Assembly (NCBI GenBank): GCA_028284225.1
Contig: JANQSD010000008.1
Location: 1-64,000 of the forward strand
Direction: 5' to 3'
DNA: 64,000 bases
DNA from: Arenicellales bacterium
GTDB lineage: Bacteria > Pseudomonadota > Gammaproteobacteria > Arenicellales > JAHEKD01
Part shown: positions 1 to 64,000 of the stretch, in pieces
How positions within the stretch are numbered: the stretch's first letter is position 1
Layout: each line of letters opens with the position of its first letter
Translations under genes and position numbers: made by a program
Notes under the pieces: generated by a model
The model's database searches: none
What the model saw: the letters and a program-made list of their open reading frames with translations, nothing else
Told to the model about the DNA's origin: nothing

Positions 1-115
<115 letters not shown>

Positions 116-144
116 TTAAAGTTAACTAACAAATCTCATCTTGT

Positions 145-220
<76 letters not shown>

Positions 221-264
221 TAAACAAATAGCGCAATCTGCAAAGCTCTTGCCTTCAACAAAGC

Positions 265-338
<74 letters not shown>

Positions 339-398
339 CTGTTATGGCTTTTCCTAATCCCTGCTCCTTAACTGTATCAATACACGTTTGACACCGAG

Positions 399-483
399 TG
401 GTGGAGGGAGAAGGATTCGAACCTTCGAAGGCATAGCCAGCAGATTTACAGTCTGCCCCCTTTGACCGCTCGGGAATCCCTCC
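399..483 (-). tRNA. tyrU: tRNA-Tyr (anticodon GTA)
   Basis: An 85-nt class II tRNA with a long variable arm, acceptor GGAGGGA/TCCCTCC and encoded CCA. The anticodon loop CTGTAAA gives GTA (Tyr). Confidence 0.97.
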
Positions 484-561
484 CGATGTCGCAAACGCGC
501 GATTTTCTTATTAAACAAGGGATTTGTCAACCGACAAACCCCTTGTTTTCTAAAGAAAAAC

Positions 562-637
562 TGGAGCCCGCTGACGGATTCGAACCCCCGACCTGCTGAT
601 TACAAATCAGCTGCTCTACCGACTGAGCTAAGCGGGC
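562..637 (-). tRNA. thrU: tRNA-Thr (anticodon TGT)
   Basis: A 76-nt cloverleaf with acceptor GCCCGCT/AGCGGGC, T-loop GGTTCGAATCC and encoded CCA. The anticodon loop TTGTAAT gives TGT (Thr). It is the most upstream of the four tRNAs. Confidence 0.97.
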
Positions 638-822
638 TAAGGGGCCGGTATTTTAGGGAATAGTTAGGCAAACATCAATTAAAACCGGCCTGATTTACCG
701 CTTTTTTGTATTAGCAACTCAGACATGGGTAAATAATCTGTAACACGACCCGATTTACGGCAATTTTTAAAGTCTATATACCTTAGAACCTGCCTGCATT
801 CGTTTAAACATAAAGACTCTAC

Positions 823-1219
823 GGTCATCCTGAGGCGCAGTAGCGCCGTGAGAATCTCTCAATCGCTGCTCGGGCATTGATACAAGTTTATGCTCTATTC
901 AACTTGGAAGCCGATTTATGGAGATCCCTCGGCTGTGCTCGGGATGACAATGTTACTCCGTCATCCTGAGGAACGAAGTGACGTGAGGATCTTTCAATGA
1001 CTGTTCGGGCTTCTATATGAATCTATGCTCCGTTTAACTAAGAAGCCGAATCATAGAGATCCCTCGACTGTGCTCGGAATGACAATGTTACTCCGTCATC
1101 CTGAGGCGCATTAGCGCCGTGAGGATCTCTCTATGACTGTTCGGGCTTCGACATGAGTTTATGCTCCGTTCAACTTAACAGCCGATTTTATGCAGATCCT
1201 TTGACTGTGCTTTTATGAC
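823..1219. repeat. Three tandem copies of a ~135-bp palindromic-ended repeat
   Basis: Units start near 823, 959 and 1094 (period 135-136 bp). Each unit opens with GTCATCCTGAG followed by a GTGAGGATCT-like segment and closes with AGATCC...CTGTGCTCGGAATGAC. The unit ends are therefore inverted copies of each other, and the single-strand form would fold into a long hairpin. The sequence between them (AACTTGGAAGCCGATTTATG-like) is diverged between copies. The rest of 640-1256 holds no gene that I can support. Confidence 0.85.
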
Positions 1220-1256
1220 CGAATGAATACGGGATAACATTAAGGCTAAACAACAA

Positions 1257-2039
1257 CTACCGTCCCTTCCACACCGGTTTGCGTTTTTCGGCGAAGGCTT
1301 TGGCACCTTCAAGCTGATCTTCGCTGGTATAAAGCGTGGCAACCGTTTTTAATTTATGTTGATTTGCCATATCTAAAGTGTCTTGAAAATTATGATCTTC
1401 AGCTGCTCTAACCGTTTCCTTGATAGCGGCGTAGACCAAAGGCGGCCCTTCGGAGAGCAACCCTGCAACTTCCCTGGCCCGCTGCATCAATTTATCAGCA
1501 GCAACAACCTCATTAACCAGTCCCCAATGTTTGGCTTCATCTACGTCCATCCAGCGGCCTGTGAATAACAATTCCATCGCCACATGGTACGGCACACGTT
1601 TGGGTAATTTAATGGTTGCTGCATCAGCTAGTGTGCCGGAGTTGATTTCAGGCAATGCAAAGCTGGCATGCTCTGCGGCGATAATAATATCCGCAGATAT
1701 CATCAACTCAAACCCTCCACCACAAGCGATACCGTTTACCGCAGCAATAATGGGTTTATTTAAATCCGGCAATTCCTGAATACCGCCGAATCCTCCTACA
1801 CCATAATCAGAATCCGGGGCTTCGCCCTCAGCAGCTGCTTTTAAATCCCAGCCCGGACAAAAGAATTTTTCGCCGCCTCCGGTAATAATGGCCACACGCA
1901 TCGCCGGATCGTCGCGAAATTCAGCAAATACTTCACCCATTAACTTGCTGGTGGGCGCATCTATAGCATTTGCTTTAGGCCGATTTAAGGTGACTTCTAA
2001 AATTGAACCATTTTTTTCAACATTTAATGGTGATTGCAT
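1257..2039 (-). CDS. caiD: Carnitinyl-CoA dehydratase (crotonobetainyl-CoA hydratase), CaiD-like
   Basis: A 260-aa crotonase-family enzyme very close in wording to E. coli CaiD. Shared blocks include NGSILEVTLNRPKANAIDA near residue 10, GWDLKAAAEGEAPD near 64 and the C-terminal AFAEKRKPVWKGR. Length equals the family norm. CaiD reversibly hydrates crotonobetainyl-CoA to L-carnitinyl-CoA in the cytoplasm. The oxyanion-hole region (AAVNGIACGGGFEL) is present. SD GGAG lies 8 bp before the ATG. It is the last gene of the minus-strand carnitine cluster, with the acyl-CoA dehydrogenase that would make its substrate four genes upstream. CaiD assignment is strong; in vivo direction (toward carnitine) is inferred from the neighbours. 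Confidence 0.9.
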   Translation of the reverse strand: MQSPLNVEKNGSILEVTLNRPKANAIDAPTSKLMGEVFAEFRDDPAMRVAIITGGGEKFFCPGWDLKAAAEGEAPDSDYGVGGFGGIQELPDLNKPIIAAVNGIACGGGFELMISADIIIAAEHASFALPEINSGTLADAATIKLPKRVPYHVAMELLFTGRWMDVDEAKHWGLVNEVVAADKLMQRAREVAGLLSEGPPLVYAAIKETVRAAEDHNFQDTLDMANQHKLKTVATLYTSEDQLEGAKAFAEKRKPVWKGR

Positions 2040-2058
2040 TGTGCATCTCCAGTTAGTT

Positions 2059-2733
2059 TTAATCAGAATTATGGAAAACCCAGCATTTTACCGGCTGGTC
2101 GAGCTGATAACGATTATCAGATTGTGTTTGCTCAAAACGATCTCTAACTCGTTGATTATTAACATCTTCTAGCGTGTAGCGATCGAGTGAATAACGCATC
2201 ATTTCATCAACAAATTCACCAAAGTCATTAAAATATTCACTCACTTGATATTTGAATTCATTACAAAATTTAAATTTGGGTTTGGCGAATTTTTCTATGG
2301 CAGCAATGGCATTAGCTCGAATGGGTGTTTCATCAATAAATGGTTCACTCACTTCTTGATAGCTGCCCTCGGCAATCGGTTCAGCGATGTAAAGTATGCC
2401 GGTGCTTTTTAACACTCGATAGGCCTCCTGGATTGCAGTTCCCATCGACTCAGTTGGCACATGATGTAATGAATACATAAAAATCACTATATCGGCACTA
2501 TCGCTTTCAAGCTCAAGCTTTTCGGCACCGCCGCTTAATATTTTGAACCCCTCTGATTCATATTCTTCTATTTTCCAGGACTCAAGATTCGGCTCGACAC
2601 CGACAACCGTCGCACCTTTTTCCACGAGTAGTTTAGCCTTGGTACCATCTCCACAACCAATATCGACAACCGACTTGCCTTTAAAATCAAATGTCTCTAG
2701 TAATACGTCGATATCTGAATCATAGTGTTTCAT
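2059..2733 (-). CDS. Class I SAM-dependent methyltransferase, substrate unknown
   Basis: A 224-aa Rossmann-fold methyltransferase (Methyltransf_11/25 type). Motif I VVDIGCGDGTKA lies at about residues 20-31, the acidic end of strand 2 is in VVGVEPN, and motif IV is DIVIFMYSLHHVP near 82-94. No substrate domain is visible. Its ATG overlaps the stop region of the upstream acyl-CoA synthetase by 1 bp, so the two are translationally coupled. In a trimethylammonium pathway a methyl transfer role is tempting, but SAM-dependent enzymes of this class do not demethylate betaines. The true reaction is unknown. Confidence 0.75.
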   Translation of the reverse strand: MKHYDSDIDVLLETFDFKGKSVVDIGCGDGTKAKLLVEKGATVVGVEPNLESWKIEEYESEGFKILSGGAEKLELESDSADIVIFMYSLHHVPTESMGTAIQEAYRVLKSTGILYIAEPIAEGSYQEVSEPFIDETPIRANAIAAIEKFAKPKFKFCNEFKYQVSEYFNDFGEFVDEMMRYSLDRYTLEDVNNQRVRDRFEQTQSDNRYQLDQPVKCWVFHNSD

Positions 2734-4781
2734 TAATTGGACCTCATCCTTATCAATGCATCAGCAGCATAAACAGCGCCATCATTACAAACCATCAGCG
2801 GGTTAATGTCCATTTCGCATAATGTTGTCTGATTAGCCAAAACAAACTGTTGGACATTTAAAATTGCATCAACCAGTAAATCGGTATTGACCACTGGCTT
2901 ATTACGATAACCCTTAAATAGCTTGGCTATTTTTAAGCTACAAATCGCTGTCTCAACATGTTTTCGCTCAAACGGAAACAGCAATACTGCTACATCTTTT
3001 AATAATTCTGTGTAGATTCCACCTGCCCCGATAATCATATAAAGCCCTATCACAGGGTCTCTATTCACGCCGATAATCAGTTCAATTGCTGAATCTGTAA
3101 TCATTTGTTCAATTAGAAATTGATCGGATAGCGAGCTCAAATCTTCAACAGCCACACTAACCTCGGCATCTGTATTGAGATTAAGCTTAACGGCACCCAG
3201 CTCGGTTTTATGCGCAAGCTCTCCTCCGACTGCCTTAATGACAACAGGAAATCCAACCTGATTGGCTATCTCAACTGCCTGTTGCGGATCAGTACATAAG
3301 CTTGATCGTGCAATGGGAATATTATATTCGGCCAACTTTTGTTTAGAGCTAAATTCATCAAAAGTTTTATCCGTAATTTCAGTTGAATAGTCATTTACTA
3401 GCGGCTGAAAGCTTTCAGCATTAATACCGATTTTTGCAGCAGCTTCAACGGCCGCCAGCGTGTTTTCGATACCACAAAACGGCACAATACTATGTTCGAT
3501 CAATTTATCAGCAATATCTTCAGGCATTAACTCTGCCAACGAAGCTACGATAGCCGCTCTGGAACCTGTTTGCTCGGCTGCATTCTGCCAGGCCGATAAT
3601 GTCACTCGCCAATCGCTGATATCACAACGGTCTTCTCTGGGAAAATCCATCACTAATGCATTAAGGTCGAACCCTGACTTCATCACTTCCCTAAATGTTG
3701 CTTGCAGACGCTCATAATTGGCCCAATCAAAGGTGTGGTAATCAAATGGGTTACTGATCGTCACTAGTTCACGAACGGTGGGCTCAATCCGGTCGATATC
3801 ATCTTGAGAAAAATCCCTGAATTTAACCGCATAATTCTCTGAGGCATCACTTATTAATGAAGCTTCTCCACCTGAGCAACTCAAACTGACTATTTCGTTT
3901 CCGGGCAAACCGCCATAAACATGCAATAATTTCAGCGTTTCCAGAAATTCTTCCAGCGTATTAACCCTGGCAATACCTAAGCGGTCAAACAAGGCATTCA
4001 TGACTTGGTCATTGCTGGACATTGAGGCAGTGTGAGTCATGGTGATCGCTGCACCTTTTTCCGACTTACCGGTTTTTATCGCCACAACGGGTTTACCATA
4101 CTGATGGGCAATTGCTACAGCCTGGCAAAATTTCTCTACATCATCCAGACCTTCAATATGCAGGCCAATGGCACTAACACGATCATCTTTACACAACTCG
4201 ATAATCATCTCGGACATGCCGACCATGGCCTGATTACCCAATGTGATCATGTATGCAATCGGCGTAGCCCGTTTGTTCATGGTCAGATTAATAGCAATAT
4301 TGCTGGATTGCATCAAAATCGCCACGCCGGTTTCGACACGTTTGCCACCGTGTTGATCGGGCCACAGCAAGGCGCCATCTAAATAGTTGATAAAACCATA
4401 GCAGTTCGGCCCTAGAACCGGCATGTCACCGGCAGCTGATAGCAACTGCTGGTTAAGATCAGCATCGCCTGTTTCCTTGAATCCTGAGGCATAACAAACC
4501 GCCCCACCTGCACCTATCTGATTAAGCTGCTCTATGATCTTTATGGTCTGATGGCGATTGACACCGATAAAACTGACGTCGGGCGATGAAGGTAACGACT
4601 GAATATCACGAAAACAACTGCGCCCGGCAATAGTTTCCCTGGATGGATGTAATGGCCAGATTTCACCAGCAAACTTCATCTTATCGCATTGCTGGGCGAC
4701 TACTTCGGCGAAGTGCCCACCAAAAACAGCGATGGTTTTGGGGGTTAGGACACGGTTGAGGTTTTTGGAAAATTCTTCCAT
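2733..4781 (-). CDS. ADP-forming acyl-CoA synthetase (fused alpha-beta, acetate:CoA ligase type)
   Basis: A 682-aa protein with the order of fused NDP-forming acyl-CoA synthetases: an N-terminal CoA-binding Rossmann domain (LGPNCYGFIN near 128), succinyl-CoA-ligase-like domains, and a C-terminal ATP-grasp domain (FPVVIKAVGGELAHKTELGA near 500). The phosphorylatable histidine is expected in KTGKSEKGAAITMTHTASM, which matches the family's SHTG loop. In E. coli the carnitine pathway uses an AMP-forming ligase (CaiC). Here an ATP-to-ADP enzyme sits in that place, so it may activate gamma-butyrobetaine, crotonobetaine or carnitine. Substrate is inferred from context only. Confidence 0.82.
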   Translation of the reverse strand: MEEFSKNLNRVLTPKTIAVFGGHFAEVVAQQCDKMKFAGEIWPLHPSRETIAGRSCFRDIQSLPSSPDVSFIGVNRHQTIKIIEQLNQIGAGGAVCYASGFKETGDADLNQQLLSAAGDMPVLGPNCYGFINYLDGALLWPDQHGGKRVETGVAILMQSSNIAINLTMNKRATPIAYMITLGNQAMVGMSEMIIELCKDDRVSAIGLHIEGLDDVEKFCQAVAIAHQYGKPVVAIKTGKSEKGAAITMTHTASMSSNDQVMNALFDRLGIARVNTLEEFLETLKLLHVYGGLPGNEIVSLSCSGGEASLISDASENYAVKFRDFSQDDIDRIEPTVRELVTISNPFDYHTFDWANYERLQATFREVMKSGFDLNALVMDFPREDRCDISDWRVTLSAWQNAAEQTGSRAAIVASLAELMPEDIADKLIEHSIVPFCGIENTLAAVEAAAKIGINAESFQPLVNDYSTEITDKTFDEFSSKQKLAEYNIPIARSSLCTDPQQAVEIANQVGFPVVIKAVGGELAHKTELGAVKLNLNTDAEVSVAVEDLSSLSDQFLIEQMITDSAIELIIGVNRDPVIGLYMIIGAGGIYTELLKDVAVLLFPFERKHVETAICSLKIAKLFKGYRNKPVVNTDLLVDAILNVQQFVLANQTTLCEMDINPLMVCNDGAVYAADALIRMRSN

Positions 4782-4855
4782 CTAGATCACTGAATCCACT
4801 TTATACGGCCTTCTGACGGAGGTCTACGTGAAACTAAGAGGGGGTGCTCAAGGAG

Positions 4856-4876
4856 ATACCGGATCAAGTCCGGTAT
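4856..4876. repeat. Short palindrome ATACCGGA-TCAAG-TCCGGTAT
   Basis: A perfect 8-bp inverted repeat with a 5-base loop, followed by GACG, between the synthetase and dehydrogenase genes. The wording is typical of dispersed palindromic repeats. It could also act as an mRNA hairpin inside the operon. There is no T-run, so it is not a clear terminator. Confidence 0.6.
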
Positions 4877-4911
4877 GACGATGTGCATTCTATTTAATCC
4901 GGGTCTCACAA

Positions 4912-6072
4912 TCATGCTCCTAGCGGCCTAAGCATATTTCTCGAAATAATATGGCGCTGAATCTCGCTGGTGCCTTCCCAAATGCGCTCAACTCTGGCAT
5001 CACGCCAGATGCGTTCTAATGGGAAATCTGACATCAGCCCCATACCACCGAAAATCTGGATGGCTTCATCAGCAACATAGGCCAGCATTTCTGTGGTGTA
5101 GACTTTAGCCATGGCATAATCCATATCTGTTGCTGTACCGGCGTCTGTTTTACTGGCGGCTTTTAAGGTTAGCAACTCCGCTGCTTCCAGCTGTGTTCTC
5201 ATGTCAGCCAGTTTAAAGCTGATGCCCTGAAATTTGCCGATCACTTGCCCGAATTGTTTGCGGTTAGCCGCCCAATCAGTAGCCAACTCTAAAGCCCGAT
5301 AAGCCCGGCCCAGACACATGGCGGCCACTTGTAAGCGCGTTGGACCCAGCCAATCATTGGCCACTTCAAAGCCTTTGTGTTCTTCGCCAAGAACCTGGCT
5401 GGCCGGCACACGGCAATCATCGAACTCTAAAATACAGTTGTGATAACCACGATGCGATACACTGTGATAACCATCACGAACAGTAAAGCCCGGTGTACCC
5501 TTATCCACCAGAAATGCCGTGATTTTCTTGCGTGGACCGCGCGCTGATTCTTCCACCCCTGTGGCCGCAAATAAGATCACGAAATCAGCCACATCAGCAT
5601 GAGAGATGAAATGCTTGGTGCCATTAATAACATAATCATCGCCATCACGATCAGCCTTACATTTCATTCCGCGCAAGTCCGAACCTGCGTCAGGCTCTGT
5701 CATGGCCAGGCAATCGGTTTTTTCGCCGCGAACACAAGGAAACAGGTATTTGTCACGCTGTTCACCTTGACAGGCCTGCAGGATGTTACTGGGTCGGCCG
5801 ACCAGATACTGCAACGCAAAGTTAGCACGACCTAATTCGCGCTCCAACAAGGTCAAGGTCACGATATCCAGGCCTGCACCGCCTAATTCTTCAGGCATAT
5901 TGGCCGCATACAGCCCTTGTTCAATCGCCCTTTGCTGGATTTGTTGCACTAACTCCGGGCGGACCTGATCAGTCTTCTCTACTTCTTCTTCATAGGGATA
6001 CAGCTCCTGCTCGACAAACGCCCGCGCAGTTTCAACAATCAATTCTTGCTCATGTGATAATTCGAAATCCAT
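4912..6072 (-). CDS. Acyl-CoA dehydrogenase, probably for gamma-butyrobetainyl-CoA (CaiA-like)
   Basis: A 386-aa flavoprotein of the acyl-CoA dehydrogenase family, which introduces a 2,3-double bond and passes electrons to ETF. Visible are the N-terminal helical domain (MDFELSHEQELIVETARAFV), the middle-domain signature CLAMTEPDAGSDL near 133, and the C-terminal signature QIFGGMGLMSDFPLERIWRD, with EGTSEIQRHII at the end. I chose the ATG at 6070-6072 because AGGAG lies 7-8 bp upstream and it begins the family N-terminus; the longer frame overlaps the upstream gene. In this cluster the logical substrate is gamma-butyrobetainyl-CoA, giving crotonobetainyl-CoA for CaiD. Family certain, substrate inferred. 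Confidence 0.88.
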   Translation of the reverse strand: MDFELSHEQELIVETARAFVEQELYPYEEEVEKTDQVRPELVQQIQQRAIEQGLYAANMPEELGGAGLDIVTLTLLERELGRANFALQYLVGRPSNILQACQGEQRDKYLFPCVRGEKTDCLAMTEPDAGSDLRGMKCKADRDGDDYVINGTKHFISHADVADFVILFAATGVEESARGPRKKITAFLVDKGTPGFTVRDGYHSVSHRGYHNCILEFDDCRVPASQVLGEEHKGFEVANDWLGPTRLQVAAMCLGRAYRALELATDWAANRKQFGQVIGKFQGISFKLADMRTQLEAAELLTLKAASKTDAGTATDMDYAMAKVYTTEMLAYVADEAIQIFGGMGLMSDFPLERIWRDARVERIWEGTSEIQRHIISRNMLRPLGA

Positions 6073-6082
6073 GCTTATTCTC

Positions 6083-7576
6083 CTAAACGTTACGTTTGAT
6101 GCCAATACTACGACCCGCCACATCCGGCTTTTCTAAACCTGCATGGGCATCGGTAATTGGTTTGATTTTCGCTAACATCCAATCCGGTGCTGCGGCTGCC
6201 TTACCTGATTTAGCGTCGACATGCAGCATCATCTGCTCACCTGTCGCCAACAACTCATTGGTCCCTGAATGATAGATTGAGTGGAGCAAATGCAGCCGTT
6301 TTTCATCTTGATCCAATACCTGGGTGGTGCTGTGAATGGGCTCCAGACCAGCTACCTCTTTAATATGCATAATGTGGGTTTCAACGGTGTAGTAACTGCC
6401 AACATCGTCAAGATAAGCCCGGTCTATGCCAAGGTGACGATATAGTGCATCAGAACTGTCACCAAAAACCTGCAAGTAGCGGCTCTCAGTCATATGGCCG
6501 TTGTAGTCCACCCACTGCGGCTGCACTACTGTATTGAAGAGCTTCAGCGGCTGGCTAATATCAACGTCCGCTTGCTCATTGTTACCGGCATGCACATTTT
6601 TATACAAACGCTCTTCATGTTCTGCCAGCACTTTGCCTGCTGCATAATTCTGTGCTTTTAACGCTTGTTGGACCGCAATTAAGCAATCATCACGAATACG
6701 CTCCAACTCCCGCACATCGACTCCACCAGCTTGGTCATCGGACTGACCGACAATTTTATCCAGCAATTCGTCATCCAGTTCCGGTGTATCCATCAGTTTA
6801 GTCCAGGGCCATTTAAGCGCCGGCCCAAACTGTGACATAAAATGGCGCATACCGAGCTCGCCACCGGCAATTCGGAAAGTCATAAATGATCCCATTGAGG
6901 CCCAGCGCAGCCCACAGCCATAAATCACAGCATCGTCCAATTCCTGTGCCGTAGCCACATCGTCATTGACTAACCACAACGATTCGCGCCACATCGCCTC
7001 CATCAGGCGATCTGCCAGAAAGGCATCAATTTCCTTGCGCACATGCAAAGGTTTCATCCCGATTGAAGTAAATAATGCTTTTGCTTTTTCAATAAAAGCC
7101 GGGTCCGTTTGCTCACCGCCCACTAATTCAACCAGAGGCAATAAATAAACAGGTTGAAAAGGATGCACAACCATAAACCGGCCCGGATGAGCCATTTCGG
7201 CTTGCAGCTTGGTCGGTAATAGACCGGATGTTGAGGAACCGATCAACGTATCAGTCGGTGCATATTGTTCGATTTCGGCCAGAATTTTTATTTTGACATC
7301 TTCACGCTCAGGTGCACTTTCTTGAATAAACTCGGCATCGCTGACTGTCTCTTCCATGGTATCGCAAAACGTCACCGAACCTTTAGGCGGAAACGGTGCA
7401 ATCGTGAGCTTGGACATCGCTCTGTCAGCATTTGCCATCACTTCACTCAACCGGCGCGGTGCTTCTGGATGCGGATCGTACATTTTTACATCGATACCGT
7501 TCCAGGCCAGCCGTGCGGCCCAGCCGGCTCCAATCACCCCGGCTCCTATACATGCTGCCCGTTGAATTTCGCTCAT
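6083..7576 (-). CDS. lcdH: L-carnitine 3-dehydrogenase fused to a (betainyl-CoA) thioesterase
   Basis: A 497-aa two-domain protein. Residues 1-320 are a 3-hydroxyacyl-CoA-dehydrogenase-type domain with NAD motif GAGVIGAGWAARLA near 11-24. Residues ~345-480 are a hot-dog thioesterase with WVDYNGHMTESRY. This fusion is known for L-carnitine dehydrogenases of rhizobia; Pseudomonas encodes the parts separately (CdhA, CdhB). The dehydrogenase makes 3-dehydrocarnitine with NAD+. The thioesterase releases glycine betaine from betainyl-CoA made by the nearby cleavage enzyme. SD AGGAG is 6-7 bp before the ATG. Domain assignment is firm and the exact substrates rest on family plus context. Confidence 0.9.
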   Translation of the reverse strand: MSEIQRAACIGAGVIGAGWAARLAWNGIDVKMYDPHPEAPRRLSEVMANADRAMSKLTIAPFPPKGSVTFCDTMEETVSDAEFIQESAPEREDVKIKILAEIEQYAPTDTLIGSSTSGLLPTKLQAEMAHPGRFMVVHPFQPVYLLPLVELVGGEQTDPAFIEKAKALFTSIGMKPLHVRKEIDAFLADRLMEAMWRESLWLVNDDVATAQELDDAVIYGCGLRWASMGSFMTFRIAGGELGMRHFMSQFGPALKWPWTKLMDTPELDDELLDKIVGQSDDQAGGVDVRELERIRDDCLIAVQQALKAQNYAAGKVLAEHEERLYKNVHAGNNEQADVDISQPLKLFNTVVQPQWVDYNGHMTESRYLQVFGDSSDALYRHLGIDRAYLDDVGSYYTVETHIMHIKEVAGLEPIHSTTQVLDQDEKRLHLLHSIYHSGTNELLATGEQMMLHVDAKSGKAAAAPDWMLAKIKPITDAHAGLEKPDVAGRSIGIKRNV

Positions 7577-7660
7577 TTTAGCTCCTTTTAATTCTGCTAT
7601 TTAGATTCCCGCCCGCGCGGGAATGACGTTTCAGTTGAGCCTCGAAGTATCGAGGAATCC

Positions 7661-7845
7661 TTTAAACCCGGATTATGCAATGGAATTCGTCGTGAGAAGA
7701 AAAAATGCAATAAGATCAAGTGCGCCCGCAAGGAATTTAGACGTAGCCATAGCCACCCTATGGTGAGGAGAAATTCCTGAGGACGTGCTTGAGATTGAAG
7801 CAGTTTTTCTTCGCAGCAGATTTTCATTGCATAATCCGGGTTAAA
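7661..7845. repeat. ~185-bp MITE-like hairpin element
   Basis: The ends are near-perfect inverted copies: AAACCCGGATTATGCAATG at 7664-7682 against CATTGCATAATCCGGGTT at 7825-7842. The next ~20 bases are also loosely paired (GAGAAGAAAAA against TTTTTCTTCGC). Inside lies a second inverted repeat (GGAATTT...AAATTCC with CCATAG...CTATGG). It contains no gene and ends directly at the stop codon of the CoA-transferase gene. It is a candidate non-autonomous mobile or dispersed repeat. Confidence 0.75.
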
Positions 7846-10344
7846 TCAAATCGGTAAATAATTTTTGCTCCAGCTGGTAGCTAGAACGCCTGTGGCTATC
7901 AATTGATCTACTTCTTCTTCACTCAAACCTAATTCCAGAAGAATTTCTTTGCTCTGGGCACCGTATTTTGGTGCCTCGCAAGGAATGCTTATGGTTGATT
8001 CAGCTGGCCGTATTGAGTTCGGTGCCACCAGATCAACACTGTGATCGGATGGATGGTCCGGATTACGAATAAACGAAAAGGTATTTTCTGCCAGATCAAC
8101 CTCATAGATACCTAGGTGAATAAATGATTCACGAACTTGATGCATTTGACCCAAGGGTTGTGCGCCGATATCTTGTTCGAGTAATTTTTCCAGCCAATGA
8201 CTCATGGGTTGAGTGATGAATATTGATTCGAGCTGTTGCTCAAGATCTTGTAAAGACAAATCACTAACAAAATTCAGTTCTTCGATTTTAGTCAGGCGGT
8301 TTTTCTGATCATCTCTAGCCGCCAGGAAAAACCATCCATCGGCAGCCCGGTATGCTCGATATAGGCCGTTATAGCCTTTAACATCTCGGCCGCTAGGCTC
8401 ATTAAAGTCTTCTCGACCTTGATAATCATACATAAAAGGGGCTTGGATTAAATTACCTGCCGCGCATAAAGAAGCGCGGGCAATATCTCCCTCGCCTGTG
8501 ATTTCCCGCTGGTAAAGTGCTGCACCAATAGCTACTGCTGCACAAAATCCACCCAATACATCAATCGTACCAAAATGGGCATGTTCTTCCGGTGTTTCAA
8601 AACCGCCGCCAAACCTTAACATGACACCCGTTGACGCCTGCGCCAGATCATCATAGCCCGGTGTGTCACTGCGAGGCCCGTACTCAGGGCCACCATAGCA
8701 ATCTAACTGACACAGAATAATCTTGGGGTTAATTGATTTCAGACGTTTGTAATCCAGGCCCAGTGATTCAAGTTGGCGGTCAAACGCGTTAATCGTAATC
8801 ACATCAACGTCAGCAATTAATTTGTCCAAAATAGGACGTGCCTGTTGCGCTTTCAAGTCCATCAACAAACTACGTTTACCTTTATTGGCATGCATGCCGA
8901 AAATCACGGTATTCCACGGGTCCATTGAAGGCTCTACCGGCCCTAAAGAGATCACCTCTGCACCAAACCTTGCCATAGTCGAGGCAATAGTCGGGCCAGC
9001 AATAACGTTGGTTAAGTCCAGCACTTTAATGCCACTAAGCCAACCTTCGTTACTTTTAGTTACAGAATTTTTCGCCGGCTTCGGTTTAGTATTTGCCAGA
9101 ATTTGTTCACGGTTTTCATCGGTAACCGGTGCGGAGTTTTTCTGCATGGACTGTTCATCACCTTGAAGCCAGGCAACATTACCCAATTGCAACATTTCCC
9201 CATGAATCTGATCGTCTACCTTTAGCACCAGACCCGAAGTTAACGCATGCTCGGAATTCATCCACTCTTTAGACGTTCGTTGAGCCGCACCCGGGGCACC
9301 TATATCGCCAAAAATAGTTTCCCACTCAAAAGCTGTTTTGGTTAAGAAAACTTGTTTGAGTTCTGTCGAAATAATATCCGACCAACTGCGACTTAGCGGA
9401 TAGTTAGACAAGGTGCAGTCCGCTCCTTGCGGCCACTCGGCCGTATCCAGATAAGCACTGAACTGCGGCAAACCTTGTGCTAACAGCTTGTCCCAAAGCC
9501 CCATTTTTTTCAGTATCCTTACCGGGTGGTCTTTATGAGAAGCCGAAACCACATAAAAATAACGACCATCCTTGCAACGATAATTGCGATAAAACGGATC
9601 AAGGTATTCCTGTAATGATTGATAATCCATATCCATTGGCAGATTTTCGCGGCGCCGACGTTCGATCTCCTTTTCCCGGTGACCTTTATAGCGCTCAGGG
9701 TAACCTTCAACATATTGTGAGTTATAAGCCAGACCTTCCATCAAAGCCGATGCCAATGGCGTTTCAATGCTGTCACCGGTACCGGTTGATTCTCGCTTAA
9801 ACACAGCAAACAACACCGCCATTGCTCCTAAAACACTGGCATATGCAGAAGCCAACGGCAACGGCGAAAAACTGGGGTTAATACCCATTAGGATACGATT
9901 CAGCCCCATATCGGTACACTGCCCGCAAACACTGGCGACAATCGCTTCCCAGGCAGGAATTCGGGCTAATTGTTCATCAGTCGAGGCAAATCCCGGCAAA
10001 GATAAATAAACAATCTGCGGGTGATCTGCCCTAACGGTTTGAGCATCTAGACCTAAACCCTGCATCACACCCGGGCGAAAGTTCTCAATTACCACATCGG
10101 CACTGGCGATCAAATCCTTCGCAGTAACCAGATCATCAGGTTGCTTTAAATCCAGCACGATACTCTGCTTACCACGATTCAGCATCCGAGCCGCCGGGCT
10201 TTGCCAACGCGGGCCGCCGGGTGGATCGATACGTATAATCTCAGCACCGAAATCAGCGAGGATCATCGCCGCTGCAGGACCGGCAATGTACTGACCAAAG
10301 TCAATCACCTTAATCCCAGTTAATGGCCGCTTCGTTGTGTGCAT
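7846..10344 (-). CDS. Double-length CaiB-type (family III) CoA-transferase, tandem fusion
   Basis: An 832-aa protein made of two family III CoA-transferase units of about 400 residues each. Both show the N-terminal signature (VIDFGQYIAGPAAAMILADF near 15; VLDLTNVIAGPTIASTMARF near 440). The catalytic aspartate region is intact only in the second half (HFGTIDVLGGFCAAV). The first half has PLPLASAYASVLGA, with no Asp, so it probably acts as a partner subunit, as in heterodimeric relatives. Expected role: moving CoA between carnitinyl-CoA and gamma-butyrobetaine or crotonobetaine, as CaiB does. The ATG at 10342-10344 is preferred over the TTG two codons upstream. The exact substrate is inferred. 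Confidence 0.85.
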   Translation of the reverse strand: MHTTKRPLTGIKVIDFGQYIAGPAAAMILADFGAEIIRIDPPGGPRWQSPAARMLNRGKQSIVLDLKQPDDLVTAKDLIASADVVIENFRPGVMQGLGLDAQTVRADHPQIVYLSLPGFASTDEQLARIPAWEAIVASVCGQCTDMGLNRILMGINPSFSPLPLASAYASVLGAMAVLFAVFKRESTGTGDSIETPLASALMEGLAYNSQYVEGYPERYKGHREKEIERRRRENLPMDMDYQSLQEYLDPFYRNYRCKDGRYFYVVSASHKDHPVRILKKMGLWDKLLAQGLPQFSAYLDTAEWPQGADCTLSNYPLSRSWSDIISTELKQVFLTKTAFEWETIFGDIGAPGAAQRTSKEWMNSEHALTSGLVLKVDDQIHGEMLQLGNVAWLQGDEQSMQKNSAPVTDENREQILANTKPKPAKNSVTKSNEGWLSGIKVLDLTNVIAGPTIASTMARFGAEVISLGPVEPSMDPWNTVIFGMHANKGKRSLLMDLKAQQARPILDKLIADVDVITINAFDRQLESLGLDYKRLKSINPKIILCQLDCYGGPEYGPRSDTPGYDDLAQASTGVMLRFGGGFETPEEHAHFGTIDVLGGFCAAVAIGAALYQREITGEGDIARASLCAAGNLIQAPFMYDYQGREDFNEPSGRDVKGYNGLYRAYRAADGWFFLAARDDQKNRLTKIEELNFVSDLSLQDLEQQLESIFITQPMSHWLEKLLEQDIGAQPLGQMHQVRESFIHLGIYEVDLAENTFSFIRNPDHPSDHSVDLVAPNSIRPAESTISIPCEAPKYGAQSKEILLELGLSEEEVDQLIATGVLATSWSKNYLPI

Positions 10345-10350
10345 TCCCAA

Positions 10351-10631
10351 AACTCTCTACCAACTACCTCGTCATACCGGCACTGAATCGAGTTCAGCAT
10401 AAACTCCGGACCGGTATCCATTGGCATTTATAACAACTCCATCATTACAGACTTTAAGTTGCTGTTTCAAAGTACTTCTTAAAGTGTTCATCTCTGCTTG
10501 ATCCACTGACTAGTTAAGAAAGCCCTTGGATTCTGGACAAATGCTCCGCATTTTCCAGAATGACGGCTTCTGTATTTACATGGCTATTTATTGAGAGGCT
10601 CCAACTAATCTTGCTTTAACAGCATTGAGAT
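10351..10631. other. Intergenic stretch with imperfect palindrome, no gene
   Basis: It separates the CoA-transferase from the cleavage-enzyme gene within the same strand. It carries GTCATACCGG at 10371-10380 and CCGGTATCC at about 10412-10420, which are inverted relative to each other and resemble the dispersed repeat at 4856. I see no ORF or clear terminator. Confidence 0.4.
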
Positions 10632-11525
10632 TTAAACTTGCTTGTTTAAACTTAGTTTCTGACGACCCTCTTCCGGGCTAACCACTCTGGCACCTAGCAA
10701 TTCAATGATCTTTTTAGCTTTTTCGACAAGCTGAGCATTGGTTGCAAGCACGCCGCGTTCAAGGTAAAGATTGTCTTCCAAACCTACCCTTACATGACCA
10801 CCCAGAATTACCGCCTGTGCCACCATCGGCATTTGCATGCGGCTAATTCCAAATGCGGCCCAGTTGGCCCCTTGCGGCAACGCATCAACCATGGTTTTCA
10901 TATGAGCGGTATCTGCCGGCGCTCCCCAGGGAATACCTAAGCAAATTTGGAACAATGGCGGTTGATCCAACCAGCCCTGTTCAAGCATGTGCTTGGCCAA
11001 CCACAAATGGCCCGTATCAAACACTTCCAATTCCGGTTTAACGCCGATTTGCTGAATCTTTTTGGACATTTTTTCAAGCATGCCTGGTGTATTGGTCATC
11101 ACGTAATCGGCTTCGGCAAAATTCATGGTGCCGCAATCGAGGGTACAGATCTCAGGCAGCAATTCTTTAACATGGATCAAGCGCTCGTCGGCACCCACCA
11201 TATCAGTGCCATCCGGCGACAAGATTTCACCGGCATCCAGGTCGCCCAGGACAATGTCCCCACCCATACCTGAGGTTAAGTTAATAATGACATCGGTATC
11301 ACTGCTGCGAATACGATCAACAACTTCACGATAAAGTGCTGGATCGCGGCTGCCCTTGCCCGTCTCCGGGTCTCGCACATGACAGTGTGCAACGGTTGCG
11401 CCTGCTTTGGCTGCCTCAATAGCAGCAGTTGCGATTTGCTCTGGCGTCACCGGCACATGGGGTGATCTATCCACCGTATTACCTGATCCGGTAACAGCAC
11501 AGCTAAGAATTACCTCTGAGTTCAT
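10632..11525 (-). CDS. Beta-keto acid cleavage enzyme (BKACE, DUF849), probably 3-dehydrocarnitine cleavage
   Basis: A 297-aa DUF849/BKACE protein. The metal-binding pair is in [14 protein letters not shown] near 46-48, and the GLEDNLYL block near 245 carries the conserved Glu. BKACE enzymes condense a beta-keto acid with acetyl-CoA to give acetoacetate and a new acyl-CoA. The Pseudomonas member CdhC uses 3-dehydrocarnitine and yields betainyl-CoA. The flanking carnitine dehydrogenase-thioesterase makes that substrate and uses that product. SD CAGGAGA precedes the ATG. It is the first gene of the minus-strand cluster, divergent from the regulator, which marks the likely operon promoter. Confidence 0.88.
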
Positions 11526-11593
11526 GATCGTCTCCTGCGAAAGTTAGGTAAATACGATACCAAAGTAGCTTTAGAAAAGTATTCATTTTTCGT

Positions 11594-11613
11594 CGAAAAT
11601 TTTGCAATTTTCG
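11594..11613. promoter_or_regulatory. Candidate operator in the divergent promoter region
   Basis: CGAAAATT-TTGC-AATTTTCG is an 8-bp inverted repeat with a 4-base spacer, placed midway in the 129-bp space between the cleavage-enzyme gene and the regulator gene. Position and symmetry suit a binding site for the adjacent AraC-family regulator. No experimental site is known to me for this organism. Confidence 0.4.
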
Positions 11614-11654
11614 TCACAAGCCGTCATCATTATGCTTTTACATGAAACGACCCT

Positions 11655-12620
11655 ATGGCTAACAGCAGCAACAATTATTCGATCAGCAATATCGCTTTCA
11701 TCTTGCTACCCGAGTTCGCTTTAATGTCTTTTTGCACCAGCAGCGAACCATTACGTGTTGCTAACCGATTAAGCAAGCAATCACTTTACTCATGGAAACT
11801 CTATTCACTGGACGGCAAACCGGTGGTTTCGAGTAATTCGATGGTAAGCCAGGTTGATGGTTCAATTCAGCAAATTGAAAATGTCGATTTAGTCGTTGTA
11901 GTCTCCAGTTTCAATCCGCAAGTCAGTATATCCCGGCCTTTAACTCATACACTTAAGCAACTTGCCTCACGCGGAATCTTTATTGGAGGTGTTGATACCG
12001 GACCCTACATTTTAGCTCGAGCGGATTTATTGGACGGCTATAAAGCAACTATCCACTTCGAAGATTTAGCTAACTTTCGCCAAACATTCCCACAGGTTGA
12101 AACGTTATCTACCCGTTATGTGATTGACAGGAAAAGACTTACCGCTGCCGGTGCGGCAGCTTCCATGGATATGATGCTTGAATTAATTAGCCGACAACAC
12201 GGTCAACAGCTGGCGCTGCAAGTTGCCGAGCAGTTTATTTATTCGCCCGCCAAACAACTGGATGATGAGCAACGCCTACCCGTTTCACAACGCTTACAGA
12301 CCGATCATCCGGTGATTTTAGAAGCCGTGTCGTTAATGGAAAACCATCTGGAAGATAACTTATCTACTGCTCAAATTGCCGAACTTTGCGGTATTTCATT
12401 ACGCCAGCTTGAGCGTTTGTTCAAACAGTTTTTGAATTCCACTCCGGGGAAATGGTACAGATTATTGAAACTGAAAAATGCCCGAATCCAACTTAAGCAA
12501 AGCCGTTATACCGTTGCGGAAATTGCCGCCAATAACGGTTTTGATTCCACCTCAAGTTTTAGCCGGGCCTACAAAGCACAGTATCAACGCTCACCGAGTG
12601 AAGATAGAACTAAAATTTAG
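11655..12620 (+). CDS. cdhR: GlxA/CdhR-type transcriptional regulator (DJ-1/PfpI domain + AraC HTH)
   Basis: A 321-aa regulator. Residues ~10-180 form a DJ-1/PfpI (glutamine-amidotransferase-like) sensor domain with GGVDTGPYILARADLLDG. Residues ~215-310 form the AraC-type double HTH (TAQIAELCGISLRQLERLFK and VAEIAANNGFDSTSSFSRAY). CdhR of Pseudomonas has this architecture and activates carnitine catabolism genes in response to carnitine. Here the gene is divergent from the carnitine operon, the usual position for its regulator. Its stop codon overlaps that of the convergent SPOR gene by 4 bp. Family certain, ligand inferred. Confidence 0.85.
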   Translation: MANSSNNYSISNIAFILLPEFALMSFCTSSEPLRVANRLSKQSLYSWKLYSLDGKPVVSSNSMVSQVDGSIQQIENVDLVVVVSSFNPQVSISRPLTHTLKQLASRGIFIGGVDTGPYILARADLLDGYKATIHFEDLANFRQTFPQVETLSTRYVIDRKRLTAAGAAASMDMMLELISRQHGQQLALQVAEQFIYSPAKQLDDEQRLPVSQRLQTDHPVILEAVSLMENHLEDNLSTAQIAELCGISLRQLERLFKQFLNSTPGKWYRLLKLKNARIQLKQSRYTVAEIAANNGFDSTSSFSRAYKAQYQRSPSEDRTKI

Positions 12621-13234
12621 AGGCATTTCGCAGTGCTTTGTTTAACTATATTTGAACCTGTATATCGATTGAGACTGGCCAAAACAGTTTCATTCACAGG
12701 CTGATTCAGATTAATCCAGTAACGTTGCGGATAAATCAGATATTCGCGTTCAGTGCTCGCAGTAAACCCGGCGTTGCTTAAGTTAGTGGCTAAATCATTG
12801 GCCGTGCTTTTATAAGTAAACACGCCTAAAGACAGTACTTGCTCACCATTTGCCAAGGTTTTCTGATAAGTCTCACTTACACCTGCATTTTGCAAACGCT
12901 GACGCAAGTCACTGATATCAGTTGAACTATCGACAGGAATTACAACTCGATAGGACGCCACCTTGCGCGATGCCTCGGAAAGAATCCGATACGATAACGC
13001 CTCTGAAGTCAGTATTTTCTCAACTTGATCGAGGACAATTTGTTGTTCTATCGGGCCAAGGTTTGCGCAATTGCCCGGTAGTTGTGAGCTACTCGAGTCC
13101 AGCAGGCTAATATCCGCTGTATTTGCCGGCACTTCTCTGATTTCAATTTCTGGTTGATTGTTTTGGTCATTCGAATTCGCCAGCAAAAAAACCGAAATGT
13201 TTAACGCTAGTAATATGCCAATCAGCCACTTCAC
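12617..13234 (-). CDS. Membrane-anchored SPOR-like domain protein
   Basis: A 205-aa protein with an N-terminal signal anchor (KWLIGILLALNISVFLLA), a polar linker, and a C-terminal region with the alternating pattern of SPOR domains (SYRVVIPVDSSTDISDLRQRL; LSLGVFTYKSTANDLATNL). SPOR domains bind denuded peptidoglycan at division sites. The gene directly follows coaX (1-bp overlap), as in Pseudomonas and other gammaproteobacteria. There the next genes downstream are normally the tRNA-tuf block; here they are 12 kb away. Confidence 0.7.
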   Translation of the reverse strand: MKWLIGILLALNISVFLLANSNDQNNQPEIEIREVPANTADISLLDSSSSQLPGNCANLGPIEQQIVLDQVEKILTSEALSYRILSEASRKVASYRVVIPVDSSTDISDLRQRLQNAGVSETYQKTLANGEQVLSLGVFTYKSTANDLATNLSNAGFTASTEREYLIYPQRYWINLNQPVNETVLASLNRYTGSNIVKQSTAKCL

Positions 13235-13962
13235 TATTTACTGTCCGCGATTATCTTTAACCCTTTGAGCACAAGTTCAGGTTCTTTGATGACATTATGC
13301 TGCAGCAAGTTAGCCAATTTATCCATGTCACCTCCACACAAATAGATATTAACACTGTAGCCCAGAGTTTTACGCATTAGCTGAACAATTGTATCAATAC
13401 CCCCGGCTATCGAATAGATAACACCGGAGTACATGGCTTGATCGGTATCCAAAGCAAATACACTGGCATCAACTTTGCTGGCTAAACTTAAATTGTCGGC
13501 CCGATTTAATGACTCTAAGGCCAGATCAAGCCCCGGAAAAATCACTCCACCTTCAAAAATGCCATCAGAATTAACCGCATCAACGGTTACAGCAGTACCG
13601 CAGTCGATAACTACTGCAGGTGACTGATTAAGTGAATGTGCTGCTATTAATGCAGCCCACCGGTCCGAGCCTAGAGAATCAGTCGGCTGATAACGATTAA
13701 TAATTCCGTGTTCGCGTCTGGCAGGTTCAATAAAATGCGGTGTTCGGCCTACAACTTCTTCGCACAAGACTGAAAGCTGCTGGTTATAACCCTGATTGCG
13801 TGTACTGGATATAATAATCTTTTCAATATCGGTGCTTGCTTGTAGCTGATCTTTTAAGGCCTGAGCAAAGTCAGCGCGTTGACAAGCCCCCGTAAGCCAT
13901 TGGTCTGTACCATCCAGTGCCCATTTAATTCTGCTATTACCTGCGTCGATTAATAAGTTCAT
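13234..13962 (-). CDS. coaX: Type III pantothenate kinase
   Basis: A 242-aa member of the ASKHA-fold CoaX family, which phosphorylates pantothenate as the first step of CoA synthesis. Visible are the N-terminal phosphate loop LLIDAGNSRIKWAL, the DRWAALIAA block near 98, the VIDCGTAVTVDAV motif near 118, and the later GGxxDT motif as GGIDTIVQ. The start overlaps the birA stop by 4 bp and its end overlaps the SPOR gene, so birA-coaX-SPOR are one transcription unit. Confidence 0.94.
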   Translation of the reverse strand: MNLLIDAGNSRIKWALDGTDQWLTGACQRADFAQALKDQLQASTDIEKIIISSTRNQGYNQQLSVLCEEVVGRTPHFIEPARREHGIINRYQPTDSLGSDRWAALIAAHSLNQSPAVVIDCGTAVTVDAVNSDGIFEGGVIFPGLDLALESLNRADNLSLASKVDASVFALDTDQAMYSGVIYSIAGGIDTIVQLMRKTLGYSVNIYLCGGDMDKLANLLQHNVIKEPELVLKGLKIIADSK

Positions 13963-14762
13963 CGGCTTATCTCTCTCCTGACCGATAATTCACCAAAATA
14001 ATATGACTTAATTGTATTGTCTGATAATTCAATTAATAACGCGCCATCATCGTTAATGCCCAGGTATTTACCACTAATTACCTCGTTAGCTTGATAAAGC
14101 GTAACACGTTGATGCTTTAAATAGTCTATCTCATTCCACTTATCAATAAAGCTCCCCAGCCCATCCGATTCGAATTGCTGATAGCTAAGCAACAGTTGAT
14201 TAATCAACTTTGCAACAATGAACTCACGGTCTTGCGCCGTAAATCCATATGATGAGAGCTGAGCTACCGGCTGTGAAATCATTTGCCTGCTTGCAGCATC
14301 CAACTCTACGTTCAAACCAATTCCGGTGATTGTCATGCTACTCATTGGTGAAAATTTTTGGGTCTGGATCAATATACCGGCCAATTTGGCGTCACCCAGA
14401 TAAACATCATTGGGCCATTTAACCGCTGCATCTGTGACACCTAACTCGTGTAAAACGTCGACGATGGCAATACCGGCAATCAGACTCAAACCCGACAGTT
14501 TGGCTAAATCCATATCAAATCTGTATGCCAGCGACAACAGAATGTTTTTTGCATCTGTCGCCAGCCACAGCTTACCACCACGCCCCGCGCCTGCAGTTTG
14601 ACTATCTGCAACACAAACATGACCATGAATATCCGTATTTTTAGACTGATCCAGCAGCCAACGATTGGTAGAATCGAGTTGCTCAAAACAGAACAGTTGG
14701 GCTCGATCTTGCGGGCCACTCAAATTTAACTGTGCAACGATTTTTTCTTTGTTTAATGCCAT
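13959..14762 (-). CDS. birA: Biotin--[acetyl-CoA-carboxylase] ligase, short form
   Basis: A 267-aa biotin protein ligase. It has the catalytic GAGRGGKLW loop near 78-86 (GRGRxG family motif), KWPNDVYLGDAKLAGIL near 115 and a C-terminal SH3-like domain. It attaches biotin to the acetyl-CoA carboxylase carrier protein. It has no clear N-terminal winged helix, only a ~25-residue lead-in, so it should be a monofunctional ligase and not a repressor. First gene of the birA-coaX-SPOR unit, divergent from ispG with a 47-bp gap. Confidence 0.93.
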   Translation of the reverse strand: MALNKEKIVAQLNLSGPQDRAQLFCFEQLDSTNRWLLDQSKNTDIHGHVCVADSQTAGAGRGGKLWLATDAKNILLSLAYRFDMDLAKLSGLSLIAGIAIVDVLHELGVTDAAVKWPNDVYLGDAKLAGILIQTQKFSPMSSMTITGIGLNVELDAASRQMISQPVAQLSSYGFTAQDREFIVAKLINQLLLSYQQFESDGLGSFIDKWNEIDYLKHQRVTLYQANEVISGKYLGINDDGALLIELSDNTIKSYYFGELSVRREISR

Positions 14763-14809
14763 CAGCGCAATGATATAATCCAGCTCCGAACTAATCCAGC
14801 AACTGTATC

Positions 14810-15946
14810 TTGAAGATCAAACGAAATCCAACTCGCGAAGTACGTATTGGCTCTATCGCCATCGGCAATAATCATGCGATTGCCGTACAAAGCATGTGCG
14901 CGACAAAAACACAGGATATTGAAGCCACCGTGGCACAAGTCAAACAGTTGCAAGCTGCCAACGCAGGTGTGGTCAGAATCGCTGTGGACAGCAAAAAAGA
15001 TGCCCGCGCCTTAGCTGAAATTCGCCAACAAACTGATGCTAACCTGTCGGTTGATTTACAGGAAAACTATCGCCTGGTAGAGATGGTCGCGCCGCATGTC
15101 GACAAAGTACGTTACAACCCCGGCCATTTGTATCATCACGAAAGAGATAAACCCTGGCAGGACAAGGTTAAGTACATCACCGATATTGCGGCAGAAAACA
15201 ATTGTGCCATGCGTGTCGGTGTCAATGCCGGATCGGTCGATCCCGAAGCGCAGGACAAGTATAGCAAGGAAGATTCAATTTCGCCGATGCTGGACAGTGC
15301 CCAGGATCATTGCGAACTACTGGACAAAATCGGCTTCGACCAATATTGCGTATCATTAAAAGACTCAGACCCTAACAAAGTGATTGACGTCTATAAACGT
15401 TTTGCCACGCAAAACCCTGAAATCCCATTACATCTTGGTGTCACTGAAGCCGGCATGCCGCCGGAGGGAATTATCAAAACCCGGATCGCCTTTGAACAGC
15501 TCATCGGCCGAGGCATAGGCGATACTATTCGGGTTTCTCTAACTTTACCCAATCCGCAAAAACATGAAGAAGTTCAAGCCGGCTTTAATATTCTTGATGA
15601 TATTGAGCATGGCCGAGTGCGCAGCGTGGTTGTGTTTGATCCAAACAAATTAAACATTATCAGTTGCCCAAGCTGTTCCAGGGTCGAGAACGAAGCCTTC
15701 GTTGAACTGGCACAAGAAGTCAAAAAAATGACCGAATACGCAAAAAATCATGCCATCACCATCGCTGTGATGGGATGCCGCGTTAACGGCCCAGGCGAAA
15801 CCGACGATGCTGACCTAGGATTATGGTGCGGCCCCAACTACGTCAACCTGAAAAAAGGCGAAGAAAAAATCGGCGCCTACAAATACGACGAAATCATCCC
15901 CATCCTGCAAGGCGAACTAGACAAATTGATTCAAGCAAAAGCTTAA
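14810..15946 (+). CDS. ispG: 4-hydroxy-3-methylbut-2-en-1-yl diphosphate synthase (flavodoxin)
   Basis: A 378-aa IspG/GcpE, the [4Fe-4S] enzyme of the MEP isoprenoid pathway that reduces MEcPP to HMBPP. It has the TIM-barrel start [13 protein letters not shown] near 24, the cluster cysteines in [10 protein letters not shown] near 280, and [14 protein letters not shown] near 317. The reading frame begins with TTG at 14810; no ATG precedes it in a suitable place, and the next codons ([13 protein letters not shown]) match family N-termini. The Shine-Dalgarno is weak. Confidence 0.95.
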
Positions 15947-15959
15947 TAGTTCACAGATC

Positions 15960-16130
15960 GCAAGGTCATTGCGAAGGGGTGAAATAACTGAAGCAATCCA
16001 AGCCTACTGGTAAGGCAAACCAACTTAAAACCCGTTATTCCCTCGCTTAATGACTTCACCTAAACCTCGTCATTCCCGCACAGGAACGTCATCCTCGACT
16101 CCGATCGGAGACGGGAATCTAGAAAATTAA
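15960..16130. repeat. Dispersed palindromic repeats after ispG
   Basis: GGTCATTGCGAAGGGGTGAAAT...GAAGCAATCC and, further on, CGTCATTCCCGC...GACGGGAATCTAG, which encloses a perfect CTCCGATCGGAG palindrome. Such GTCAT...-type units are common between genes in proteobacteria. No gene seen. Confidence 0.55.
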
Positions 16131-16143
16131 TCCCCAAAACCCA

Positions 16144-16374
16144 CTACTTCCGACGAACCACCCTACACTCAGCATCCAAAGGCTGACGAGACTGCCTGGC
16201 CTTCACCGGCTGCGGTTTCAAACCCATCCGTGAAATCAGGCCCACAGACAACATTACAACCATCCCGGCAATAACCAAATAAATCGAACCAATCAACGCC
16301 AGGCCGAAAACAACCAAGCCCGATACAAGCAACAATACCTTGCTCAAACCGGCTTTAAAATCAACCTTATTCAT
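16144..16374 (-). CDS. Small inner-membrane protein, unknown function
   Basis: A 76-aa protein with two adjacent hydrophobic segments (residues ~12-29 and ~32-48) and a basic C-terminal tail (KARQSRQPLDAECRVVRRK). The ATG is preceded by TTTGGAGAATGATGA, a good Shine-Dalgarno, which supports translation. I do not recognise the family. Confidence 0.5.
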   Translation of the reverse strand: MNKVDFKAGLSKVLLLVSGLVVFGLALIGSIYLVIAGMVVMLSVGLISRMGLKPQPVKARQSRQPLDAECRVVRRK

Positions 16375-16634
16375 TCATCATTCTCCAAATGGTGTTTTTC
16401 ATACGCTTAAGTCTAGTCAACCAAGCTTAAAATAATCTTAAGATCGCAGCCCAAGTCAACATGAGATATGCCACATGAGTCATTACGAGGAGTCAAAGCG
16501 ACGAAGCAATCCATAATCTTTGATATTTCGCATTCATCTATTCGTAGCAACTTCCACAAAATAACAAGAAAAAATACTCCCCCCAAAACCCACCATAACC
16601 CCACAATACTTGGGAAATACAAACTTAAACCTTA
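16375..16634. other. Intergenic region with a repeat, upstream of ssrA
   Basis: It holds one GTCATTACGAGGAGTCAAAG-type unit at about 16480-16515 ending GAAGCAATCC, and otherwise nothing that I can assign. The short ORFs across it read through this repeat and are not credible genes. Confidence 0.45.
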
Positions 16635-16640
16635 TATAAT
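16610..16640 (+). promoter_or_regulatory. Probable sigma-70 promoter of ssrA
   Basis: A perfect TATAAT at 16635-16640, 16 bases before the mature tmRNA 5' end. The -35 is poorer: TTGGGA at 16610-16615 with a long 19-bp spacer. The -10 is convincing, the -35 tentative. Confidence 0.5.
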
Positions 16641-16656
16641 TAATAGTCTTGGTTCT

Positions 16657-17009
16657 GGGGGCGACTGGCTTCGACGTGAGTCGCGAAACCATCGGAGCAT
16701 GCCGAGGTGCAGAGTTCCTCGTAAATCCAACTGCAAACTATTAGTTGCCAACGACGACAACTACGCTCTAGCAGCTTAAGCTAGGCCCTTGTCTCCGTCT
16801 TGCCTGCGTGGTGGATGTACAAGGTCAAACAGCAGGACCGCGTTGCAACCTGTCTGTGATTACAACGTTAAACTTAAGGCAGACTCGCTGCTCAAAGCGC
16901 TAGTCTAACAGCGCTGACACAGTTAAAAACTAAAGGCTTAGACTAAGCATGTAGTCGCCGATGAGCGTAGGGCTGACGGACGCGGGTTCGATCCCCGCCG
17001 CCTCCACCA
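16657..17009 (+). ncRNA. ssrA: tmRNA (transfer-messenger RNA)
   Basis: It starts with the conserved GGGGGCGACTGGCTTCGACG and ends with a tRNA-like T-arm GGTTCGATCCCCGCC and CCTCCACCA, 353 nt in all. The tag reading frame starts at the GCC resume codon at 16747-16749 and gives A-N-D-D-N-Y-A-L-A-A then TAA at 16777-16779. It rescues stalled ribosomes and tags the product for proteolysis. Its 3' end is the attachment site of the mobile element that follows; the 3' end is restored, so the gene remains whole. Confidence 0.97.
16987..17001 (+). other. Left attachment core (attL) in ssrA
   Basis: TTCGATCCCCGCCGC, part of the tmRNA T-arm and acceptor, recurs exactly at 33377-33391. The integrase gene starts 196 bp to the right. 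This is the standard arrangement for tmRNA-targeted integrative elements. Confidence 0.88.
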
Positions 17010-17120
17010 ACCAACCCTCCAATGCAATTCCAAATAGTTCATTTTATCTATTAAAAACATGCACTTATACGTATTTTATCAGTATTTTTGATCCATCTAA
17101 ATTCGTTAAAGTTCGTCTAG

Positions 17121-17180
17121 ATACCCTTTTTTTGAGGGTATTTATAAGGGTGTTCTTCATGTAGAATATACAGATACCCT
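17121..17180. promoter_or_regulatory. Candidate arm-type integrase sites, left end
   Basis: Four copies of a 7-mer occur between attL and the integrase start: ATACCCT at 17121 and 17174 (inverted) and AGGGTAT/AGGGTGT at 17135 and 17147 (direct). The same 7-mer is clustered inside the right end at 33292-33322. They may bind the integrase arm domain or the AlpA-type excision factor, and may also control int expression. Confidence 0.55.
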
Positions 17181-17197
17181 CAATTTAAATAACTTAT

Positions 17198-18439
17198 ATG
17201 AAGAGGCGATTAACCGATACAGCTGTCAAAAATGCCAAGCTCAAAGAAGGCAAATCACAGACTAAATATACCGATGGTGGTGGGCTATATCTCCTGGTAA
17301 CTAAAACAGGTAAATACTGGCGCTTTAATTATCGTTTTAACGGTAAATTTAAAACCCTTGCCTTAGGTGTTTATCCTGATATTAGTTTGAAGCGGGCCAG
17401 AAATGCTCATGAGGCAGCCAGGGATAAGTTGCTTGATAACATCGACCCCAGTTTTCAAAGGAAAATTAAAAAATTATCTTTTAGAGAAAGCTCAGATAAT
17501 TCATTTGAAATGGTTGCACGGGAATGGTACGAGCGGTTTCTCGACACCTGGTCGACCAGTCACGCAAAGCGACTGATTAGCAGGCTTGAGAATGATGTCT
17601 TTCCATGGCTAGGATCAAGACCAATAAATGAAATTGAACCACCAGAGATTCTAGCTGTAATGGAACGAGTGCATTCCAGAGGTGCGTTGGAATCCGCTCA
17701 TCGTGTACGGCATGTCTGTGGTCAGGTTTTTCGATATGCCATTGCGACTGGTCGTGCCAAACGGGATCAGACAGCCGATTTACGTGGTGCCCTACCCCCT
17801 GTAAGAAAAAATCACTTTGCCGCAATCAAAAGCCCGGAAGAGCTTAGAGCCTTAATCCTTGCTATCGATTCTTACAGAGGCACTTTTATTGTGAGATGTG
17901 CGCTACAAATCTCAGCATTAGTAATGCTCCGGCCAGGTGAATTACGTCAAGCACAATGGGATGAAATTAATTTCCAAAAAACAACCTGGACTATCCCAGT
18001 GAGTCGAATGAAGGCACGTAAAACCACAAAAGAACTCAATCAAACCACTCATATTGTTCCCTTAAGCTCACAAGCAGTGAATATATTCAAAGAGCTCCAC
18101 CCATTAACTGGTCACTTTCCATACGTTTTTACAGGTGCACGAAACCGGTATAGGCCAATGAGTGAAAATGCTGTGAATGGAGCGCTGCGGTCGATGGGTT
18201 TCACTAATGATCAAATGACAGCGCATGGTTTCAGAGCCACTGCTTCAACGTTTTTGAATGAAATGGGTTTCAACCCTGATGCTATTGAAGCTCAACTTGC
18301 CCATAAAGACAAAAACGAAATCAGAGCAGCCTACAACCGAGCTCAATATCTCGATGAAAGAAGAACCATGTTACAAGCTTGGGCTGACTATCTTGACTCA
18401 ATGAGGTCTGAAAATGAACTACAACACAATAAAATTTAA
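17198..18439 (+). CDS. int: Tyrosine integrase (P4 type, DUF4102 N-terminal domain)
   Basis: A 413-aa site-specific recombinase. Residues 1-85 form the DUF4102 arm-binding domain (LTDTAVKNAKLKEGKSQTKY, YWRFNYRFNGKFKTLALG). A SAM-like core-binding domain follows at ~100-190. The catalytic domain shows Arg in LVMLRPGELRQAQW, His-x-x-Arg in TAHGFRATASTFLN, and the Tyr nucleophile in AAYNRAQYLDERR. It would catalyse integration and excision at ssrA. Its position next to attL is typical. Complete length, no sign of damage. Confidence 0.95.
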   Translation: MKRRLTDTAVKNAKLKEGKSQTKYTDGGGLYLLVTKTGKYWRFNYRFNGKFKTLALGVYPDISLKRARNAHEAARDKLLDNIDPSFQRKIKKLSFRESSDNSFEMVAREWYERFLDTWSTSHAKRLISRLENDVFPWLGSRPINEIEPPEILAVMERVHSRGALESAHRVRHVCGQVFRYAIATGRAKRDQTADLRGALPPVRKNHFAAIKSPEELRALILAIDSYRGTFIVRCALQISALVMLRPGELRQAQWDEINFQKTTWTIPVSRMKARKTTKELNQTTHIVPLSSQAVNIFKELHPLTGHFPYVFTGARNRYRPMSENAVNGALRSMGFTNDQMTAHGFRATASTFLNEMGFNPDAIEAQLAHKDKNEIRAAYNRAQYLDERRTMLQAWADYLDSMRSENELQHNKI

Positions 18440-19310
18440 TGATGTTTATTTAGCAAATTATTATGGTCTTAAAAACTTAGGCTTATCACCAGATTGGGAA
18501 GACACCTATAACAAACTTGTATTAGATAATTCACTTACTAATGTGGTGAGTGGTTACATCTTTATAAACAATAACACACACTTTATTCAAAATTGGCGCA
18601 AAGTAAATTCTTTAGGGTTAGAGAATCTATCGTTTTGGGAAAATTTTAAAAACACTTTTTTATTATGGCGAAATTACAGGTCTGGATTTGCGAATACTTG
18701 GACTGATTTCTGTGGTTTCTTTCAGATTGAGAAATACAACAACATACAGATGAATAAGATTGAATATAGGTTACATTTTACTGACATCTCCTATTCGGAT
18801 TCAATTAAGCTGCCTGTGGGCGATTACGTTGAATTGGTTGAGAAGCAAGTAGTCAGCACAGATGATGATTTCATACATTTTCCAAGGTCAATTATTCCAT
18901 TCTCAGAAAAAAAGAGCGAATACATATCACGATACTTATATTTTCCAATTAATGATTTTATTGATATGGATGGAAAATCTGAAACGAATTTTATTAAAGC
19001 TGACATTGTATTTTCGGAAGGCAAGCAAATTGAGATCAATGAAGCATCAAGCCTGGTTACGAATGATAATTCAACAGAATACGAAACAAGTGAAAACATA
19101 AAAGATTCAGATGCTGTGATAATTTCTGCCTTATTTAACGCTTTGGAGCTTGAAAACCCTGATGACTTTTCTGGAAATGATAAATTAGTAGTAAATCATC
19201 TTAATAAATTACACCCAAATCAATCATATTTAACACATAGCACAATCTCGAAACGGTTAGCAATAGGTCGAGGTATTCTTGGCATTAGCAAAAAACAAAA
19301 ATCTACATAA
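18414..19310 (+). CDS. Element-encoded protein of unknown function
   Basis: A 298-aa soluble protein that I do not recognise. It is rich in Asn, Asp and aromatic residues. It has a central acidic stretch and a basic C-terminal end (STISKRLAIGRGILGISKKQKS). It starts 26 bp inside the integrase gene, so the two are probably co-transcribed. Codon use is AT-rich, unlike the integrase before it. No membrane segment or catalytic motif is evident. Confidence 0.6.
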   Translation: MNYNTIKFNDVYLANYYGLKNLGLSPDWEDTYNKLVLDNSLTNVVSGYIFINNNTHFIQNWRKVNSLGLENLSFWENFKNTFLLWRNYRSGFANTWTDFCGFFQIEKYNNIQMNKIEYRLHFTDISYSDSIKLPVGDYVELVEKQVVSTDDDFIHFPRSIIPFSEKKSEYISRYLYFPINDFIDMDGKSETNFIKADIVFSEGKQIEINEASSLVTNDNSTEYETSENIKDSDAVIISALFNALELENPDDFSGNDKLVVNHLNKLHPNQSYLTHSTISKRLAIGRGILGISKKQKST

Positions 19311-19435
19311 CAAATTTTTGAATTAAAAACTCTTTTTGTTTCCAGAACCATTGTTTTTATTTCCCGGAAACATATGAAGTTAAAATTCGTAGTTAAATCA
19401 ACAGCATCCGTTAAAAAACGAAGAAAGGTGCTGTT

Positions 19436-19657
19436 ATGCAAATACATTCAATTCCACAATCCGGATTTTTGCGATTAAGGACGATAATAGGCGATAAGAA
19501 AAATAATATTCCCGCCATTATTCCAGTTGGTCGTACGACCTGGTTAAAAGGCGTGAAAAATGGTGATTATCCACAACCGGTCAAACTCAGTCCGCATACC
19601 GTTGCCTGGAAGGTCGATGATATTTTAAGGTTGATCGACAAACTCGAAGCCCAGTGA
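19436..19657 (+). CDS. alpA: AlpA-family excisionase/transcriptional regulator
   Basis: A 73-aa MerR-like winged-helix protein of the phage AlpA family. Key block: IIPVGRTTWLKGVKNGDYPQ, then AWKVDDILRLIDKLEAQ. AlpA proteins of P4-like and related elements activate integrase or act as excisionases. It overlaps the next gene by 4 bp, so it heads the replication/mobilisation operon. The 125-bp gap upstream contains two related words (TTTCCAGAA, TTTCCCGGAAA) that may be operator half-sites. Confidence 0.85.
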   Translation: MQIHSIPQSGFLRLRTIIGDKKNNIPAIIPVGRTTWLKGVKNGDYPQPVKLSPHTVAWKVDDILRLIDKLEAQ

Positions 19658-20379
19658 GTATAAAGTGCATGACTTGGGCCTGGTCACAACAATTACGACC
19701 AACGACTAAATTGGTCCTGATGTCCTTATCAGACATTGCCAATGATTCCGGACAATGTTTTCCGTCAATACGTCACCTCGCCCAAAAATGCAGCTTATCC
19801 CCCCGCCATACTCGGCGAGAAATTCAAAAACTTGAGGATTTGGATCTCATGAGTATCCAAAAACGAATCAGAAAAGATGGCTCCCACAGTTCAAATTTGT
19901 ATCTATTACATCTCGCAAAATCAGGGGGTGACAACTTGTCACCACCCCAGGATAGGACAATATGTCAGCAGGTAGTGACAGCAGTGTCAGGAGGTCATGA
20001 CTCCCATGTCACCCCGTTAACCACCAAAGAACCATTAATTAACCCTACTGCTACAGAACACTTGCACTGGCCAGAACAACTCTCTGACTCTGAACGTGAA
20101 TCGATTCAGAAATTAGTAGTAGGGTTTTCAGATGAAATTGTTCAGCAATTATTGGATGAACTGGCAGGTCAGATCAAGTCTATTAAAAATCCAATTGCGT
20201 ACTTCTTCACCATTTTGAATCGTTATAAAAATGGCAAATTTATTCCCTCGAATTCACTACGCGTTAAAGCCGATCGAAAAACTCGCAGACGTAATCAACG
20301 AGCTCTGGACAATGCCAGCAAACTGCATTTAAAACGGCTCCGTGAATACGGCATCAAAGTAAATATTGAATCAGAATGA
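19654..20379 (+). CDS. Winged-helix (HTH_36) protein, replication-initiator-like
   Basis: A 241-aa protein whose N-terminal 75 residues are a helix-turn-helix of the HTH_36 type (TKLVLMSLSDIANDSGQCFP, IRHLAQKCSLSPRHTRREIQ). This is common in plasmid and integrative-element replication proteins. The C-terminal half is charged and carries a basic cluster (KADRKTRRRNQRALDNASKL). It lies between alpA (4-bp overlap) and a structured region that precedes the mobilisation genes. A role in autonomous replication or control is plausible but not shown. Confidence 0.7.
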   Translation: MSIKCMTWAWSQQLRPTTKLVLMSLSDIANDSGQCFPSIRHLAQKCSLSPRHTRREIQKLEDLDLMSIQKRIRKDGSHSSNLYLLHLAKSGGDNLSPPQDRTICQQVVTAVSGGHDSHVTPLTTKEPLINPTATEHLHWPEQLSDSERESIQKLVVGFSDEIVQQLLDELAGQIKSIKNPIAYFFTILNRYKNGKFIPSNSLRVKADRKTRRRNQRALDNASKLHLKRLREYGIKVNIESE

Positions 20380-21055
20380 GTGTAAAGACAGGTAAACAAT
20401 ACTCGTTTACGCCATGTATACCTGGCATGTTTACCAAAGAGGTTTTCCATGGAGAATTGGGGAAATTGAAACTTGGACTTTCAATTTCATCTAAAAACTC
20501 TACAAGCTCAAGCTCCTTGGACATACGCTATATGCTTGTTTTACCTTGGCTTATCGGCTGGACGCCGCTTGCACCAGGCAGGACAAGCCCTCTGGGTTTT
20601 ACTTTTTTCCTGGACGTCAAAAAGCAATCCATTCACCCGGCACCGTCTCCACGCGCAGCGCTCGACCAAGATGCCTGCGACCTCATTTTTCGCTGCCGCG
20701 ATAAATTCAGCCACAAGGGTGATGCTGGACGCATCCTCCCAGCCCTCTTGGTCGAGCGTTCCGATGAACGCTTCGACGGTGCCTGCAAGGCACGTTGCAT
20801 TGATTCTGGGGAATCAACACAACTTTTATTCACTGGGGTGAATAATGCCTTGCTGGGTTTGGTTCAACGTTGCCGGGGCAACGTGGTTCACCAAATTTTT
20901 TATTCGCAGGTGCGATTAAAAAACCGGCACAGCCCATTCATCATTGGGATGATGAATCGCCTTTGCTCAGCTTGGGCTTCGCAGCCGTCCAATTTAGCTT
21001 CGCGCTTGAAGGCGCTGCGTGTTGCTGAACGCAACCTTGCATCGAGCCGCCTGTC
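20380..21055. other. Hairpin-rich region between replication and mobilisation genes; candidate oriT or structured RNA
   Basis: Several perfect stem-loops lie in series: 20800-20817 (7-bp stem, loop TGGG), 20826-20845 (8 bp, TGGG), 20867-20884 (7 bp, CGGG) and 20936-20957 (9 bp, TGGG). There is also an 11-bp, one-bulge stem at 20751-20777 with loop CGAT, and a 13-bp perfect inverted repeat, CGCTCGACCAAGA, at 20659/20746. A 227-codon plus-strand frame crosses it, but its product has no recognisable domain. A minus-strand frame at 20541-20813 has protein-like composition without a start codon. I interpret it as mainly non-coding, perhaps the transfer origin. Overlapping ash/icd-like phage-satellite genes are an alternative. 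Confidence 0.55.
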
Positions 21056-22843
21056 ATGATTGCATTTGACCGTTTATTCGATTGGACGTTTTCCCTGGCG
21101 GTAAATTACCTCAATTTGATATCGCAATCAGCCCTGGATGAGTTCAATCTGCCACACTTCTCGTTAATCATCGGTGGAAGTTGGCTGTTAGTGTTTGTAT
21201 TTTGGTTTGGCAAACATGCCTTACAGGCTCCTGAGAGCTCAAAACTGTATCGAACACTGAAATCACTCGGTGATTTAACTCTCACGGTAGTATTCCTGTT
21301 TCTCGTAGGCACTTTAGGGGTTTGCTACCTTGTTTACATCCAACATGCCAGAAAAGACTGGCTGTTAGAATGGATGATGGTCTACCTGGCCAAACCATTC
21401 ATTACGACTTCTATTGGTCTCACAATCGTAGGTCTGATACTGGCATGGATAGCCGTTCGATACTGGATTCCTAAGATCAATCATTGGCTCAATGAGCGAA
21501 TCACTAAAAAGAGTTATCAAGATGCAGGCATTAGTGATATTCGCAACATTGATGATCTCATCCCCAAGACGTTCGATTATGATCCGACTCAATATTGGAA
21601 ATTATCAAAAAGTCAAATGTTTATCGGTCTTGACCCAAACTTAAAGCCCATCTATATCCCTTTACCCGAATGGAAAACTCAGCATCAACAAGTATTGGGT
21701 ACAACGGGATTTGGAAAAGGCATCGCTGTTACCAATCAACTCAGTCAATGTCTAGGATTCGGACAAACTGCCATTGTCTTTGACCCGAAGCATGATGAGT
21801 GGGCACCCTCGGTTTTAATCCAAACTGCCAAACAACTGGGTAAACCTGTTTGTATCATTGATCTGAATGCCAATCAACCGCAATTTAATCCGCTTCATGG
21901 TGCTGATGAATTTGAACTATTTGATTTACTGGTCGGCGCATTCGGACTGGCCGAACGTGGTGCTGAGTCAGATTATTACCGTTCCAAAGAACGACGTGTG
22001 GTTCAACAATGGATTGAACCGCTTAAACACGGTGTTTCACTGATCGAATATGCAAATTCCCTCACAGAGGCGGATTTTGATAATGCGCCGAAGTTATGTA
22101 ATGACCTGACAGAATTGGCCATGTTAGGTTGCATTAATACCGCTCAGCAAGGCTACTGGCAAGATGTCATGGATCAGGGTGGCTTGATCTATATCATCGG
22201 CTCAGTGCGACGTGAGCCGGTTTTACGTCTTCAAAAAATGCTATTGCTGCGTATCCTACAGCGATTGGAGCAACGAAATCGCTCGTTAGCGCATACTCAC
22301 GTCACCCTATTTCTGGATGAGTTGAAATACTTGTTATGTAAACCTTCATTGCAGGCTTTGGGCACTATTCGTGATAGATCTGCCAATATTATTCTGGCGC
22401 ATCAGTCTATAAATGATCTTCGAGATGTCTCGGATGACCTTGATCCCGAAGCCGTAAAATCGGCCGTACTGGAGAACACTGCGCTCAAGCTGATTTATCG
22501 CTCACAAGACCCGGAAACAGCTGAATGGATTGCCAAACGATCCGGCACCATAAAAGCACACCGGGAAATCAGGGAACTGACACGAAATGAAGGATTTTCT
22601 GAATTGACTCACGGTAATCGGCGCCTACAGGAAATGCAGCGTTACTTGATCGAGCCGAATATGATCTTAAGACTGCCGAAACGATGTGGCATCTGGTTTT
22701 CCAATGAACCCTCTGAGATCGTGCTGACCAGCCCGATTAAAGCCAATAAATCAGACATTGCTCCAACGATTGTTAATTCAGAATCGGAGATAAAAAATAA
22801 AAACACTACCTTCAAATCCAACGGCTTGGATTATTTCACATGA
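21056..22843 (+). CDS. Type IV coupling protein (TraD/TraG/MobB-like ATPase)
   Basis: A 595-aa membrane ATPase. Three or four hydrophobic segments lie in the first 135 residues (for example SLIIGGSWLLVFVFWFG, LTLTVVFLFLVGTLGVCYLVY). Then come a Walker A LGTTGFGKG near 220, Walker B VTLFLDEL near 420 and the sensor-type AHQSINDLRDV. Coupling proteins link the relaxosome to the host or helper type IV secretion channel. It overlaps the next gene by 4 bp. CloDF13-type plasmids pair such an ATPase (MobB) with a MOB-C relaxase, the same arrangement as here. No secretion-channel genes are present, so the element would borrow one. Confidence 0.87.
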   Translation: MIAFDRLFDWTFSLAVNYLNLISQSALDEFNLPHFSLIIGGSWLLVFVFWFGKHALQAPESSKLYRTLKSLGDLTLTVVFLFLVGTLGVCYLVYIQHARKDWLLEWMMVYLAKPFITTSIGLTIVGLILAWIAVRYWIPKINHWLNERITKKSYQDAGISDIRNIDDLIPKTFDYDPTQYWKLSKSQMFIGLDPNLKPIYIPLPEWKTQHQQVLGTTGFGKGIAVTNQLSQCLGFGQTAIVFDPKHDEWAPSVLIQTAKQLGKPVCIIDLNANQPQFNPLHGADEFELFDLLVGAFGLAERGAESDYYRSKERRVVQQWIEPLKHGVSLIEYANSLTEADFDNAPKLCNDLTELAMLGCINTAQQGYWQDVMDQGGLIYIIGSVRREPVLRLQKMLLLRILQRLEQRNRSLAHTHVTLFLDELKYLLCKPSLQALGTIRDRSANIILAHQSINDLRDVSDDLDPEAVKSAVLENTALKLIYRSQDPETAEWIAKRSGTIKAHREIRELTRNEGFSELTHGNRRLQEMQRYLIEPNMILRLPKRCGIWFSNEPSEIVLTSPIKANKSDIAPTIVNSESEIKNKNTTFKSNGLDYFT

Positions 22844-23571
22844 GCGCGGGATTAATCAGCGATCCGGCGCTACGCCAGCAACGTATCGAAGAAAAAAGAC
22901 AGCAGCTACTCTCCTGGCTGGTTGATTTCACCTGGACAACGCCGGCCATTGCCGGAGAGGTAATGGGACTAAAAACTCGCGCAGGCATTAATAAAACATT
23001 GAAACAATTTGAATCCATGGATTTAATTAAATCCAAATCTCTCCAATTGGGAAATTCAAAAAATTTCCGAATTGTAGGCATTACCCCAAACGGTTTACTC
23101 TGGTGTGATGGCAAAAATAACAACTTTAAAAATCCTTGCTTTGATGTCGAGCGGGTAGCATTAAGCACCATTAATCATCGCCTGGATATTCAACGTTGTC
23201 GCCTTAAAGTATTAAGACATAATGAATTGATCTGGCTAGCGGAGAACAACCTTCCAACGGATTTGGACTATCGACCAGATGCAATAATTCATTTTGAAGA
23301 TCGAATTGTTGCCCTAGAGTTGGAACGCACCGCAAAGACACGTAAGCGTTACCAACAAATAATAGTACAGCACTTAAGGCAGATAAAACAAGGCCATTAC
23401 GATCAAGTCCACTACGTTAGCACCATCAATGGTTTCGCAATACGTTTGAGTAAATTATTTTTATCCATACCGACCCTCACTGTAAAAGGTCAGCAAATTT
23501 TATTCAACGAGGATTTAAAAAATAGATTTGAATTTTATAATTTCAATGAGTGGAAGCTATTAATGAATTGA
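22840..23571 (+). CDS. mobC: MobC-like / replication-relaxation family protein (probable MOB-C relaxase)
   Basis: A 243-aa protein, the same length I recall for CloDF13 MobC. An N-terminal winged helix (LSWLVDFTWTTPAIAGEVMG, AGINKTLKQFESMDLI) is followed by a nuclease-like core. The segment YRPDAIIHF...VALELERTAKTRKRY fits a PD-(D/E)xK-type active site. MOB-C relaxases lack the HUH histidines of classical relaxases and use such a fold. Coupling to the T4CP gene upstream supports a mobilisation role. Family call is moderate and relaxase activity is inferred. Confidence 0.72.
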   Translation: MSAGLISDPALRQQRIEEKRQQLLSWLVDFTWTTPAIAGEVMGLKTRAGINKTLKQFESMDLIKSKSLQLGNSKNFRIVGITPNGLLWCDGKNNNFKNPCFDVERVALSTINHRLDIQRCRLKVLRHNELIWLAENNLPTDLDYRPDAIIHFEDRIVALELERTAKTRKRYQQIIVQHLRQIKQGHYDQVHYVSTINGFAIRLSKLFLSIPTLTVKGQQILFNEDLKNRFEFYNFNEWKLLMN

Positions 23572-23644
23572 TTATAATGAGATTCGACCTCACAGGGCTC
23601 TCAATAATTGTTCTGCCTCCGAATATGCCTGTTTAAGGAAAAAC

Positions 23645-24745
23645 TCATCCATCTCTTTGTAAAAATTCAGACGAAGGAGTAGTTGAATATATAAATAATG
23701 TAAAACCCATAAAAATTGTGAGTAAAGTAGTAAGAACGATTTGTAAAACGGCTTCTAGAAAGGGTAGTGTGTCGAATAAATAATAGTAAGTTATCTCAAT
23801 TGACATGATTGAGAGGACTAACAAAAAACTTAGTATTAATATTATTATTATCTTAAATTTTGACTTGATTTGATGATTTTTATTCCATTTAATACAAAGC
23901 AAACATATGAATAATGGTAAATATGGAAACAAGATTCTTCGATTTTTTTCTACTTGAAGAGCATATTGTTCATTGTGACTCATTTCTTCAAATTCATTAA
24001 TATTAGTTTGCAAGTTTAATTCGCTAAAAGTGTACTGTAATACATTAAATTTTGACAATTTTAAGAAATTATTCAGAACCTCAGGGGTAACGATAGTTGT
24101 CCACTGCCCTAGATCAGATCTAACTATACTATCAATATATCCATAACCAGACAGGATTTGGAAAATACCTTCCAAATTCCATGTGTTTCCAGAGCTGTAA
24201 TACGCACGCTTAGAATGAACGACTGAACGTAAAGATCTGTCTGAATCGTATTCGAATACAGTGATGCCCTCCATTTCATTCTCATCTATAATGCTAGAGA
24301 CTCTAATATGGCTATGCTCTTCTGTTATAATAATACCTAAATCATCATCTACAAATATCGTTGGAGTATGACTTTCATTTTTTAAGTAAGTTGATATTAA
24401 ATCTTGTTGAAGAAGCTTCTCTGACATTGGCAAAATTATTTCTTGAAACAATAATATAAGAGTTGAAAAGAATCCAAAAAAAATAAGATTATGAATGAAT
24501 AGTCTTAATGAAATAAGTCTGTCTTTTAATGCATTAATTAGATTTTCTTTAATATACTTAGAAAATAGAATTAAAGACATTAGAGGAAGCAAAAAGTAAA
24601 GATATCGAGGAAAAGAAAAAACCACATAGCTACAAATATTATAGATATTAAAAGTGATTCCGTGATATCTATTTATAAATTGTGCGTATACAATCAGAAT
24701 AGTTAGAATTATTACTGTCAGACTAGACCATATATATCTTTTCAT
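23645..24745 (-). CDS. LptF/LptG-like permease, highly diverged, within the TIR-rich island
   Basis: A 366-aa membrane protein with the LptG plan. Three N-terminal membrane segments (residues ~6-25, 40-60, 85-105) come first. A periplasmic jelly-roll part follows with the LptG-style wording HIRVSSIIDENEMEGITVFEYDS then a W-L motif (NTWNLEGI). Three C-terminal segments (~275-365) close it. LptF/G normally export lipopolysaccharide with LptB. Here there is no LptB partner; the gene follows the TIR-STAND gene after 14 bp in one operon. It may be a membrane effector or target mimic of that NTPase. The LptG relation is my reading of the pattern; function is unknown. Confidence 0.65.
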   Translation of the reverse strand: MKRYIWSSLTVIILTILIVYAQFINRYHGITFNIYNICSYVVFSFPRYLYFLLPLMSLILFSKYIKENLINALKDRLISLRLFIHNLIFFGFFSTLILLFQEIILPMSEKLLQQDLISTYLKNESHTPTIFVDDDLGIIITEEHSHIRVSSIIDENEMEGITVFEYDSDRSLRSVVHSKRAYYSSGNTWNLEGIFQILSGYGYIDSIVRSDLGQWTTIVTPEVLNNFLKLSKFNVLQYTFSELNLQTNINEFEEMSHNEQYALQVEKNRRILFPYLPLFICLLCIKWNKNHQIKSKFKIIIILILSFLLVLSIMSIEITYYYLFDTLPFLEAVLQIVLTTLLTIFMGFTLFIYSTTPSSEFLQRDG

Positions 24746-24759
24746 TTCAAAATCTGAAT

Positions 24760-26835
24760 TTAATCAACAGTCGAAGAAGGATAATTTTCTTTATCATCTG
24801 CTAGTTGCTCGTATAAAAGTGACATTTGAGTTAAATCATATTTAAATTCTTCGATTTGTTCCCATTGAGAAGATTCGAACAATGCTTTGCGGGATTGATC
24901 AATTGCCATTCCAGCAATAATTAACAAAATTATGGCCAGGCCCATCAGGCACATAGTAATACTTTTAATTAATCTATTCTTTTTTGACTTCTCTCTTTCA
25001 TCAGAGTCCATTTTTTGAATGCTGGACTCGATAAATTCAACTTCATTGTAATTTAATAATTCGGAATTCTCCTGCAATAGTTTCCTAGCTTCTAGTAGAT
25101 CATAGTTAGCTAGCAAGAAAACTTCCTTGTTTGATGTATTTTTTGCCCAAGATTTCGATCTATCAAATACCAAATCTAATATTTTTATATATGAAGTAGA
25201 TTGTTGTAACCACGTCTGCAACTTATCCCATTGAGTTAACAGGGTTTCATGGGCAATCTCTATAAAAGTACTCACTTCATTTGTTTCCTCATGAATTTCC
25301 TTGTTGCTAATCATCACAAGTCTTCCAAATTCATCACGACTAAGTTTATCTAAGAGTGCCCATTGATCTTCTTGAAATTCATCCTTAGAAGCAATGCGTC
25401 GAGTACTACCCCCTGTGTCACCAATTTTGGCTAATCGAATGAAGATAGATTTACATAATGATTTTTCAGTGTCTGTTAAAATTTCATAGACAATGTTAGC
25501 TTTTTTAGCAAGCGCGCCAGAGACTTCTCCAATTGATTGATAAGTCTTTAACAAGTCTCCGTTGTATTTGTCCTTTTGAATCCATGTTTGTGAAAGTGCG
25601 AACTCCATTAAGGCTAGATCAGAGGCTCTATCACTGACATCTTTTATTACTTTATTTGCAAATAAATCAGCATCATTAATTCCAGCTAGCATTAGAGGAT
25701 TTACGATAGCCTTGTGCAGACTATTATTATCCATCCGCCTTACTAAATACTTACATTTTTGTGAAAACTTATAAAATTCTTCATATGATGAACATAGATT
25801 GTAGTAATCTCTTCGCATTGTAATCACAATTTTTATGTTAAGAACGCCAGTATCTTCTGTAAGCTTAACTAGAAGTTTAAAAAAATCTTCTCTTTCTTGC
25901 TCATCTTTAACTTGAGTGAAAATTTCTTCGAACTGATCAATTACTATTAATAACCTATCATTGTTAGTAAATGGATATTTGATCATCTCTACAATTTCAC
26001 GTGAATTTTTGTTAGCGTCATTTAGTGTTGAACCAATATATGACGCGTCTTTAGGAGTTATATTAAATTGAATTTTTGATTTTTGAATTATTGCCTCTGT
26101 TAGCCTAAGAAAGGGGGAATTAAATGGTTTAAACTCAATAAATTGCCAATTTTTGATGTAAGACCTATTTTCTGAAAAATCATCTTCTAATCTTCCATTT
26201 TCATATAAAGGTATTAATCCTGCTTTCACAAGAGAAGACTTCCCTGCCCCACTGTCTCCGTATACCATGAGTAATTTATTGTTTTTCAGTAAATCGATTA
26301 GTTCGGTACTTTCTTTTTCTCTTCCATAAAATAAATGGCTATCGTTTTTAGAAAATGCTCTTAGCCCAACAAATGGGTCCGTAACTAATGGAGCTAGAGA
26401 CTTAGGTTCTTCAAGAATAGTGGAAATTAATTTTTGTAATTCGTCTGGATTATTTAATGGGTCTTTAATCGCATGAAATTGCTTAACAAAACCAGGCAAG
26501 GAAGAACAACTCTGAGCCTCTTTGGAAATGATAGGTATAAATGGATATTCTCCTTCTTCTCTAATTGCCCTCGACAGTGCTAATCGAACTTCTGGTTCTA
26601 CCCATTTAGCCACCCCAGAATGACCGATGTATACAGCAAATGCTGTTGATTCATTATCTAAAATTCTCTCAATTTGATTTTGCCAAGGCCTGCCTGGAAT
26701 TAAATCTGTTATGTCTAACCAAACTTTTAACTTTTTTGTGTGAGCGAGAGGATTATTCTCTATCTTTTCCTTTAAAAACCTCGCTGCTTCGGTGTCGGTA
26801 GATGAGTGGCTTAAGAATAACAATTTATTTTTCAA
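24760..26835 (-). CDS. TIR-STAND NTPase with C-terminal membrane segment (immunity-type sensor)
   Basis: A 691-aa protein. Residues 1-145 are a TIR domain (LLFLSHSSTDTEAARFL; candidate catalytic Glu in KWVEPEVRLAL, E80/E82). Residues ~150-480 are an nSTAND1-type NTPase: PFVGLRAFSKNDSHLFYGRE, Walker A GDSGAGKS at 193-200, Walker B LLIVIDQFEE near 295-304. A helical arm then leads to one membrane segment at ~625-643 and a short tail of ~48 residues. Related STAND proteins usually end in WD40 or TPR sensors; this one ends at the membrane. TIR domains of this kind often cleave NAD+. Likely phage-sensing abortive-infection protein, in operon with the LptG-like gene. Confidence 0.85.
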   Translation of the reverse strand: MKNKLLFLSHSSTDTEAARFLKEKIENNPLAHTKKLKVWLDITDLIPGRPWQNQIERILDNESTAFAVYIGHSGVAKWVEPEVRLALSRAIREEGEYPFIPIISKEAQSCSSLPGFVKQFHAIKDPLNNPDELQKLISTILEEPKSLAPLVTDPFVGLRAFSKNDSHLFYGREKESTELIDLLKNNKLLMVYGDSGAGKSSLVKAGLIPLYENGRLEDDFSENRSYIKNWQFIEFKPFNSPFLRLTEAIIQKSKIQFNITPKDASYIGSTLNDANKNSREIVEMIKYPFTNNDRLLIVIDQFEEIFTQVKDEQEREDFFKLLVKLTEDTGVLNIKIVITMRRDYYNLCSSYEEFYKFSQKCKYLVRRMDNNSLHKAIVNPLMLAGINDADLFANKVIKDVSDRASDLALMEFALSQTWIQKDKYNGDLLKTYQSIGEVSGALAKKANIVYEILTDTEKSLCKSIFIRLAKIGDTGGSTRRIASKDEFQEDQWALLDKLSRDEFGRLVMISNKEIHEETNEVSTFIEIAHETLLTQWDKLQTWLQQSTSYIKILDLVFDRSKSWAKNTSNKEVFLLANYDLLEARKLLQENSELLNYNEVEFIESSIQKMDSDEREKSKKNRLIKSITMCLMGLAIILLIIAGMAIDQSRKALFESSQWEQIEEFKYDLTQMSLLYEQLADDKENYPSSTVD

Positions 26836-26992
26836 TCATAACCCCATAAAATGTTGGTTCTGTTTTTTTATCAAGACATCTAATACCATAGTATAGTTTG
26901 AAATCTTATCAAGGTCATGCTTCAAATGTCGGGTAGAGAGCCATGGATAGTTAATGCAGAATAAATCTAAATAACAAAGGGTTTAGTATAAT

Positions 26993-27703
26993 ATGCAAGC
27001 TTTCTCTTTTAAGTGGTATATGAAAATAAAAATATTTTTCTCCCTAGTTAGCCTGATTTTCCTAACAATCGGAATAAATCTATTTTTCTCAACTATGTTC
27101 AATAAGATAAATAATCTGGATTTCAAATTCCATAATCAAAATAAATTTCTCACATATAGTGAAAAAATTTTAGAAGATATTGAAGATAAAATTAGATCAA
27201 ATATTAGTAAGAGTGGAAAGTATATAATTGATCCAGATTTTCCAGCCACACTGACACTTTATGGATCTAGACGGCGGTGCAAAACAATATTTGAGCATAA
27301 GGCATGTCGATATCAGACTAGTTTCAAATATACTAAACGATATATATCAGACTCCTGTAGAAGTGAAAATAAAAATTGGTGTGTAAAACAAAATCAAAAG
27401 AGATCTGCCATTAGACACAATGTTAGTTATTGGGTTGATTTTAAGGATGATAATGATTTCCCAATTAATGTATTGCATGTTTTGATTTATGATATAGATT
27501 TGGATTATTTAAATCACCCTGATTATGGAATATTCCCTAATAATTATTACAAACCACATGTTAATCACTTTATTTTTAATTGGGGTGATGAAAATTTAGA
27601 TAAATTAATGAACTATCTAAAAAAAGGAATTATGAATAAAACTCAAAAATCTGTGACCGTACATGGGACTACTGAACGGCTTGTAGATCCTAATGAAATT
27701 TAA
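26993..27703 (+). CDS. Single-pass membrane protein of unknown function, island cargo
   Basis: A 236-aa protein with one N-terminal membrane anchor (IKIFFSLVSLIFLTIGINLFF, ~12-32). A soluble part follows with two Cys pairs (RRRCKTIFEHKACRY; SCRSENKNWC), suggesting a disulfide-bonded extracytoplasmic domain. It is divergent from the TIR-STAND gene across a 157-bp promoter region. The sequence is very AT-rich. I recognise no family; association with the TIR-STAND module is only by position. Confidence 0.55.
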   Translation: MQAFSFKWYMKIKIFFSLVSLIFLTIGINLFFSTMFNKINNLDFKFHNQNKFLTYSEKILEDIEDKIRSNISKSGKYIIDPDFPATLTLYGSRRRCKTIFEHKACRYQTSFKYTKRYISDSCRSENKNWCVKQNQKRSAIRHNVSYWVDFKDDNDFPINVLHVLIYDIDLDYLNHPDYGIFPNNYYKPHVNHFIFNWGDENLDKLMNYLKKGIMNKTQKSVTVHGTTERLVDPNEI

Positions 27704-27797
27704 ACCATCATCACTTTAATGGATGTTTGTAATATTACTAATTCAGAACTGGTAATTGGTATAAATATTCAAACCACGCAAAGTTAATAATATTCAG

Positions 27798-28181
27798 TTA
27801 TTCTATTAGCTCGTAAAGTGAATTAAATTCATAACGACTTATGCAATAGCCATCATTTTTCTGTTCATCATTAAAAACCAAATAATCCCCAACTTGATAA
27901 TATGACTTACCTTCTTTTGTAAGAATATAGCCAACATTAAGAGCTTCTTCTGCCCAGACTGGAATTATTTTTACAAATTTTCCATCACTTACTTCTTTAT
28001 AAGATTTTTTAAATACTTCTTGGTCGATCGTATATATCTCCGTACCGTTTTTAACTAACCAATCCCCCTTTTTACATTTTTGCTTTGAACCCCATTTTTC
28101 ATATTCAAAGCCCTCAGTATCAAGATCAAGTTGAACTGCAACTATAAATTTTTCTGCTTTTTTTCGATATTTCTTTAGCAT
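27798..28181 (-). CDS. PGDYG-type small protein paired with patatin
   Basis: A 127-aa soluble protein that resembles the PGDYG family. Two related halves can be seen, GDWLVKNGTEIYTIDQEVFK near 38 and VGDYLVFNDEQKNDGYCISR near 97, each a GD-[WY]-L-V strand followed by a [KR]-x-E/V-F segment. Its start lies 2 bp after the patatin stop codon, so translation is coupled. It may be a modifier, immunity or sensor partner of the phospholipase. No function is established that I know of. Confidence 0.55.
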   Translation of the reverse strand: MLKKYRKKAEKFIVAVQLDLDTEGFEYEKWGSKQKCKKGDWLVKNGTEIYTIDQEVFKKSYKEVSDGKFVKIIPVWAEEALNVGYILTKEGKSYYQVGDYLVFNDEQKNDGYCISRYEFNSLYELIE

Positions 28182-28183
28182 TA

Positions 28184-29347
28184 TTAATTCAGGTTAAAAT
28201 TCAATGGAAAATGAGATGCTTTTATGTCTTTGCTCGACGCAAGTTGACCAAGATGAAATAAAAGTTCCATATTTTCTGGAGCATCAAGAGAAGTTAATGA
28301 TTTAATTTTTTTTAAGTCTTTTATATTTGAATCTAATGATTTGACATAATCAATAGATAAATCTAAATCATACCTGAGATAACTTAGGCCTGCACTCTGC
28401 CCTACAAGATTCTTCGCTAAGTCCCCCAATTCCAAATCAATTGTTTTTGCCGTGGGACTACTCGATAACCATTGTAAAATTGTGTTTTGCAAAACAGAGC
28501 AATCCTCCATCAACGACAATAACGATTTCACTCCATGCTTTGCGGCAAGCACTGAGTTTTGAACAGATAGATCACCCGTACCTGTGCCTATAGAAACTAA
28601 CAAAATTTTATCTTCACCCATCGGCCAATTAATTTTATATCCATCTAAAGTTACATACATCAACGATTGGAGAGCCGGATTATTGAATGGGCTTACGCCG
28701 CCATCTACAAATTCTCCTTGAATAGATTTATGACCCTCCATTCTTTTAATCAATATATTTTGGGGCTCAAAATACCTGGGAGCCGCTGTTGAGGCTCGCA
28801 CGACTTGCCACAAGGGATATTCTTTATTTCCTATGACTCCGTCAGAATTATGATTATAGAACTGCCCAAATGGGTTATTACTTATCGGCCAAGGGCTGCC
28901 AGTATCAAGTCTCTTAGTTATAATCAGAAGCCCGGTTTTCACTAAACTACTGCCGAGAGTCGTATCTGACCCGTAAACCTTCTTCAGCTCTTTAATTAGT
29001 TTTTTCTCATCATATTTTGCCCTAAGGTATCCGTGCCTTAATAAGGATTTCTTGAAAACTGCATGTCCTAATTCAAAATACTTATCAATAATATCATCCA
29101 CTTTCCAATCCAAGGCCAATGCTGCAGCTATAATTGCACCAGTTGATGTTCCTGCGATTAGATCGAAGTAGTGGCTAAGACGAAATTCATCAGAATTACT
29201 ATGCTTACTCTTCAAAATAGTTTCTATGTCTTTTAAAAAGGCTAAGCTTATAACACCGCGCAACCCTCCTCCGTCGAGTGAAAGGATTCGTTTGGGGCCT
29301 CCTGAAGCTTTTAGATGCTGTTTTGTCGAAAGAATTTTGTAACTCAT
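28184..29347 (-). CDS. Patatin-like phospholipase (CapV-type effector candidate)
   Basis: About 387 aa. The patatin fold is clear: oxyanion loop ILSLDGGGLRGV, nucleophile elbow IAGTSTGAII (Ser of GTSTG), and catalytic Asp in EFVDGGVSPFNNPA. No signal peptide or membrane segment is seen. Patatin-like enzymes such as CapV degrade membrane phospholipids in CBASS immunity, but no cyclic-nucleotide synthase lies nearby. Start is uncertain: ATG at 29347 and 29377 and TTG at 29401 are all in frame, none with a strong ribosome site. It is coupled to the small PGDYG-type gene downstream. Enzyme family certain, immune role inferred from neighbours. Confidence 0.85.
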   Translation of the reverse strand: MSYKILSTKQHLKASGGPKRILSLDGGGLRGVISLAFLKDIETILKSKHSNSDEFRLSHYFDLIAGTSTGAIIAAALALDWKVDDIIDKYFELGHAVFKKSLLRHGYLRAKYDEKKLIKELKKVYGSDTTLGSSLVKTGLLIITKRLDTGSPWPISNNPFGQFYNHNSDGVIGNKEYPLWQVVRASTAAPRYFEPQNILIKRMEGHKSIQGEFVDGGVSPFNNPALQSLMYVTLDGYKINWPMGEDKILLVSIGTGTGDLSVQNSVLAAKHGVKSLLSLMEDCSVLQNTILQWLSSSPTAKTIDLELGDLAKNLVGQSAGLSYLRYDLDLSIDYVKSLDSNIKDLKKIKSLTSLDAPENMELLFHLGQLASSKDIKASHFPLNFNLN

Positions 29348-29561
29348 TACTAATCTAATTTTTGAAAATAATTCCATTCTATTGTATACCGCAAACTTCA
29401 ATTAAGTGCATTATGAAAATTTTATATTACTATCTGCTTTACCTTATGAAATTACATTTGTAATAGGGAAGGCAAAGTGTAAAATATAAATTCTTCAGCT
29501 ATTGCGACAAAGTAAATTAATCAGACAAATTAGATATACAGAAAAAATCTAAAGCACATCA

Positions 29562-30830
29562 TTGGAAAAAGAAAATGAAATTAATTTAGAAGGATTAAAA
29601 TTCATAGAGCATAAATATACTGGTTGGCGTGCAGTAGAAGCACAACATAAAGTTGTAACGAGAAGATTGAAAGATTCTCTTGTTGAGCATTTGAACTTAG
29701 AAGAGTTGTTGGATCATAGAACAGTCAGTGAAAGCACATCTTCAAAATTACATTACCTATTGAGCACGCCTTTCAGATATCCACCTCTAAAATACGGATC
29801 CAGATTTGGCACTAGAAAAGAAAAAGGTATCTTTTATGGTTCACTTGATTTATCAACCGCAATGGCAGAAGTGGCGTATTATCGATTTTTATTTATTACA
29901 AGCATATTGAATGAAAACGAGATTTATGGTGATGATAACGCTATCTATACTGATTTTACTTTTTTTAAATTTGAAGTTTCACCTAAGAAATTTGTCAGCT
30001 TAATAAATCCATTTTTCCTTTCCAAACTTAACAAAATATGCTCTCCAACCGATTACAAATATTCCCAAAAATTAGGTAAAACTTTAAAAAAAATGGGTGT
30101 AGATGCAATTTGTTATCCTTCTGCGCGTAACCCACGAGGAGGCTTAGAGACAGCAATTTTTAAACCCGTTTTTTCTACTAACAAACCTTTAAGCTTTAAA
30201 CATATACACTGTAAAACAACCTCAAAATTATGTGAGTTCATTGTGCGAGATGAAAACCAAAGCAATCATTCGTATAAATTTAATATAGAAGACTTTTATT
30301 TTAAAGATGAAATTAGGAGTGTCGAATCAACTCTTGAAACTGTAGATAAGGATCATGACTTTAGTCCGGTTTTAGGACATCTAAGGGTTTTTATATCATA
30401 CAAACGAAGCAATGATCAAATTAGCATATGGGTTAAAAAGTTTTGTGATGATTTGCGTAATTTAGGTATTGACGCAAAGTTAGATAAATACGAAATGAAA
30501 TTTGGTGATTCGGTGTCAAAAAAGATGACAACTTTAATTCGTGAAGCAGACGCATTTATATTCGTTATTACATCTGACTCTGTAACTGTTGCAGATAACC
30601 AAGATGGGAAAGGAGCTTTAAATTATGAGATACAATTAATGAATGATCGCAGAATGAATGAAGGAATTCCAATAATTGGTTTGTTAAAAGACGGAGATAA
30701 ATTACCTGGATTTCTTGCAGATAACAGATATGCTGATTTCAGATCAAATAGAAACTATAAAAATTCATTAGAAGAATTAGTTTCTGATTTACTTGGTAAA
30801 ACTGGCCCACCACCTATTAATGCTAGTTAA
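29562..30830 (+). CDS. RES domain-TIR/SEFIR domain fusion protein
   Basis: A 422-aa protein with two NAD+-linked domain types. Residues ~18-215 match the RES toxin fold: Arg candidates R23 (TGWRAVE) and R81 (YGSRFG), Tyr in GIFYGSLDLST, Glu103 in MAEVAYY, and Ser187 in CYPSARNPRGG. Residues ~273-412 are TIR/SEFIR-like (LRVFISYKRSNDQISIWVKK, DKYEMKFGDSVSKKM, candidate Glu in ALNYEIQLM). RES toxins phosphorolyse or hydrolyse NAD+ and normally pair with a Xre-type antitoxin, which is absent here. The frame opens with TTG at 29562 (MEKENE); the first in-frame ATG candidates lie further in. Stand-alone plus-strand gene. Confidence 0.8.
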   Translation: MEKENEINLEGLKFIEHKYTGWRAVEAQHKVVTRRLKDSLVEHLNLEELLDHRTVSESTSSKLHYLLSTPFRYPPLKYGSRFGTRKEKGIFYGSLDLSTAMAEVAYYRFLFITSILNENEIYGDDNAIYTDFTFFKFEVSPKKFVSLINPFFLSKLNKICSPTDYKYSQKLGKTLKKMGVDAICYPSARNPRGGLETAIFKPVFSTNKPLSFKHIHCKTTSKLCEFIVRDENQSNHSYKFNIEDFYFKDEIRSVESTLETVDKDHDFSPVLGHLRVFISYKRSNDQISIWVKKFCDDLRNLGIDAKLDKYEMKFGDSVSKKMTTLIREADAFIFVITSDSVTVADNQDGKGALNYEIQLMNDRRMNEGIPIIGLLKDGDKLPGFLADNRYADFRSNRNYKNSLEELVSDLLGKTGPPPINAS

Positions 30831-30999
30831 TAATTTGTTCTAACTTAGAATCAAATGTTAAAGACAGCGTTATCATCCTTTTTAGGTAATGGCAACGGCG
30901 AAATGTCAGCGTTAGCAGCATGCATTTCTTACATTCGATACAGTCAATTTGGGAATGGATTATTATCAATGTTAAACAACCTGAGTTAAACAAAAATAT

Positions 31000-31587
31000 T
31001 CATATCCCATATATTCTTGTTTTAGAAGCTATTAGTTCAGCCCTTTTATTAAAAGCCTGATCTATATATTTTTCTGGGCTACTATCAAAATCCTCCCATT
31101 TAACTAGGACACAGTACCTTTCTTCTTCAGTATGAGAACAACTATTATTTGGAATGTAGTAGTTATAACTAAATTCACGAATGACTGTTTCATCATTCAA
31201 TGAAACACAACTATGTGAATTACTACACTTCGAACAAATATAATCACCCTTAAATATTGCGTTTTGCATGATTGGCAACACGACACCAAGAATTCCATTT
31301 TTAGTATTCTCCTTCCCATCATAAAGCGATGCTTGTAACTCTCGCTTAATAAACTTTTGTTGTTGGTAACCTAGGGATTCAGCACTATATAAGCCTATTA
31401 GAAAAATTGTAACAGTTGAATCCGCCAGATGTTCTTCACGTATTTTTCTTAGAATATATTCTTCGTCATCTGAATCAATAGAGTAATTGAGTGATTTATC
31501 AATCATGTCAACTGAAAGTTCATTTTGAATATATGATTTATAAAAATTATCTTCAGTTTTGAAGGAAATAAAACATTTATGGGTCAT
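31000..31587 (-). CDS. ThsB-like TIR-domain protein (DUF1863 type)
   Basis: A 195-aa protein resembling the DUF1863/MTH538 TIR-like family, to which Thoeris ThsB belongs. It starts with KCFISFKTEDNFYKSYIQ, has RKIREEHLADSTVTIFLIG near 48-66 and a following FIKRELQASLYDG (candidate Glu). A later CSKCSNSHSC cluster may bind zinc. ThsB proteins make an NAD-derived signal after phage infection; the ThsA effector is not seen. It follows the TIR-TM-Asp-box gene by 21 bp on the same strand, so they likely work together. Confidence 0.72.
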   Translation of the reverse strand: MTHKCFISFKTEDNFYKSYIQNELSVDMIDKSLNYSIDSDDEEYILRKIREEHLADSTVTIFLIGLYSAESLGYQQQKFIKRELQASLYDGKENTKNGILGVVLPIMQNAIFKGDYICSKCSNSHSCVSLNDETVIREFSYNYYIPNNSCSHTEEERYCVLVKWEDFDSSPEKYIDQAFNKRAELIASKTRIYGI

Positions 31588-31608
31588 GGTTTATAGTGAA
31601 TTTTGATA

Positions 31609-33288
31609 TTATTGTGGAAGATCATGTTTATTTAGAAGCCGATCTAAAATTGATCGTTTACGATAAATAAATACTTTACTAGAAATTTCGCCTGGCAATT
31701 TAAATAATGAAATCACATTTCCGGAATTCGTTATCAGCATATTATCGACCCCAGATCGATTTTTATCAATCTTTGTCCATGTCGATCCGAAATCTTTAGT
31801 TAGCCATATTCCTGAGGAATAAAACTCGTTAACGATCCTTCCCGAAATTCTTCTTGTTTCATTTTCGCCGATTGAAACAACTATTTCATTCGAATTGTAA
31901 TGATTCCAACCTAAATAATTTAAACTATTCCATGTTGCTTCAATATTAATCTCAGGGACTAATTCCCATGACTTTCCGAAATCAGTAGTTCTGGCCAATC
32001 CTCCTGGCAATGGATCAAATGGATCGAACCTTTCTGAAGCCCAAATAAATGTCACACCGTTGGCTTTATTTCCATGCCAAGCTCGAATATCTGTTGAAAA
32101 ATAAATTTCATCTGTTTTATTCCAATTTAGACCACCATCATCTGTAAAAAAAACTGGAAAAGGTGGTCCACTAATATACCCGCGAATTTGAAAACCCTTA
32201 ATTTCATCATATTGGTACTCAAATGACTCAAAATGGTCTTTCTCCATCAATGAATCAGGTAAATTGAAGTTAATTGACTTCCAGTTTTGATGTGATTCAC
32301 CAAATTGCCCTACGATTTCATATATCCTATCCTCGCTTAATCTTTCAAAAGTACCAGATTTATCCACACTATTATTACCTATAAGTTCACTTGTATCTGT
32401 CAAAGAAAATTCTAATTTTCCAAGTATTTGGTCATCTTCTGAAAGTTCTGTTATTTCTACAGACAAATCCTCTCCTTCGTGGCCAGCATCATCACTCCAA
32501 GGCTCTGGCTCTTCTTTGATAATGTAGAAGCTACTTGACTCTGAAATATGTTCTGGAACTTCGATGCTGGTTGCGTTTGATATGTGCTTTGATTGGTGCC
32601 AAGCATGTGTTGGACTGTTGAATATGCGAACTGTAATTAATAAAAAAAAGATTGTGATCAAGATAGTAGTCAGTATCGTATAGTACCTAGAACGCTGTCG
32701 ATCACGTAATTTAAGATCCTCATAATTCAATTCATTACCAAATTTTTCACTTAGAATACTGGACACAAGTCTTAGCATTTCATTTTTAAAATAATACCTG
32801 TCAACGAATATCCATTTTAAAATATTCGAATTTTTCAAAACTCTAAGATCTGCGAATATTGCTCTTGGAACATTCGACTTAATAACTGACGGAATAACAG
32901 ATTCCTTGTCACCTTCAATTAAGGCAATATTCAGAGACTCTTTTTGAGTTTCAACAAAAGAAGTACACTCATTATTCACTGGTTCAGAATTAACAGAATT
33001 ATTACTACATACAATAAGGAAATTTGGTATTGAGTGAATATACTCTTCAAAACTAGCCAAATAGTCATGACTAACACCCTGGTCACTTTTATCTCTAAAA
33101 GCCCTAATTCGTTTGTCTTTTAGGTCTTTTTGGAAAGAACTAGGAAATTTATAGTTTTCTAAAAAATTCTGGATTTTTTTAACTTCCTTCGAATCTTTTG
33201 AACTGTAAGAAATAAAGACATCATACCTCTTACTTTTTTTCTGACTCACAAATTTATACCTTTTATTATTTTTATAAAATGCTACCAC
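31609..33288 (-). CDS. TIR domain-membrane segment-Asp-box (BNR/sortilin-like) protein
   Basis: A 559-aa protein. Residues ~20-190 are a TIR domain (RYDVFISYSSKDSKEVKK, IRAFRDKSD, IPNFLIVCSNNS). One membrane segment follows at ~203-221. The C-terminal ~330 residues would lie outside the cytoplasm. They carry three Asp-box motifs, FTDDGGLNW (381), TTDFGKSW (434) and TKDFGSTW (497), typical of beta-propeller sialidase/sortilin/YCF48-like folds. So a cytoplasmic TIR is joined to an extracytoplasmic propeller, suggesting transmembrane sensing. First gene of a two-gene unit with the ThsB-like protein, close to attR. Confidence 0.78.
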   Translation of the reverse strand: MVAFYKNNKRYKFVSQKKSKRYDVFISYSSKDSKEVKKIQNFLENYKFPSSFQKDLKDKRIRAFRDKSDQGVSHDYLASFEEYIHSIPNFLIVCSNNSVNSEPVNNECTSFVETQKESLNIALIEGDKESVIPSVIKSNVPRAIFADLRVLKNSNILKWIFVDRYYFKNEMLRLVSSILSEKFGNELNYEDLKLRDRQRSRYYTILTTILITIFFLLITVRIFNSPTHAWHQSKHISNATSIEVPEHISESSSFYIIKEEPEPWSDDAGHEGEDLSVEITELSEDDQILGKLEFSLTDTSELIGNNSVDKSGTFERLSEDRIYEIVGQFGESHQNWKSINFNLPDSLMEKDHFESFEYQYDEIKGFQIRGYISGPPFPVFFTDDGGLNWNKTDEIYFSTDIRAWHGNKANGVTFIWASERFDPFDPLPGGLARTTDFGKSWELVPEINIEATWNSLNYLGWNHYNSNEIVVSIGENETRRISGRIVNEFYSSGIWLTKDFGSTWTKIDKNRSGVDNMLITNSGNVISLFKLPGEISSKVFIYRKRSILDRLLNKHDLPQ

Positions 33289-33291
33289 ATA

Positions 33292-33322
33292 AGGGTATAT
33301 ATAAGGGTATATAAGTGGGTAT
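33292..33322. promoter_or_regulatory. Candidate arm-type integrase sites, right end
   Basis: AGGGTAT at 33292 and 33304 and TGGGTAT at 33316 are spaced 12 bp apart, about 55 bp inside attR. They match the 7-mer cluster inside attL. Regular spacing near the core site fits arm-site binding. Confidence 0.55.
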
Positions 33323-33376
33323 TTAACACAATAACTTTAGCTATTGTTTATTGTAAACAGTAGGTTAGATAGAGTA

Positions 33377-33391
33377 TTCGATCCCCGCCGC
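33377..33391 (+). other. Right attachment core (attR)
   Basis: TTCGATCCCCGCCGC, an exact copy of the ssrA 3' segment at 16987-17001. It marks the right border of the 16.4-kb element. The CCTCCACCA of ssrA is not repeated here, as expected for an integration product whose crossover lies inside the core. Confidence 0.88.
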
Positions 33392-33771
33392 TACACGCTC
33401 TCTAACAGTAACATTTCCTGTGTGATAAACACATCGTCTGCTGCTTCGCTGACGCATCTATAGGCTTGTTGTCCATCGAAACTACTGAATTGTTCATTGA
33501 GCAGTGAGTCGGCTTTGAAAAATTCGCAGCCTCTTTTCTGTGCTTCTTTTGCAGCCTCTACACGACTTAGTTTATACCTGCTCGGCCTGTCTAGCACCTT
33601 GCCAATATCAACCACCCAGGCATTATCGGACAAACTGGTGATAGTAACTGGTTTTGAAAAATCGATTGATTTTGGAATATAGGAACATCCCGTTAGTAAT
33701 ACAATTACAGCAACAACTGTAGAAAACCTCACTTTAGCCATATATTTCACCGTTACTTTTTTCATCATCAA
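33391..33771 (-). CDS. Lipoprotein of unknown function adjacent to attR
   Basis: A 126-aa protein with a lipoprotein signal (VRFSTVVAVIVLLTGCSYIP; Cys of LTGC). A small domain with two further Cys (KRGCEFF and AYRCVSE) follows. Its stop codon falls at the edge of the attachment core. It therefore belongs to the chromosome flank and was probably the gene convergent with ssrA before insertion. The mature start is more likely at the internal Met (MAKVRFST), since four Met codons occur near the N-terminus. Confidence 0.65.
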   Translation of the reverse strand: MMMKKVTVKYMAKVRFSTVVAVIVLLTGCSYIPKSIDFSKPVTITSLSDNAWVVDIGKVLDRPSRYKLSRVEAAKEAQKRGCEFFKADSLLNEQFSSFDGQQAYRCVSEAADDVFITQEMLLLESV

Positions 33772-33985
33772 TTGGACTAATTAATCATATAACAGTGCTT
33801 TACATTAAAGCAAATTACTCGATTTGAATTCCCATTCCCTAATTTTTGGCTCAAATCAAACTTGGGATTGCAAAATAGAAGGACAGAGCATATGAGTAAA
33901 GGTGGGCTGTTGATTTGGAGAAATAGTCGCCCCTAGTTGAAAATCCGTCTTTAATGTTGCGCTTACTGAAAGAACATGGCTCGTT

Positions 33986-34645
33986 TCAGACAAAATTTTC
34001 TATGATATAAGGCTGAATTTCTGATATGTCGTTTACAACTGGATATTCATTATTAGAATCTGATATGCCCCATCCGTAACTAACACCCAAGAAATTTACT
34101 CCGGAAAACCTGGCGGCTTCCCAGTCTGATGGCAGATCACCAATATATAATAATTCATGAGAACGAATATCAAATTCGTCTAGCAAAAACTTGATTTTTT
34201 CTCCTTTAGATTTGCTATCCTGTGTGTCTTTTGTAAATATCAGTTCTCGGTCAAAAAAGCTGAGGATTTCACCGAGTGCCGGCGTTATATTAGATATAAA
34301 ATTTGACGTGAGTATTCCTAAGCTCAAGCCTAATCGATAAATATTTACAACTGTCCCATAGGCTTCATTAAATGGAGTAATCGTGTATTTTTGTATAAAT
34401 GTTTGTTGATATTCAATATATGCTCTTTCAGCAAACTCTCTTGGGAACCCAACTGCCACGAAAAAATCATACATTGGACTGATATTGACATTATTGCGAA
34501 CCAGTTTTCTTAATTCATCAGCACTTGGAATATCCAAACCTAAGCCATACTCAATGTTTTTATCCTTACATATTTGCAGGTGAGGTGTTAAGGAATCCAG
34601 TAACACACCGTCAACATCAAACAAAACCACCCTCAATTTACTCAT
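33986..34645 (-). CDS. HAD-superfamily hydrolase (phosphoglycolate-phosphatase-like)
   Basis: A 219-aa protein with the HAD motif I FDVDGVLLDS at residues 9-18. Motif II is LGILTSN near 110, with Lys in the SKSKGEKI region and motif IV LLYIGDLPSDWEAA near 165. It has an alpha-helical cap between motifs I and II. It probably dephosphorylates a small metabolite; the substrate cannot be told from sequence. It stands alone between unrelated genes in an AT-rich accessory stretch. Confidence 0.8.
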   Translation of the reverse strand: MSKLRVVLFDVDGVLLDSLTPHLQICKDKNIEYGLGLDIPSADELRKLVRNNVNISPMYDFFVAVGFPREFAERAYIEYQQTFIQKYTITPFNEAYGTVVNIYRLGLSLGILTSNFISNITPALGEILSFFDRELIFTKDTQDSKSKGEKIKFLLDEFDIRSHELLYIGDLPSDWEAARFSGVNFLGVSYGWGISDSNNEYPVVNDISEIQPYIIENFV

Positions 34646-34683
34646 TCACCATCCAGAAATTGAAAACTCGAAAATAAAATTAC

Positions 34684-35295
34684 TTACGTCAATAAGATTC
34701 CGCCAATTGGCAAAATTCCAAGCGCAAAAAACAGAATAAGAACCGTAATATACAGATACTGAATCCATTTGCCATGCGTATATTTGGATTTTTTAAATTT
34801 ATCTTCATCATACTTTTGGCGTACAAATATACCTAAATCAACATTATCCCCATGGCTGGCATCAGTGGGCACTTCCCAACCCCAAAGATAGTTACGTCTT
34901 TTGGGCCAGTTCTTAATTTGATCATTAAACGTTCCAGCTTTAAATAAGGTATCGTTTTCAATTTTAAACAGTACATCAGCAGCTATAAATACCAGTTCTT
35001 CGTTACGTCTATCTAAAAATATAAAGATAATGGTTATCCATGCGCCTAAAAAAGATAATCCTGCAGCGATCCAGATTAGATCACTTTTAATTAAACCAAT
35101 ATAAGCATTCAAAAATAATCCAACAAATATCAAACCAAAATTCAGCATGGTAGTCCGCTGCTTGGCATGGTATTCAAAATATTTCCAAGCATATTCAAAG
35201 CGGGCATTAGTAATTAACCATTCATTGCATCCTTCTTTATTAGGGCAATTTTCGACTTTTGATTCTGCAATTATCTGTTGATCGTTATCAGACAT
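34684..35295 (-). CDS. Membrane protein of unknown function
   Basis: A 203-aa protein. A cytoplasmic N-terminal helix (FEYAWKYFEYHAKQRTTM) leads into two membrane segments at ~50-66 and ~72-93. A soluble middle part follows and a third segment closes it at ~180-200 (YLYITVLILFFALGILPIGG). The Y-x-x-H-A-x-Q-R-T helix before the membrane pair resembles small effector-type 2TM proteins, but I cannot place it in a family. Single gene on the minus strand. Confidence 0.55.
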   Translation of the reverse strand: MSDNDQQIIAESKVENCPNKEGCNEWLITNARFEYAWKYFEYHAKQRTTMLNFGLIFVGLFLNAYIGLIKSDLIWIAAGLSFLGAWITIIFIFLDRRNEELVFIAADVLFKIENDTLFKAGTFNDQIKNWPKRRNYLWGWEVPTDASHGDNVDLGIFVRQKYDEDKFKKSKYTHGKWIQYLYITVLILFFALGILPIGGILLT

Positions 35296-35581
35296 AATTC
35301 ATATTAATTTTAGATTATTATTTTTTACGTTGTTCTGCATTGGATTCAACCCTGGCATCAGTATAAACGACTGTACGACCCAAAGTTAATCATTGATTAT
35401 AGTAATCGTTTTGCAGTTAATTATTCTATCAGCAAGTAGAACCAACTAAATAATATATAACTTCATGTGTATATATTATATTAGTTTAATATATTTGATA
35501 GACGGACTTAAACCCGCAGTTGGAAAACGGTTAAATTTCGCTCAGGCACGTTATTTTTCTAGAACGACTTTAGGCCGCAAG
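35296..35581. other. AT-rich intergenic region, no gene seen
   Basis: Low-complexity AT-rich sequence around 35400-35500 (TATATATTATATTAG). No supported ORF, RNA or terminator. Confidence 0.3.
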
Positions 35582-35758
35582 CTACTTTGGACCAAACAAT
35601 AGCCAAATTACAAATCCGATAAATGGCAGTACTAAAAGTGCAATTATCCAAATTACTTTGGATAATGTAGATGCCGAACTATTCACGATTTTGACGATAG
35701 CCCAGACATCTAACACTAATACGAGTAAGCCAAGAATCCCGCTAATTTCTAAATTCAT
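35582..35758 (-). CDS. Small PLDc_N-type membrane protein
   Basis: A 58-aa protein with two membrane segments. It reads MNLEISGILGLLVLVLDVWA, then a short polar turn (KIVNSSASTLS), then VIWIIALLVLPFIGFVIWLL and ends FGPK. The D-x-W-A-I and W-x(n)-P-x-x-G-x-x-x-W pattern is that of the PLDc_N (phospholipase D N-terminal) domain, which also exists as free-standing small proteins. It lacks a catalytic HKD domain. Confidence 0.65.
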   Translation of the reverse strand: MNLEISGILGLLVLVLDVWAIVKIVNSSASTLSKVIWIIALLVLPFIGFVIWLLFGPK

Positions 35759-35919
35759 AACTAAACAAACAACTCTAGTTGAGTAAATATGTGCGGGAGT
35801 TTAACACTACACTAACTGTATAGAGTAACAAATTGGAAGCTAGCAAGAGTTTCAACTAATGGTCAGTTAAACTGTGTGGTGAGATTAACCATGGAAGATT
35901 ACGAACATGACTAATAGAC

Positions 35920-36060
35920 GTGCCACCCTCACATCCTTTTTATCAAGCCGTGGAAGCAATGGTTGCTAGCGGTGTTACCGGCGGTTGCGGCGGAGGCAAT
36001 TACTGCCCAGACGCACCTCTGACCCGTGGGCAGATGGCAGCATTTATGGCAAGGGCCTGA
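35920..36060 (+). pseudogene. C-terminal fragment of an SLH/repeat surface protein
   Basis: The frame reads HPFYQAVEAMVASGVTGGCG, then GGNYCPDAPLTRGQMAAFMA, then R-A and stop. This is the wording of the S-layer-homology-like repeats that end many secreted proteins. Only about 45 codons remain and no start or upstream domains are present, so it is a gene relic. Confidence 0.65.
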
Positions 36061-36200
36061 GGCTTATGATTTTTACCAGTTTGTTGTGAGATAGCCTCGA
36101 CCTCTACCTTTAGTGAAACTTGTTACGTTCTTTAAGTGCTAATCGCTACTCATTGAGCAATTCACTATATCAACAGTTTCGTGGTTAATGTTGAGGCTGT

Positions 36201-36680
36201 TTACTGCCCAAACTTTCCTTTAACTTTTGAGTACAGCTGCCGACCAAAATCATCTGCTTCATGGTGACGATGTTCAGGTGCGCTTTTATTATATGGATGC
36301 CATGCTTCATGGCCTAACGTGATCACATTTTGTTCTACACCGGTTCCGGCTGAAGCTGCAAACAAAAAACAAGCGCCATCGCAATAAGCGCCAAGTGCAT
36401 TTGTCGGCCTGATACCACTGCCAAATACATCATTAAAACCGTTCACTAGATAGACAGTGTTATAACCACCAGCAATGTATTGATATTCATCAGGTGCATA
36501 TTTCATGATTGTTGCCAGGATAATTTCTATTCGTTTTTTAAACTGAGGATTATTGGTTTGATCGACCACACGGATTGGTTTACTGCCCGGTTTGGGCTTA
36601 TCATCCTTTTTCACTAGATAATAAATAACACTGAGGATCAGCAAAGCGCTGACTAGTTTAAAAACTAAATTCTGATCCAT
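36201..36680 (-). CDS. Membrane-anchored protein with HExxH-like zinc motif
   Basis: A 159-aa protein with an N-terminal membrane anchor (LVFKLVSALLILSVIYYLV). The soluble part contains ITLGHEAWHPYNKS near 122-135 and then HRHHEADDFGR. The H-E-x-x-H match suggests a zincin-type metallopeptidase or lysis-related hydrolase. It overlaps the preceding lipoprotein gene by 1 bp, so the three genes 37304 to 36201 form one unit. I do not recognise the family; enzymatic activity is a guess from the motif. Confidence 0.5.
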   Translation of the reverse strand: MDQNLVFKLVSALLILSVIYYLVKKDDKPKPGSKPIRVVDQTNNPQFKKRIEIILATIMKYAPDEYQYIAGGYNTVYLVNGFNDVFGSGIRPTNALGAYCDGACFLFAASAGTGVEQNVITLGHEAWHPYNKSAPEHRHHEADDFGRQLYSKVKGKFGQ

Positions 36681-36928
36681 TAGAAAGTTTCCCGCAAAAC
36701 ATTTAATTTGTCTTTTGTAGCCTCTACCCTGACACCTGACTCTGCCTTCTCTCTGTTGAGTTCGATAATTTCTCCGGGCAGATCGCCCCAGCGTGTTCCT
36801 TTTTTCAATAAACGCGGTTTCGGCTTGCTTGGTAAAGTCTGTTCTACATCAAGCCAGAACTCCGGGGGAACGGCATGCTGGGTACAACCTACTAACAGGC
36901 TAATGGTAAAAGCTAACAATGGCTTCAT
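36680..36928 (-). CDS. Small lipoprotein, possible o-spanin (Rz1-like)
   Basis: An 82-aa lipoprotein: signal MKPLLAFTISLLVGC with lipobox LVGC, then a Pro/Lys-rich mature part (PPEFWLDVEQTLPSKPKPR). Its start lies 29 bp inside the upstream Rz-like gene, the overlapped arrangement known for phage spanin pairs. Size and Pro content fit Rz1. The absence of a nearby holin or endolysin lowers certainty. Confidence 0.5.
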   Translation of the reverse strand: MKPLLAFTISLLVGCTQHAVPPEFWLDVEQTLPSKPKPRLLKKGTRWGDLPGEIIELNREKAESGVRVEATKDKLNVLRETF

Positions 36929-37304
36929 TAATTCGTTTCCCTAGTTCCTCGGGTATTTCTTGAAAATGACAGGCTTGTGGTTGAATATAAATCACGTCAT
37001 CACAGACAACAGGTTCAGTGTCGCCATATAGCTTCGCTAACTGCTTTTCGTAATTGTCCAGAGCTTGTTGTGCATTAGCATGTGCATCATTAATGATGTC
37101 GAGTTGACTGATCAAGTCCTGGTTTTCCTGAAAAAGTGCTTTATTCAACTTACTGTATTCTTTTTCATCTAATGTGAACTTATCAATGTAATAATCACGC
37201 ACCAGCCAACCGGATAACAAAACCCCGACGATAAACCAAAAAGCGTGCGGCCAATAGCTTTTCTTAGCTACAATATATTGCTGGATGCGTTCAACTGTTT
37301 CCAT
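36900..37304 (-). CDS. Coiled-coil membrane protein, possible i-spanin (Rz-like)
   Basis: A 134-aa protein with one N-terminal membrane segment (HAFWFIVGVLLSGWLVRDYY, ~20-39). A long predicted coiled coil follows (EKEYSKLNKALFQENQDLIS...NAQQALDNYEKQLAKLY), then a C-terminal region with two Cys (VVCDDVIYIQPQACHF). The plan matches Rz, the inner-membrane spanin subunit that fuses membranes at phage lysis. Overlap with the small lipoprotein gene supports the pairing. It may be a prophage relic. Confidence 0.5.
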   Translation of the reverse strand: METVERIQQYIVAKKSYWPHAFWFIVGVLLSGWLVRDYYIDKFTLDEKEYSKLNKALFQENQDLISQLDIINDAHANAQQALDNYEKQLAKLYGDTEPVVCDDVIYIQPQACHFQEIPEELGKRINEAIVSFYH

Positions 37305-37507
37305 GATTTAATGGTATCTGGATCGCTTTTTATATCTCCCGCAGTCGAGATGGTATCTGCATCGACTAAATTAATATTAATGAATTGGTAACACTGATGA
37401 TGTTAAATAGCACAAGCAGTTTAAATGGCGTAAGCGCCAAATTGAGGACGGGATTTTCATTTAATCCGTAATCTGTCAGAGTCTAGTTTTCGAGACTGGA
37501 GACTGTA

Positions 37508-37651
37508 ATGCTGGCAAAGACGATGACGGCGAAACAACGTATGTGGCTGGGCCATGTTAAAGCCGCAGATAAAAGTGGTGGCAGTATTGCCGAGTATGCA
37601 CAAATTCACGGATTACGCTTAAAGACGCTTTACCAGCGGAAGGCAAGCTGA
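37508..37651 (+). pseudogene. IS66 TnpA-like N-terminal fragment
   Basis: 47 codons: MLAKTMTAKQRMWLGHVKAA then DKSGGSIAEYAQIHGLRLKT and a stop. This is the HTH start of IS66 accessory protein TnpA. The frame then ends at the deletion joint. Confidence 0.7.
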
Positions 37652-37653
37652 AG

Positions 37654-38175
37654 ACAAAGAAACTGCCGTTAGCCAGACAAGCGTTGCAACGCATCCAATT
37701 GCTGTATCGAATCGAGAAGCAGGCCAAAGGTTTGGGTGCCGATCAACGCCTGGCGTTGCGACAATCGCGATCTGTGCCGATTCTTAATGATTTGAGAAAA
37801 TGGCTCGATCAGCATCTGCCCGTTATCGTCAACCAGTCAGCGTTAGGTAAGGCCATGCACTATATGAATAGACAGTGGGATAAGTTGACGGTCTATACGA
37901 CAGATGGCCGCTTAACCATCGACAACAATCTTTGCGAGAATGCTATCCGTCCATTTGTCATTGGCCGTAAAAATCATCTATTCTCCGATACAGTCTCAGG
38001 GGCCAAAGCCAGTGCTAATCTATACAGTCTGATCGAAACTGCCAAGGCTAACAGTTTTGAGCCGTATCAATACTTAAAAAGGGTATTCACCGAACTACCC
38101 AAGGCCACAGAGGTTGAGCAGATTGAAGCGTTGCTGCCGTTCAAACCCAAATTCGAATTGGACGAGGCCGCATGA
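37654..38175 (+). pseudogene. IS66 TnpC transposase, C-terminal fragment
   Basis: Open frame with the IS66 transposase end: ALGKAMHYMNRQWDKLTVYT, then GRLTIDNNLCENAIRPFVIG (the DDE-domain Glu region) and RKNHLFSDTVSGAKASANLY. About 170 of the usual ~500 residues remain and the N-terminal DDE aspartates are gone. An internal TTG at 37684 is not a natural start. Confidence 0.85.
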
Positions 38176-38227
38176 ATTCTGGTAACTTATTGGTTGCGTT
38201 AAAAAGCAGCAGGGAAACTAAAATTAA

Positions 38228-38398
38228 ATGTTAGTAAATAGTTGCAAATATTCAAGCATCAAACAACAAACCGAAGAACAGACTCGCGAACTTGAGCAGG
38301 AAATAAAAGACAATTCAAAATCAAAAGGGTTCTGGATTGTATTTTGGATTGCTGTATTGTCAGGTTGGTCGATTCTTTTATTCATTAGCAGTGCGTAA
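38228..38398 (+). CDS. Possible small membrane protein
   Basis: A 56-codon frame: a charged helical part (KQQTEEQTRELEQEIKDNSK) and then one hydrophobic segment (GFWIVFWIAVLSGWSILLFI). The layout of amphipathic coil plus membrane anchor looks protein-like. The ribosome site is weak (AGGGAAA about 14 bp upstream). An overlapping minus-strand frame is less convincing. Confidence 0.3.
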   Translation: MLVNSCKYSSIKQQTEEQTRELEQEIKDNSKSKGFWIVFWIAVLSGWSILLFISSA

Positions 38399-38544
38399 GA
38401 CTCCAAAAAGATAATTAACGGTTTTGCTAGCTGTTTACTAACTATTAAATACCTCAGTGGATCACCGCTTGATAAAAGACATCACTAATTAAGCGATTAC
38501 TAAATGGCTCAATTTAATATTTTTGTGTGTAGCATTGTTTGAGT

Positions 38545-38760
38545 ACCCCTCCTAGCCTCCCCTATCAGGGGAGGAACCTGACTCAATGGAAGTGCCTCGA
38601 TTAAGGTCATAGTCATTTCAGACATCAGTAATTTTGTGAGTCAACAAGAACCTAAAGTTCTCCCCCTTTCAGGGGGAGTTAGAGGGGGTTCTATATCGAG
38701 CTGTAAAATTGTTTAGTTTAGCTTCATTCTTTAAGTGCCCCTCTTAACCTCCCCTGATAA
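38545..38760. repeat. Dispersed GC-rich double-hairpin repeat (copy 1)
   Basis: Arm one at 38545-38576 contains CTCCCCTATCAGGGGAG and arm two at 38656-38692 contains TCCCCCTTTCAGGGGGA followed by GTTAGAGGGGGTTC. A partial third arm (CCCTCTTAACCTCCCCTGAT) is at 38738-38758. The same two arms, in the opposite order and orientation, occur at 54439-54578. The remaining sequence from 38399 to 38896 holds no supported gene. Confidence 0.8.
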
Positions 38761-38896
38761 AGAACAGGCAATAATTCAGAGTTATGCTATCCAGATTAAC
38801 TCTGACCTCTTTAACCGGGAAATGGAACGGGTTTTAAAAAATGCTACTTCAGCTCGCCTAACAAGCAAGGATTTTGTCAGCCTACAAAAATCTTCC

Positions 38897-39712
38897 TCAT
38901 GTATGCCCGGTTTTCTGTAACGATGATCGTAATTTCAGAACCGGGAATAATATTAAAAACAGCAATGATGCTGCGGTCACGATAGAAGGACCTGAAGGGG
39001 TATCGAATTGTAACGATCCGAAGATTCCTAATAGTACTGCAGCAACACCTAATATTGAGGCCGTAACAGCCATTGATTCTGGAGTTTTCGCCAGTTGCCT
39101 GGCGGTTGCAGCGGGAATGATCAACAGGGATGTAATCAATAGAATACCTACTATGCGTACTGAAAACGCTACCACAATCGTCATCAGAAACATAAGAAGT
39201 AATTGGGTTCGGAATGTTCGCACACCTTCTGCTTTCGCTAAGTCCTCATGAATAGTCATTAGCGTTAATGAAGACCAGTTTAATATCAGTAACGTTAGAA
39301 CCGCACCACCACCGAGATATATCCATAATAAATCTGTATTGGTAATCGTTAAAATGTCACCGAAAAGATAGCTGTGCAAATCAAACTGTATGTAATCGAG
39401 GAAGCTTAGCGCCACCATGCCTAATGAGAGCGAAGCATGTGCTAATATGCCGAGCAAAGTGTCTGTGGCTAAAATATGCTTGTGCTGCAGCCAGACCAGT
39501 AAAACCGCGAAAACAGAACATACTATTATGATTCCTATATTGACGCTAAAACCGTAAAGCAGGCCTAAAGCGATACCAAGTAAAGAACTGTGGGCAAGTG
39601 AGTCGCCAAAATATGCCATTCGCCGCCATACAACAAAACAGCCCAAAACACCGACCACCAGTGCTACACCGACACCAGCAATAATGGCCCGGATGATAAA
39701 TCCGTCAAACAT
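38897..39712 (-). CDS. znuB: Zinc ABC transporter permease
   Basis: A 271-aa ABC-3 family permease with about eight or nine membrane segments and the family loop MAYFGDSLAHSSLLGIALG near 30-48. It carries zinc across the inner membrane with ZnuC and ZnuA. I chose the ATG at 39712 because ATGTTTGA overlaps the stop codon of znuC, a coupled start; the longer frame only adds residues inside znuC. Confidence 0.92.
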   Translation of the reverse strand: MFDGFIIRAIIAGVGVALVVGVLGCFVVWRRMAYFGDSLAHSSLLGIALGLLYGFSVNIGIIIVCSVFAVLLVWLQHKHILATDTLLGILAHASLSLGMVALSFLDYIQFDLHSYLFGDILTITNTDLLWIYLGGGAVLTLLILNWSSLTLMTIHEDLAKAEGVRTFRTQLLLMFLMTIVVAFSVRIVGILLITSLLIIPAATARQLAKTPESMAVTASILGVAAVLLGIFGSLQFDTPSGPSIVTAASLLFLILFPVLKLRSSLQKTGHT

Positions 39713-40433
39713 GATGATCCTCATGGGCATGATCATGAGTATGGTGATAAACAGACATTAGCCTGGCCATATCATTGCCGAATAACGATATAAACTCCGG
39801 ATCTTGGGTGACGACTTGTGGCTCGCCGGAACAACAAACATGATGATATAAGCATACGACTTTTTTAGTTGATGACATGACTAAATGTAAGTCATGAGAC
39901 ACCATTAACACAGCCAGTTTACGCTCAAGATGTATTTTTTCGATTAATTTGTAAAACGCTAATTGCCCGGACACATCTAAATTTTGTGCCGGCTCGTCCA
40001 GGATCAGCAATTGAGGCTGGTCTAGTAATGCTCTTGCCAATAATACACGTTGTAATTCTCCCCCCGATAAAACATAAAGCGGTAGACTGAGCAATGAGGC
40101 AATCTGGGTTTCATCAATAACGTTAGTCAGCTCATTGGGGTTTGTTGTTTTTCTTAGCTGCAAAAACCGTTTAACCGTAATTGGCATTGTCAGGTCAGCC
40201 ACCAAACGTTGCGGCAAATACCCGATTTTCAGGTTGGGGCTACAAGCAACAGCTCCAGAGTCAGGCTGATAAAACCCCATCAAACATTTTAGCAACATGG
40301 ATTTGCCGGCGCCGTTTGGCCCTATGATGGTAATAAAATCATTTACCCCAACCTCAAGTGAAACATTGCTGAGAATTTGCTTTCGATCACGAATAACCGA
40401 AATATTATCGACTTGTATTAAATTATTCATCAA
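39705..40433 (-). CDS. znuC: Zinc ABC transporter ATPase
   Basis: A 242-aa ABC ATPase with Walker A GPNGAGKSML near 38, signature LSGGELQRVLLARALL near 123, Walker B QLLILDEPAQNLD and the switch His in MVSHDLHLV. The C-terminus is His-rich (YHHTHDHAHEDHHV), a usual mark of zinc-system ATPases. Stop overlaps the znuB start. Confidence 0.93.
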   Translation of the reverse strand: MMNNLIQVDNISVIRDRKQILSNVSLEVGVNDFITIIGPNGAGKSMLLKCLMGFYQPDSGAVACSPNLKIGYLPQRLVADLTMPITVKRFLQLRKTTNPNELTNVIDETQIASLLSLPLYVLSGGELQRVLLARALLDQPQLLILDEPAQNLDVSGQLAFYKLIEKIHLERKLAVLMVSHDLHLVMSSTKKVVCLYHHVCCSGEPQVVTQDPEFISLFGNDMARLMSVYHHTHDHAHEDHHV

Positions 40434-40563
40434 CTAGCCCGGATTCAGCCCAAAAATCAAATAGGACAAAACTAATCGCTGGGCCGTTGTAGCTGATCGA
40501 GCACTGACATTTTGTTTTAAAGTTTAAACTCATAACATCTTTCCGACTGATGTAATACCCAGG

Positions 40564-41019
40564 CTAACTGCAGTGCTCGCAGAGCCCTTCAATTTCCAAC
40601 GTTATCCGTGAGGGCTTGAAATTATTACTATCCGATGTGTGGTAAATTGCTTTATCAAGCTGCTGATTACAACATTCTTTAACTTCCTGACATTGGCTGC
40701 ATATCAAAAAATAACAGGTATGATGTTGTGCGGGATGAGAACAACCCACGTATGCATTTAAACTGTTGAGTTTATGCACCAGGCCATTTTCGGTAAGAAA
40801 GTCAAGACTGCGGTAAACCGTCGGCGGCTTTGCAGCGCTTTTTCTATCGCCAAGTTGCTCAAGAATATCATAGGCTTTGACCGGACCATGACCGGCCCAG
40901 ACTAGCTCAAGCACTTTCCTGCGCAGCTTAGTCAGACGCAAGCCATTCTGCGCGCAAATTGACTCGGCATTTTCAAGTGCAGTGTTTACACAAACACTAT
41001 GCGAATGTTGTTCAAACAT
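40564..41019 (-). CDS. zur: Zinc uptake regulator (Fur family)
   Basis: A Fur-family repressor, 151 aa from the chosen start (MFEQHSHSVCVNTALENAES). It has a winged-helix domain (GLRLTKLRRKVLELVWAGHG) and zinc-site Cys pairs (CSQCQEVKECC and the C-terminal GLCEHCS). The frame also opens at 41058, but that start lies over the Zur box, so the internal ATG at 41019 is more likely. It would repress znuA and itself when zinc is sufficient. znuCB lie 130 bp downstream on the same strand. Confidence 0.9.
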   Translation of the reverse strand: MFEQHSHSVCVNTALENAESICAQNGLRLTKLRRKVLELVWAGHGPVKAYDILEQLGDRKSAAKPPTVYRSLDFLTENGLVHKLNSLNAYVGCSHPAQHHTCYFLICSQCQEVKECCNQQLDKAIYHTSDSNNFKPSRITLEIEGLCEHCS

Positions 41020-41043
41020 CTTGATTTTCTGATTAAAAGCTAC

Positions 41044-41056
41044 GTTATAATATAAC
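41044..41056. promoter_or_regulatory. Zur box
   Basis: GTTATAATATAAC, a nearly perfect palindrome at the core of the gammaproteobacterial Zur consensus (TGTTATA-N-TATAACA type). It lies between the divergent zur and znuA genes, so one bound dimer could control both. Confidence 0.78.
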
Positions 41057-41092
41057 ATTATTCGATAAGAACATCACTCAATTCAACAGGCT

Positions 41093-41986
41093 ATGAAACA
41101 CCTCACCATATTTATTTTAGGCTTGGCTTTTTCGATGACCAGCCCGGCCCAAAACATTGTAGTAACAATTAAACCCTTGCATTCTATTGTGCAAAATATC
41201 CTGGGAGATGATCTAAAGGCAGAACTGGTAATAGACAATAATGCGTCACCTCATGATTACCAGTTAAAGCCTTCTGATCTTAAACTGATTAACAGCGCCG
41301 ATATTGTGTTCTTTATCGATGAATCACTAGAATCATTTATGGGGAAAATATACGAAGGTGCTAATAAGGATGAAAAATTCATACCCGTGCTTCGTCAGGA
41401 GGGTCTAAATCTTTTACCCCCGCGTTCTGAGGAACACAATCATAACCATAATCATGGCCACAATGCAGTTGATGCTCATATCTGGCTTGATGTAGACAAC
41501 GCAGTTGCGATTGCAAACATAACCAAAAATAATTTAACGCAGATATATCCTGAAAGTGGTGAACTTTTCGAAGCTAATTATTTAAGAACCAGGGAAAAAC
41601 TCAAGCAACTTGATTCATATTTAAAATCACAGCTTGAGCCCTTGCAAACCCTAGCTTTCATTACCCAGCATGATGCTTATCAATACTTCGACAAGCGTTA
41701 CAAGCTTAACTACATCAGGGCGCTTGCACTAAATGCCTCGATCCCGGCGTCTCTAAAGCTACCGCAGGTTATGCGTAAAAACATTGAAACTAATGATGTA
41801 AAGTGTATTTTTAGCGAACCTCAGTATTCGAATCGAATAGCTAAAGCAATCGCAGCAGACACAAATATCAATATAGGGCAGTTAGACCCTATCGGACAAA
41901 ATTTAGTCCCGGGAAAAGCGTTGTATTTCGACCTTTTAACTGATCTTGCAGATAATTTTCAAGAATGTCTAACACAAGCATCTTGA
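41093..41986 (+). CDS. znuA: Periplasmic zinc-binding protein of ABC transporter
   Basis: A 297-aa cluster A-I substrate-binding protein with signal peptide (HLTIFILGLAFSMTSPAQ), the first metal His in NNASPHDYQLKPSD, a His-rich loop EEHNHNHNHGHNAVDAHIW and a further His in FITQHDAYQYFDKRY. It delivers zinc to ZnuBC. The gene is divergent from zur-znuCB and shares the Zur box. Confidence 0.93.
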   Translation: MKHLTIFILGLAFSMTSPAQNIVVTIKPLHSIVQNILGDDLKAELVIDNNASPHDYQLKPSDLKLINSADIVFFIDESLESFMGKIYEGANKDEKFIPVLRQEGLNLLPPRSEEHNHNHNHGHNAVDAHIWLDVDNAVAIANITKNNLTQIYPESGELFEANYLRTREKLKQLDSYLKSQLEPLQTLAFITQHDAYQYFDKRYKLNYIRALALNASIPASLKLPQVMRKNIETNDVKCIFSEPQYSNRIAKAIAADTNINIGQLDPIGQNLVPGKALYFDLLTDLADNFQECLTQAS

Positions 41987-42043
41987 TTTAATGGCAAAGA
42001 TGCCTATCATCATGATCACAAAGCCACCAACCCGAACATTGAC

Positions 42044-42517
42044 ATGCTGGAAATTGAGCGCAAATTCTTAGTAAAAAATAATTCCTGGAAACAGCACATT
42101 AAGTCCAGTGAACCGATTATTCAGGGTTATCTGGCTTCCTCGTCGACCAATGGCATCACTGTGAGAATAAGAGTAACAGGGCAACATGGTTATTTAACCT
42201 TCAAGGGTCCTAGAGTGGGTATCTCAAGAACTGAATACGAATATCAAGTACCTATTAATGACGCCAAATCGATTTTACTTGAATCACAAGCACCAACTGT
42301 AAAAAAAGTCAGACATATTGTCGAACATGACGGCGATGAATGGGAGATTGATGTCTATAAAGGCAATAATAAAGGTTTGACTACCGCCGAAATCGAGTTG
42401 AAATCCGAGGAACAGGAATTCAAACTTCCCAAATGGATTAAAGAAGAAGTCACCGGAGAATATAAATATCGTAATTCCCGATTGGCACTTAACCCGTATA
42501 CAACCTGGGATAAATAA
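42044..42517 (+). CDS. CYTH-domain protein (inorganic triphosphatase/ThTPase-like)
   Basis: A 157-aa single-domain CYTH protein with the signature EIERKFLV at residues 3-10. Alternating basic and acidic strand motifs follow (TVRIRVTGQ, YLTFKGPR, EWEIDVYKG, AEIELKSEE) that line the triphosphate tunnel. Short bacterial members of this length are usually tripolyphosphatases with Mg2+. It overlaps the sulfurtransferase gene by 1 bp. Confidence 0.88.
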   Translation: MLEIERKFLVKNNSWKQHIKSSEPIIQGYLASSSTNGITVRIRVTGQHGYLTFKGPRVGISRTEYEYQVPINDAKSILLESQAPTVKKVRHIVEHDGDEWEIDVYKGNNKGLTTAEIELKSEEQEFKLPKWIKEEVTGEYKYRNSRLALNPYTTWDK

Positions 42518-43332
42518 TGAACGAGCACCTTCTTATTGAAGCGACTGAACTTGACGAGTTTCTGAGAACGTCAACTCATCCACTGCTGGTTGATGTGACT
42601 ACAGTTGAATCCTATGTCAAGCATCATATACCTGGCGCAATCTTTTTTGACTATAAGCTCCTTGTCAGCGGCATTGCGCCCTCCCCTGGAACTTTGCCTG
42701 AGATTGCCAATCTTGCCCAGTCACTGGCTGCTGCGGGAATAAACAAACAAAAGACGATCATTGCTTATGATGATGAAGGTGGCGGCAAAGCATCACGATT
42801 ACTCTGGACACTGGATATTCTGGGATTTGAAAAAATCTTTTTGATTAATGGTGGTTTACATGCCTGGGCACAGGCCGGATTAGGTTTGGAATCAAATCCT
42901 AACGCAGCACAAGCAACTGAAGTAGAGCTACTGCAATATGACCTGAATAAAGTTGCCGACAAAGACTTTATTCTGAATAATCTTGAAAGCAATGAGATTG
43001 TAATCTGGGATGCTCGCAGCAGTGAAGAATACAGTGGCTTAAAACCAAGAGCCGCACGAAATGGTCACATACCCGGTGCAGTCAATCTGAACTGGCTGGA
43101 TACAATAGATAGGCAAAACGGGTTACGTTATTTACCCAAGACGGAATTAGTTAACTTGCTTAACAGCAAAGGCATTACAGCTGATAAAACCATCATTACA
43201 CATTGTCAAACTCATCACCGTTCTGCACACAGTGCTATATTGTTAAAATACTTAGGCTATGAAAAGGTAAAAGCCTATCCAGGCTCTTGGTCAGAATGGG
43301 GAAATGCCGACGATACACCGATAGAACAATAA
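42517..43332 (+). CDS. sseA: Two-domain rhodanese (thiosulfate/3-mercaptopyruvate sulfurtransferase)
   Basis: A 271-aa protein with two rhodanese domains. The first (residues ~5-120) is inactive, with Asp-Asp-Glu in place of the Cys (IIAYDDEGGGKASR). The second has the catalytic Cys in THCQTHHRSAH near residue 229, and the link motif IWDARSSEEYSG. The CQTHHRS loop is nearer to thiosulfate-type rhodaneses than to the CGSGVT loop of mercaptopyruvate enzymes, so thiosulfate sulfurtransferase is preferred. Gene symbol is by fold only. Confidence 0.82.
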   Translation: MNEHLLIEATELDEFLRTSTHPLLVDVTTVESYVKHHIPGAIFFDYKLLVSGIAPSPGTLPEIANLAQSLAAAGINKQKTIIAYDDEGGGKASRLLWTLDILGFEKIFLINGGLHAWAQAGLGLESNPNAAQATEVELLQYDLNKVADKDFILNNLESNEIVIWDARSSEEYSGLKPRAARNGHIPGAVNLNWLDTIDRQNGLRYLPKTELVNLLNSKGITADKTIITHCQTHHRSAHSAILLKYLGYEKVKAYPGSWSEWGNADDTPIEQ

Positions 43333-43357
43333 TTCTAACTCTAATCTGGGAGTCGAT

Positions 43358-44524
43358 ATGAAAATAGTTCATATCGATATGGATGCTTTCTATGCTTCAG
43401 TTGAGGAACTGGACAACCCTGAAATAAAAGACAAACCTGTAATTGTTGGCGGACCAACTCAAATGCGAGGGGTTGTTTCGGCAGCAAATTATCATGCACG
43501 CGAGTTTGGTGTGCGAAGTGCTATGCCAATGGCAACGGCGACACGTCTTTGCCCGCAGGCCGTCATCATAACGCCCAGGCATAAGCGCTATATTGAGATT
43601 TCAAGGAAAATCAGAGCTATCTTTTTTCGCTACACCCCATTGGTCCAGCCCCTCTCATTGGATGAAGCATTTTTGGATTTAAATGACAGCGTTAAATTAT
43701 TTGGTCCGGTTGTTGATGTAGCGCGCCAGATCAAATCAGACATTTATAATGAGCTAAAATTGACAGCATCAGTTGGCATCGCGCCGAACAAATTCTTAGC
43801 CAAATTAGCCAGTGACGCTGATAAACCTGATGGTTTTGTCATCGTAGAGAAATCAGCAGTTCGGCAGTTTCTTGACCCTATGCCAATTACACAGCTTTGG
43901 GGAGTCGGAAAATCCAGTGCCAAAAAGCTTAAGCGCAACGCTATTTTTACTGTTGCACATCTGCGCGAAAAAAGTCTTGAACAACTGCAAGCTATGTTTG
44001 GTGAATTACAGGCTCAACATTTATGGAACTTGGCCAGAGGCATAGACAACAGGCAAATAGTCATTCATTCCCAGGCTAAATCTATCTCAAGGGAAACCAC
44101 TTTCCCGAATGACCTTACCGATCTGACCAAATTAAAAAGCTATTTTGTGATATTGACAGAAGATGTCTGTGAACAAATGCGATCTGAGTTTTTGATGGCC
44201 AAAACAATACAGATTAAATTTCGCCGTAACGATTTTAAAACCTTCACACGTTCATTGTCATTACCACAATATACTGATTCGACAAAAGCGGTCTTAGAAG
44301 CTGTGAATAACTTAATTGACAACCATATCAGTGATAGTGTGTTACCTCTGAGATTGATTGGAGTGGGTTTGAGTAATTTCGAAAATAAACTAACAACACA
44401 AAACGACTTATTCGAAAGTGCTCATAATCCGATAGATACCTTGTCAGATAAGATCAATCAAAAATTCGGAAGTTTTGCGCTTTATAGGGCCAAGGGGATT
44501 ATGAAAAAAGACAAATCGAATTGA
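43358..44524 (+). CDS. dinB: DNA polymerase IV
   Basis: A 388-aa Y-family translesion polymerase. The N-terminal metal motif is MKIVHIDMDAFYASVEE, the second carboxylates are in PLSLDEAFLDL near 100, and a helix-hairpin-helix and little-finger domain follow (QLWGVGKSSAKKLKRNAIFT, SISRETTFPNDLTD). The C-terminal end (ENKLTTQNDLFES) looks like a beta-clamp-binding tail. An SOS box is not evident just upstream. Confidence 0.95.
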   Translation: MKIVHIDMDAFYASVEELDNPEIKDKPVIVGGPTQMRGVVSAANYHAREFGVRSAMPMATATRLCPQAVIITPRHKRYIEISRKIRAIFFRYTPLVQPLSLDEAFLDLNDSVKLFGPVVDVARQIKSDIYNELKLTASVGIAPNKFLAKLASDADKPDGFVIVEKSAVRQFLDPMPITQLWGVGKSSAKKLKRNAIFTVAHLREKSLEQLQAMFGELQAQHLWNLARGIDNRQIVIHSQAKSISRETTFPNDLTDLTKLKSYFVILTEDVCEQMRSEFLMAKTIQIKFRRNDFKTFTRSLSLPQYTDSTKAVLEAVNNLIDNHISDSVLPLRLIGVGLSNFENKLTTQNDLFESAHNPIDTLSDKINQKFGSFALYRAKGIMKKDKSN

Positions 44525-44568
44525 ACAGCCACTATAATTGGTAGCATGATTAATACAAACTATAAATT

Positions 44569-44772
44569 ATGATTAAGAAAGCTGAAAAATCTGCCGAACT
44601 ATGGAAACAGCAACTGACTGACGAACAGTTTTATATCACCCGGCAAAAAGGCACTGAGCGCCCTTTTAGCGGAAAATTTAATAACCATTTCGACAACGGC
44701 CCTCAACCCACTAGGTTAAGATATGGCGTTAATTCCGCATCACTGAATTTCGAACCTAAGCAAGAAAATTAA
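44569..44772 (+). pseudogene. msrB: Internally deleted methionine sulfoxide reductase B
   Basis: 67 codons. The first part WKQQLTDEQFYITRQKGTER then PFSGKFN is the MsrB N-terminus. The second part HFDNGPQPTRLRYGVNSASL is the MsrB C-terminus, which normally reads H-V-F-x-D-G-P-x-P-T-G-x-R-Y-C-x-N-S-A-S-L. The ~70 residues between, with the zinc Cys pairs, are gone, and the catalytic Cys is Gly. The frame stays open, so a peptide could be made, but it cannot be an active reductase. Confidence 0.85.
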
Positions 44773-44790
44773 AACTAGCTCTTACGACAT

Positions 44791-46080
44791 ATGTTCAAAT
44801 TATTGATGTCGTTACGGTTTGGTCCGTATTTTTTAACGCAGTTTTTAGGCGCATTTAATGATAATCTTTATAAAAATGCCTTAATTATTTTAATCACCTA
44901 TACACTCGCGGCAAAAGCCGGCCTTAATACTGACACCATGGTCAACCTCAGTGCCGGATTGTTCATACTTCCCTATTTTTTGTTTTCGGCATTTGCGGGT
45001 CAGTTAGCGGATAAAATGGAAAAATCCCGATATATCAGAATCATCAAGCTGGCTGAAATCATCTTTATGTGTGTGGGAGCGGTTGCCTTTCTTACCGGCA
45101 ATCTCTACCTATTGCTATTTATATTATTTTGCATGGGCGCCCAATCCAGTTTCTTTGGGCCGGTTAAATACGGCATACTGCCCCAACATCTAAGCAAGCA
45201 AGAGCTGGTTAATGGAAATGGCCTTGTGGAAATGGGAACGTTTCTGGCGATTTTGTTAGGCACCATCGCAGGCGGGTTGATGATAGGCTTTGATGATGGT
45301 GCATTATGGGTATCCATTGCCGTTATATTTTTTGCACTACTGGGCTGGTTGATCAGCACAAAAATTCCCCTCGCCCCTGCTGTTGACCCTAACCTTAAAC
45401 TCAACTATAACTTGTTGGCCGAATCATTCAAGATCATCAAACACATCTACAGTTACCGATACATTTTCGGCGCTATATTGGGCATTTCCTGGTTTTGGTT
45501 TTATGGTGCAGTGATCCTGGCTCAATTCCCTGCCTATACCAAGAATTATTTATCCTCAAATGAAGAAGTGGTGACACTACTGCTGGCTATATTCTCGCTG
45601 GGTATCGGATTAGGGTCGATTTTCTGTGGCTATTATTCTAAGCATACAATTAAGCGCAGCTTGACATTGTTACCACTGGGCGCGTTGGGCCTGACAATAT
45701 TCGGATTCATCGTTGCCTGGCTTGAGCCTACAGTGATTGAGAATACACTCATGGATTTCAGTCAATTCATCACTTACAAGAAAAATTTATTAATAGTAGC
45801 AGCATTGGGTGCACTATCATTTTGTGGTGGGCTTTATATCGTACCGTTGTATACTTTCATTCAGCACTATGCGCCAGAGAATTTTCGCTCACGGGTTATT
45901 GCAGGCAATAATATTTTGAATGCATTGTTTATGGTCATTGCAGCTGTATTCGCTATTGTGTTCTTAATTTCAGGGCGAACCATACTCGAACTATTTGCCT
46001 GCCTGGCGCTAATGAACATTGCAGTTTTTATTTTCAGCACCATTTTTGTATTGAAATTTAAATCACAGAAAACGGTTTAG
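44791..46080 (+). CDS. MFS transporter, LplT/Aas-N-terminal-like
   Basis: A 429-aa major facilitator with 12 predicted membrane segments. The start RFGPYFLTQFLGAFNDNLYK, the loop AGQLADKMEKSRYIRIIKLA and SSFFGPVKYGILPQHLSKQE are the wording of the family that includes the lysophospholipid flippase LplT and the transporter part of fused Aas-type proteins. The acyltransferase part of such fusions is absent. Lysophospholipid transport is the best guess. Confidence 0.75.
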   Translation: MFKLLMSLRFGPYFLTQFLGAFNDNLYKNALIILITYTLAAKAGLNTDTMVNLSAGLFILPYFLFSAFAGQLADKMEKSRYIRIIKLAEIIFMCVGAVAFLTGNLYLLLFILFCMGAQSSFFGPVKYGILPQHLSKQELVNGNGLVEMGTFLAILLGTIAGGLMIGFDDGALWVSIAVIFFALLGWLISTKIPLAPAVDPNLKLNYNLLAESFKIIKHIYSYRYIFGAILGISWFWFYGAVILAQFPAYTKNYLSSNEEVVTLLLAIFSLGIGLGSIFCGYYSKHTIKRSLTLLPLGALGLTIFGFIVAWLEPTVIENTLMDFSQFITYKKNLLIVAALGALSFCGGLYIVPLYTFIQHYAPENFRSRVIAGNNILNALFMVIAAVFAIVFLISGRTILELFACLALMNIAVFIFSTIFVLKFKSQKTV

Positions 46081-46086
46081 ACATTA

Positions 46087-48552
46087 ATGATCAGAATATT
46101 CAACAAAATACTGGTTTTAGTCATTCAGACATTGCTTGTCTATAATCTTTTTTATGCAAATATAACCCTTGCCCAGGAGCAACAGCCTACAGCAGGAAAC
46201 TTATTGCTTGAGGCAACCAAAGAACAATATAAGCTTGATAATGAAATCCGGGCGGATAGCTGGAGCAAAGTCCAGGAACAATGGGCAACGACTCTGGCGG
46301 AAATCGAACAATTTATTAATAGTGATTCACGTCATAGCCAGGACGATATTAACCATTCACTTGATGACATTGACCGATTAATTGATCAGGCCAGGGATTC
46401 AATTAAGGCGGCCAAAGATTCACTGCGCACGAATAATTTGCTACTGGAAGGACTCGGTAAAACACCGATTTCCGGTCAAGAGCCGGAAAATTTAACAGTA
46501 ACCCGCAATCAATTGAGCCATATTAAATCGTTTTATGAGAATCAGATTGAAAAATTAAACCAATTAGTGATCAATGCTGAGAATCTTAAAATCGCTCTTT
46601 CTCAACTTAGGCGGACTGAGTTTACTGAAATAATGAAAACCAGGGTTGCATTGCCCTTTCTACCTTCGACCATTGCTACCGCAATTAAAACCATTACAAG
46701 CCGTACAGCTGGCTTTGTACTCTCCTCAAGACAGTGGGCGAAAGAACATTCGCGCTCAACTGAGCTTTGGACCACCCGAATCTCTATTCTTGTCGCAGTA
46801 GTACTGGCCTATTTTTTAGGTAAATTGATTAGCCGCCGATTTGGCCGCAACCCAGAGATTGAACATCCTTCACAATCAAGAAAATTATCGGCGGCCATCG
46901 CAGAAGGAGTAGCCACTGGCATTATTCCGATCACAATTATCTGTATTCTCTATGCGTTGTTGAATTCTGTTTATTCAATCGACTCGGAAAAGTTCCATAA
47001 CGTGGTCAACACCATTTTGATCCATTTACTGATACTGTCAGTCGCAGTGACTCTTTGTATTGCAATATTATCGCCTAAATATCCAATCTGGAGATTAACC
47101 TCGCTCAGCGCCAGAACCTCATCCAGAGTTGGTAAGGGGCTAATCTTTCTTATATTCGTCGTGATTTTGGACAGTTTATTCTTCCGTTTCTTGAATATTG
47201 TACCTGAGACGGCGCTCAATTTTGATGAAACCGAAAGCCGAACTACATCGTTTGTCAGCACCATATTCAATATCCTAAAGGCTTCGGCACTTGTTTATAT
47301 TTGCCGCCCATCAGTGTGGCAAAATGACAACCAGGTTAGAATCGAAGAAGAACAAACAGCAATGGATACTATTTGGTCGGTCATCCGAATAGTAATTATT
47401 TTGCTTGCCATGGGCAGTATTATTGCCTCGCTGATGGGACATGTTTATCTAGGGCAATACATTACTTTTGGCATATTTATTACCATTATATTACTCGGAG
47501 TAGGGTTTTTAATTCGAGAAGCCGCGCATGAATTGATTGGTTTTATTGTAAAACAGAAATGGCTGCGTCAGACCTTTGGCTTTAGGATAGTGACGTTGCA
47601 AAGCATTAAATTTTGGGCTGAGTTTATTATCGATCCAATCATTTTCGGCGCCGCCTTTCTCGTCATTATGCCTTTCTGGGGCGTTCCGGTTGAGAAATTA
47701 CTGCAAATTGTCAAAACCGCATTTGAAGGCTTTAATATTGGTGAGCTGCGAATTTCACTGAAAGGCATTTTGCTCTCGATTGTCGTATTTTTTATTTTAA
47801 TGCGATTGACGAAGTTCATTCAGAAATTCATAAAACAAAATCTTTTCCCAAAATCCTCGCAAACACGAGCTCAACAACACAACACACTGACCATTATTAA
47901 TTACCTGGGTGTCATTATTGCGCTAAGTGCAGCCGTAGCGGCGCTGGGGATTGATTTTCAAACCATAGCGGTTATCTTGGGTGCCTTATCGGTAGGTATT
48001 GGTTTTGGTCTGCGTAACGTTGTCAGTAACTTTGTTTCCGGATTGCTGTTATTAGTCGAAAAACCAATCAAGGTCGGTGACTGGATACAAATCGGTCAAC
48101 ATGAGGGTTTTGTCAAGGATTTAAAATTTAGGTCAACCGAACTGGAAACGTTCCAACAAGCCTCGGTCATCATTCCAAACGCCGATTTGATTTCGCAACC
48201 GGTGGTTAATATGACCTTTGCCGATGAAAAAGGACGTATAGAAGTTCCTGTTTCGGTGGCTTACCACAGTGACCCCAGGCAAGTGCATGATTTACTCATC
48301 GACATTGCCAAGCAACATCCACAAACGCTCGATGACCCCGAACCGTTTGTCGTGTTCATGAATTTTGGTGAAAGTTCATTAGACTTTGAATTGCGAGCAT
48401 TCACCAATGAGGTTATCAGCAAAGTCATCATCGCAAGTGACATACGCTTCGAAATCGAAAAAACATTAAATGAAAAAGGTATCGAAATTCCGTTCCCGCA
48501 ACGAGTCGTACATTTCAAAGACGAGGCCAAAGAAACCAAACAATCCGATTAA
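46087..48552 (+). CDS. Large MscS/MscK-type mechanosensitive channel
   Basis: An 821-aa protein with signal peptide (ILVLVIQTLLVYNLFYANIT), a periplasmic helical domain (~30-220), and many membrane segments. The MscS core lies near residues 625-700: GALSVGIGFGLRNVVSNFVS (pore helix), then KPIKVGDWIQIGQHEGFVKD and SVIIPNADLISQPVVN. A cytoplasmic cage domain ends the protein. It opens on membrane tension to release solutes. It lies 6 bp after the MFS gene, so the two may be co-transcribed. Confidence 0.9.
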   Translation: MIRIFNKILVLVIQTLLVYNLFYANITLAQEQQPTAGNLLLEATKEQYKLDNEIRADSWSKVQEQWATTLAEIEQFINSDSRHSQDDINHSLDDIDRLIDQARDSIKAAKDSLRTNNLLLEGLGKTPISGQEPENLTVTRNQLSHIKSFYENQIEKLNQLVINAENLKIALSQLRRTEFTEIMKTRVALPFLPSTIATAIKTITSRTAGFVLSSRQWAKEHSRSTELWTTRISILVAVVLAYFLGKLISRRFGRNPEIEHPSQSRKLSAAIAEGVATGIIPITIICILYALLNSVYSIDSEKFHNVVNTILIHLLILSVAVTLCIAILSPKYPIWRLTSLSARTSSRVGKGLIFLIFVVILDSLFFRFLNIVPETALNFDETESRTTSFVSTIFNILKASALVYICRPSVWQNDNQVRIEEEQTAMDTIWSVIRIVIILLAMGSIIASLMGHVYLGQYITFGIFITIILLGVGFLIREAAHELIGFIVKQKWLRQTFGFRIVTLQSIKFWAEFIIDPIIFGAAFLVIMPFWGVPVEKLLQIVKTAFEGFNIGELRISLKGILLSIVVFFILMRLTKFIQKFIKQNLFPKSSQTRAQQHNTLTIINYLGVIIALSAAVAALGIDFQTIAVILGALSVGIGFGLRNVVSNFVSGLLLLVEKPIKVGDWIQIGQHEGFVKDLKFRSTELETFQQASVIIPNADLISQPVVNMTFADEKGRIEVPVSVAYHSDPRQVHDLLIDIAKQHPQTLDDPEPFVVFMNFGESSLDFELRAFTNEVISKVIIASDIRFEIEKTLNEKGIEIPFPQRVVHFKDEAKETKQSD

Positions 48553-48659
48553 TATTTATGAACCGAGGGTCGAGTATGCACTCAACAGCAGCAATACAAT
48601 TGAGGTTGTATAACAATGTTAATTCACATCTACCTCATTGCTATGCTGAGGCAGCTTAA

Positions 48660-49556
48660 TCAGTTTAAGCTGGGAATCCCCCGCAGTCTCTCCTTTGCGA
48701 AGTCAATAAAGGCCCTGATTTTGGCAGGTGCACGGCGTCCTTCGACATGCACCAGATGAATCGGCAACGGATTAGGCTCAAACGCCTCTAATACCGATTG
48801 CAATGCTCCGGTTTCCAGGTCTGGACCGACTTGATATGACAGAACTCGGCACAAACCCCAATCCTGCTTTGCAACTGAAATTGCTGTCGCAATGCTACTG
48901 ACGCTGAGTCTAGGTTTAACCCGAACCACATTATGCATGTCGGGGCCAAAACGCCAATCCGAAACCGGACTGACCGGGGCGGCAGAGACTATTTGATGGG
49001 ATGTAATATCTGCCGGAGCCTGAGGATAGCCATTTTTTTCAAAATAGCCCGGTGATCCGCAAATGATGCGGCGAACTTGTCCGACACGCACTGCCGATAG
49101 CCCGGATGAGGGCAATTCGCCTATACGCACGGCAAGATCGAAACCCTCTTCGACCATATTCACAATACGGTCAACCATCAGCACATCAGCACTTACACCT
49201 TGGTGGGCATCCAGAAAGTCCGTCAGGATCGGTGCGACATAGATGCGGCCAAATTCATTTGGACAAGTAATACGTAATCGCCCAACCGGATTGGTTGCTG
49301 CCCCTGCAGCGGCATCATCGGCGGATTGCAACTGTGCAAGAAGATGACGCGCATCCTCCAGGTAGGCCAGGCCTACATCTGTCAGACGCACACGCCGAGT
49401 GGTACGGGTAAAAAGACGCACGCCCAGCCGTGCCTCAAGCGCGTTCACACCGCGGGTTACGGATGGTGCACTTAGGCCGGTCTTGCGAGCACCACCGGCA
49501 AAGCTTTCGGCCTCGGCAACGGCGATAAAAACCTCAAGGCTGCGGAAACGTTCCAT
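48660..49556 (-). CDS. LysR-family transcriptional regulator
   Basis: A 298-aa LysR regulator. The N-terminal winged helix reads FIAVAEAESFAGGARKTGLS then TRGVNALEARLGVRLFTRTT. A two-lobed effector domain follows from residue ~90. It resembles the CrgA/AaeR subgroup (ARHLLAQLQSADDAA). It is divergent from the DUF1348-GST-flavoreductase genes, which it probably controls. Codon use is richer in G+C than the zinc genes. Confidence 0.9.
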   Translation of the reverse strand: MERFRSLEVFIAVAEAESFAGGARKTGLSAPSVTRGVNALEARLGVRLFTRTTRRVRLTDVGLAYLEDARHLLAQLQSADDAAAGAATNPVGRLRITCPNEFGRIYVAPILTDFLDAHQGVSADVLMVDRIVNMVEEGFDLAVRIGELPSSGLSAVRVGQVRRIICGSPGYFEKNGYPQAPADITSHQIVSAAPVSPVSDWRFGPDMHNVVRVKPRLSVSSIATAISVAKQDWGLCRVLSYQVGPDLETGALQSVLEAFEPNPLPIHLVHVEGRRAPAKIRAFIDFAKERLRGIPSLN

Positions 49557-49694
49557 AATCTTGACTCTTTTAATTTATATCATTTGGCAAAATAATAACT
49601 TTCATATTTTGCGTATTCATTTTCTATACAAAACAATATATCTTTACATCAATTGAAATGCAAAGACACTTTATCCACCTTAAGAAGGAGAACC

Positions 49695-50171
49695 ATGATC
49701 GACATACAACTACGCTTGCCTGTTCCGCCATTTGACAGAAACACTGCCATCGAGAAAGTACGCCTAGCTGAAGATGGCTGGAACAGCCGCAATCCTGCCA
49801 AGGTTGCACTGGCCTATACGCCGGATACAAACTGGCGCAACCGCGCCGAGTTTCCACAAGGTCGCGCGCAAGTCGAAGCATTTTTGACCCGCAAATGGAA
49901 CAAGGAGCTAGATTATCGCCTGATTAAGGAACTGTGGGCCTATACCTATAACCGTATTGCCGTGCGCTACGCCTATGAGTATCACGATGATAGTGGTAAC
50001 TGGTTTCGTGCTTATGGTAATGAGAACTGGGAATTCGAGGAGAACGGCTATATGACCAATCGTCATGCCTCAATCAACGAAAAACCCATCAGCAAAGAGG
50101 AACGCAAATTCCACTGGCCATTGGGGCCTCGTCCCGAGGCTCACCCCGGCCTCAGTGACCTTGGTCTTTAA
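49695..50171 (+). CDS. DUF1348 (NTF2-like) protein
   Basis: A 158-aa protein of the SnoaL/NTF2-like DUF1348 family: [20 protein letters not shown], then [20 protein letters not shown] and a C-terminal [20 protein letters not shown]. The start ATG at 49695 follows AAGGAGAACC, a strong ribosome site; the frame's longer opening at 49653 has none. Function unknown. First gene of a three-gene unit with GST and flavoreductase. Confidence 0.85.
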
Positions 50172-50190
50172 CTATAAAAAGGAAATTTCA

Positions 50191-50814
50191 ATGACACCCA
50201 TCAAACTTTACCACCATCCAAAATCCGGCCATTGCCACCGTGTCGAGCTAATGCTTTCCCTGCTGGACTTACCCTATGAAACCGTTGATTTAGATATGGC
50301 TAATGGTGCACATAAAGCACCTGAATTTCTGAAGATCAGCCCCTTTGGTCTGGTACCTGCCATCGATGACGATGGTTACACCCTGGCCGATTCAAGTGCT
50401 ATCCTGGTCTACCTCGTCTTGACTTATGCCAAGGAACTGGACTGGATACCTAAAGCACCTAAAACTGCCGCCGAAGTGCAGCGTTGGCTGACAGTTGCCG
50501 CTGATAACATCTATTCCGGCCCCTGTGCAGCCCGCCTGGTCAAGGTTTTTGGTGCCCAGCTTGACCACAGCGCTGCCGTCGCCAAGTCGCATGCTTTATT
50601 CAAAATCATAGACGCCCATCTGCAGGATCGAAACTGGCTGACAGCCGACTTAATCACAATTGCTGATGTTGCCTGCTACAGCTATATTGCCCATGCTCCC
50701 GAAGGCGGTGTTGATTTGGCCCCCTATGCGAACATCCGGTCCTGGTTGACTCGTATCGAGGCACAGCCGAAGTTTATTGGCATGGAAACTTCACCCATCC
50801 CGGAGTTGGCTTAG
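50191..50814 (+). CDS. Glutathione S-transferase family protein
   Basis: A 207-aa GST. The N-terminal thioredoxin-like half has IKLYHHPKSGHCHRVELMLS and the cis-Pro glutathione motif FGLVPAIDDDGYTLADSSAI. The all-helical C-terminal half contains LITIADVACYSYIAHAPEGG. I chose the ATG at 50191, which follows AAAAAGGAAATTTCA; the frame that opens at 50065 lies inside the DUF1348 gene. Likely detoxification of an electrophile along with its neighbours. Confidence 0.9.
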   Translation: MTPIKLYHHPKSGHCHRVELMLSLLDLPYETVDLDMANGAHKAPEFLKISPFGLVPAIDDDGYTLADSSAILVYLVLTYAKELDWIPKAPKTAAEVQRWLTVAADNIYSGPCAARLVKVFGAQLDHSAAVAKSHALFKIIDAHLQDRNWLTADLITIADVACYSYIAHAPEGGVDLAPYANIRSWLTRIEAQPKFIGMETSPIPELA

Positions 50815-50848
50815 GTTACTGGGTCGGCACACTCTGGAGATACATAAC

Positions 50849-52492
50849 ATGGACCCAAAGACTGCTGTTCAAAATCCCTTTCACGCGGGTGAATTAGAAG
50901 CACAGGCACGAGCCGGTGTTGGTGACGTTTCACAATGGGCTGGTGGTTTTATTCGTAGTTATCTTCCCGAACAGCACCGCGAATTTCATACATCACTGCC
51001 GTTCCTGGTGATCGCTGGTGCAGACTCTGATGAGCGCATATGGGTCACACTGCTCGATGGTGATGAAGGGTTTATTCACTCACCCGATGCGTATTCACTA
51101 ACACTGAATACGATAATCGACATTCAGGACCCGTTAGCCGATACGTTAAACACAGGCACGGATGTCGGCGCTCTTGGTATTGAATTAGCCACACGTCGCC
51201 GCAACAGATTCAGCGGTCAGTTCAATAAAACGGCTGATGGCTATGCTATTGATATCCACCAAACTTTTGGAAATTGCCCGCAGTACATCAACGAACGTGC
51301 CTGGACTCGTGTACCTCGGAACACACCTGCGCAAGTTAAGCGAAGCAGCACGCTTAGCATTTCCCAGATTGAGTTGATCAAACATGCTGATACGATGTTC
51401 ATCGGATCTGGACACCAAAAAAGTAACAACACCCCATCGCGTAGTTATGACGCCTCTCATCGTGGCGGCGCGCCCGGGTTTGTGCATGTGTCAGATACTA
51501 GTCACCTACAAATCCCTGACTACGCCGGTAACAACTTTTTCAACACCATTGGTAACCTGATCAGCAATCCGCGTATCGGTCTGGTTTTTGTCAATTTTGA
51601 AACAGGCAGTCTGCTGCATATTTCGGGTCGTGCCACAATTGATTGGAGCCCACAGAATACCTTTGACTCTGATGCATTGCGTGTGATTGATGTGGAAATT
51701 GACGCCGTTATTGAACGCCCCGGTGCAGTTGCTCTACGCTGGTCGCAACAAGATCATTTGTTGCGCCAATTAAAAGTCGCCCGACGCAAAAAAGAAGCGC
51801 ACAATATCACTTCCTTCTATCTGACCCCGGCAGATCACAAACCTTTACCCGGTTTTAAGGCCGGTCAACACCTACCTGTCGAAATACAGATCCCGGGTCA
51901 AACCGGCACATCCAAGCGAAGTTATTCCTTGTCCGGTCCACCGGACGCAACCAATAGCTATCGCTTGAGTATCAAGCGAGAACACAAAGGGCTGGTGTCG
52001 AGATTCTTTCATGACCAGCTGTATGAAGGTGCAATTATTAGGGCATCAGTCCCTTCGGGTGACTTCGTCATGCCCTGCGGCAATTGTCCTGTTGTGCTGG
52101 CCAGCGCAGGTGTTGGATTAACCCCTATGATATCAATGTTGCATTCGACCTTATCCGATGCTGTCCCCCGCCGTATCTGGTTTGTACATGGCTCACGAAA
52201 CGGCAATGAACATGCATTGCAATCTGAGGTGACTCAGTTGATCGCAAAGCACCCTTATGCACAGCAAAAACGATTTTATAGCCGCCCATTAGAAAGCGAT
52301 ATTCTGGGGAAGGATTACGATAAACATGGACGTATCACAGCACAGGACGTGCTAAACCTGAACTCCGGCCCGGATACGCAGTATCTTCTGTGTGGCCCCA
52401 CCCCGTTTTTGGCCGATATTAAAAACGGATTGGAGGCATCAGGCGTACCTGCTGAAAACATCCATTACGAAACATTTGGCCCAGCAGGCTAG
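50849..52492 (+). CDS. Fused FMN-binding split-barrel (PNPOx-like) and ferredoxin-reductase-like protein
   Basis: A 547-aa protein. Residues ~20-300 are a pyridoxamine-phosphate-oxidase-like split barrel (HTSLPFLVIAGADSDERIWV; ASHRGGAPGFVHVSD). Residues ~305-547 are an FAD/NAD(P)H oxidoreductase domain (FAD motif KRSYSLSGPP; pyridine motif LASAGVGLTPMISMLHS; CGPTPF near the end). The C-terminal 2Fe-2S domain common in this fusion is absent, as the protein stops at HYETFGPAG. SD CTGGAGA sits before ATG 50849. The longer frame from 50777 lies inside the GST gene. Confidence 0.85.
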   Translation: MDPKTAVQNPFHAGELEAQARAGVGDVSQWAGGFIRSYLPEQHREFHTSLPFLVIAGADSDERIWVTLLDGDEGFIHSPDAYSLTLNTIIDIQDPLADTLNTGTDVGALGIELATRRRNRFSGQFNKTADGYAIDIHQTFGNCPQYINERAWTRVPRNTPAQVKRSSTLSISQIELIKHADTMFIGSGHQKSNNTPSRSYDASHRGGAPGFVHVSDTSHLQIPDYAGNNFFNTIGNLISNPRIGLVFVNFETGSLLHISGRATIDWSPQNTFDSDALRVIDVEIDAVIERPGAVALRWSQQDHLLRQLKVARRKKEAHNITSFYLTPADHKPLPGFKAGQHLPVEIQIPGQTGTSKRSYSLSGPPDATNSYRLSIKREHKGLVSRFFHDQLYEGAIIRASVPSGDFVMPCGNCPVVLASAGVGLTPMISMLHSTLSDAVPRRIWFVHGSRNGNEHALQSEVTQLIAKHPYAQQKRFYSRPLESDILGKDYDKHGRITAQDVLNLNSGPDTQYLLCGPTPFLADIKNGLEASGVPAENIHYETFGPAG

Positions 52493-52558
52493 CAATACGC
52501 TATCCTAAAACAAACTTAAATCTTGATACCCAGCATATCTCATATAATCTCTAAAGCC

Positions 52559-52750
52559 ATGATAAACACCATTCTAATCATTGGAAATATTATCCTATAT
52601 GTATGGGTGACCTATAGCTGCTATCAGATTTTCAGAACGATGTGGTCAAAAACTGATAATCGATTTTTTTATAAATTTATGATGGTTTTTTCTTTTTATT
52701 TACTCTTCTTTGCACCTTGGGGCTACTGTTTTACATGTTCGCTAGCCTGA
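52559..52750 (+). CDS. Small membrane protein, unknown
   Basis: A 63-aa protein from ATG 52559 with two membrane segments (TILIIGNIILYVWVTYSCYQ; FMMVFSFYLLFFAPWGYCF). The frame also opens at TTG 52523. No family recognised and the ribosome site is weak. Confidence 0.35.
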   Translation: MINTILIIGNIILYVWVTYSCYQIFRTMWSKTDNRFFYKFMMVFSFYLLFFAPWGYCFTCSLA

Positions 52751-52802
52751 AGAAAATGCTTGCCGCTTAGAAACACCGGAGTAATACAGAACAATTAATA
52801 AT

Positions 52803-53198
52803 TTAAAGCAGTGTATCGATTGCTTTTAATGCATCACGCCGACTAATCTGGCCAACAAGGCGGTTATCTTCAATGACCGGCAGGCGCTTCAATGGAGTTT
52901 CAACAAACATTTTGGCGATGTCAATTATACTGTCATCGGCATTAACTGTGGTGACATTCTTAGTCATATAATCAGAAACTTTACCGCCACGGCTATCGTT
53001 ATAACCGGCTTCCAAGGCAACTTTCAAACAGTCTTTTTCAGATAAAATGCCGACCAGGTTATCCATGCTGTCCTGAACCGGCGCACCGGAAATACGGTTT
53101 TTGAGCAAAATTGAAATAGCCTGCATGATTTCCATGTCCGGAGACAGGGTAATCAAACTAGCGGCCATAAAATCTCTTACTTTGGCGGAGACAAGCAT
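52803..53198 (-). CDS. Two-CBS-domain protein
   Basis: A 131-aa protein made of a CBS pair: VRDFMAASLITLSPDMEIMQ and VSDYMTKNVTTVNADDSIID, each with the G-x-[IV]-S-x-x-D end (GILSEKDCLK; GQISRRDALK). CBS pairs bind adenosine nucleotides and act as energy sensors. It lies just downstream of nqrM on the same strand with a 10-bp gap, so it may be the last gene of the nqr operon. Confidence 0.88.
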   Translation of the reverse strand: MLVSAKVRDFMAASLITLSPDMEIMQAISILLKNRISGAPVQDSMDNLVGILSEKDCLKVALEAGYNDSRGGKVSDYMTKNVTTVNADDSIIDIAKMFVETPLKRLPVIEDNRLVGQISRRDALKAIDTLL

Positions 53199-53208
53199 GG
53201 TTGATCCC

Positions 53209-53430
53209 TCAGGCTTTCATATTATTAGAATCACTATCGCGAATCGCTAATAGTTGTTTACGCTTTTCACAAGGCTCGGAACAAAAATCACAAGCTGACT
53301 CTAATCCATCTATGTTAGAAATGCCGCCGCAACTGCCCTTAATGGCATCACGACCAAAGATGACACCAATGGCCATAGCGACAACCACAATCAGTAAAAT
53401 TGCAAATGTGACTAGAATTACCTGTAACAT
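53209..53430 (-). CDS. nqrM: Na+-NQR maturation protein
   Basis: A 73-aa protein with one membrane segment (TFAILLIVVVAMAIGVIFG) and four conserved Cys in GSCGGI, CDFC and EPCEKR. NqrM delivers iron for the NqrD/NqrE membrane iron centre. Its place behind apbE in the nqr operon is standard. Confidence 0.93.
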   Translation of the reverse strand: MLQVILVTFAILLIVVVAMAIGVIFGRDAIKGSCGGISNIDGLESACDFCSEPCEKRKQLLAIRDSDSNNMKA

Positions 53431-53432
53431 AT

Positions 53433-54509
53433 TTATTCCATATAGGGCTTCATTTGAGGTGTGGTTTTAACAATAAACTCATCACCCTGTTTCTCTATCA
53501 TATACACTGCCAACCCATATTGCAAAGCAAATTCATAGCCATACTCAGGGCCTAATACCATTAATGCAGTTGCATAACCATCAGCGCTCATACAGTCATC
53601 TGCAATAACGGACACAGACACTAATTTGTGCTCGATGGGACGAAAAGTCAGTGGGTCAATAATATGCGAATAACGAACTCCATCTTCTTCAAAAAAATTT
53701 CGGTAGCTACCTGAGGTAGCAATACTTTTATGTGTTATGGAGACAACCTGCTGAATGGATTCGTTTAGAGCCGGGTCTGGTTTTTCAATCCCTACTCGCC
53801 ACAGTTGACCATCAAGATTTCTACCCCTGGCACTTAGTTCGCCACCGATATCAACCAGGAAATTAGTGATTTGATAAGTTTCAAGCAATTGAGCTAACTT
53901 ATCGACTGCAAAACCTTTGGCAATTGCTGATAAGTCCAATCTTAAATCAGTAATGGATTTTTTTAGTGCTGCTGGATCGAGTCGCACATCTAGTTTATTT
54001 CCACCAAATAACTCTGCTACTTGTGTTATTTCTGATTCTGATGGAGTCTTGACTGGTTTTTTATCAGCGCCAAAACTCCATAGATCTATTAAAGGACCGA
54101 GAGTCGGGTCAAATCTGCCCTGAGTTTGTTCATAAATCTGTTTAGCCTTGGCCGTGACCACTGCAAAATCGCTGGATACTGAAAACCACTGTGTTGAGTT
54201 GGATTGATTGAAACTAGTAATTTCCGAATCCTGTTGATAGGTCGACATTTGCCGGTTAACTTGATCAAGCACATTTTCAATAGCAGCCTTAAGCTGTTCC
54301 TCTTCGATATCATCGTCTGCAACCAATGAAATCCGATAATAGGTGCCCATAGTTTGGCCGGAAATTTGTGTGAGCTGTTTTTCTGCGAAATCGGAGCAGG
54401 ATGTTAGAACGAAAGTTAGTAGTGGTACTAGTAATGCTATACCCCCTCTAACTCCCCCTGAAAGGGGGAGAACAATCGGGTTCCTGGATATATTCAACGT
54501 TCGCAACAT
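53433..54509 (-). CDS. apbE: FAD:protein FMN transferase with repeat-derived N-terminus
   Basis: A 358-aa ApbE: lipobox VLTSCSDF near 34-41, ISGQTMGTYYRISL near 50, RFDPTLGPLIDLWSFG near 130 and DLSAIAKGFAVDKLA near 195. It covalently attaches FMN to Thr of NqrB and NqrC. The first ~25 residues (MLRTLNISRNPIVLPLSGGV...) are encoded by the dispersed GC-rich repeat at 54439-54578. No other good start exists between the repeat and the hydrophobic signal, so the repeat seems to supply the start codon. Confidence 0.92.
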   Translation of the reverse strand: MLRTLNISRNPIVLPLSGGVRGGIALLVPLLTFVLTSCSDFAEKQLTQISGQTMGTYYRISLVADDDIEEEQLKAAIENVLDQVNRQMSTYQQDSEITSFNQSNSTQWFSVSSDFAVVTAKAKQIYEQTQGRFDPTLGPLIDLWSFGADKKPVKTPSESEITQVAELFGGNKLDVRLDPAALKKSITDLRLDLSAIAKGFAVDKLAQLLETYQITNFLVDIGGELSARGRNLDGQLWRVGIEKPDPALNESIQQVVSITHKSIATSGSYRNFFEEDGVRYSHIIDPLTFRPIEHKLVSVSVIADDCMSADGYATALMVLGPEYGYEFALQYGLAVYMIEKQGDEFIVKTTPQMKPYME

Positions 54510-54578
54510 CCGAATTAGTCCGGCATCACAAGATGCTAGTTGATTCCTCCCCTTTCAGGGGAGGTTAGGAGGGGTTCT
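54439..54578. repeat. Dispersed GC-rich double-hairpin repeat (copy 2)
   Basis: Arms ACCCCCTCTAACTCCCCCTG (54441) with the hairpin TCCCCCTGAAAGGGGGA, and CTCCCCTTTCAGGGGAG (54547) followed by GTTAGGAGGGGTTC. It is the reverse-orientation relative of the copy at 38545-38692. It separates nqrF from apbE inside the operon and overlaps the 5' end of apbE. Confidence 0.8.
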
Positions 54579-54591
54579 CTTTCAAACAGCT

Positions 54592-55815
54592 CTAGCCGCC
54601 GAAATCATCCAATAAGATATTGTCGCTTTCCACGCCCAGGTTTTCGAGCATATTGATTACCGCAGCATTCATGACCGGCGGGCCACACATGTAATATTCA
54701 CAATCCTCAGGATTTGGATGATCTTTGAGATAATTCTCAAACAGGACATTGTGAATAAAGCCTGTTTCACCTTCCCAATTGTCATCCGGTTGCGGATCGG
54801 ATAACGCCACATGCCAGTCAAAGTTATCATTCTCGGCATCCAGCATGTCAAAGTCTTCGACGTAGAACATTTCGCGTTTACTGCGTGCGCCATACCAGAA
54901 TGACATTTTGCGGTCGGTTTTGATTCGACGTAATTGATCAAAAATATGAGATCGCATCGGTGCCATACCTGCACCACCACCTACGAACACCATTTCAGCA
55001 TCTGTATCTTTAGCAAAGAATTCTCCAAACGGACCGGAAATAGTGACTTCGTCGCCAGGTTTAAGGTTAAAAATGTATGATGACATTTCGCCCGGCGGTA
55101 CATCAGGATTATTTGGCGGCGGTGATGCAATCCGCACATTGAGCATAATAATGCCCTTTTCCTCAGGATAATTGGCCATTGAATAGGCACGCACCACTTT
55201 ATCTTTAACTGATGACTCATAGCGCCAAAGATTGAACTTATCCCAATCTTCGTGATACTCATCTTCAACATCGAATGTTTTGTAACTCACTTGATGTGGT
55301 GGGCATTCGATTTGAATATAACCACCGGCACGGAAATCCACATTCTCGCCCTCAGGCAACTCTAGGACCAACTCTTTAATGAAAGTCGCTACATTTTCAT
55401 TGGAACGAACTTTACAGCGCCATTGTTTGACACCGAATACTTCTTCCGGCACTTCAATTTTCATATCCTGCTTGACAGCAACTTGGCAGGACAAGCGATC
55501 ACCCTCACGTGCTTCACGCTTGGTAATGTGAGATTCTTCAGTGGGCAGAATTGAACCTCCGCCTTCGAATATCTTGACCCGGCACTGGGCACAGGTGCCA
55601 CCACCGCCACAGGCTGAAGATACAAAAAGTTTGTTGTCGGCTAAAGCACCCAGTAATTTAGATCCTACAGGGGCCTGGACTGTTTTTTCGCCGTTAATGG
55701 TGATATTGACATTACCGCTGGCCACTAATCTTGATTTAGCCATCAGGATAATAAATACCAGAGCTAAAACAATGATGATGAATGCTGCAACCGCGAATGA
55801 GATTTGAAAGATCAT
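54592..55815 (-). CDS. nqrF: Na+-NQR subunit F (NADH dehydrogenase, FAD and 2Fe-2S)
   Basis: A 407-aa protein with N-terminal membrane helix ([19 protein letters not shown]) and a ferredoxin domain with cluster Cys in [17 protein letters not shown] and DRLSCQVAV. The FAD motif is [14 protein letters not shown] and the NADH site is [20 protein letters not shown]. It takes electrons from NADH and passes them to the membrane subunits. Last of the six nqr structural genes. Confidence 0.96.
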
Positions 55816-55843
55816 GGTGTGTATTCCTTATTCGTTTTGCACC

Positions 55844-56443
55844 TTATAACTGAATGCCAGAAAAAGCCATGAAGCCTAAGGCCATTAAACCAACGGTAAT
55901 AAAGGTAATGCCAAGGCCTTGCAGGCCGTCAGGCACATCACTGTATTTCAATTTTTCCCGAACACCGGCCAATGCAGTGATCGCCAAGGCCCAGCCGAAA
56001 CCACTACTGCCGCCGTAGACCAGACTTTCTACTAAATTGTAGTCTCGTTGCACCATGAACAATGTACCACCTAGAATGGCACAGTTTACTGTTATCAATG
56101 GCAGGAATATTCCAAGTGCATTATATAGAGCCGGAAAAAACCGATCCAAAACCATTTCTAAAATCTGCACCATGGCTGCAATAACGCCGATATAAGTCAA
56201 CAAGCCCAGGAATGTCAGGTCAAGTTCGCCTAAGCCAGCCCACTCCAAAGAACCCGGCTTAAGTAGGTTATTGAGCAGTAAATTATTGACCGGTACAGTT
56301 ATAAATTGCACCACAAATACCGCAGCACCCAAACCTATCGCTGTTTCAATCTTTTTAGAAACCGCCAGGAATGTACACATTCCCAGGAAAAAAGATAGCG
56401 CCAGATTCTGAACGAAAATTGATTCTACGGCTAAGGCAAGCAT
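55844..56443 (-). CDS. nqrE: Na+-NQR subunit E
   Basis: A 199-aa integral membrane subunit with six membrane segments. The start [20 protein letters not shown] contains the conserved Cys of the NqrD/E iron centre, and the second Cys is in [14 protein letters not shown]. Start overlaps the nqrD stop (TAATG). Confidence 0.96.
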
Positions 56444-57105
56444 TAGTGAGCCTCCGATCGATGTAGCGAGTAAATCTCAAAATCACGCTTCTCTACTTGT
56501 TCAGCTTTCCAGCTTCTGACAGCCCATATTAACAAGCCGATAATGAAAAACGCGCTTGGTGCTAATAACATCATCCCATTGGGCTCATACCAACCACCAT
56601 CCTTTGTCAGTGAAAATACTTGAATCCCAAACAGTTTGCCGGTGCCGAATAACTCGCGGATAAAGGCCACTATCATCAGCACAGCACTGTATCCCAAGCC
56701 GTTACCGATTCCATCCATAAAGCTGTGGAAAGGACCATTTTTCATTGCATACGCCTCGGCTCGGCCCATGACTATGCAATTGGTAATAATCAGACCAACA
56801 AATACTGATAACGCCTTACTCGTCTCATAGGCATAAGCTTTTAGAACTTGATCAACCACAATAACCAAAGAAGCAATGATGGTCATTTGAATAATAATCC
56901 GTACACTGCTGGGCACATGATTACGAATAATACTGACCGATAAGTTAGACAATGCAGTAACACTTATAACCGCCAAACACATTACAAATGCAGTTTTCAT
57001 CGAGGTTGTTACCGCCAATGCAGAACATATTCCCAATACTTGCAAGGTAATTGGATTGTTATCGACGATCGGTTTATATATCGCTTCTTTCGTTTCTGAG
57101 CTCAT
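56443..57105 (-). CDS. nqrD: Na+-NQR subunit D
   Basis: A 220-aa membrane subunit, pseudosymmetric partner of NqrE. Cys ligands appear in [20 protein letters not shown] near 25-30 and [15 protein letters not shown] near 110. Six membrane segments. The pair holds the iron centre that relays electrons across the membrane. Confidence 0.96.
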
Positions 57106-57133
57106 TTCAGCTTCCTCTTAACATTCCTGCTCA

Positions 57134-57976
57134 TCATCCCTGACTTGTACGCAACTTATCAATGTATGGTCCAAAACCTTGATCAGTTAACCAGTATTTA
57201 AATAAGTTACTAACACCGTTTGTGGTCAAGGTCGCACCGGCCAAACCGTCAACCTGGTAATCTGCTTGCGCATTGGCAGGATTGACTGAACCTTTAACCA
57301 AATGAAAGTTGTATTCGCCATTTTCATCAAACAGCTGTTTGCCATTCCAAACTGCTCGCCAGTTAGGATTATCCACCTCACCACCCAGGCCAGGTGTTTC
57401 ACCATGTTCATAAAAAATCACTCTGTAGATAGTAGACAAATCTGTTTCCAGAGAAATAAAACCATACAACGTCGACCATAAGCCGTAACCGTGAACCGGT
57501 AAAATAACTTTGTTGACTTGATCACTATCATCTTTGACCAGATAGACCTTGGCATAGTTCGCACGTCGGCCAATACCGGCAATATCTTCATCGTCGCTTA
57601 ACTCGACACTTTGCTCTGGGTCTTTAGCCGCTACCCGCTGGTCAAACGTATCGACATCCAGCTCATCAACGTACTCGCCTGTTTCCAGATCAACGATTTT
57701 AGTATCGATTAAGGCAAAACGATCTTCCATAGACATGGAATCATCATCAAGCCCTGCAACTTGAAGAATATTCTTGCGCACATCAACAAGCTTATTAATC
57801 TCTTGCTTTTCTTTCAAAGCGACCGCAGCCGTGGCCACCACTATTGCACATACCAGACAGACCATAACAGTCATAAATACCGTCTTAACGATACTGTCAT
57901 TAGGCATTGACAATAAGCGGCCTAGGAAACCGCCCTGCTTTGTTTGATTATCTGATTTTTGATCTTCTTCAGGCAT
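57134..57976 (-). CDS. nqrC: Na+-NQR subunit C (covalent FMN)
   Basis: A 280-aa protein with one N-terminal membrane helix ([20 protein letters not shown]) and a periplasmic FMN domain. The flavinylation site is [11 protein letters not shown], with the Thr at about residue 249. The ATG at 57976 overlaps the nqrB stop (ATGCCTGA) and has AGGA 10 bp upstream; the 13 extra codons of the longer frame lie inside nqrB. Confidence 0.95.
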
Positions 57977-59177
57977 AACGTTTGTTCCTGCGCTTGATAT
58001 TAGCTTGAACGACAAAATGATCGATTAACGGGGCAAAAATGTTACAAAACAAAATTGCCAGCATCACACCTTCCGGAAAAGCGGGATTTACCACCCGAAT
58101 CAAAACCGTCATAAATCCAATCAAGGCTCCATAAATCCAGCGGCCTGTGTTGGTCATGGCAGCACTGACCGGCTCTGTCGCCATGAACATCATGCCGAAC
58201 GCAAAGCCACCCAGCACCAAATGCCATAAAAACGACACACCGAACATGGGGTTAGTATCACTGCCAACCACATTAAACACCGTTGCGGTCAAGGCCATGC
58301 CCAGAAACATACCGGCAACGATACGCCAGGACGCAATCTTGGTAATCATCAAAAATGCACCGCCGATCAGACAAGCTAACGTTGATGTTTCTCCCAATGA
58401 ACCTTGAATGGTACCCAGGAAAGATGCGCCCCAGGTATAACCGGCCGCTTCAACCGCTTCTATACCACCCGCTGCAGCCAGACCCAATGGCGTTGCACCA
58501 CTAAATCCATCAACCGCCGTCCATACTGCATCTCCAGACATCGCGCCTGGATAAGCAAAGTATAGGAACGCTCTGCCTGTCAATGCGGGATTAAGGAAGT
58601 TTTTACCAGTACCACCAAAGACTTCCTTGCCGATAACAATACCAAATGAAATACCCAAGGCCACCATCCAAAGTGGGGTATCAGGGGGCACAATCAGTGC
58701 GAATAATATAGAGGTAACGAAAAAACCTTCATTAATTTCATGACCGCGCACTGTGGCAAAAGTGATTTCCCATACTGCACCAATAGCAAAAGTAATAAAA
58801 TAGATGGGAATAAAATAAACAGCACCGTGGATAAAGTTGGACCAGAAACTGTCCGGATTAACATCACCACCCAACAAACCAAATAGACTGCCGCGCCAAC
58901 CCGGCACAGTGTCCAAACCCATTGCTACCATCGCCGTATTAGCCTGCAAGCCGGTATTCCACATGGCCACAAACACACATGGCATAACCGATAACCAGAC
59001 ATAGATCATCACTCGCTTGAGATCGATGCCATCACGCACATGGGGTGAAGTTAAGGTTTGGTCATTAGGTGAATACAGAAAGGTATCAACCGCTTCGTAA
59101 ATAGGATAATACTTCTCTAAACGCCCACCCTTGGCAAAAAGCGGGTGTAATTGATCGAGCTTGTCTCTAAGTGACAT
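57969..59177 (-). CDS. nqrB: Na+-NQR subunit B (covalent FMN, sodium channel)
   Basis: A 402-aa membrane protein with about ten segments and the flavinylation motif [13 protein letters not shown] in the middle. An [20 protein letters not shown] block precedes it. NqrB binds FMN, riboflavin and quinone and couples electron flow to sodium export. Coupled to nqrA (1-bp overlap) and nqrC. Confidence 0.96.
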
Positions 59178-60523
59178 CAGCCCTCCTTCTCAATCTGTTC
59201 GAGTCTGGCACGCAGCACCGGACCAAATTCATTCTTACTTGGACAAATAAAAGAACATAGAGCCAAGTCTTCCTCGTCCATTTCCAAACAGCCCAAGGCC
59301 TGCGCACTATCGGTATCACCGACAATCAGCGCTCTTAACATTTGAGTCGGCAAGATATCCATGGGCATTACATTTTCATAATGACCTAGCGGCACCATAG
59401 CCCTGGGGCTGCCATTTTGCAAAGTGCCAAAATCATAAGTTTTGTTGCGGTTAAAGGCTGATAAAAACACATTAAATGCGGAATATTTTTTGGGGCCTGG
59501 TGATAACCAGCCAAATAGATCACGAGTTTGATCCTGGGGTAACACTGTAATTTGATTATCATAACGTCGTAAAAAGCTGACAGCATCTGCGGCCCGTTGG
59601 CCATTTAATATAGAGCCGGAAATTAGCCTTACTTTCCCTTCCTGTAACTCGTTACCGACAATTTGGCTAATTTTGGCACCCATTCTGGTTCTGATCAGAC
59701 GTGGTTGTTTAATCATGGGACCGGACAAAGCCACTACCCGGTCTGTCCAGAGCTGTCCGGTAGAGAATAGCTTACTGACTGCAATGACATCCTGGTATCC
59801 GATATGCCAAACGACTCTTTCTGCATTTACCGGATGTAAAAAATGAATATGAGTCCCGACTAATCCAGCTGGATGCGGGCCCGAGAAATGTGCTAATTCA
59901 ACATCATCTTGATCTGGAACATCAATATCTGCATCCGGTGAGGCACAGACGTAAACCATTCCGTCAATCAGTTTGCTGATGATGCGGATACCATTAACAA
60001 AATCTTGCTTATGCTCATTAATGATTACTGCCGGATCACCCGCCAATGGATTGGTGTCCATAGCATTAATGAAAATTGCCTGAGGAACGTCATCAATTGC
60101 CGGCACTTTGCTATAAGGACGTGTTCTAAATGCTGTCCATAAGCCTGAATTTATCAAGTTTTCGCGAATTCGTTCAGCACTCAAACTGCCGTATTGATCA
60201 GCTGAATATTGGTGAAACTGTTGACACTCTTCACCATCAAGTTCGATCACTACTGACATTAATGCTCGTTTAGCACCGCGATTTATAGCTGAGATGACAC
60301 CACAGCCGGGAGAAGTGTAATTAACGCCGGGGTTCTTTTTGTCAGCAAATAAAATCTGACCGATTTTGACCCGGTCACCCTCTTGCACAGACATAGTCGG
60401 CTTCATACCCACATAATCAGTGCCGAGGACAGCAACTTCTGTTACTGAATTTGCATCTGTAATTGTCTGATCCGGCTTACCGTTAATCGGTATGTTCAGA
60501 CCTTTTTTAACCTTAAAATGCAC
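59177..60523 (-). CDS. nqrA: Na+-NQR subunit A
   Basis: A 448-aa cytoplasmic subunit, first gene of the operon. N-terminal [14 protein letters not shown], then the Rnf/Nqr-barrel wording [20 protein letters not shown]. The start codon is GTG at 60521-60523 with AGGAAG about 10 bp upstream. The operon promoter should lie in the 258-bp space before the divergent DUF6394 gene. Confidence 0.95.
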
Positions 60524-60660
60524 GTTTTAAGCTTCCTGTCTCGACTTGTAAAAAGCAAAAAAACAAATAAAGAATCGATTACGAGAACCATCCTCATTTG
60601 CTTTATTGTGTTTCAATATAATGTGATTTTACTGGTTGTGCAGCGTTTATAAAACACTTT

Positions 60661-60689
60661 TTGGCGTTTTTTATGTCATACACTATATT
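60661..60689 (+). promoter_or_regulatory. Candidate sigma-70 promoter for the DUF6394-potassium-channel genes
   Basis: TTGGCG (60661-60666), 17-bp spacer, TATATT (60684-60689), about 90 bp before the GTG start at 60782. The rest of 60524-60781 shows no gene. Confidence 0.45.
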
Positions 60690-60781
60690 GTCAACGTGTC
60701 GCATTTTGTGTTTATACCTTCAGCATTCAGCGCTAAACTATTGGTTACCATCACATTTTGCCTTAAAGGGAGCACAAAAAA

Positions 60782-61165
60782 GTGAATTTTGAAAAAGTCT
60801 TATTCGCATTTTTTATTTTGCTTGCGATGACGTTAAATTTCGGTTTTTTCTACGGTGACCAGACCGATCCAAGCCAACATCATGTTTATGAGTTATTTGC
60901 GGCTATTGTTATTAGCCTGATTGCCACCATTATGAAATTTGGTGATCGTTCGCAAGTCGGTGCTGTCCTGCTGGCCACTTCTTTAGTTGCAGATTTGCAA
61001 CTGATCGCCGCCGCTACCGTCTGGGGTATTGCGGTATATGGCTTAAATTTACCCCTCAATGCTTCGGTCATGTCGACTATTGTTTCGTTGTCAGGCGGCG
61101 CGTTGTTGGCTAACATCGTTTCAACCATATTGTTAGTTATTGAGACAATCGTTGCTCGTCGTTGA
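60782..61165 (+). CDS. DUF6394 family membrane protein
   Basis: A 127-aa protein with four membrane segments. It starts at GTG 60782 behind AAAGGGAGCAC. The wording NFGFFYGDQTDPSQHHVYEL and KFGDRSQVGAVLLATSLVAD is conserved in small proteins encoded next to TrkA-N potassium channels. It lies 34 bp before the channel gene and may be its accessory subunit. Confidence 0.78.
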   Translation: MNFEKVLFAFFILLAMTLNFGFFYGDQTDPSQHHVYELFAAIVISLIATIMKFGDRSQVGAVLLATSLVADLQLIAAATVWGIAVYGLNLPLNASVMSTIVSLSGGALLANIVSTILLVIETIVARR

Positions 61166-61199
61166 AATCCGGCGACGTTAGCAACCTTTTGATCAGACC

Positions 61200-62900
61200 A
61201 TGGATTCCATTCCTTTTTTAATTCTGCGTCGATTAAGACGCCCTTTACTGCTGTTACTAACGGTTTACTCCATAGCTGTATTGGGTTTCACATTAATTCC
61301 AGGGGTCGATGATAACGGCAACCCCTGGCGAATGGACTTTTTCCATGCTTTTTATTTTGTCAGTTATATGGGTTCAACTATCGGTTTTGGTGAGCTGCCT
61401 TATGCATTTACCGATGCCCAGCGGCTGTGGACCATGGTTACCATCTATACCACCGTCGTTTCGTGGTTATACACCATAGGTTCGATTATTTCTCTGATTC
61501 AGGATCCCACATTACGTGATACGTTTATTCTGAGAAACTTCAAAAAAAATGTCAGCCGAATTAAAGAACCCTTTTATTTAGTATGTGGCTATGGTGAAAC
61601 CGGGAATCAGTTAGTCAGGGCCATGTGTCAGCGTGGTCTACGTTCTGTTGTTATTGATAAAACAGAAGAAAGAATCAGCGCCTTGCAATTACAGGACTTT
61701 GGGATTTATGTGCCTGGCATTTATGGTGACGCAACAGATGTAGAATTACTCAAAGATGCGGGGCTTAAAAACCGCTTTTGCAAAGGTGTTTTTGCCCTGA
61801 CCGATGATGATTTAGTTAATCTCAAGGTATCAATTACCAGCAAACTACTAAATCCAGATGTCAAAGTTATAGCTCGGGTTGAACATCACGAAATTGATGC
61901 CAATATGCGCTCATTCGGCACCGATCATATTATTAATCCTTTTGACAGTTTCGCCGATTTGGTTAGTCTTGCCGTTAAGGCACCCAGTTTTTATTTACTA
62001 CAGACCTGGTTAACCAGCCCACCGGGAACCAAACTGCTTGAGCCTATTTTTCCACCTAAAGGACGCTGGATTATTTGCGGCTATGGCCGTTTCGGTCATG
62101 CCATGCATAAACAACTTGGTAATTTGGGCATTGATGTAACAGTGGTCGATGCCAACCCGGATGAAACCAATCCTCCAAAGCATTTCGTGTTTGGTGTAGG
62201 CACTGAAGCGGTAACATTGCGTGAGGCTGAAGTAGAAACTGCTGATGCATTAGTTGCCGCCAATGATAATGATACCAATAATCTTTCAACAATTATGACG
62301 GCCAGGGAGCTAAACCCTAAACTATTTCTGGTTTCGCGGCAGAATGGATCGGCTAATGATGAACTATTCCAGGCCGCTGATCTGGATATGATCACCTACC
62401 ATAACCGAGTCGTTGCCAGGCGCACTTTGGCTATTATCACCACGCCTTTAACCGAAGAGTTTCTCAAATTGGCACGCAAACAGGAAATCACCTGGGCCAA
62501 TCAATTAGTCAGCCGGATTATTGCTGTAATTGATGACGAGGTCCCTCATACCTGGGTCATTAACGTCAAAGATGGCTCGGCCAAAGCTATCATGCGTTCA
62601 CTTAAAGAAAAACGCCCGGTCCATTTACGACACTTACTTAAAGACCCGACTAATCGCAAACGTAATCTTGATTGTGTGACCTTGATGATTAAGCGCGAAG
62701 GAAAAACGCTGCTCTCCCCTGATTCAAAAGAAACCATACGCGCAGGTGACAGTATTTTATTTAGCGGATCGGGCGATGCAGAAATACGGATGCGGCGCAT
62801 CGCCCGTAATTACGAAGATCTATTTTACGTTCGCACCGGCGTTACTCGACCTTCCGGTATTATCTGGCGCAAGCTGTTTATAGAAAAAGAAAACTTCTAG
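61200..62900 (+). CDS. Potassium channel protein with two RCK (TrkA-N) domains
   Basis: A 566-aa protein. Two membrane helices flank a pore loop with filter STIGFGELPY (TIGFG at ~59-63) in the first 105 residues. RCK domain 1 starts at YLVCGYGETGNQLVRAMCQR near 122, and RCK domain 2 at WIICGYGRFGHAMHKQLGNL near 290. A TrkA-C-like end (TIRAGDSILFSGSGDAEIRM) is present. Ligand-gated K+ flux across the inner membrane is expected. Confidence 0.88.
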   Translation: MDSIPFLILRRLRRPLLLLLTVYSIAVLGFTLIPGVDDNGNPWRMDFFHAFYFVSYMGSTIGFGELPYAFTDAQRLWTMVTIYTTVVSWLYTIGSIISLIQDPTLRDTFILRNFKKNVSRIKEPFYLVCGYGETGNQLVRAMCQRGLRSVVIDKTEERISALQLQDFGIYVPGIYGDATDVELLKDAGLKNRFCKGVFALTDDDLVNLKVSITSKLLNPDVKVIARVEHHEIDANMRSFGTDHIINPFDSFADLVSLAVKAPSFYLLQTWLTSPPGTKLLEPIFPPKGRWIICGYGRFGHAMHKQLGNLGIDVTVVDANPDETNPPKHFVFGVGTEAVTLREAEVETADALVAANDNDTNNLSTIMTARELNPKLFLVSRQNGSANDELFQAADLDMITYHNRVVARRTLAIITTPLTEEFLKLARKQEITWANQLVSRIIAVIDDEVPHTWVINVKDGSAKAIMRSLKEKRPVHLRHLLKDPTNRKRNLDCVTLMIKREGKTLLSPDSKETIRAGDSILFSGSGDAEIRMRRIARNYEDLFYVRTGVTRPSGIIWRKLFIEKENF

Positions 62901-62920
62901 AGGTCCATCCTACACCTATT

Positions 62921-63628
62921 TTATTCTGCAGCCGGTTTTTGAACCTCAAGCAGTTCAATATCAAACACTAGTGTCGAATTGGCTTGAATACGCTGGCCTG
63001 CACCTCTTTCACCATAGGCCAGCTGTGGTGGAATAACCACTTCATATTTAGCCCCGGGTTTCATGAGTTGCACAATTTCGGTCCAGCCCGGAATGACATT
63101 AGCCAATGGAAATGTCGCCGGCTCACCACGAGCAATGGAACTATCAAATTCAGTACCGTCAATCAGGCGACCTGCATAATGCACTACAACGGTATCTTCC
63201 TTAACTGGTGAATCGCCTTCTCCCGCTTCAATGATTTTATATAGCAAACCACTATCCGTTTTCTCTACTCCATCACCGGCAGCATAGTTATCACGAAACT
63301 CTTGGCCTTTAGCCAGATTTTCCTCCGCAGCTTTAGCTAACTGCTCCTGCTGTTGTTGTGCCCGCTTTTGTTCAGCTGCCAGCAATACCTCGCGCATCTG
63401 CTCCTCGGTCAAAGCTGAGTCACTTCCTGCCAATGCTTGCTCAACACCTTGCAGAAATTGGTCTTTATCAAATTCACCTGCAGCATCGATCAGGGGCTTC
63501 ACGCTTCTGACGGAATAATAACCGGCAGAATAGCTGAATTTAGCCGCATCTGTTTCAGGCACATCCTGCGCAATACTGTAATGAGTACTGACCAACAATA
63601 ACGCTGGAAGTATTTTTTTATAGTCCAT
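62921..63628 (-). CDS. FKBP-type peptidyl-prolyl isomerase, exported
   Basis: A 235-aa protein with signal peptide (KKILPALLLVSTHYSIAQ) and an N-terminal dimerisation region with a Gln-rich coiled coil (EQKRAQQQQEQLAKAAEENL). The C-terminal FKBP domain has VVHYAGRLIDGTEFDSS, PLANVIPGWTEIVQLMKPGA and PQLAYGERGAGQRI. The plan matches FkpA/Mip chaperone-isomerases of the periplasm. Confidence 0.93.
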   Translation of the reverse strand: MDYKKILPALLLVSTHYSIAQDVPETDAAKFSYSAGYYSVRSVKPLIDAAGEFDKDQFLQGVEQALAGSDSALTEEQMREVLLAAEQKRAQQQQEQLAKAAEENLAKGQEFRDNYAAGDGVEKTDSGLLYKIIEAGEGDSPVKEDTVVVHYAGRLIDGTEFDSSIARGEPATFPLANVIPGWTEIVQLMKPGAKYEVVIPPQLAYGERGAGQRIQANSTLVFDIELLEVQKPAAE

Positions 63629-63805
63629 AATAATTTCCGTGATTTAAATTATAAAAGCGGCATGATAAAGGCACTGCCTGAATCTATGCTTTATGAGCCG
63701 TGATAATGGCATGAACTTGTTAACTGTCAAGTATCTTTTCTTTTTATCGAATCTGAATTACATTCAAGCTTAGGATTCACTCAACACACAGAGCGTCCAA
63801 CAATA

Positions 63806-64000
63806 ATGACATCTTCAGTTCATGCCTTAGATAGCTCAAGATCAATTTCTTATCCACAAGGTATTTTTCTTGTAATTCTGGCCGGCGTGTTTTGGTCTTC
63901 CATGGGGCTGGGAATACGCTTGATAGAACAAGCTAATGTTTGGCAAATTCTACTTTATCGATCATTCTCTCTGGCGATATTTTTATTTATATTAATCAGC
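63806..64000 (+). CDS. EamA/DMT-family transporter, N-terminal part (cut by window edge)
   Basis: 65 codons from ATG 63806. The first membrane segment is GIFLVILAGVFWSSMGLGIR and the second begins at SLAIFLFILIS, with the typical QANVWQILLYRSF between. This is the standard start of a drug/metabolite exporter. The rest lies outside the window. Confidence 0.8.
   Translation, partial: MTSSVHALDSSRSISYPQGIFLVILAGVFWSSMGLGIRLIEQANVWQILLYRSFSLAIFLFILIS

Follow-up and report, generated by a model that had tools for sequence, protein, structure and literature searches.

We believe that the gene at positions 29562 to 30830 (+ strand) of the 64,000-nucleotide stretch of Arenicellales DNA analysed here (the window) encodes a real end-to-end fusion, in which a complete NatT-type RES domain is joined to a complete SEFIR-type TIR domain; this conclusion is well supported. 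An attractive explanation for this RES-TIR protein, to which we assign a probability of roughly 0.4, is that it acts as an inducible NAD(P)-depleting effector within a TIR-rich island, the TIR half serving as the assembly or sensing part and the RES half as the executioner. Since no other copy was found in the collections searched, RES-TIR looks, as far as its sequence can tell us, like a new single-gene growth-arrest device.

The ORF list gives the protein 422 aa from a TTG start, and the 422-codon frame is free of internal stops, would stay open by chance with a probability of only ~3e-14 at the local base composition, and has codon-position GC values of 0.40/0.33/0.22 that are coding-like in both halves. 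Pfam places RES at residues 62-207 (E 6e-22) and TIR_2 at residues 276-407 (E 9.5e-15), with a SEFIR match barely over the cut-off, and the best PADLOC match is bSEFIR (E 3e-23), all of which bears out the original prediction that RES and TIR/SEFIR domains share one polypeptide. The RES domain (residues ~1-252; 29562..30317, +) reaches the native C-terminus of NatT, the TIR domain (residues 273-422; 30378..30827, +) stops close to the usual domain end of the SEFIR family, and the ~20 residues that follow the NatT-aligned part and precede the opening strand of the TIR form an interdomain linker with low pLDDT (residues ~253-272; 30318..30377, +). The start signals are weak: there is no clear Shine-Dalgarno sequence before the TTG, no in-frame ATG upstream of the RES motif, and no upstream promoter match better than chance. 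Such signals, together with a single known instance on a long branch and a unique N-to-E change in the active site, would fit an inert or decaying orphan, a one-off recombination fusion inside the island that is poorly translated and functionless. We consider this quite improbable, given a frame of this length and of coding-type composition throughout in AT-rich DNA, and given the retention of catalytic residues in both domains, which decay would be expected to strike as well.

The RES half is 37% identical over its whole length to NatT of Pseudomonas aeruginosa (8qnl; phmmer E 4e-32). Residues R23, R81, Y92, E103, Y107, Y165, S187 and R189 correspond to NatT R23, R82, Y93, E104, Y108, Y162, S184 and R186; these eight catalytic, phosphate and RES-glutamate positions are conserved among NatT-type relatives and all are kept in RES-TIR, and most of the NatT residues have been named as active-site or phosphate-binding (PMC11535050). 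The five on which the RES assignment was originally based (R23, R81, Y92, E103 and S187) are thus all present, in register with NatT R23, R82, Y93, E104 and S184. Modelled alone with AF2 from 59 RES rows, this half reaches a pLDDT of 84.4 and a pTM of 0.82, and Foldseek returns 8qnl first (E 9e-24, TM 0.75/0.79) and MbcT next (E 1.6e-5), so that the predicted fold is that of a NatT-like RES domain; a full-length model from a mixed alignment, in which few RES rows were correctly alignable, gave a poor RES half. With a RES fold predicted and the active-site residues aligned, the proposed RES identity therefore holds. Conservation was counted in an alignment with 104 distinct NatT-type proteins, and the RES half departs from the family at 6 of 49 conserved columns. 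One departure lies in the active site, where NatT N193 is replaced by E196: the relatives have N in 92 cases, C in 8, A in 3 and G in 1, and Glu is unique to RES-TIR. This column is variable among the relatives, so N193 is not strictly defining for NatT-type RES proteins; nonetheless, the unique substitution counts against the effector reading.

The TIR half belongs among the SEFIR-type bacterial TIRs. The structure prediction called for originally yields a TIR fold with good confidence (AF2), matched by Foldseek to the prokaryotic SEFIR 5y8e (probability 1.00) and to the NADases AbTIR and SARM1. Residue E356 (30627-30629, +) aligns with a Glu that is invariant in 24 of 24 SEFIRs from viral contigs, and phmmer pairs it with the NYE motif of AbTIR, whose Glu we take to be the AbTIR catalytic residue. 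Together with bSEFIR as best PADLOC match and the confidently predicted fold, this conserved Glu might be read as the mark of an effector in its own right, a bSEFIR-like SEFIR NADase preceded by a RES domain that is regulatory or ligand-sensing, or else that attacks NAD as well. We regard this as unlikely. The TIR half differs at 12 of 25-28 family-conserved SEFIR columns, against 0-3 in almost every other member, and the conserved active-site surroundings GGVGYE, LDQW and FME are not kept, the GGVGYE loop reading GALNYE; the RES active site is better preserved than that of the TIR. From sequence, the TIR half is either a divergent subfamily, which would itself account for such changes, or a domain under changed constraint. 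The contrast in conservation (12 of 25-28 columns changed in the TIR half versus 6 of 49 in the RES half) is consistent with the RES domain as the constrained enzyme, and because the TIR half is so much more diverged, we lean towards a switch or assembly part over a second NADase. At the same time, since the catalytic-position Glu is kept, the TIR might be an enzyme instead of a switch, and this weighs against the effector model as we have framed it.

How, then, would such a toxin be held in check? The original prediction described RES-TIR as lacking an antitoxin, and no Xre gene lies beside it, where the flanks carry only tiny ORFs in the ORF list. This sets it apart from its family. Wherever the sequence ahead of a NatT-type RES gene reaches far enough to tell (~100 relatives), an Xre gene is adjacent upstream: the linkage is seen in 103 of 111 rows and in two further loci (L076 and L085) once their ORF starts are corrected, and the other rows are the window locus itself, present twice, and four loci that run into a contig end short of the Xre position. 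The description holds only locally, however, because the sole Xre/MbcA/ParS-domain match in the whole genome belongs to an ordinary intact NatRT-like Xre-RES pair on contig 14 (locus L011 of genome G000; 1039-1416 and 1438-2160), a module that sits downstream of a gene for an MscS-like channel. The accompanying premise, that a RES toxin needs an Xre-type antitoxin, does not carry over to the flap-bearing subgroup, whose members may be harmless without one: NatT without NatR is reported to be unstable, rapidly degraded and non-toxic, and NatT is switched by its oligomeric state (PMC11535050). A solitary NatT-type toxin is therefore not paradoxical, and need not be lethal.

The contig-14 Xre could act on RES-TIR in trans. 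In this scenario RES-TIR would be an orphan derived from a NatT-type toxin, still neutralised or stabilised by that Xre, with the TIR adding localisation or oligomerisation. The module is intact, no protein found is closer to the RES half than its RES (47% identity), and its Xre keeps R73 and R122, the equivalents of NatR R70 and R119 at the flap and phosphate pocket. The insertion with which NatT docks its antitoxin, the flap (NatT residues 26-66; PMC11535050), is present in RES-TIR (residues 26-65; 29637..29756, +) and retains the acids E26, D38, E42 and E47 as well as Y65 (NatT Y66). That all of the acids that meet the antitoxin are kept points to remaining Xre control, and against the effector model. 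On the other side stand the flap changes V37K, K53R and P54T (V37K, K54R and P55T in NatT numbering), which fall at otherwise invariant or nearly invariant positions: V37 is found in 102, K54 in 104 and P55 in 103 of the 104 relatives. Among columns conserved at ≥95%, RES-TIR is changed at 3 of the 9 in the flap but at none of the 27 elsewhere (Fisher p 0.012), a test that concerns one protein and a split picked post hoc, and that only suggests that loss of the Xre linkage accompanies change in the flap. The pairing is moreover unlinked, which would make a mobile island reliant on the host genome, no operator common to RES-TIR and the contig-14 module was seen beyond AT-rich words, and the sister relation of the two RES domains is not upheld in a careful tree. 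Overall, we find control in trans somewhat unlikely.

In that tree RES-TIR falls in a clade with the contig-14 RES and relatives from Gemmatimonadota, Myxococcota and Acidobacteriota, away from Pseudomonas NatT, on a branch so long (1.3-1.6 changes per column) that its exact sister is not fixed. A quick tree had paired it with the contig-14 RES (SH-aLRT 88), and as this pairing failed in the careful tree, we make no claim of local duplication. NatT-type Xre-RES modules (L035-L072) are common in assemblies of Gemmatimonadota, Acidobacteriota and Myxococcota; such modules have been described as primarily proteobacterial (PMC11535050).

The architecture search proposed for RES beside TIR returned no second case in the genome, viral, plasmid or phage collections searched. 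Among the best 80 of at least 581 relatives found by searching genome contigs with a NatT-family alignment, none spans a TIR, and this RES scan provides the main coverage of phyla other than the window's own. No second fusion came from the RES-TIR protein as a query against genome contigs, from tblastn against plasmids and phages, or from viral contigs, and none from a protein search of several hundred related genomes, from long frames inspected after a Pfam RES scan of 321 genomes, from 303 genomes scanned with a SEFIR profile, or from TIR loci scanned with a RES profile. Several candidates were set aside: a 417-aa RES frame is a HEPN/RES-like protein instead, a 426-aa RES frame is a 248-aa RES ORF with an open extension, and long frames in L076, L083 and L085, which looked like fusions, overlap the Xre gene in a different reading frame. 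Rare relatives of RES-TIR may exist. In the papers searched, RES-TIR itself is unmentioned and no such pairing is described, in keeping with the original view that none had been characterised; the larger RES architectures described there are those of polymorphic toxins (PMC3482391) and HEPN/RES-NTD1 proteins (PMC3710099). That there is no homologous fusion to show the arrangement being maintained by selection, and that the branch is long, both tell against the effector model.

TIR domains are classic parts of defence systems, and the island around RES-TIR has the make-up of a defence island. Its left end (16657..18439, +) is formed by a tmRNA gene (16657-17009) and, directly downstream, a tyrosine integrase gene (17198-18439), followed by a gene for a TraG-type coupling protein (21056-22843); a second, directly repeated copy of the tmRNA 3' terminus, which would mark a right-hand att site, was not found within the window. 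The cargo (23645-33288) has 28-37% GC against 42% for the window. On this AT-rich island beside tmRNA, RES-TIR is accompanied by three other TIR genes and by the gene for a CapV-like lipase. The first TIR gene encodes a TIR-nSTAND1 NTPase (24760..26835, -; nSTAND1 3.6e-90, TIR_2 4.5e-12). The lipase gene, divergent from RES-TIR, encodes a patatin-like phospholipase related to CapV of CBASS (28184..29401, -; Pfam and PADLOC). Convergent with RES-TIR is the gene for a ThsB-like TIR protein (31000..31587, -; Pfam ThsB_TIR 9e-8, PADLOC ThsB 1e-14), and beyond it lies that for a TIR protein whose C-terminal region is sortilin/BNR-like (31609..33288, -; Pfam). Among the neighbours scanned there was no SIR2, SLOG or macro match that would represent the Thoeris effector ThsA and no CD-NTase match that would represent CBASS, and no complete named defence system was recognised in the island.

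Several of these neighbours deserve comment in their own right. The TIR-nSTAND1 gene is followed after 14 bp by a gene for an LptF/LptG-like permease, apparently in one operon (23645-26835, -); it is curious to see an immune NTPase combined with a relative of LPS-export permeases. The CapV-like patatin has a gene for a 127-aa partner 2 bp downstream (27798-29401, -) and might form a two-gene lipase system. The TIR-BNR gene precedes the ThsB-like TIR gene by 21 bp, placing two TIR genes in one operon (31000-33288, -), and the ThsB-like protein has a cysteine-rich stretch and matches phrog_13658 (unknown function; E 9e-76).

Returning to RES-TIR as an inducible effector, the general pathway might run as follows. 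In an uninfected cell, free RES-TIR would, like NatT lacking NatR, be either unstable or closed. Upon infection, the TIR half would assemble in response to a product of the phage, or to a nucleotide supplied by one of the neighbouring TIR enzymes; it would thereby take over the controlling part held elsewhere by the antitoxin, and assembly would stabilise the protein and open its RES sites. The RES half, as executioner, would then cleave NAD+ and NADP+ in the manner of NatT, by phosphorolysis to nicotinamide and ADP-ribose-1-phosphate, and growth of the infected cell would stop. Here we infer NAD(P) consumption by the RES half, its activation through TIR-driven assembly, infection as the trigger and a role in phage defence. 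In favour of this reading we count the preserved RES active site and NatT-like predicted fold, the joining of two complete domains end to end, the flap changes that accompany the lost Xre linkage, the stronger conservation of the RES half, the reported behaviour of NatT alone, and the TIR-rich surroundings. A more ambitious version can be put forward only tentatively: a self-contained RES effector for which assembly of the TIR stands in for the antitoxin, possibly with two different NAD-attacking sites in one chain, the RES site acting by phosphorolysis and the TIR site by hydrolysis or cyclisation. If the effector reading is true, RES-TIR would be a case of an antitoxin-dependent toxin re-wired into a single-gene switch, and its presence in a mobile island rich in TIR genes would link RES NAD phosphorylases with immunity. 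The authors of the NatRT study argued against the NatT-type RES subgroup serving in phage defence (PMC11535050).

Among known systems, NatT (8qnl/8qnq) is the closest counterpart, sharing homology over the whole RES half, predicted fold, catalytic residues and the flap insertion. It is, however, a single-domain toxin of ~250 aa whose Xre partner, NatR, is encoded immediately ahead of it, whereas RES-TIR has no partner gene, a C-terminal TIR, and the N193 and flap substitutions given above. MbcT of Mycobacterium tuberculosis, the RES toxin of P. putida and ParT have in common with it the RES fold and the R/Y/E/S active site, with NAD+ as their substrate, but lack a NatT-type flap (PMC11535050) and have been described in Xre pairs; to MbcT, the similarity of the RES half is only remote, as the Foldseek value shows. 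On the TIR side, the bSEFIR anti-phage protein (by its profile) and 5y8e share the fold and the catalytic-position Glu, but the bSEFIR protein, of ~410 aa, carries its SEFIR domain near the N-terminus, and RES-TIR, which covers only positions 32-184 of the 412 in the PADLOC profile, carries it C-terminally, behind a fused RES domain and with a diverged loop before the Glu. The HEPN/RES-NTD1-RES proteins (PMC3710099) likewise show that RES has been taken up into larger proteins apart from the plain Xre pair; they differ in belonging to another RES subfamily and in having an N-terminal helical/Zn domain and no TIR, and a likely example is the ORF at 1282-2496 of locus L178.
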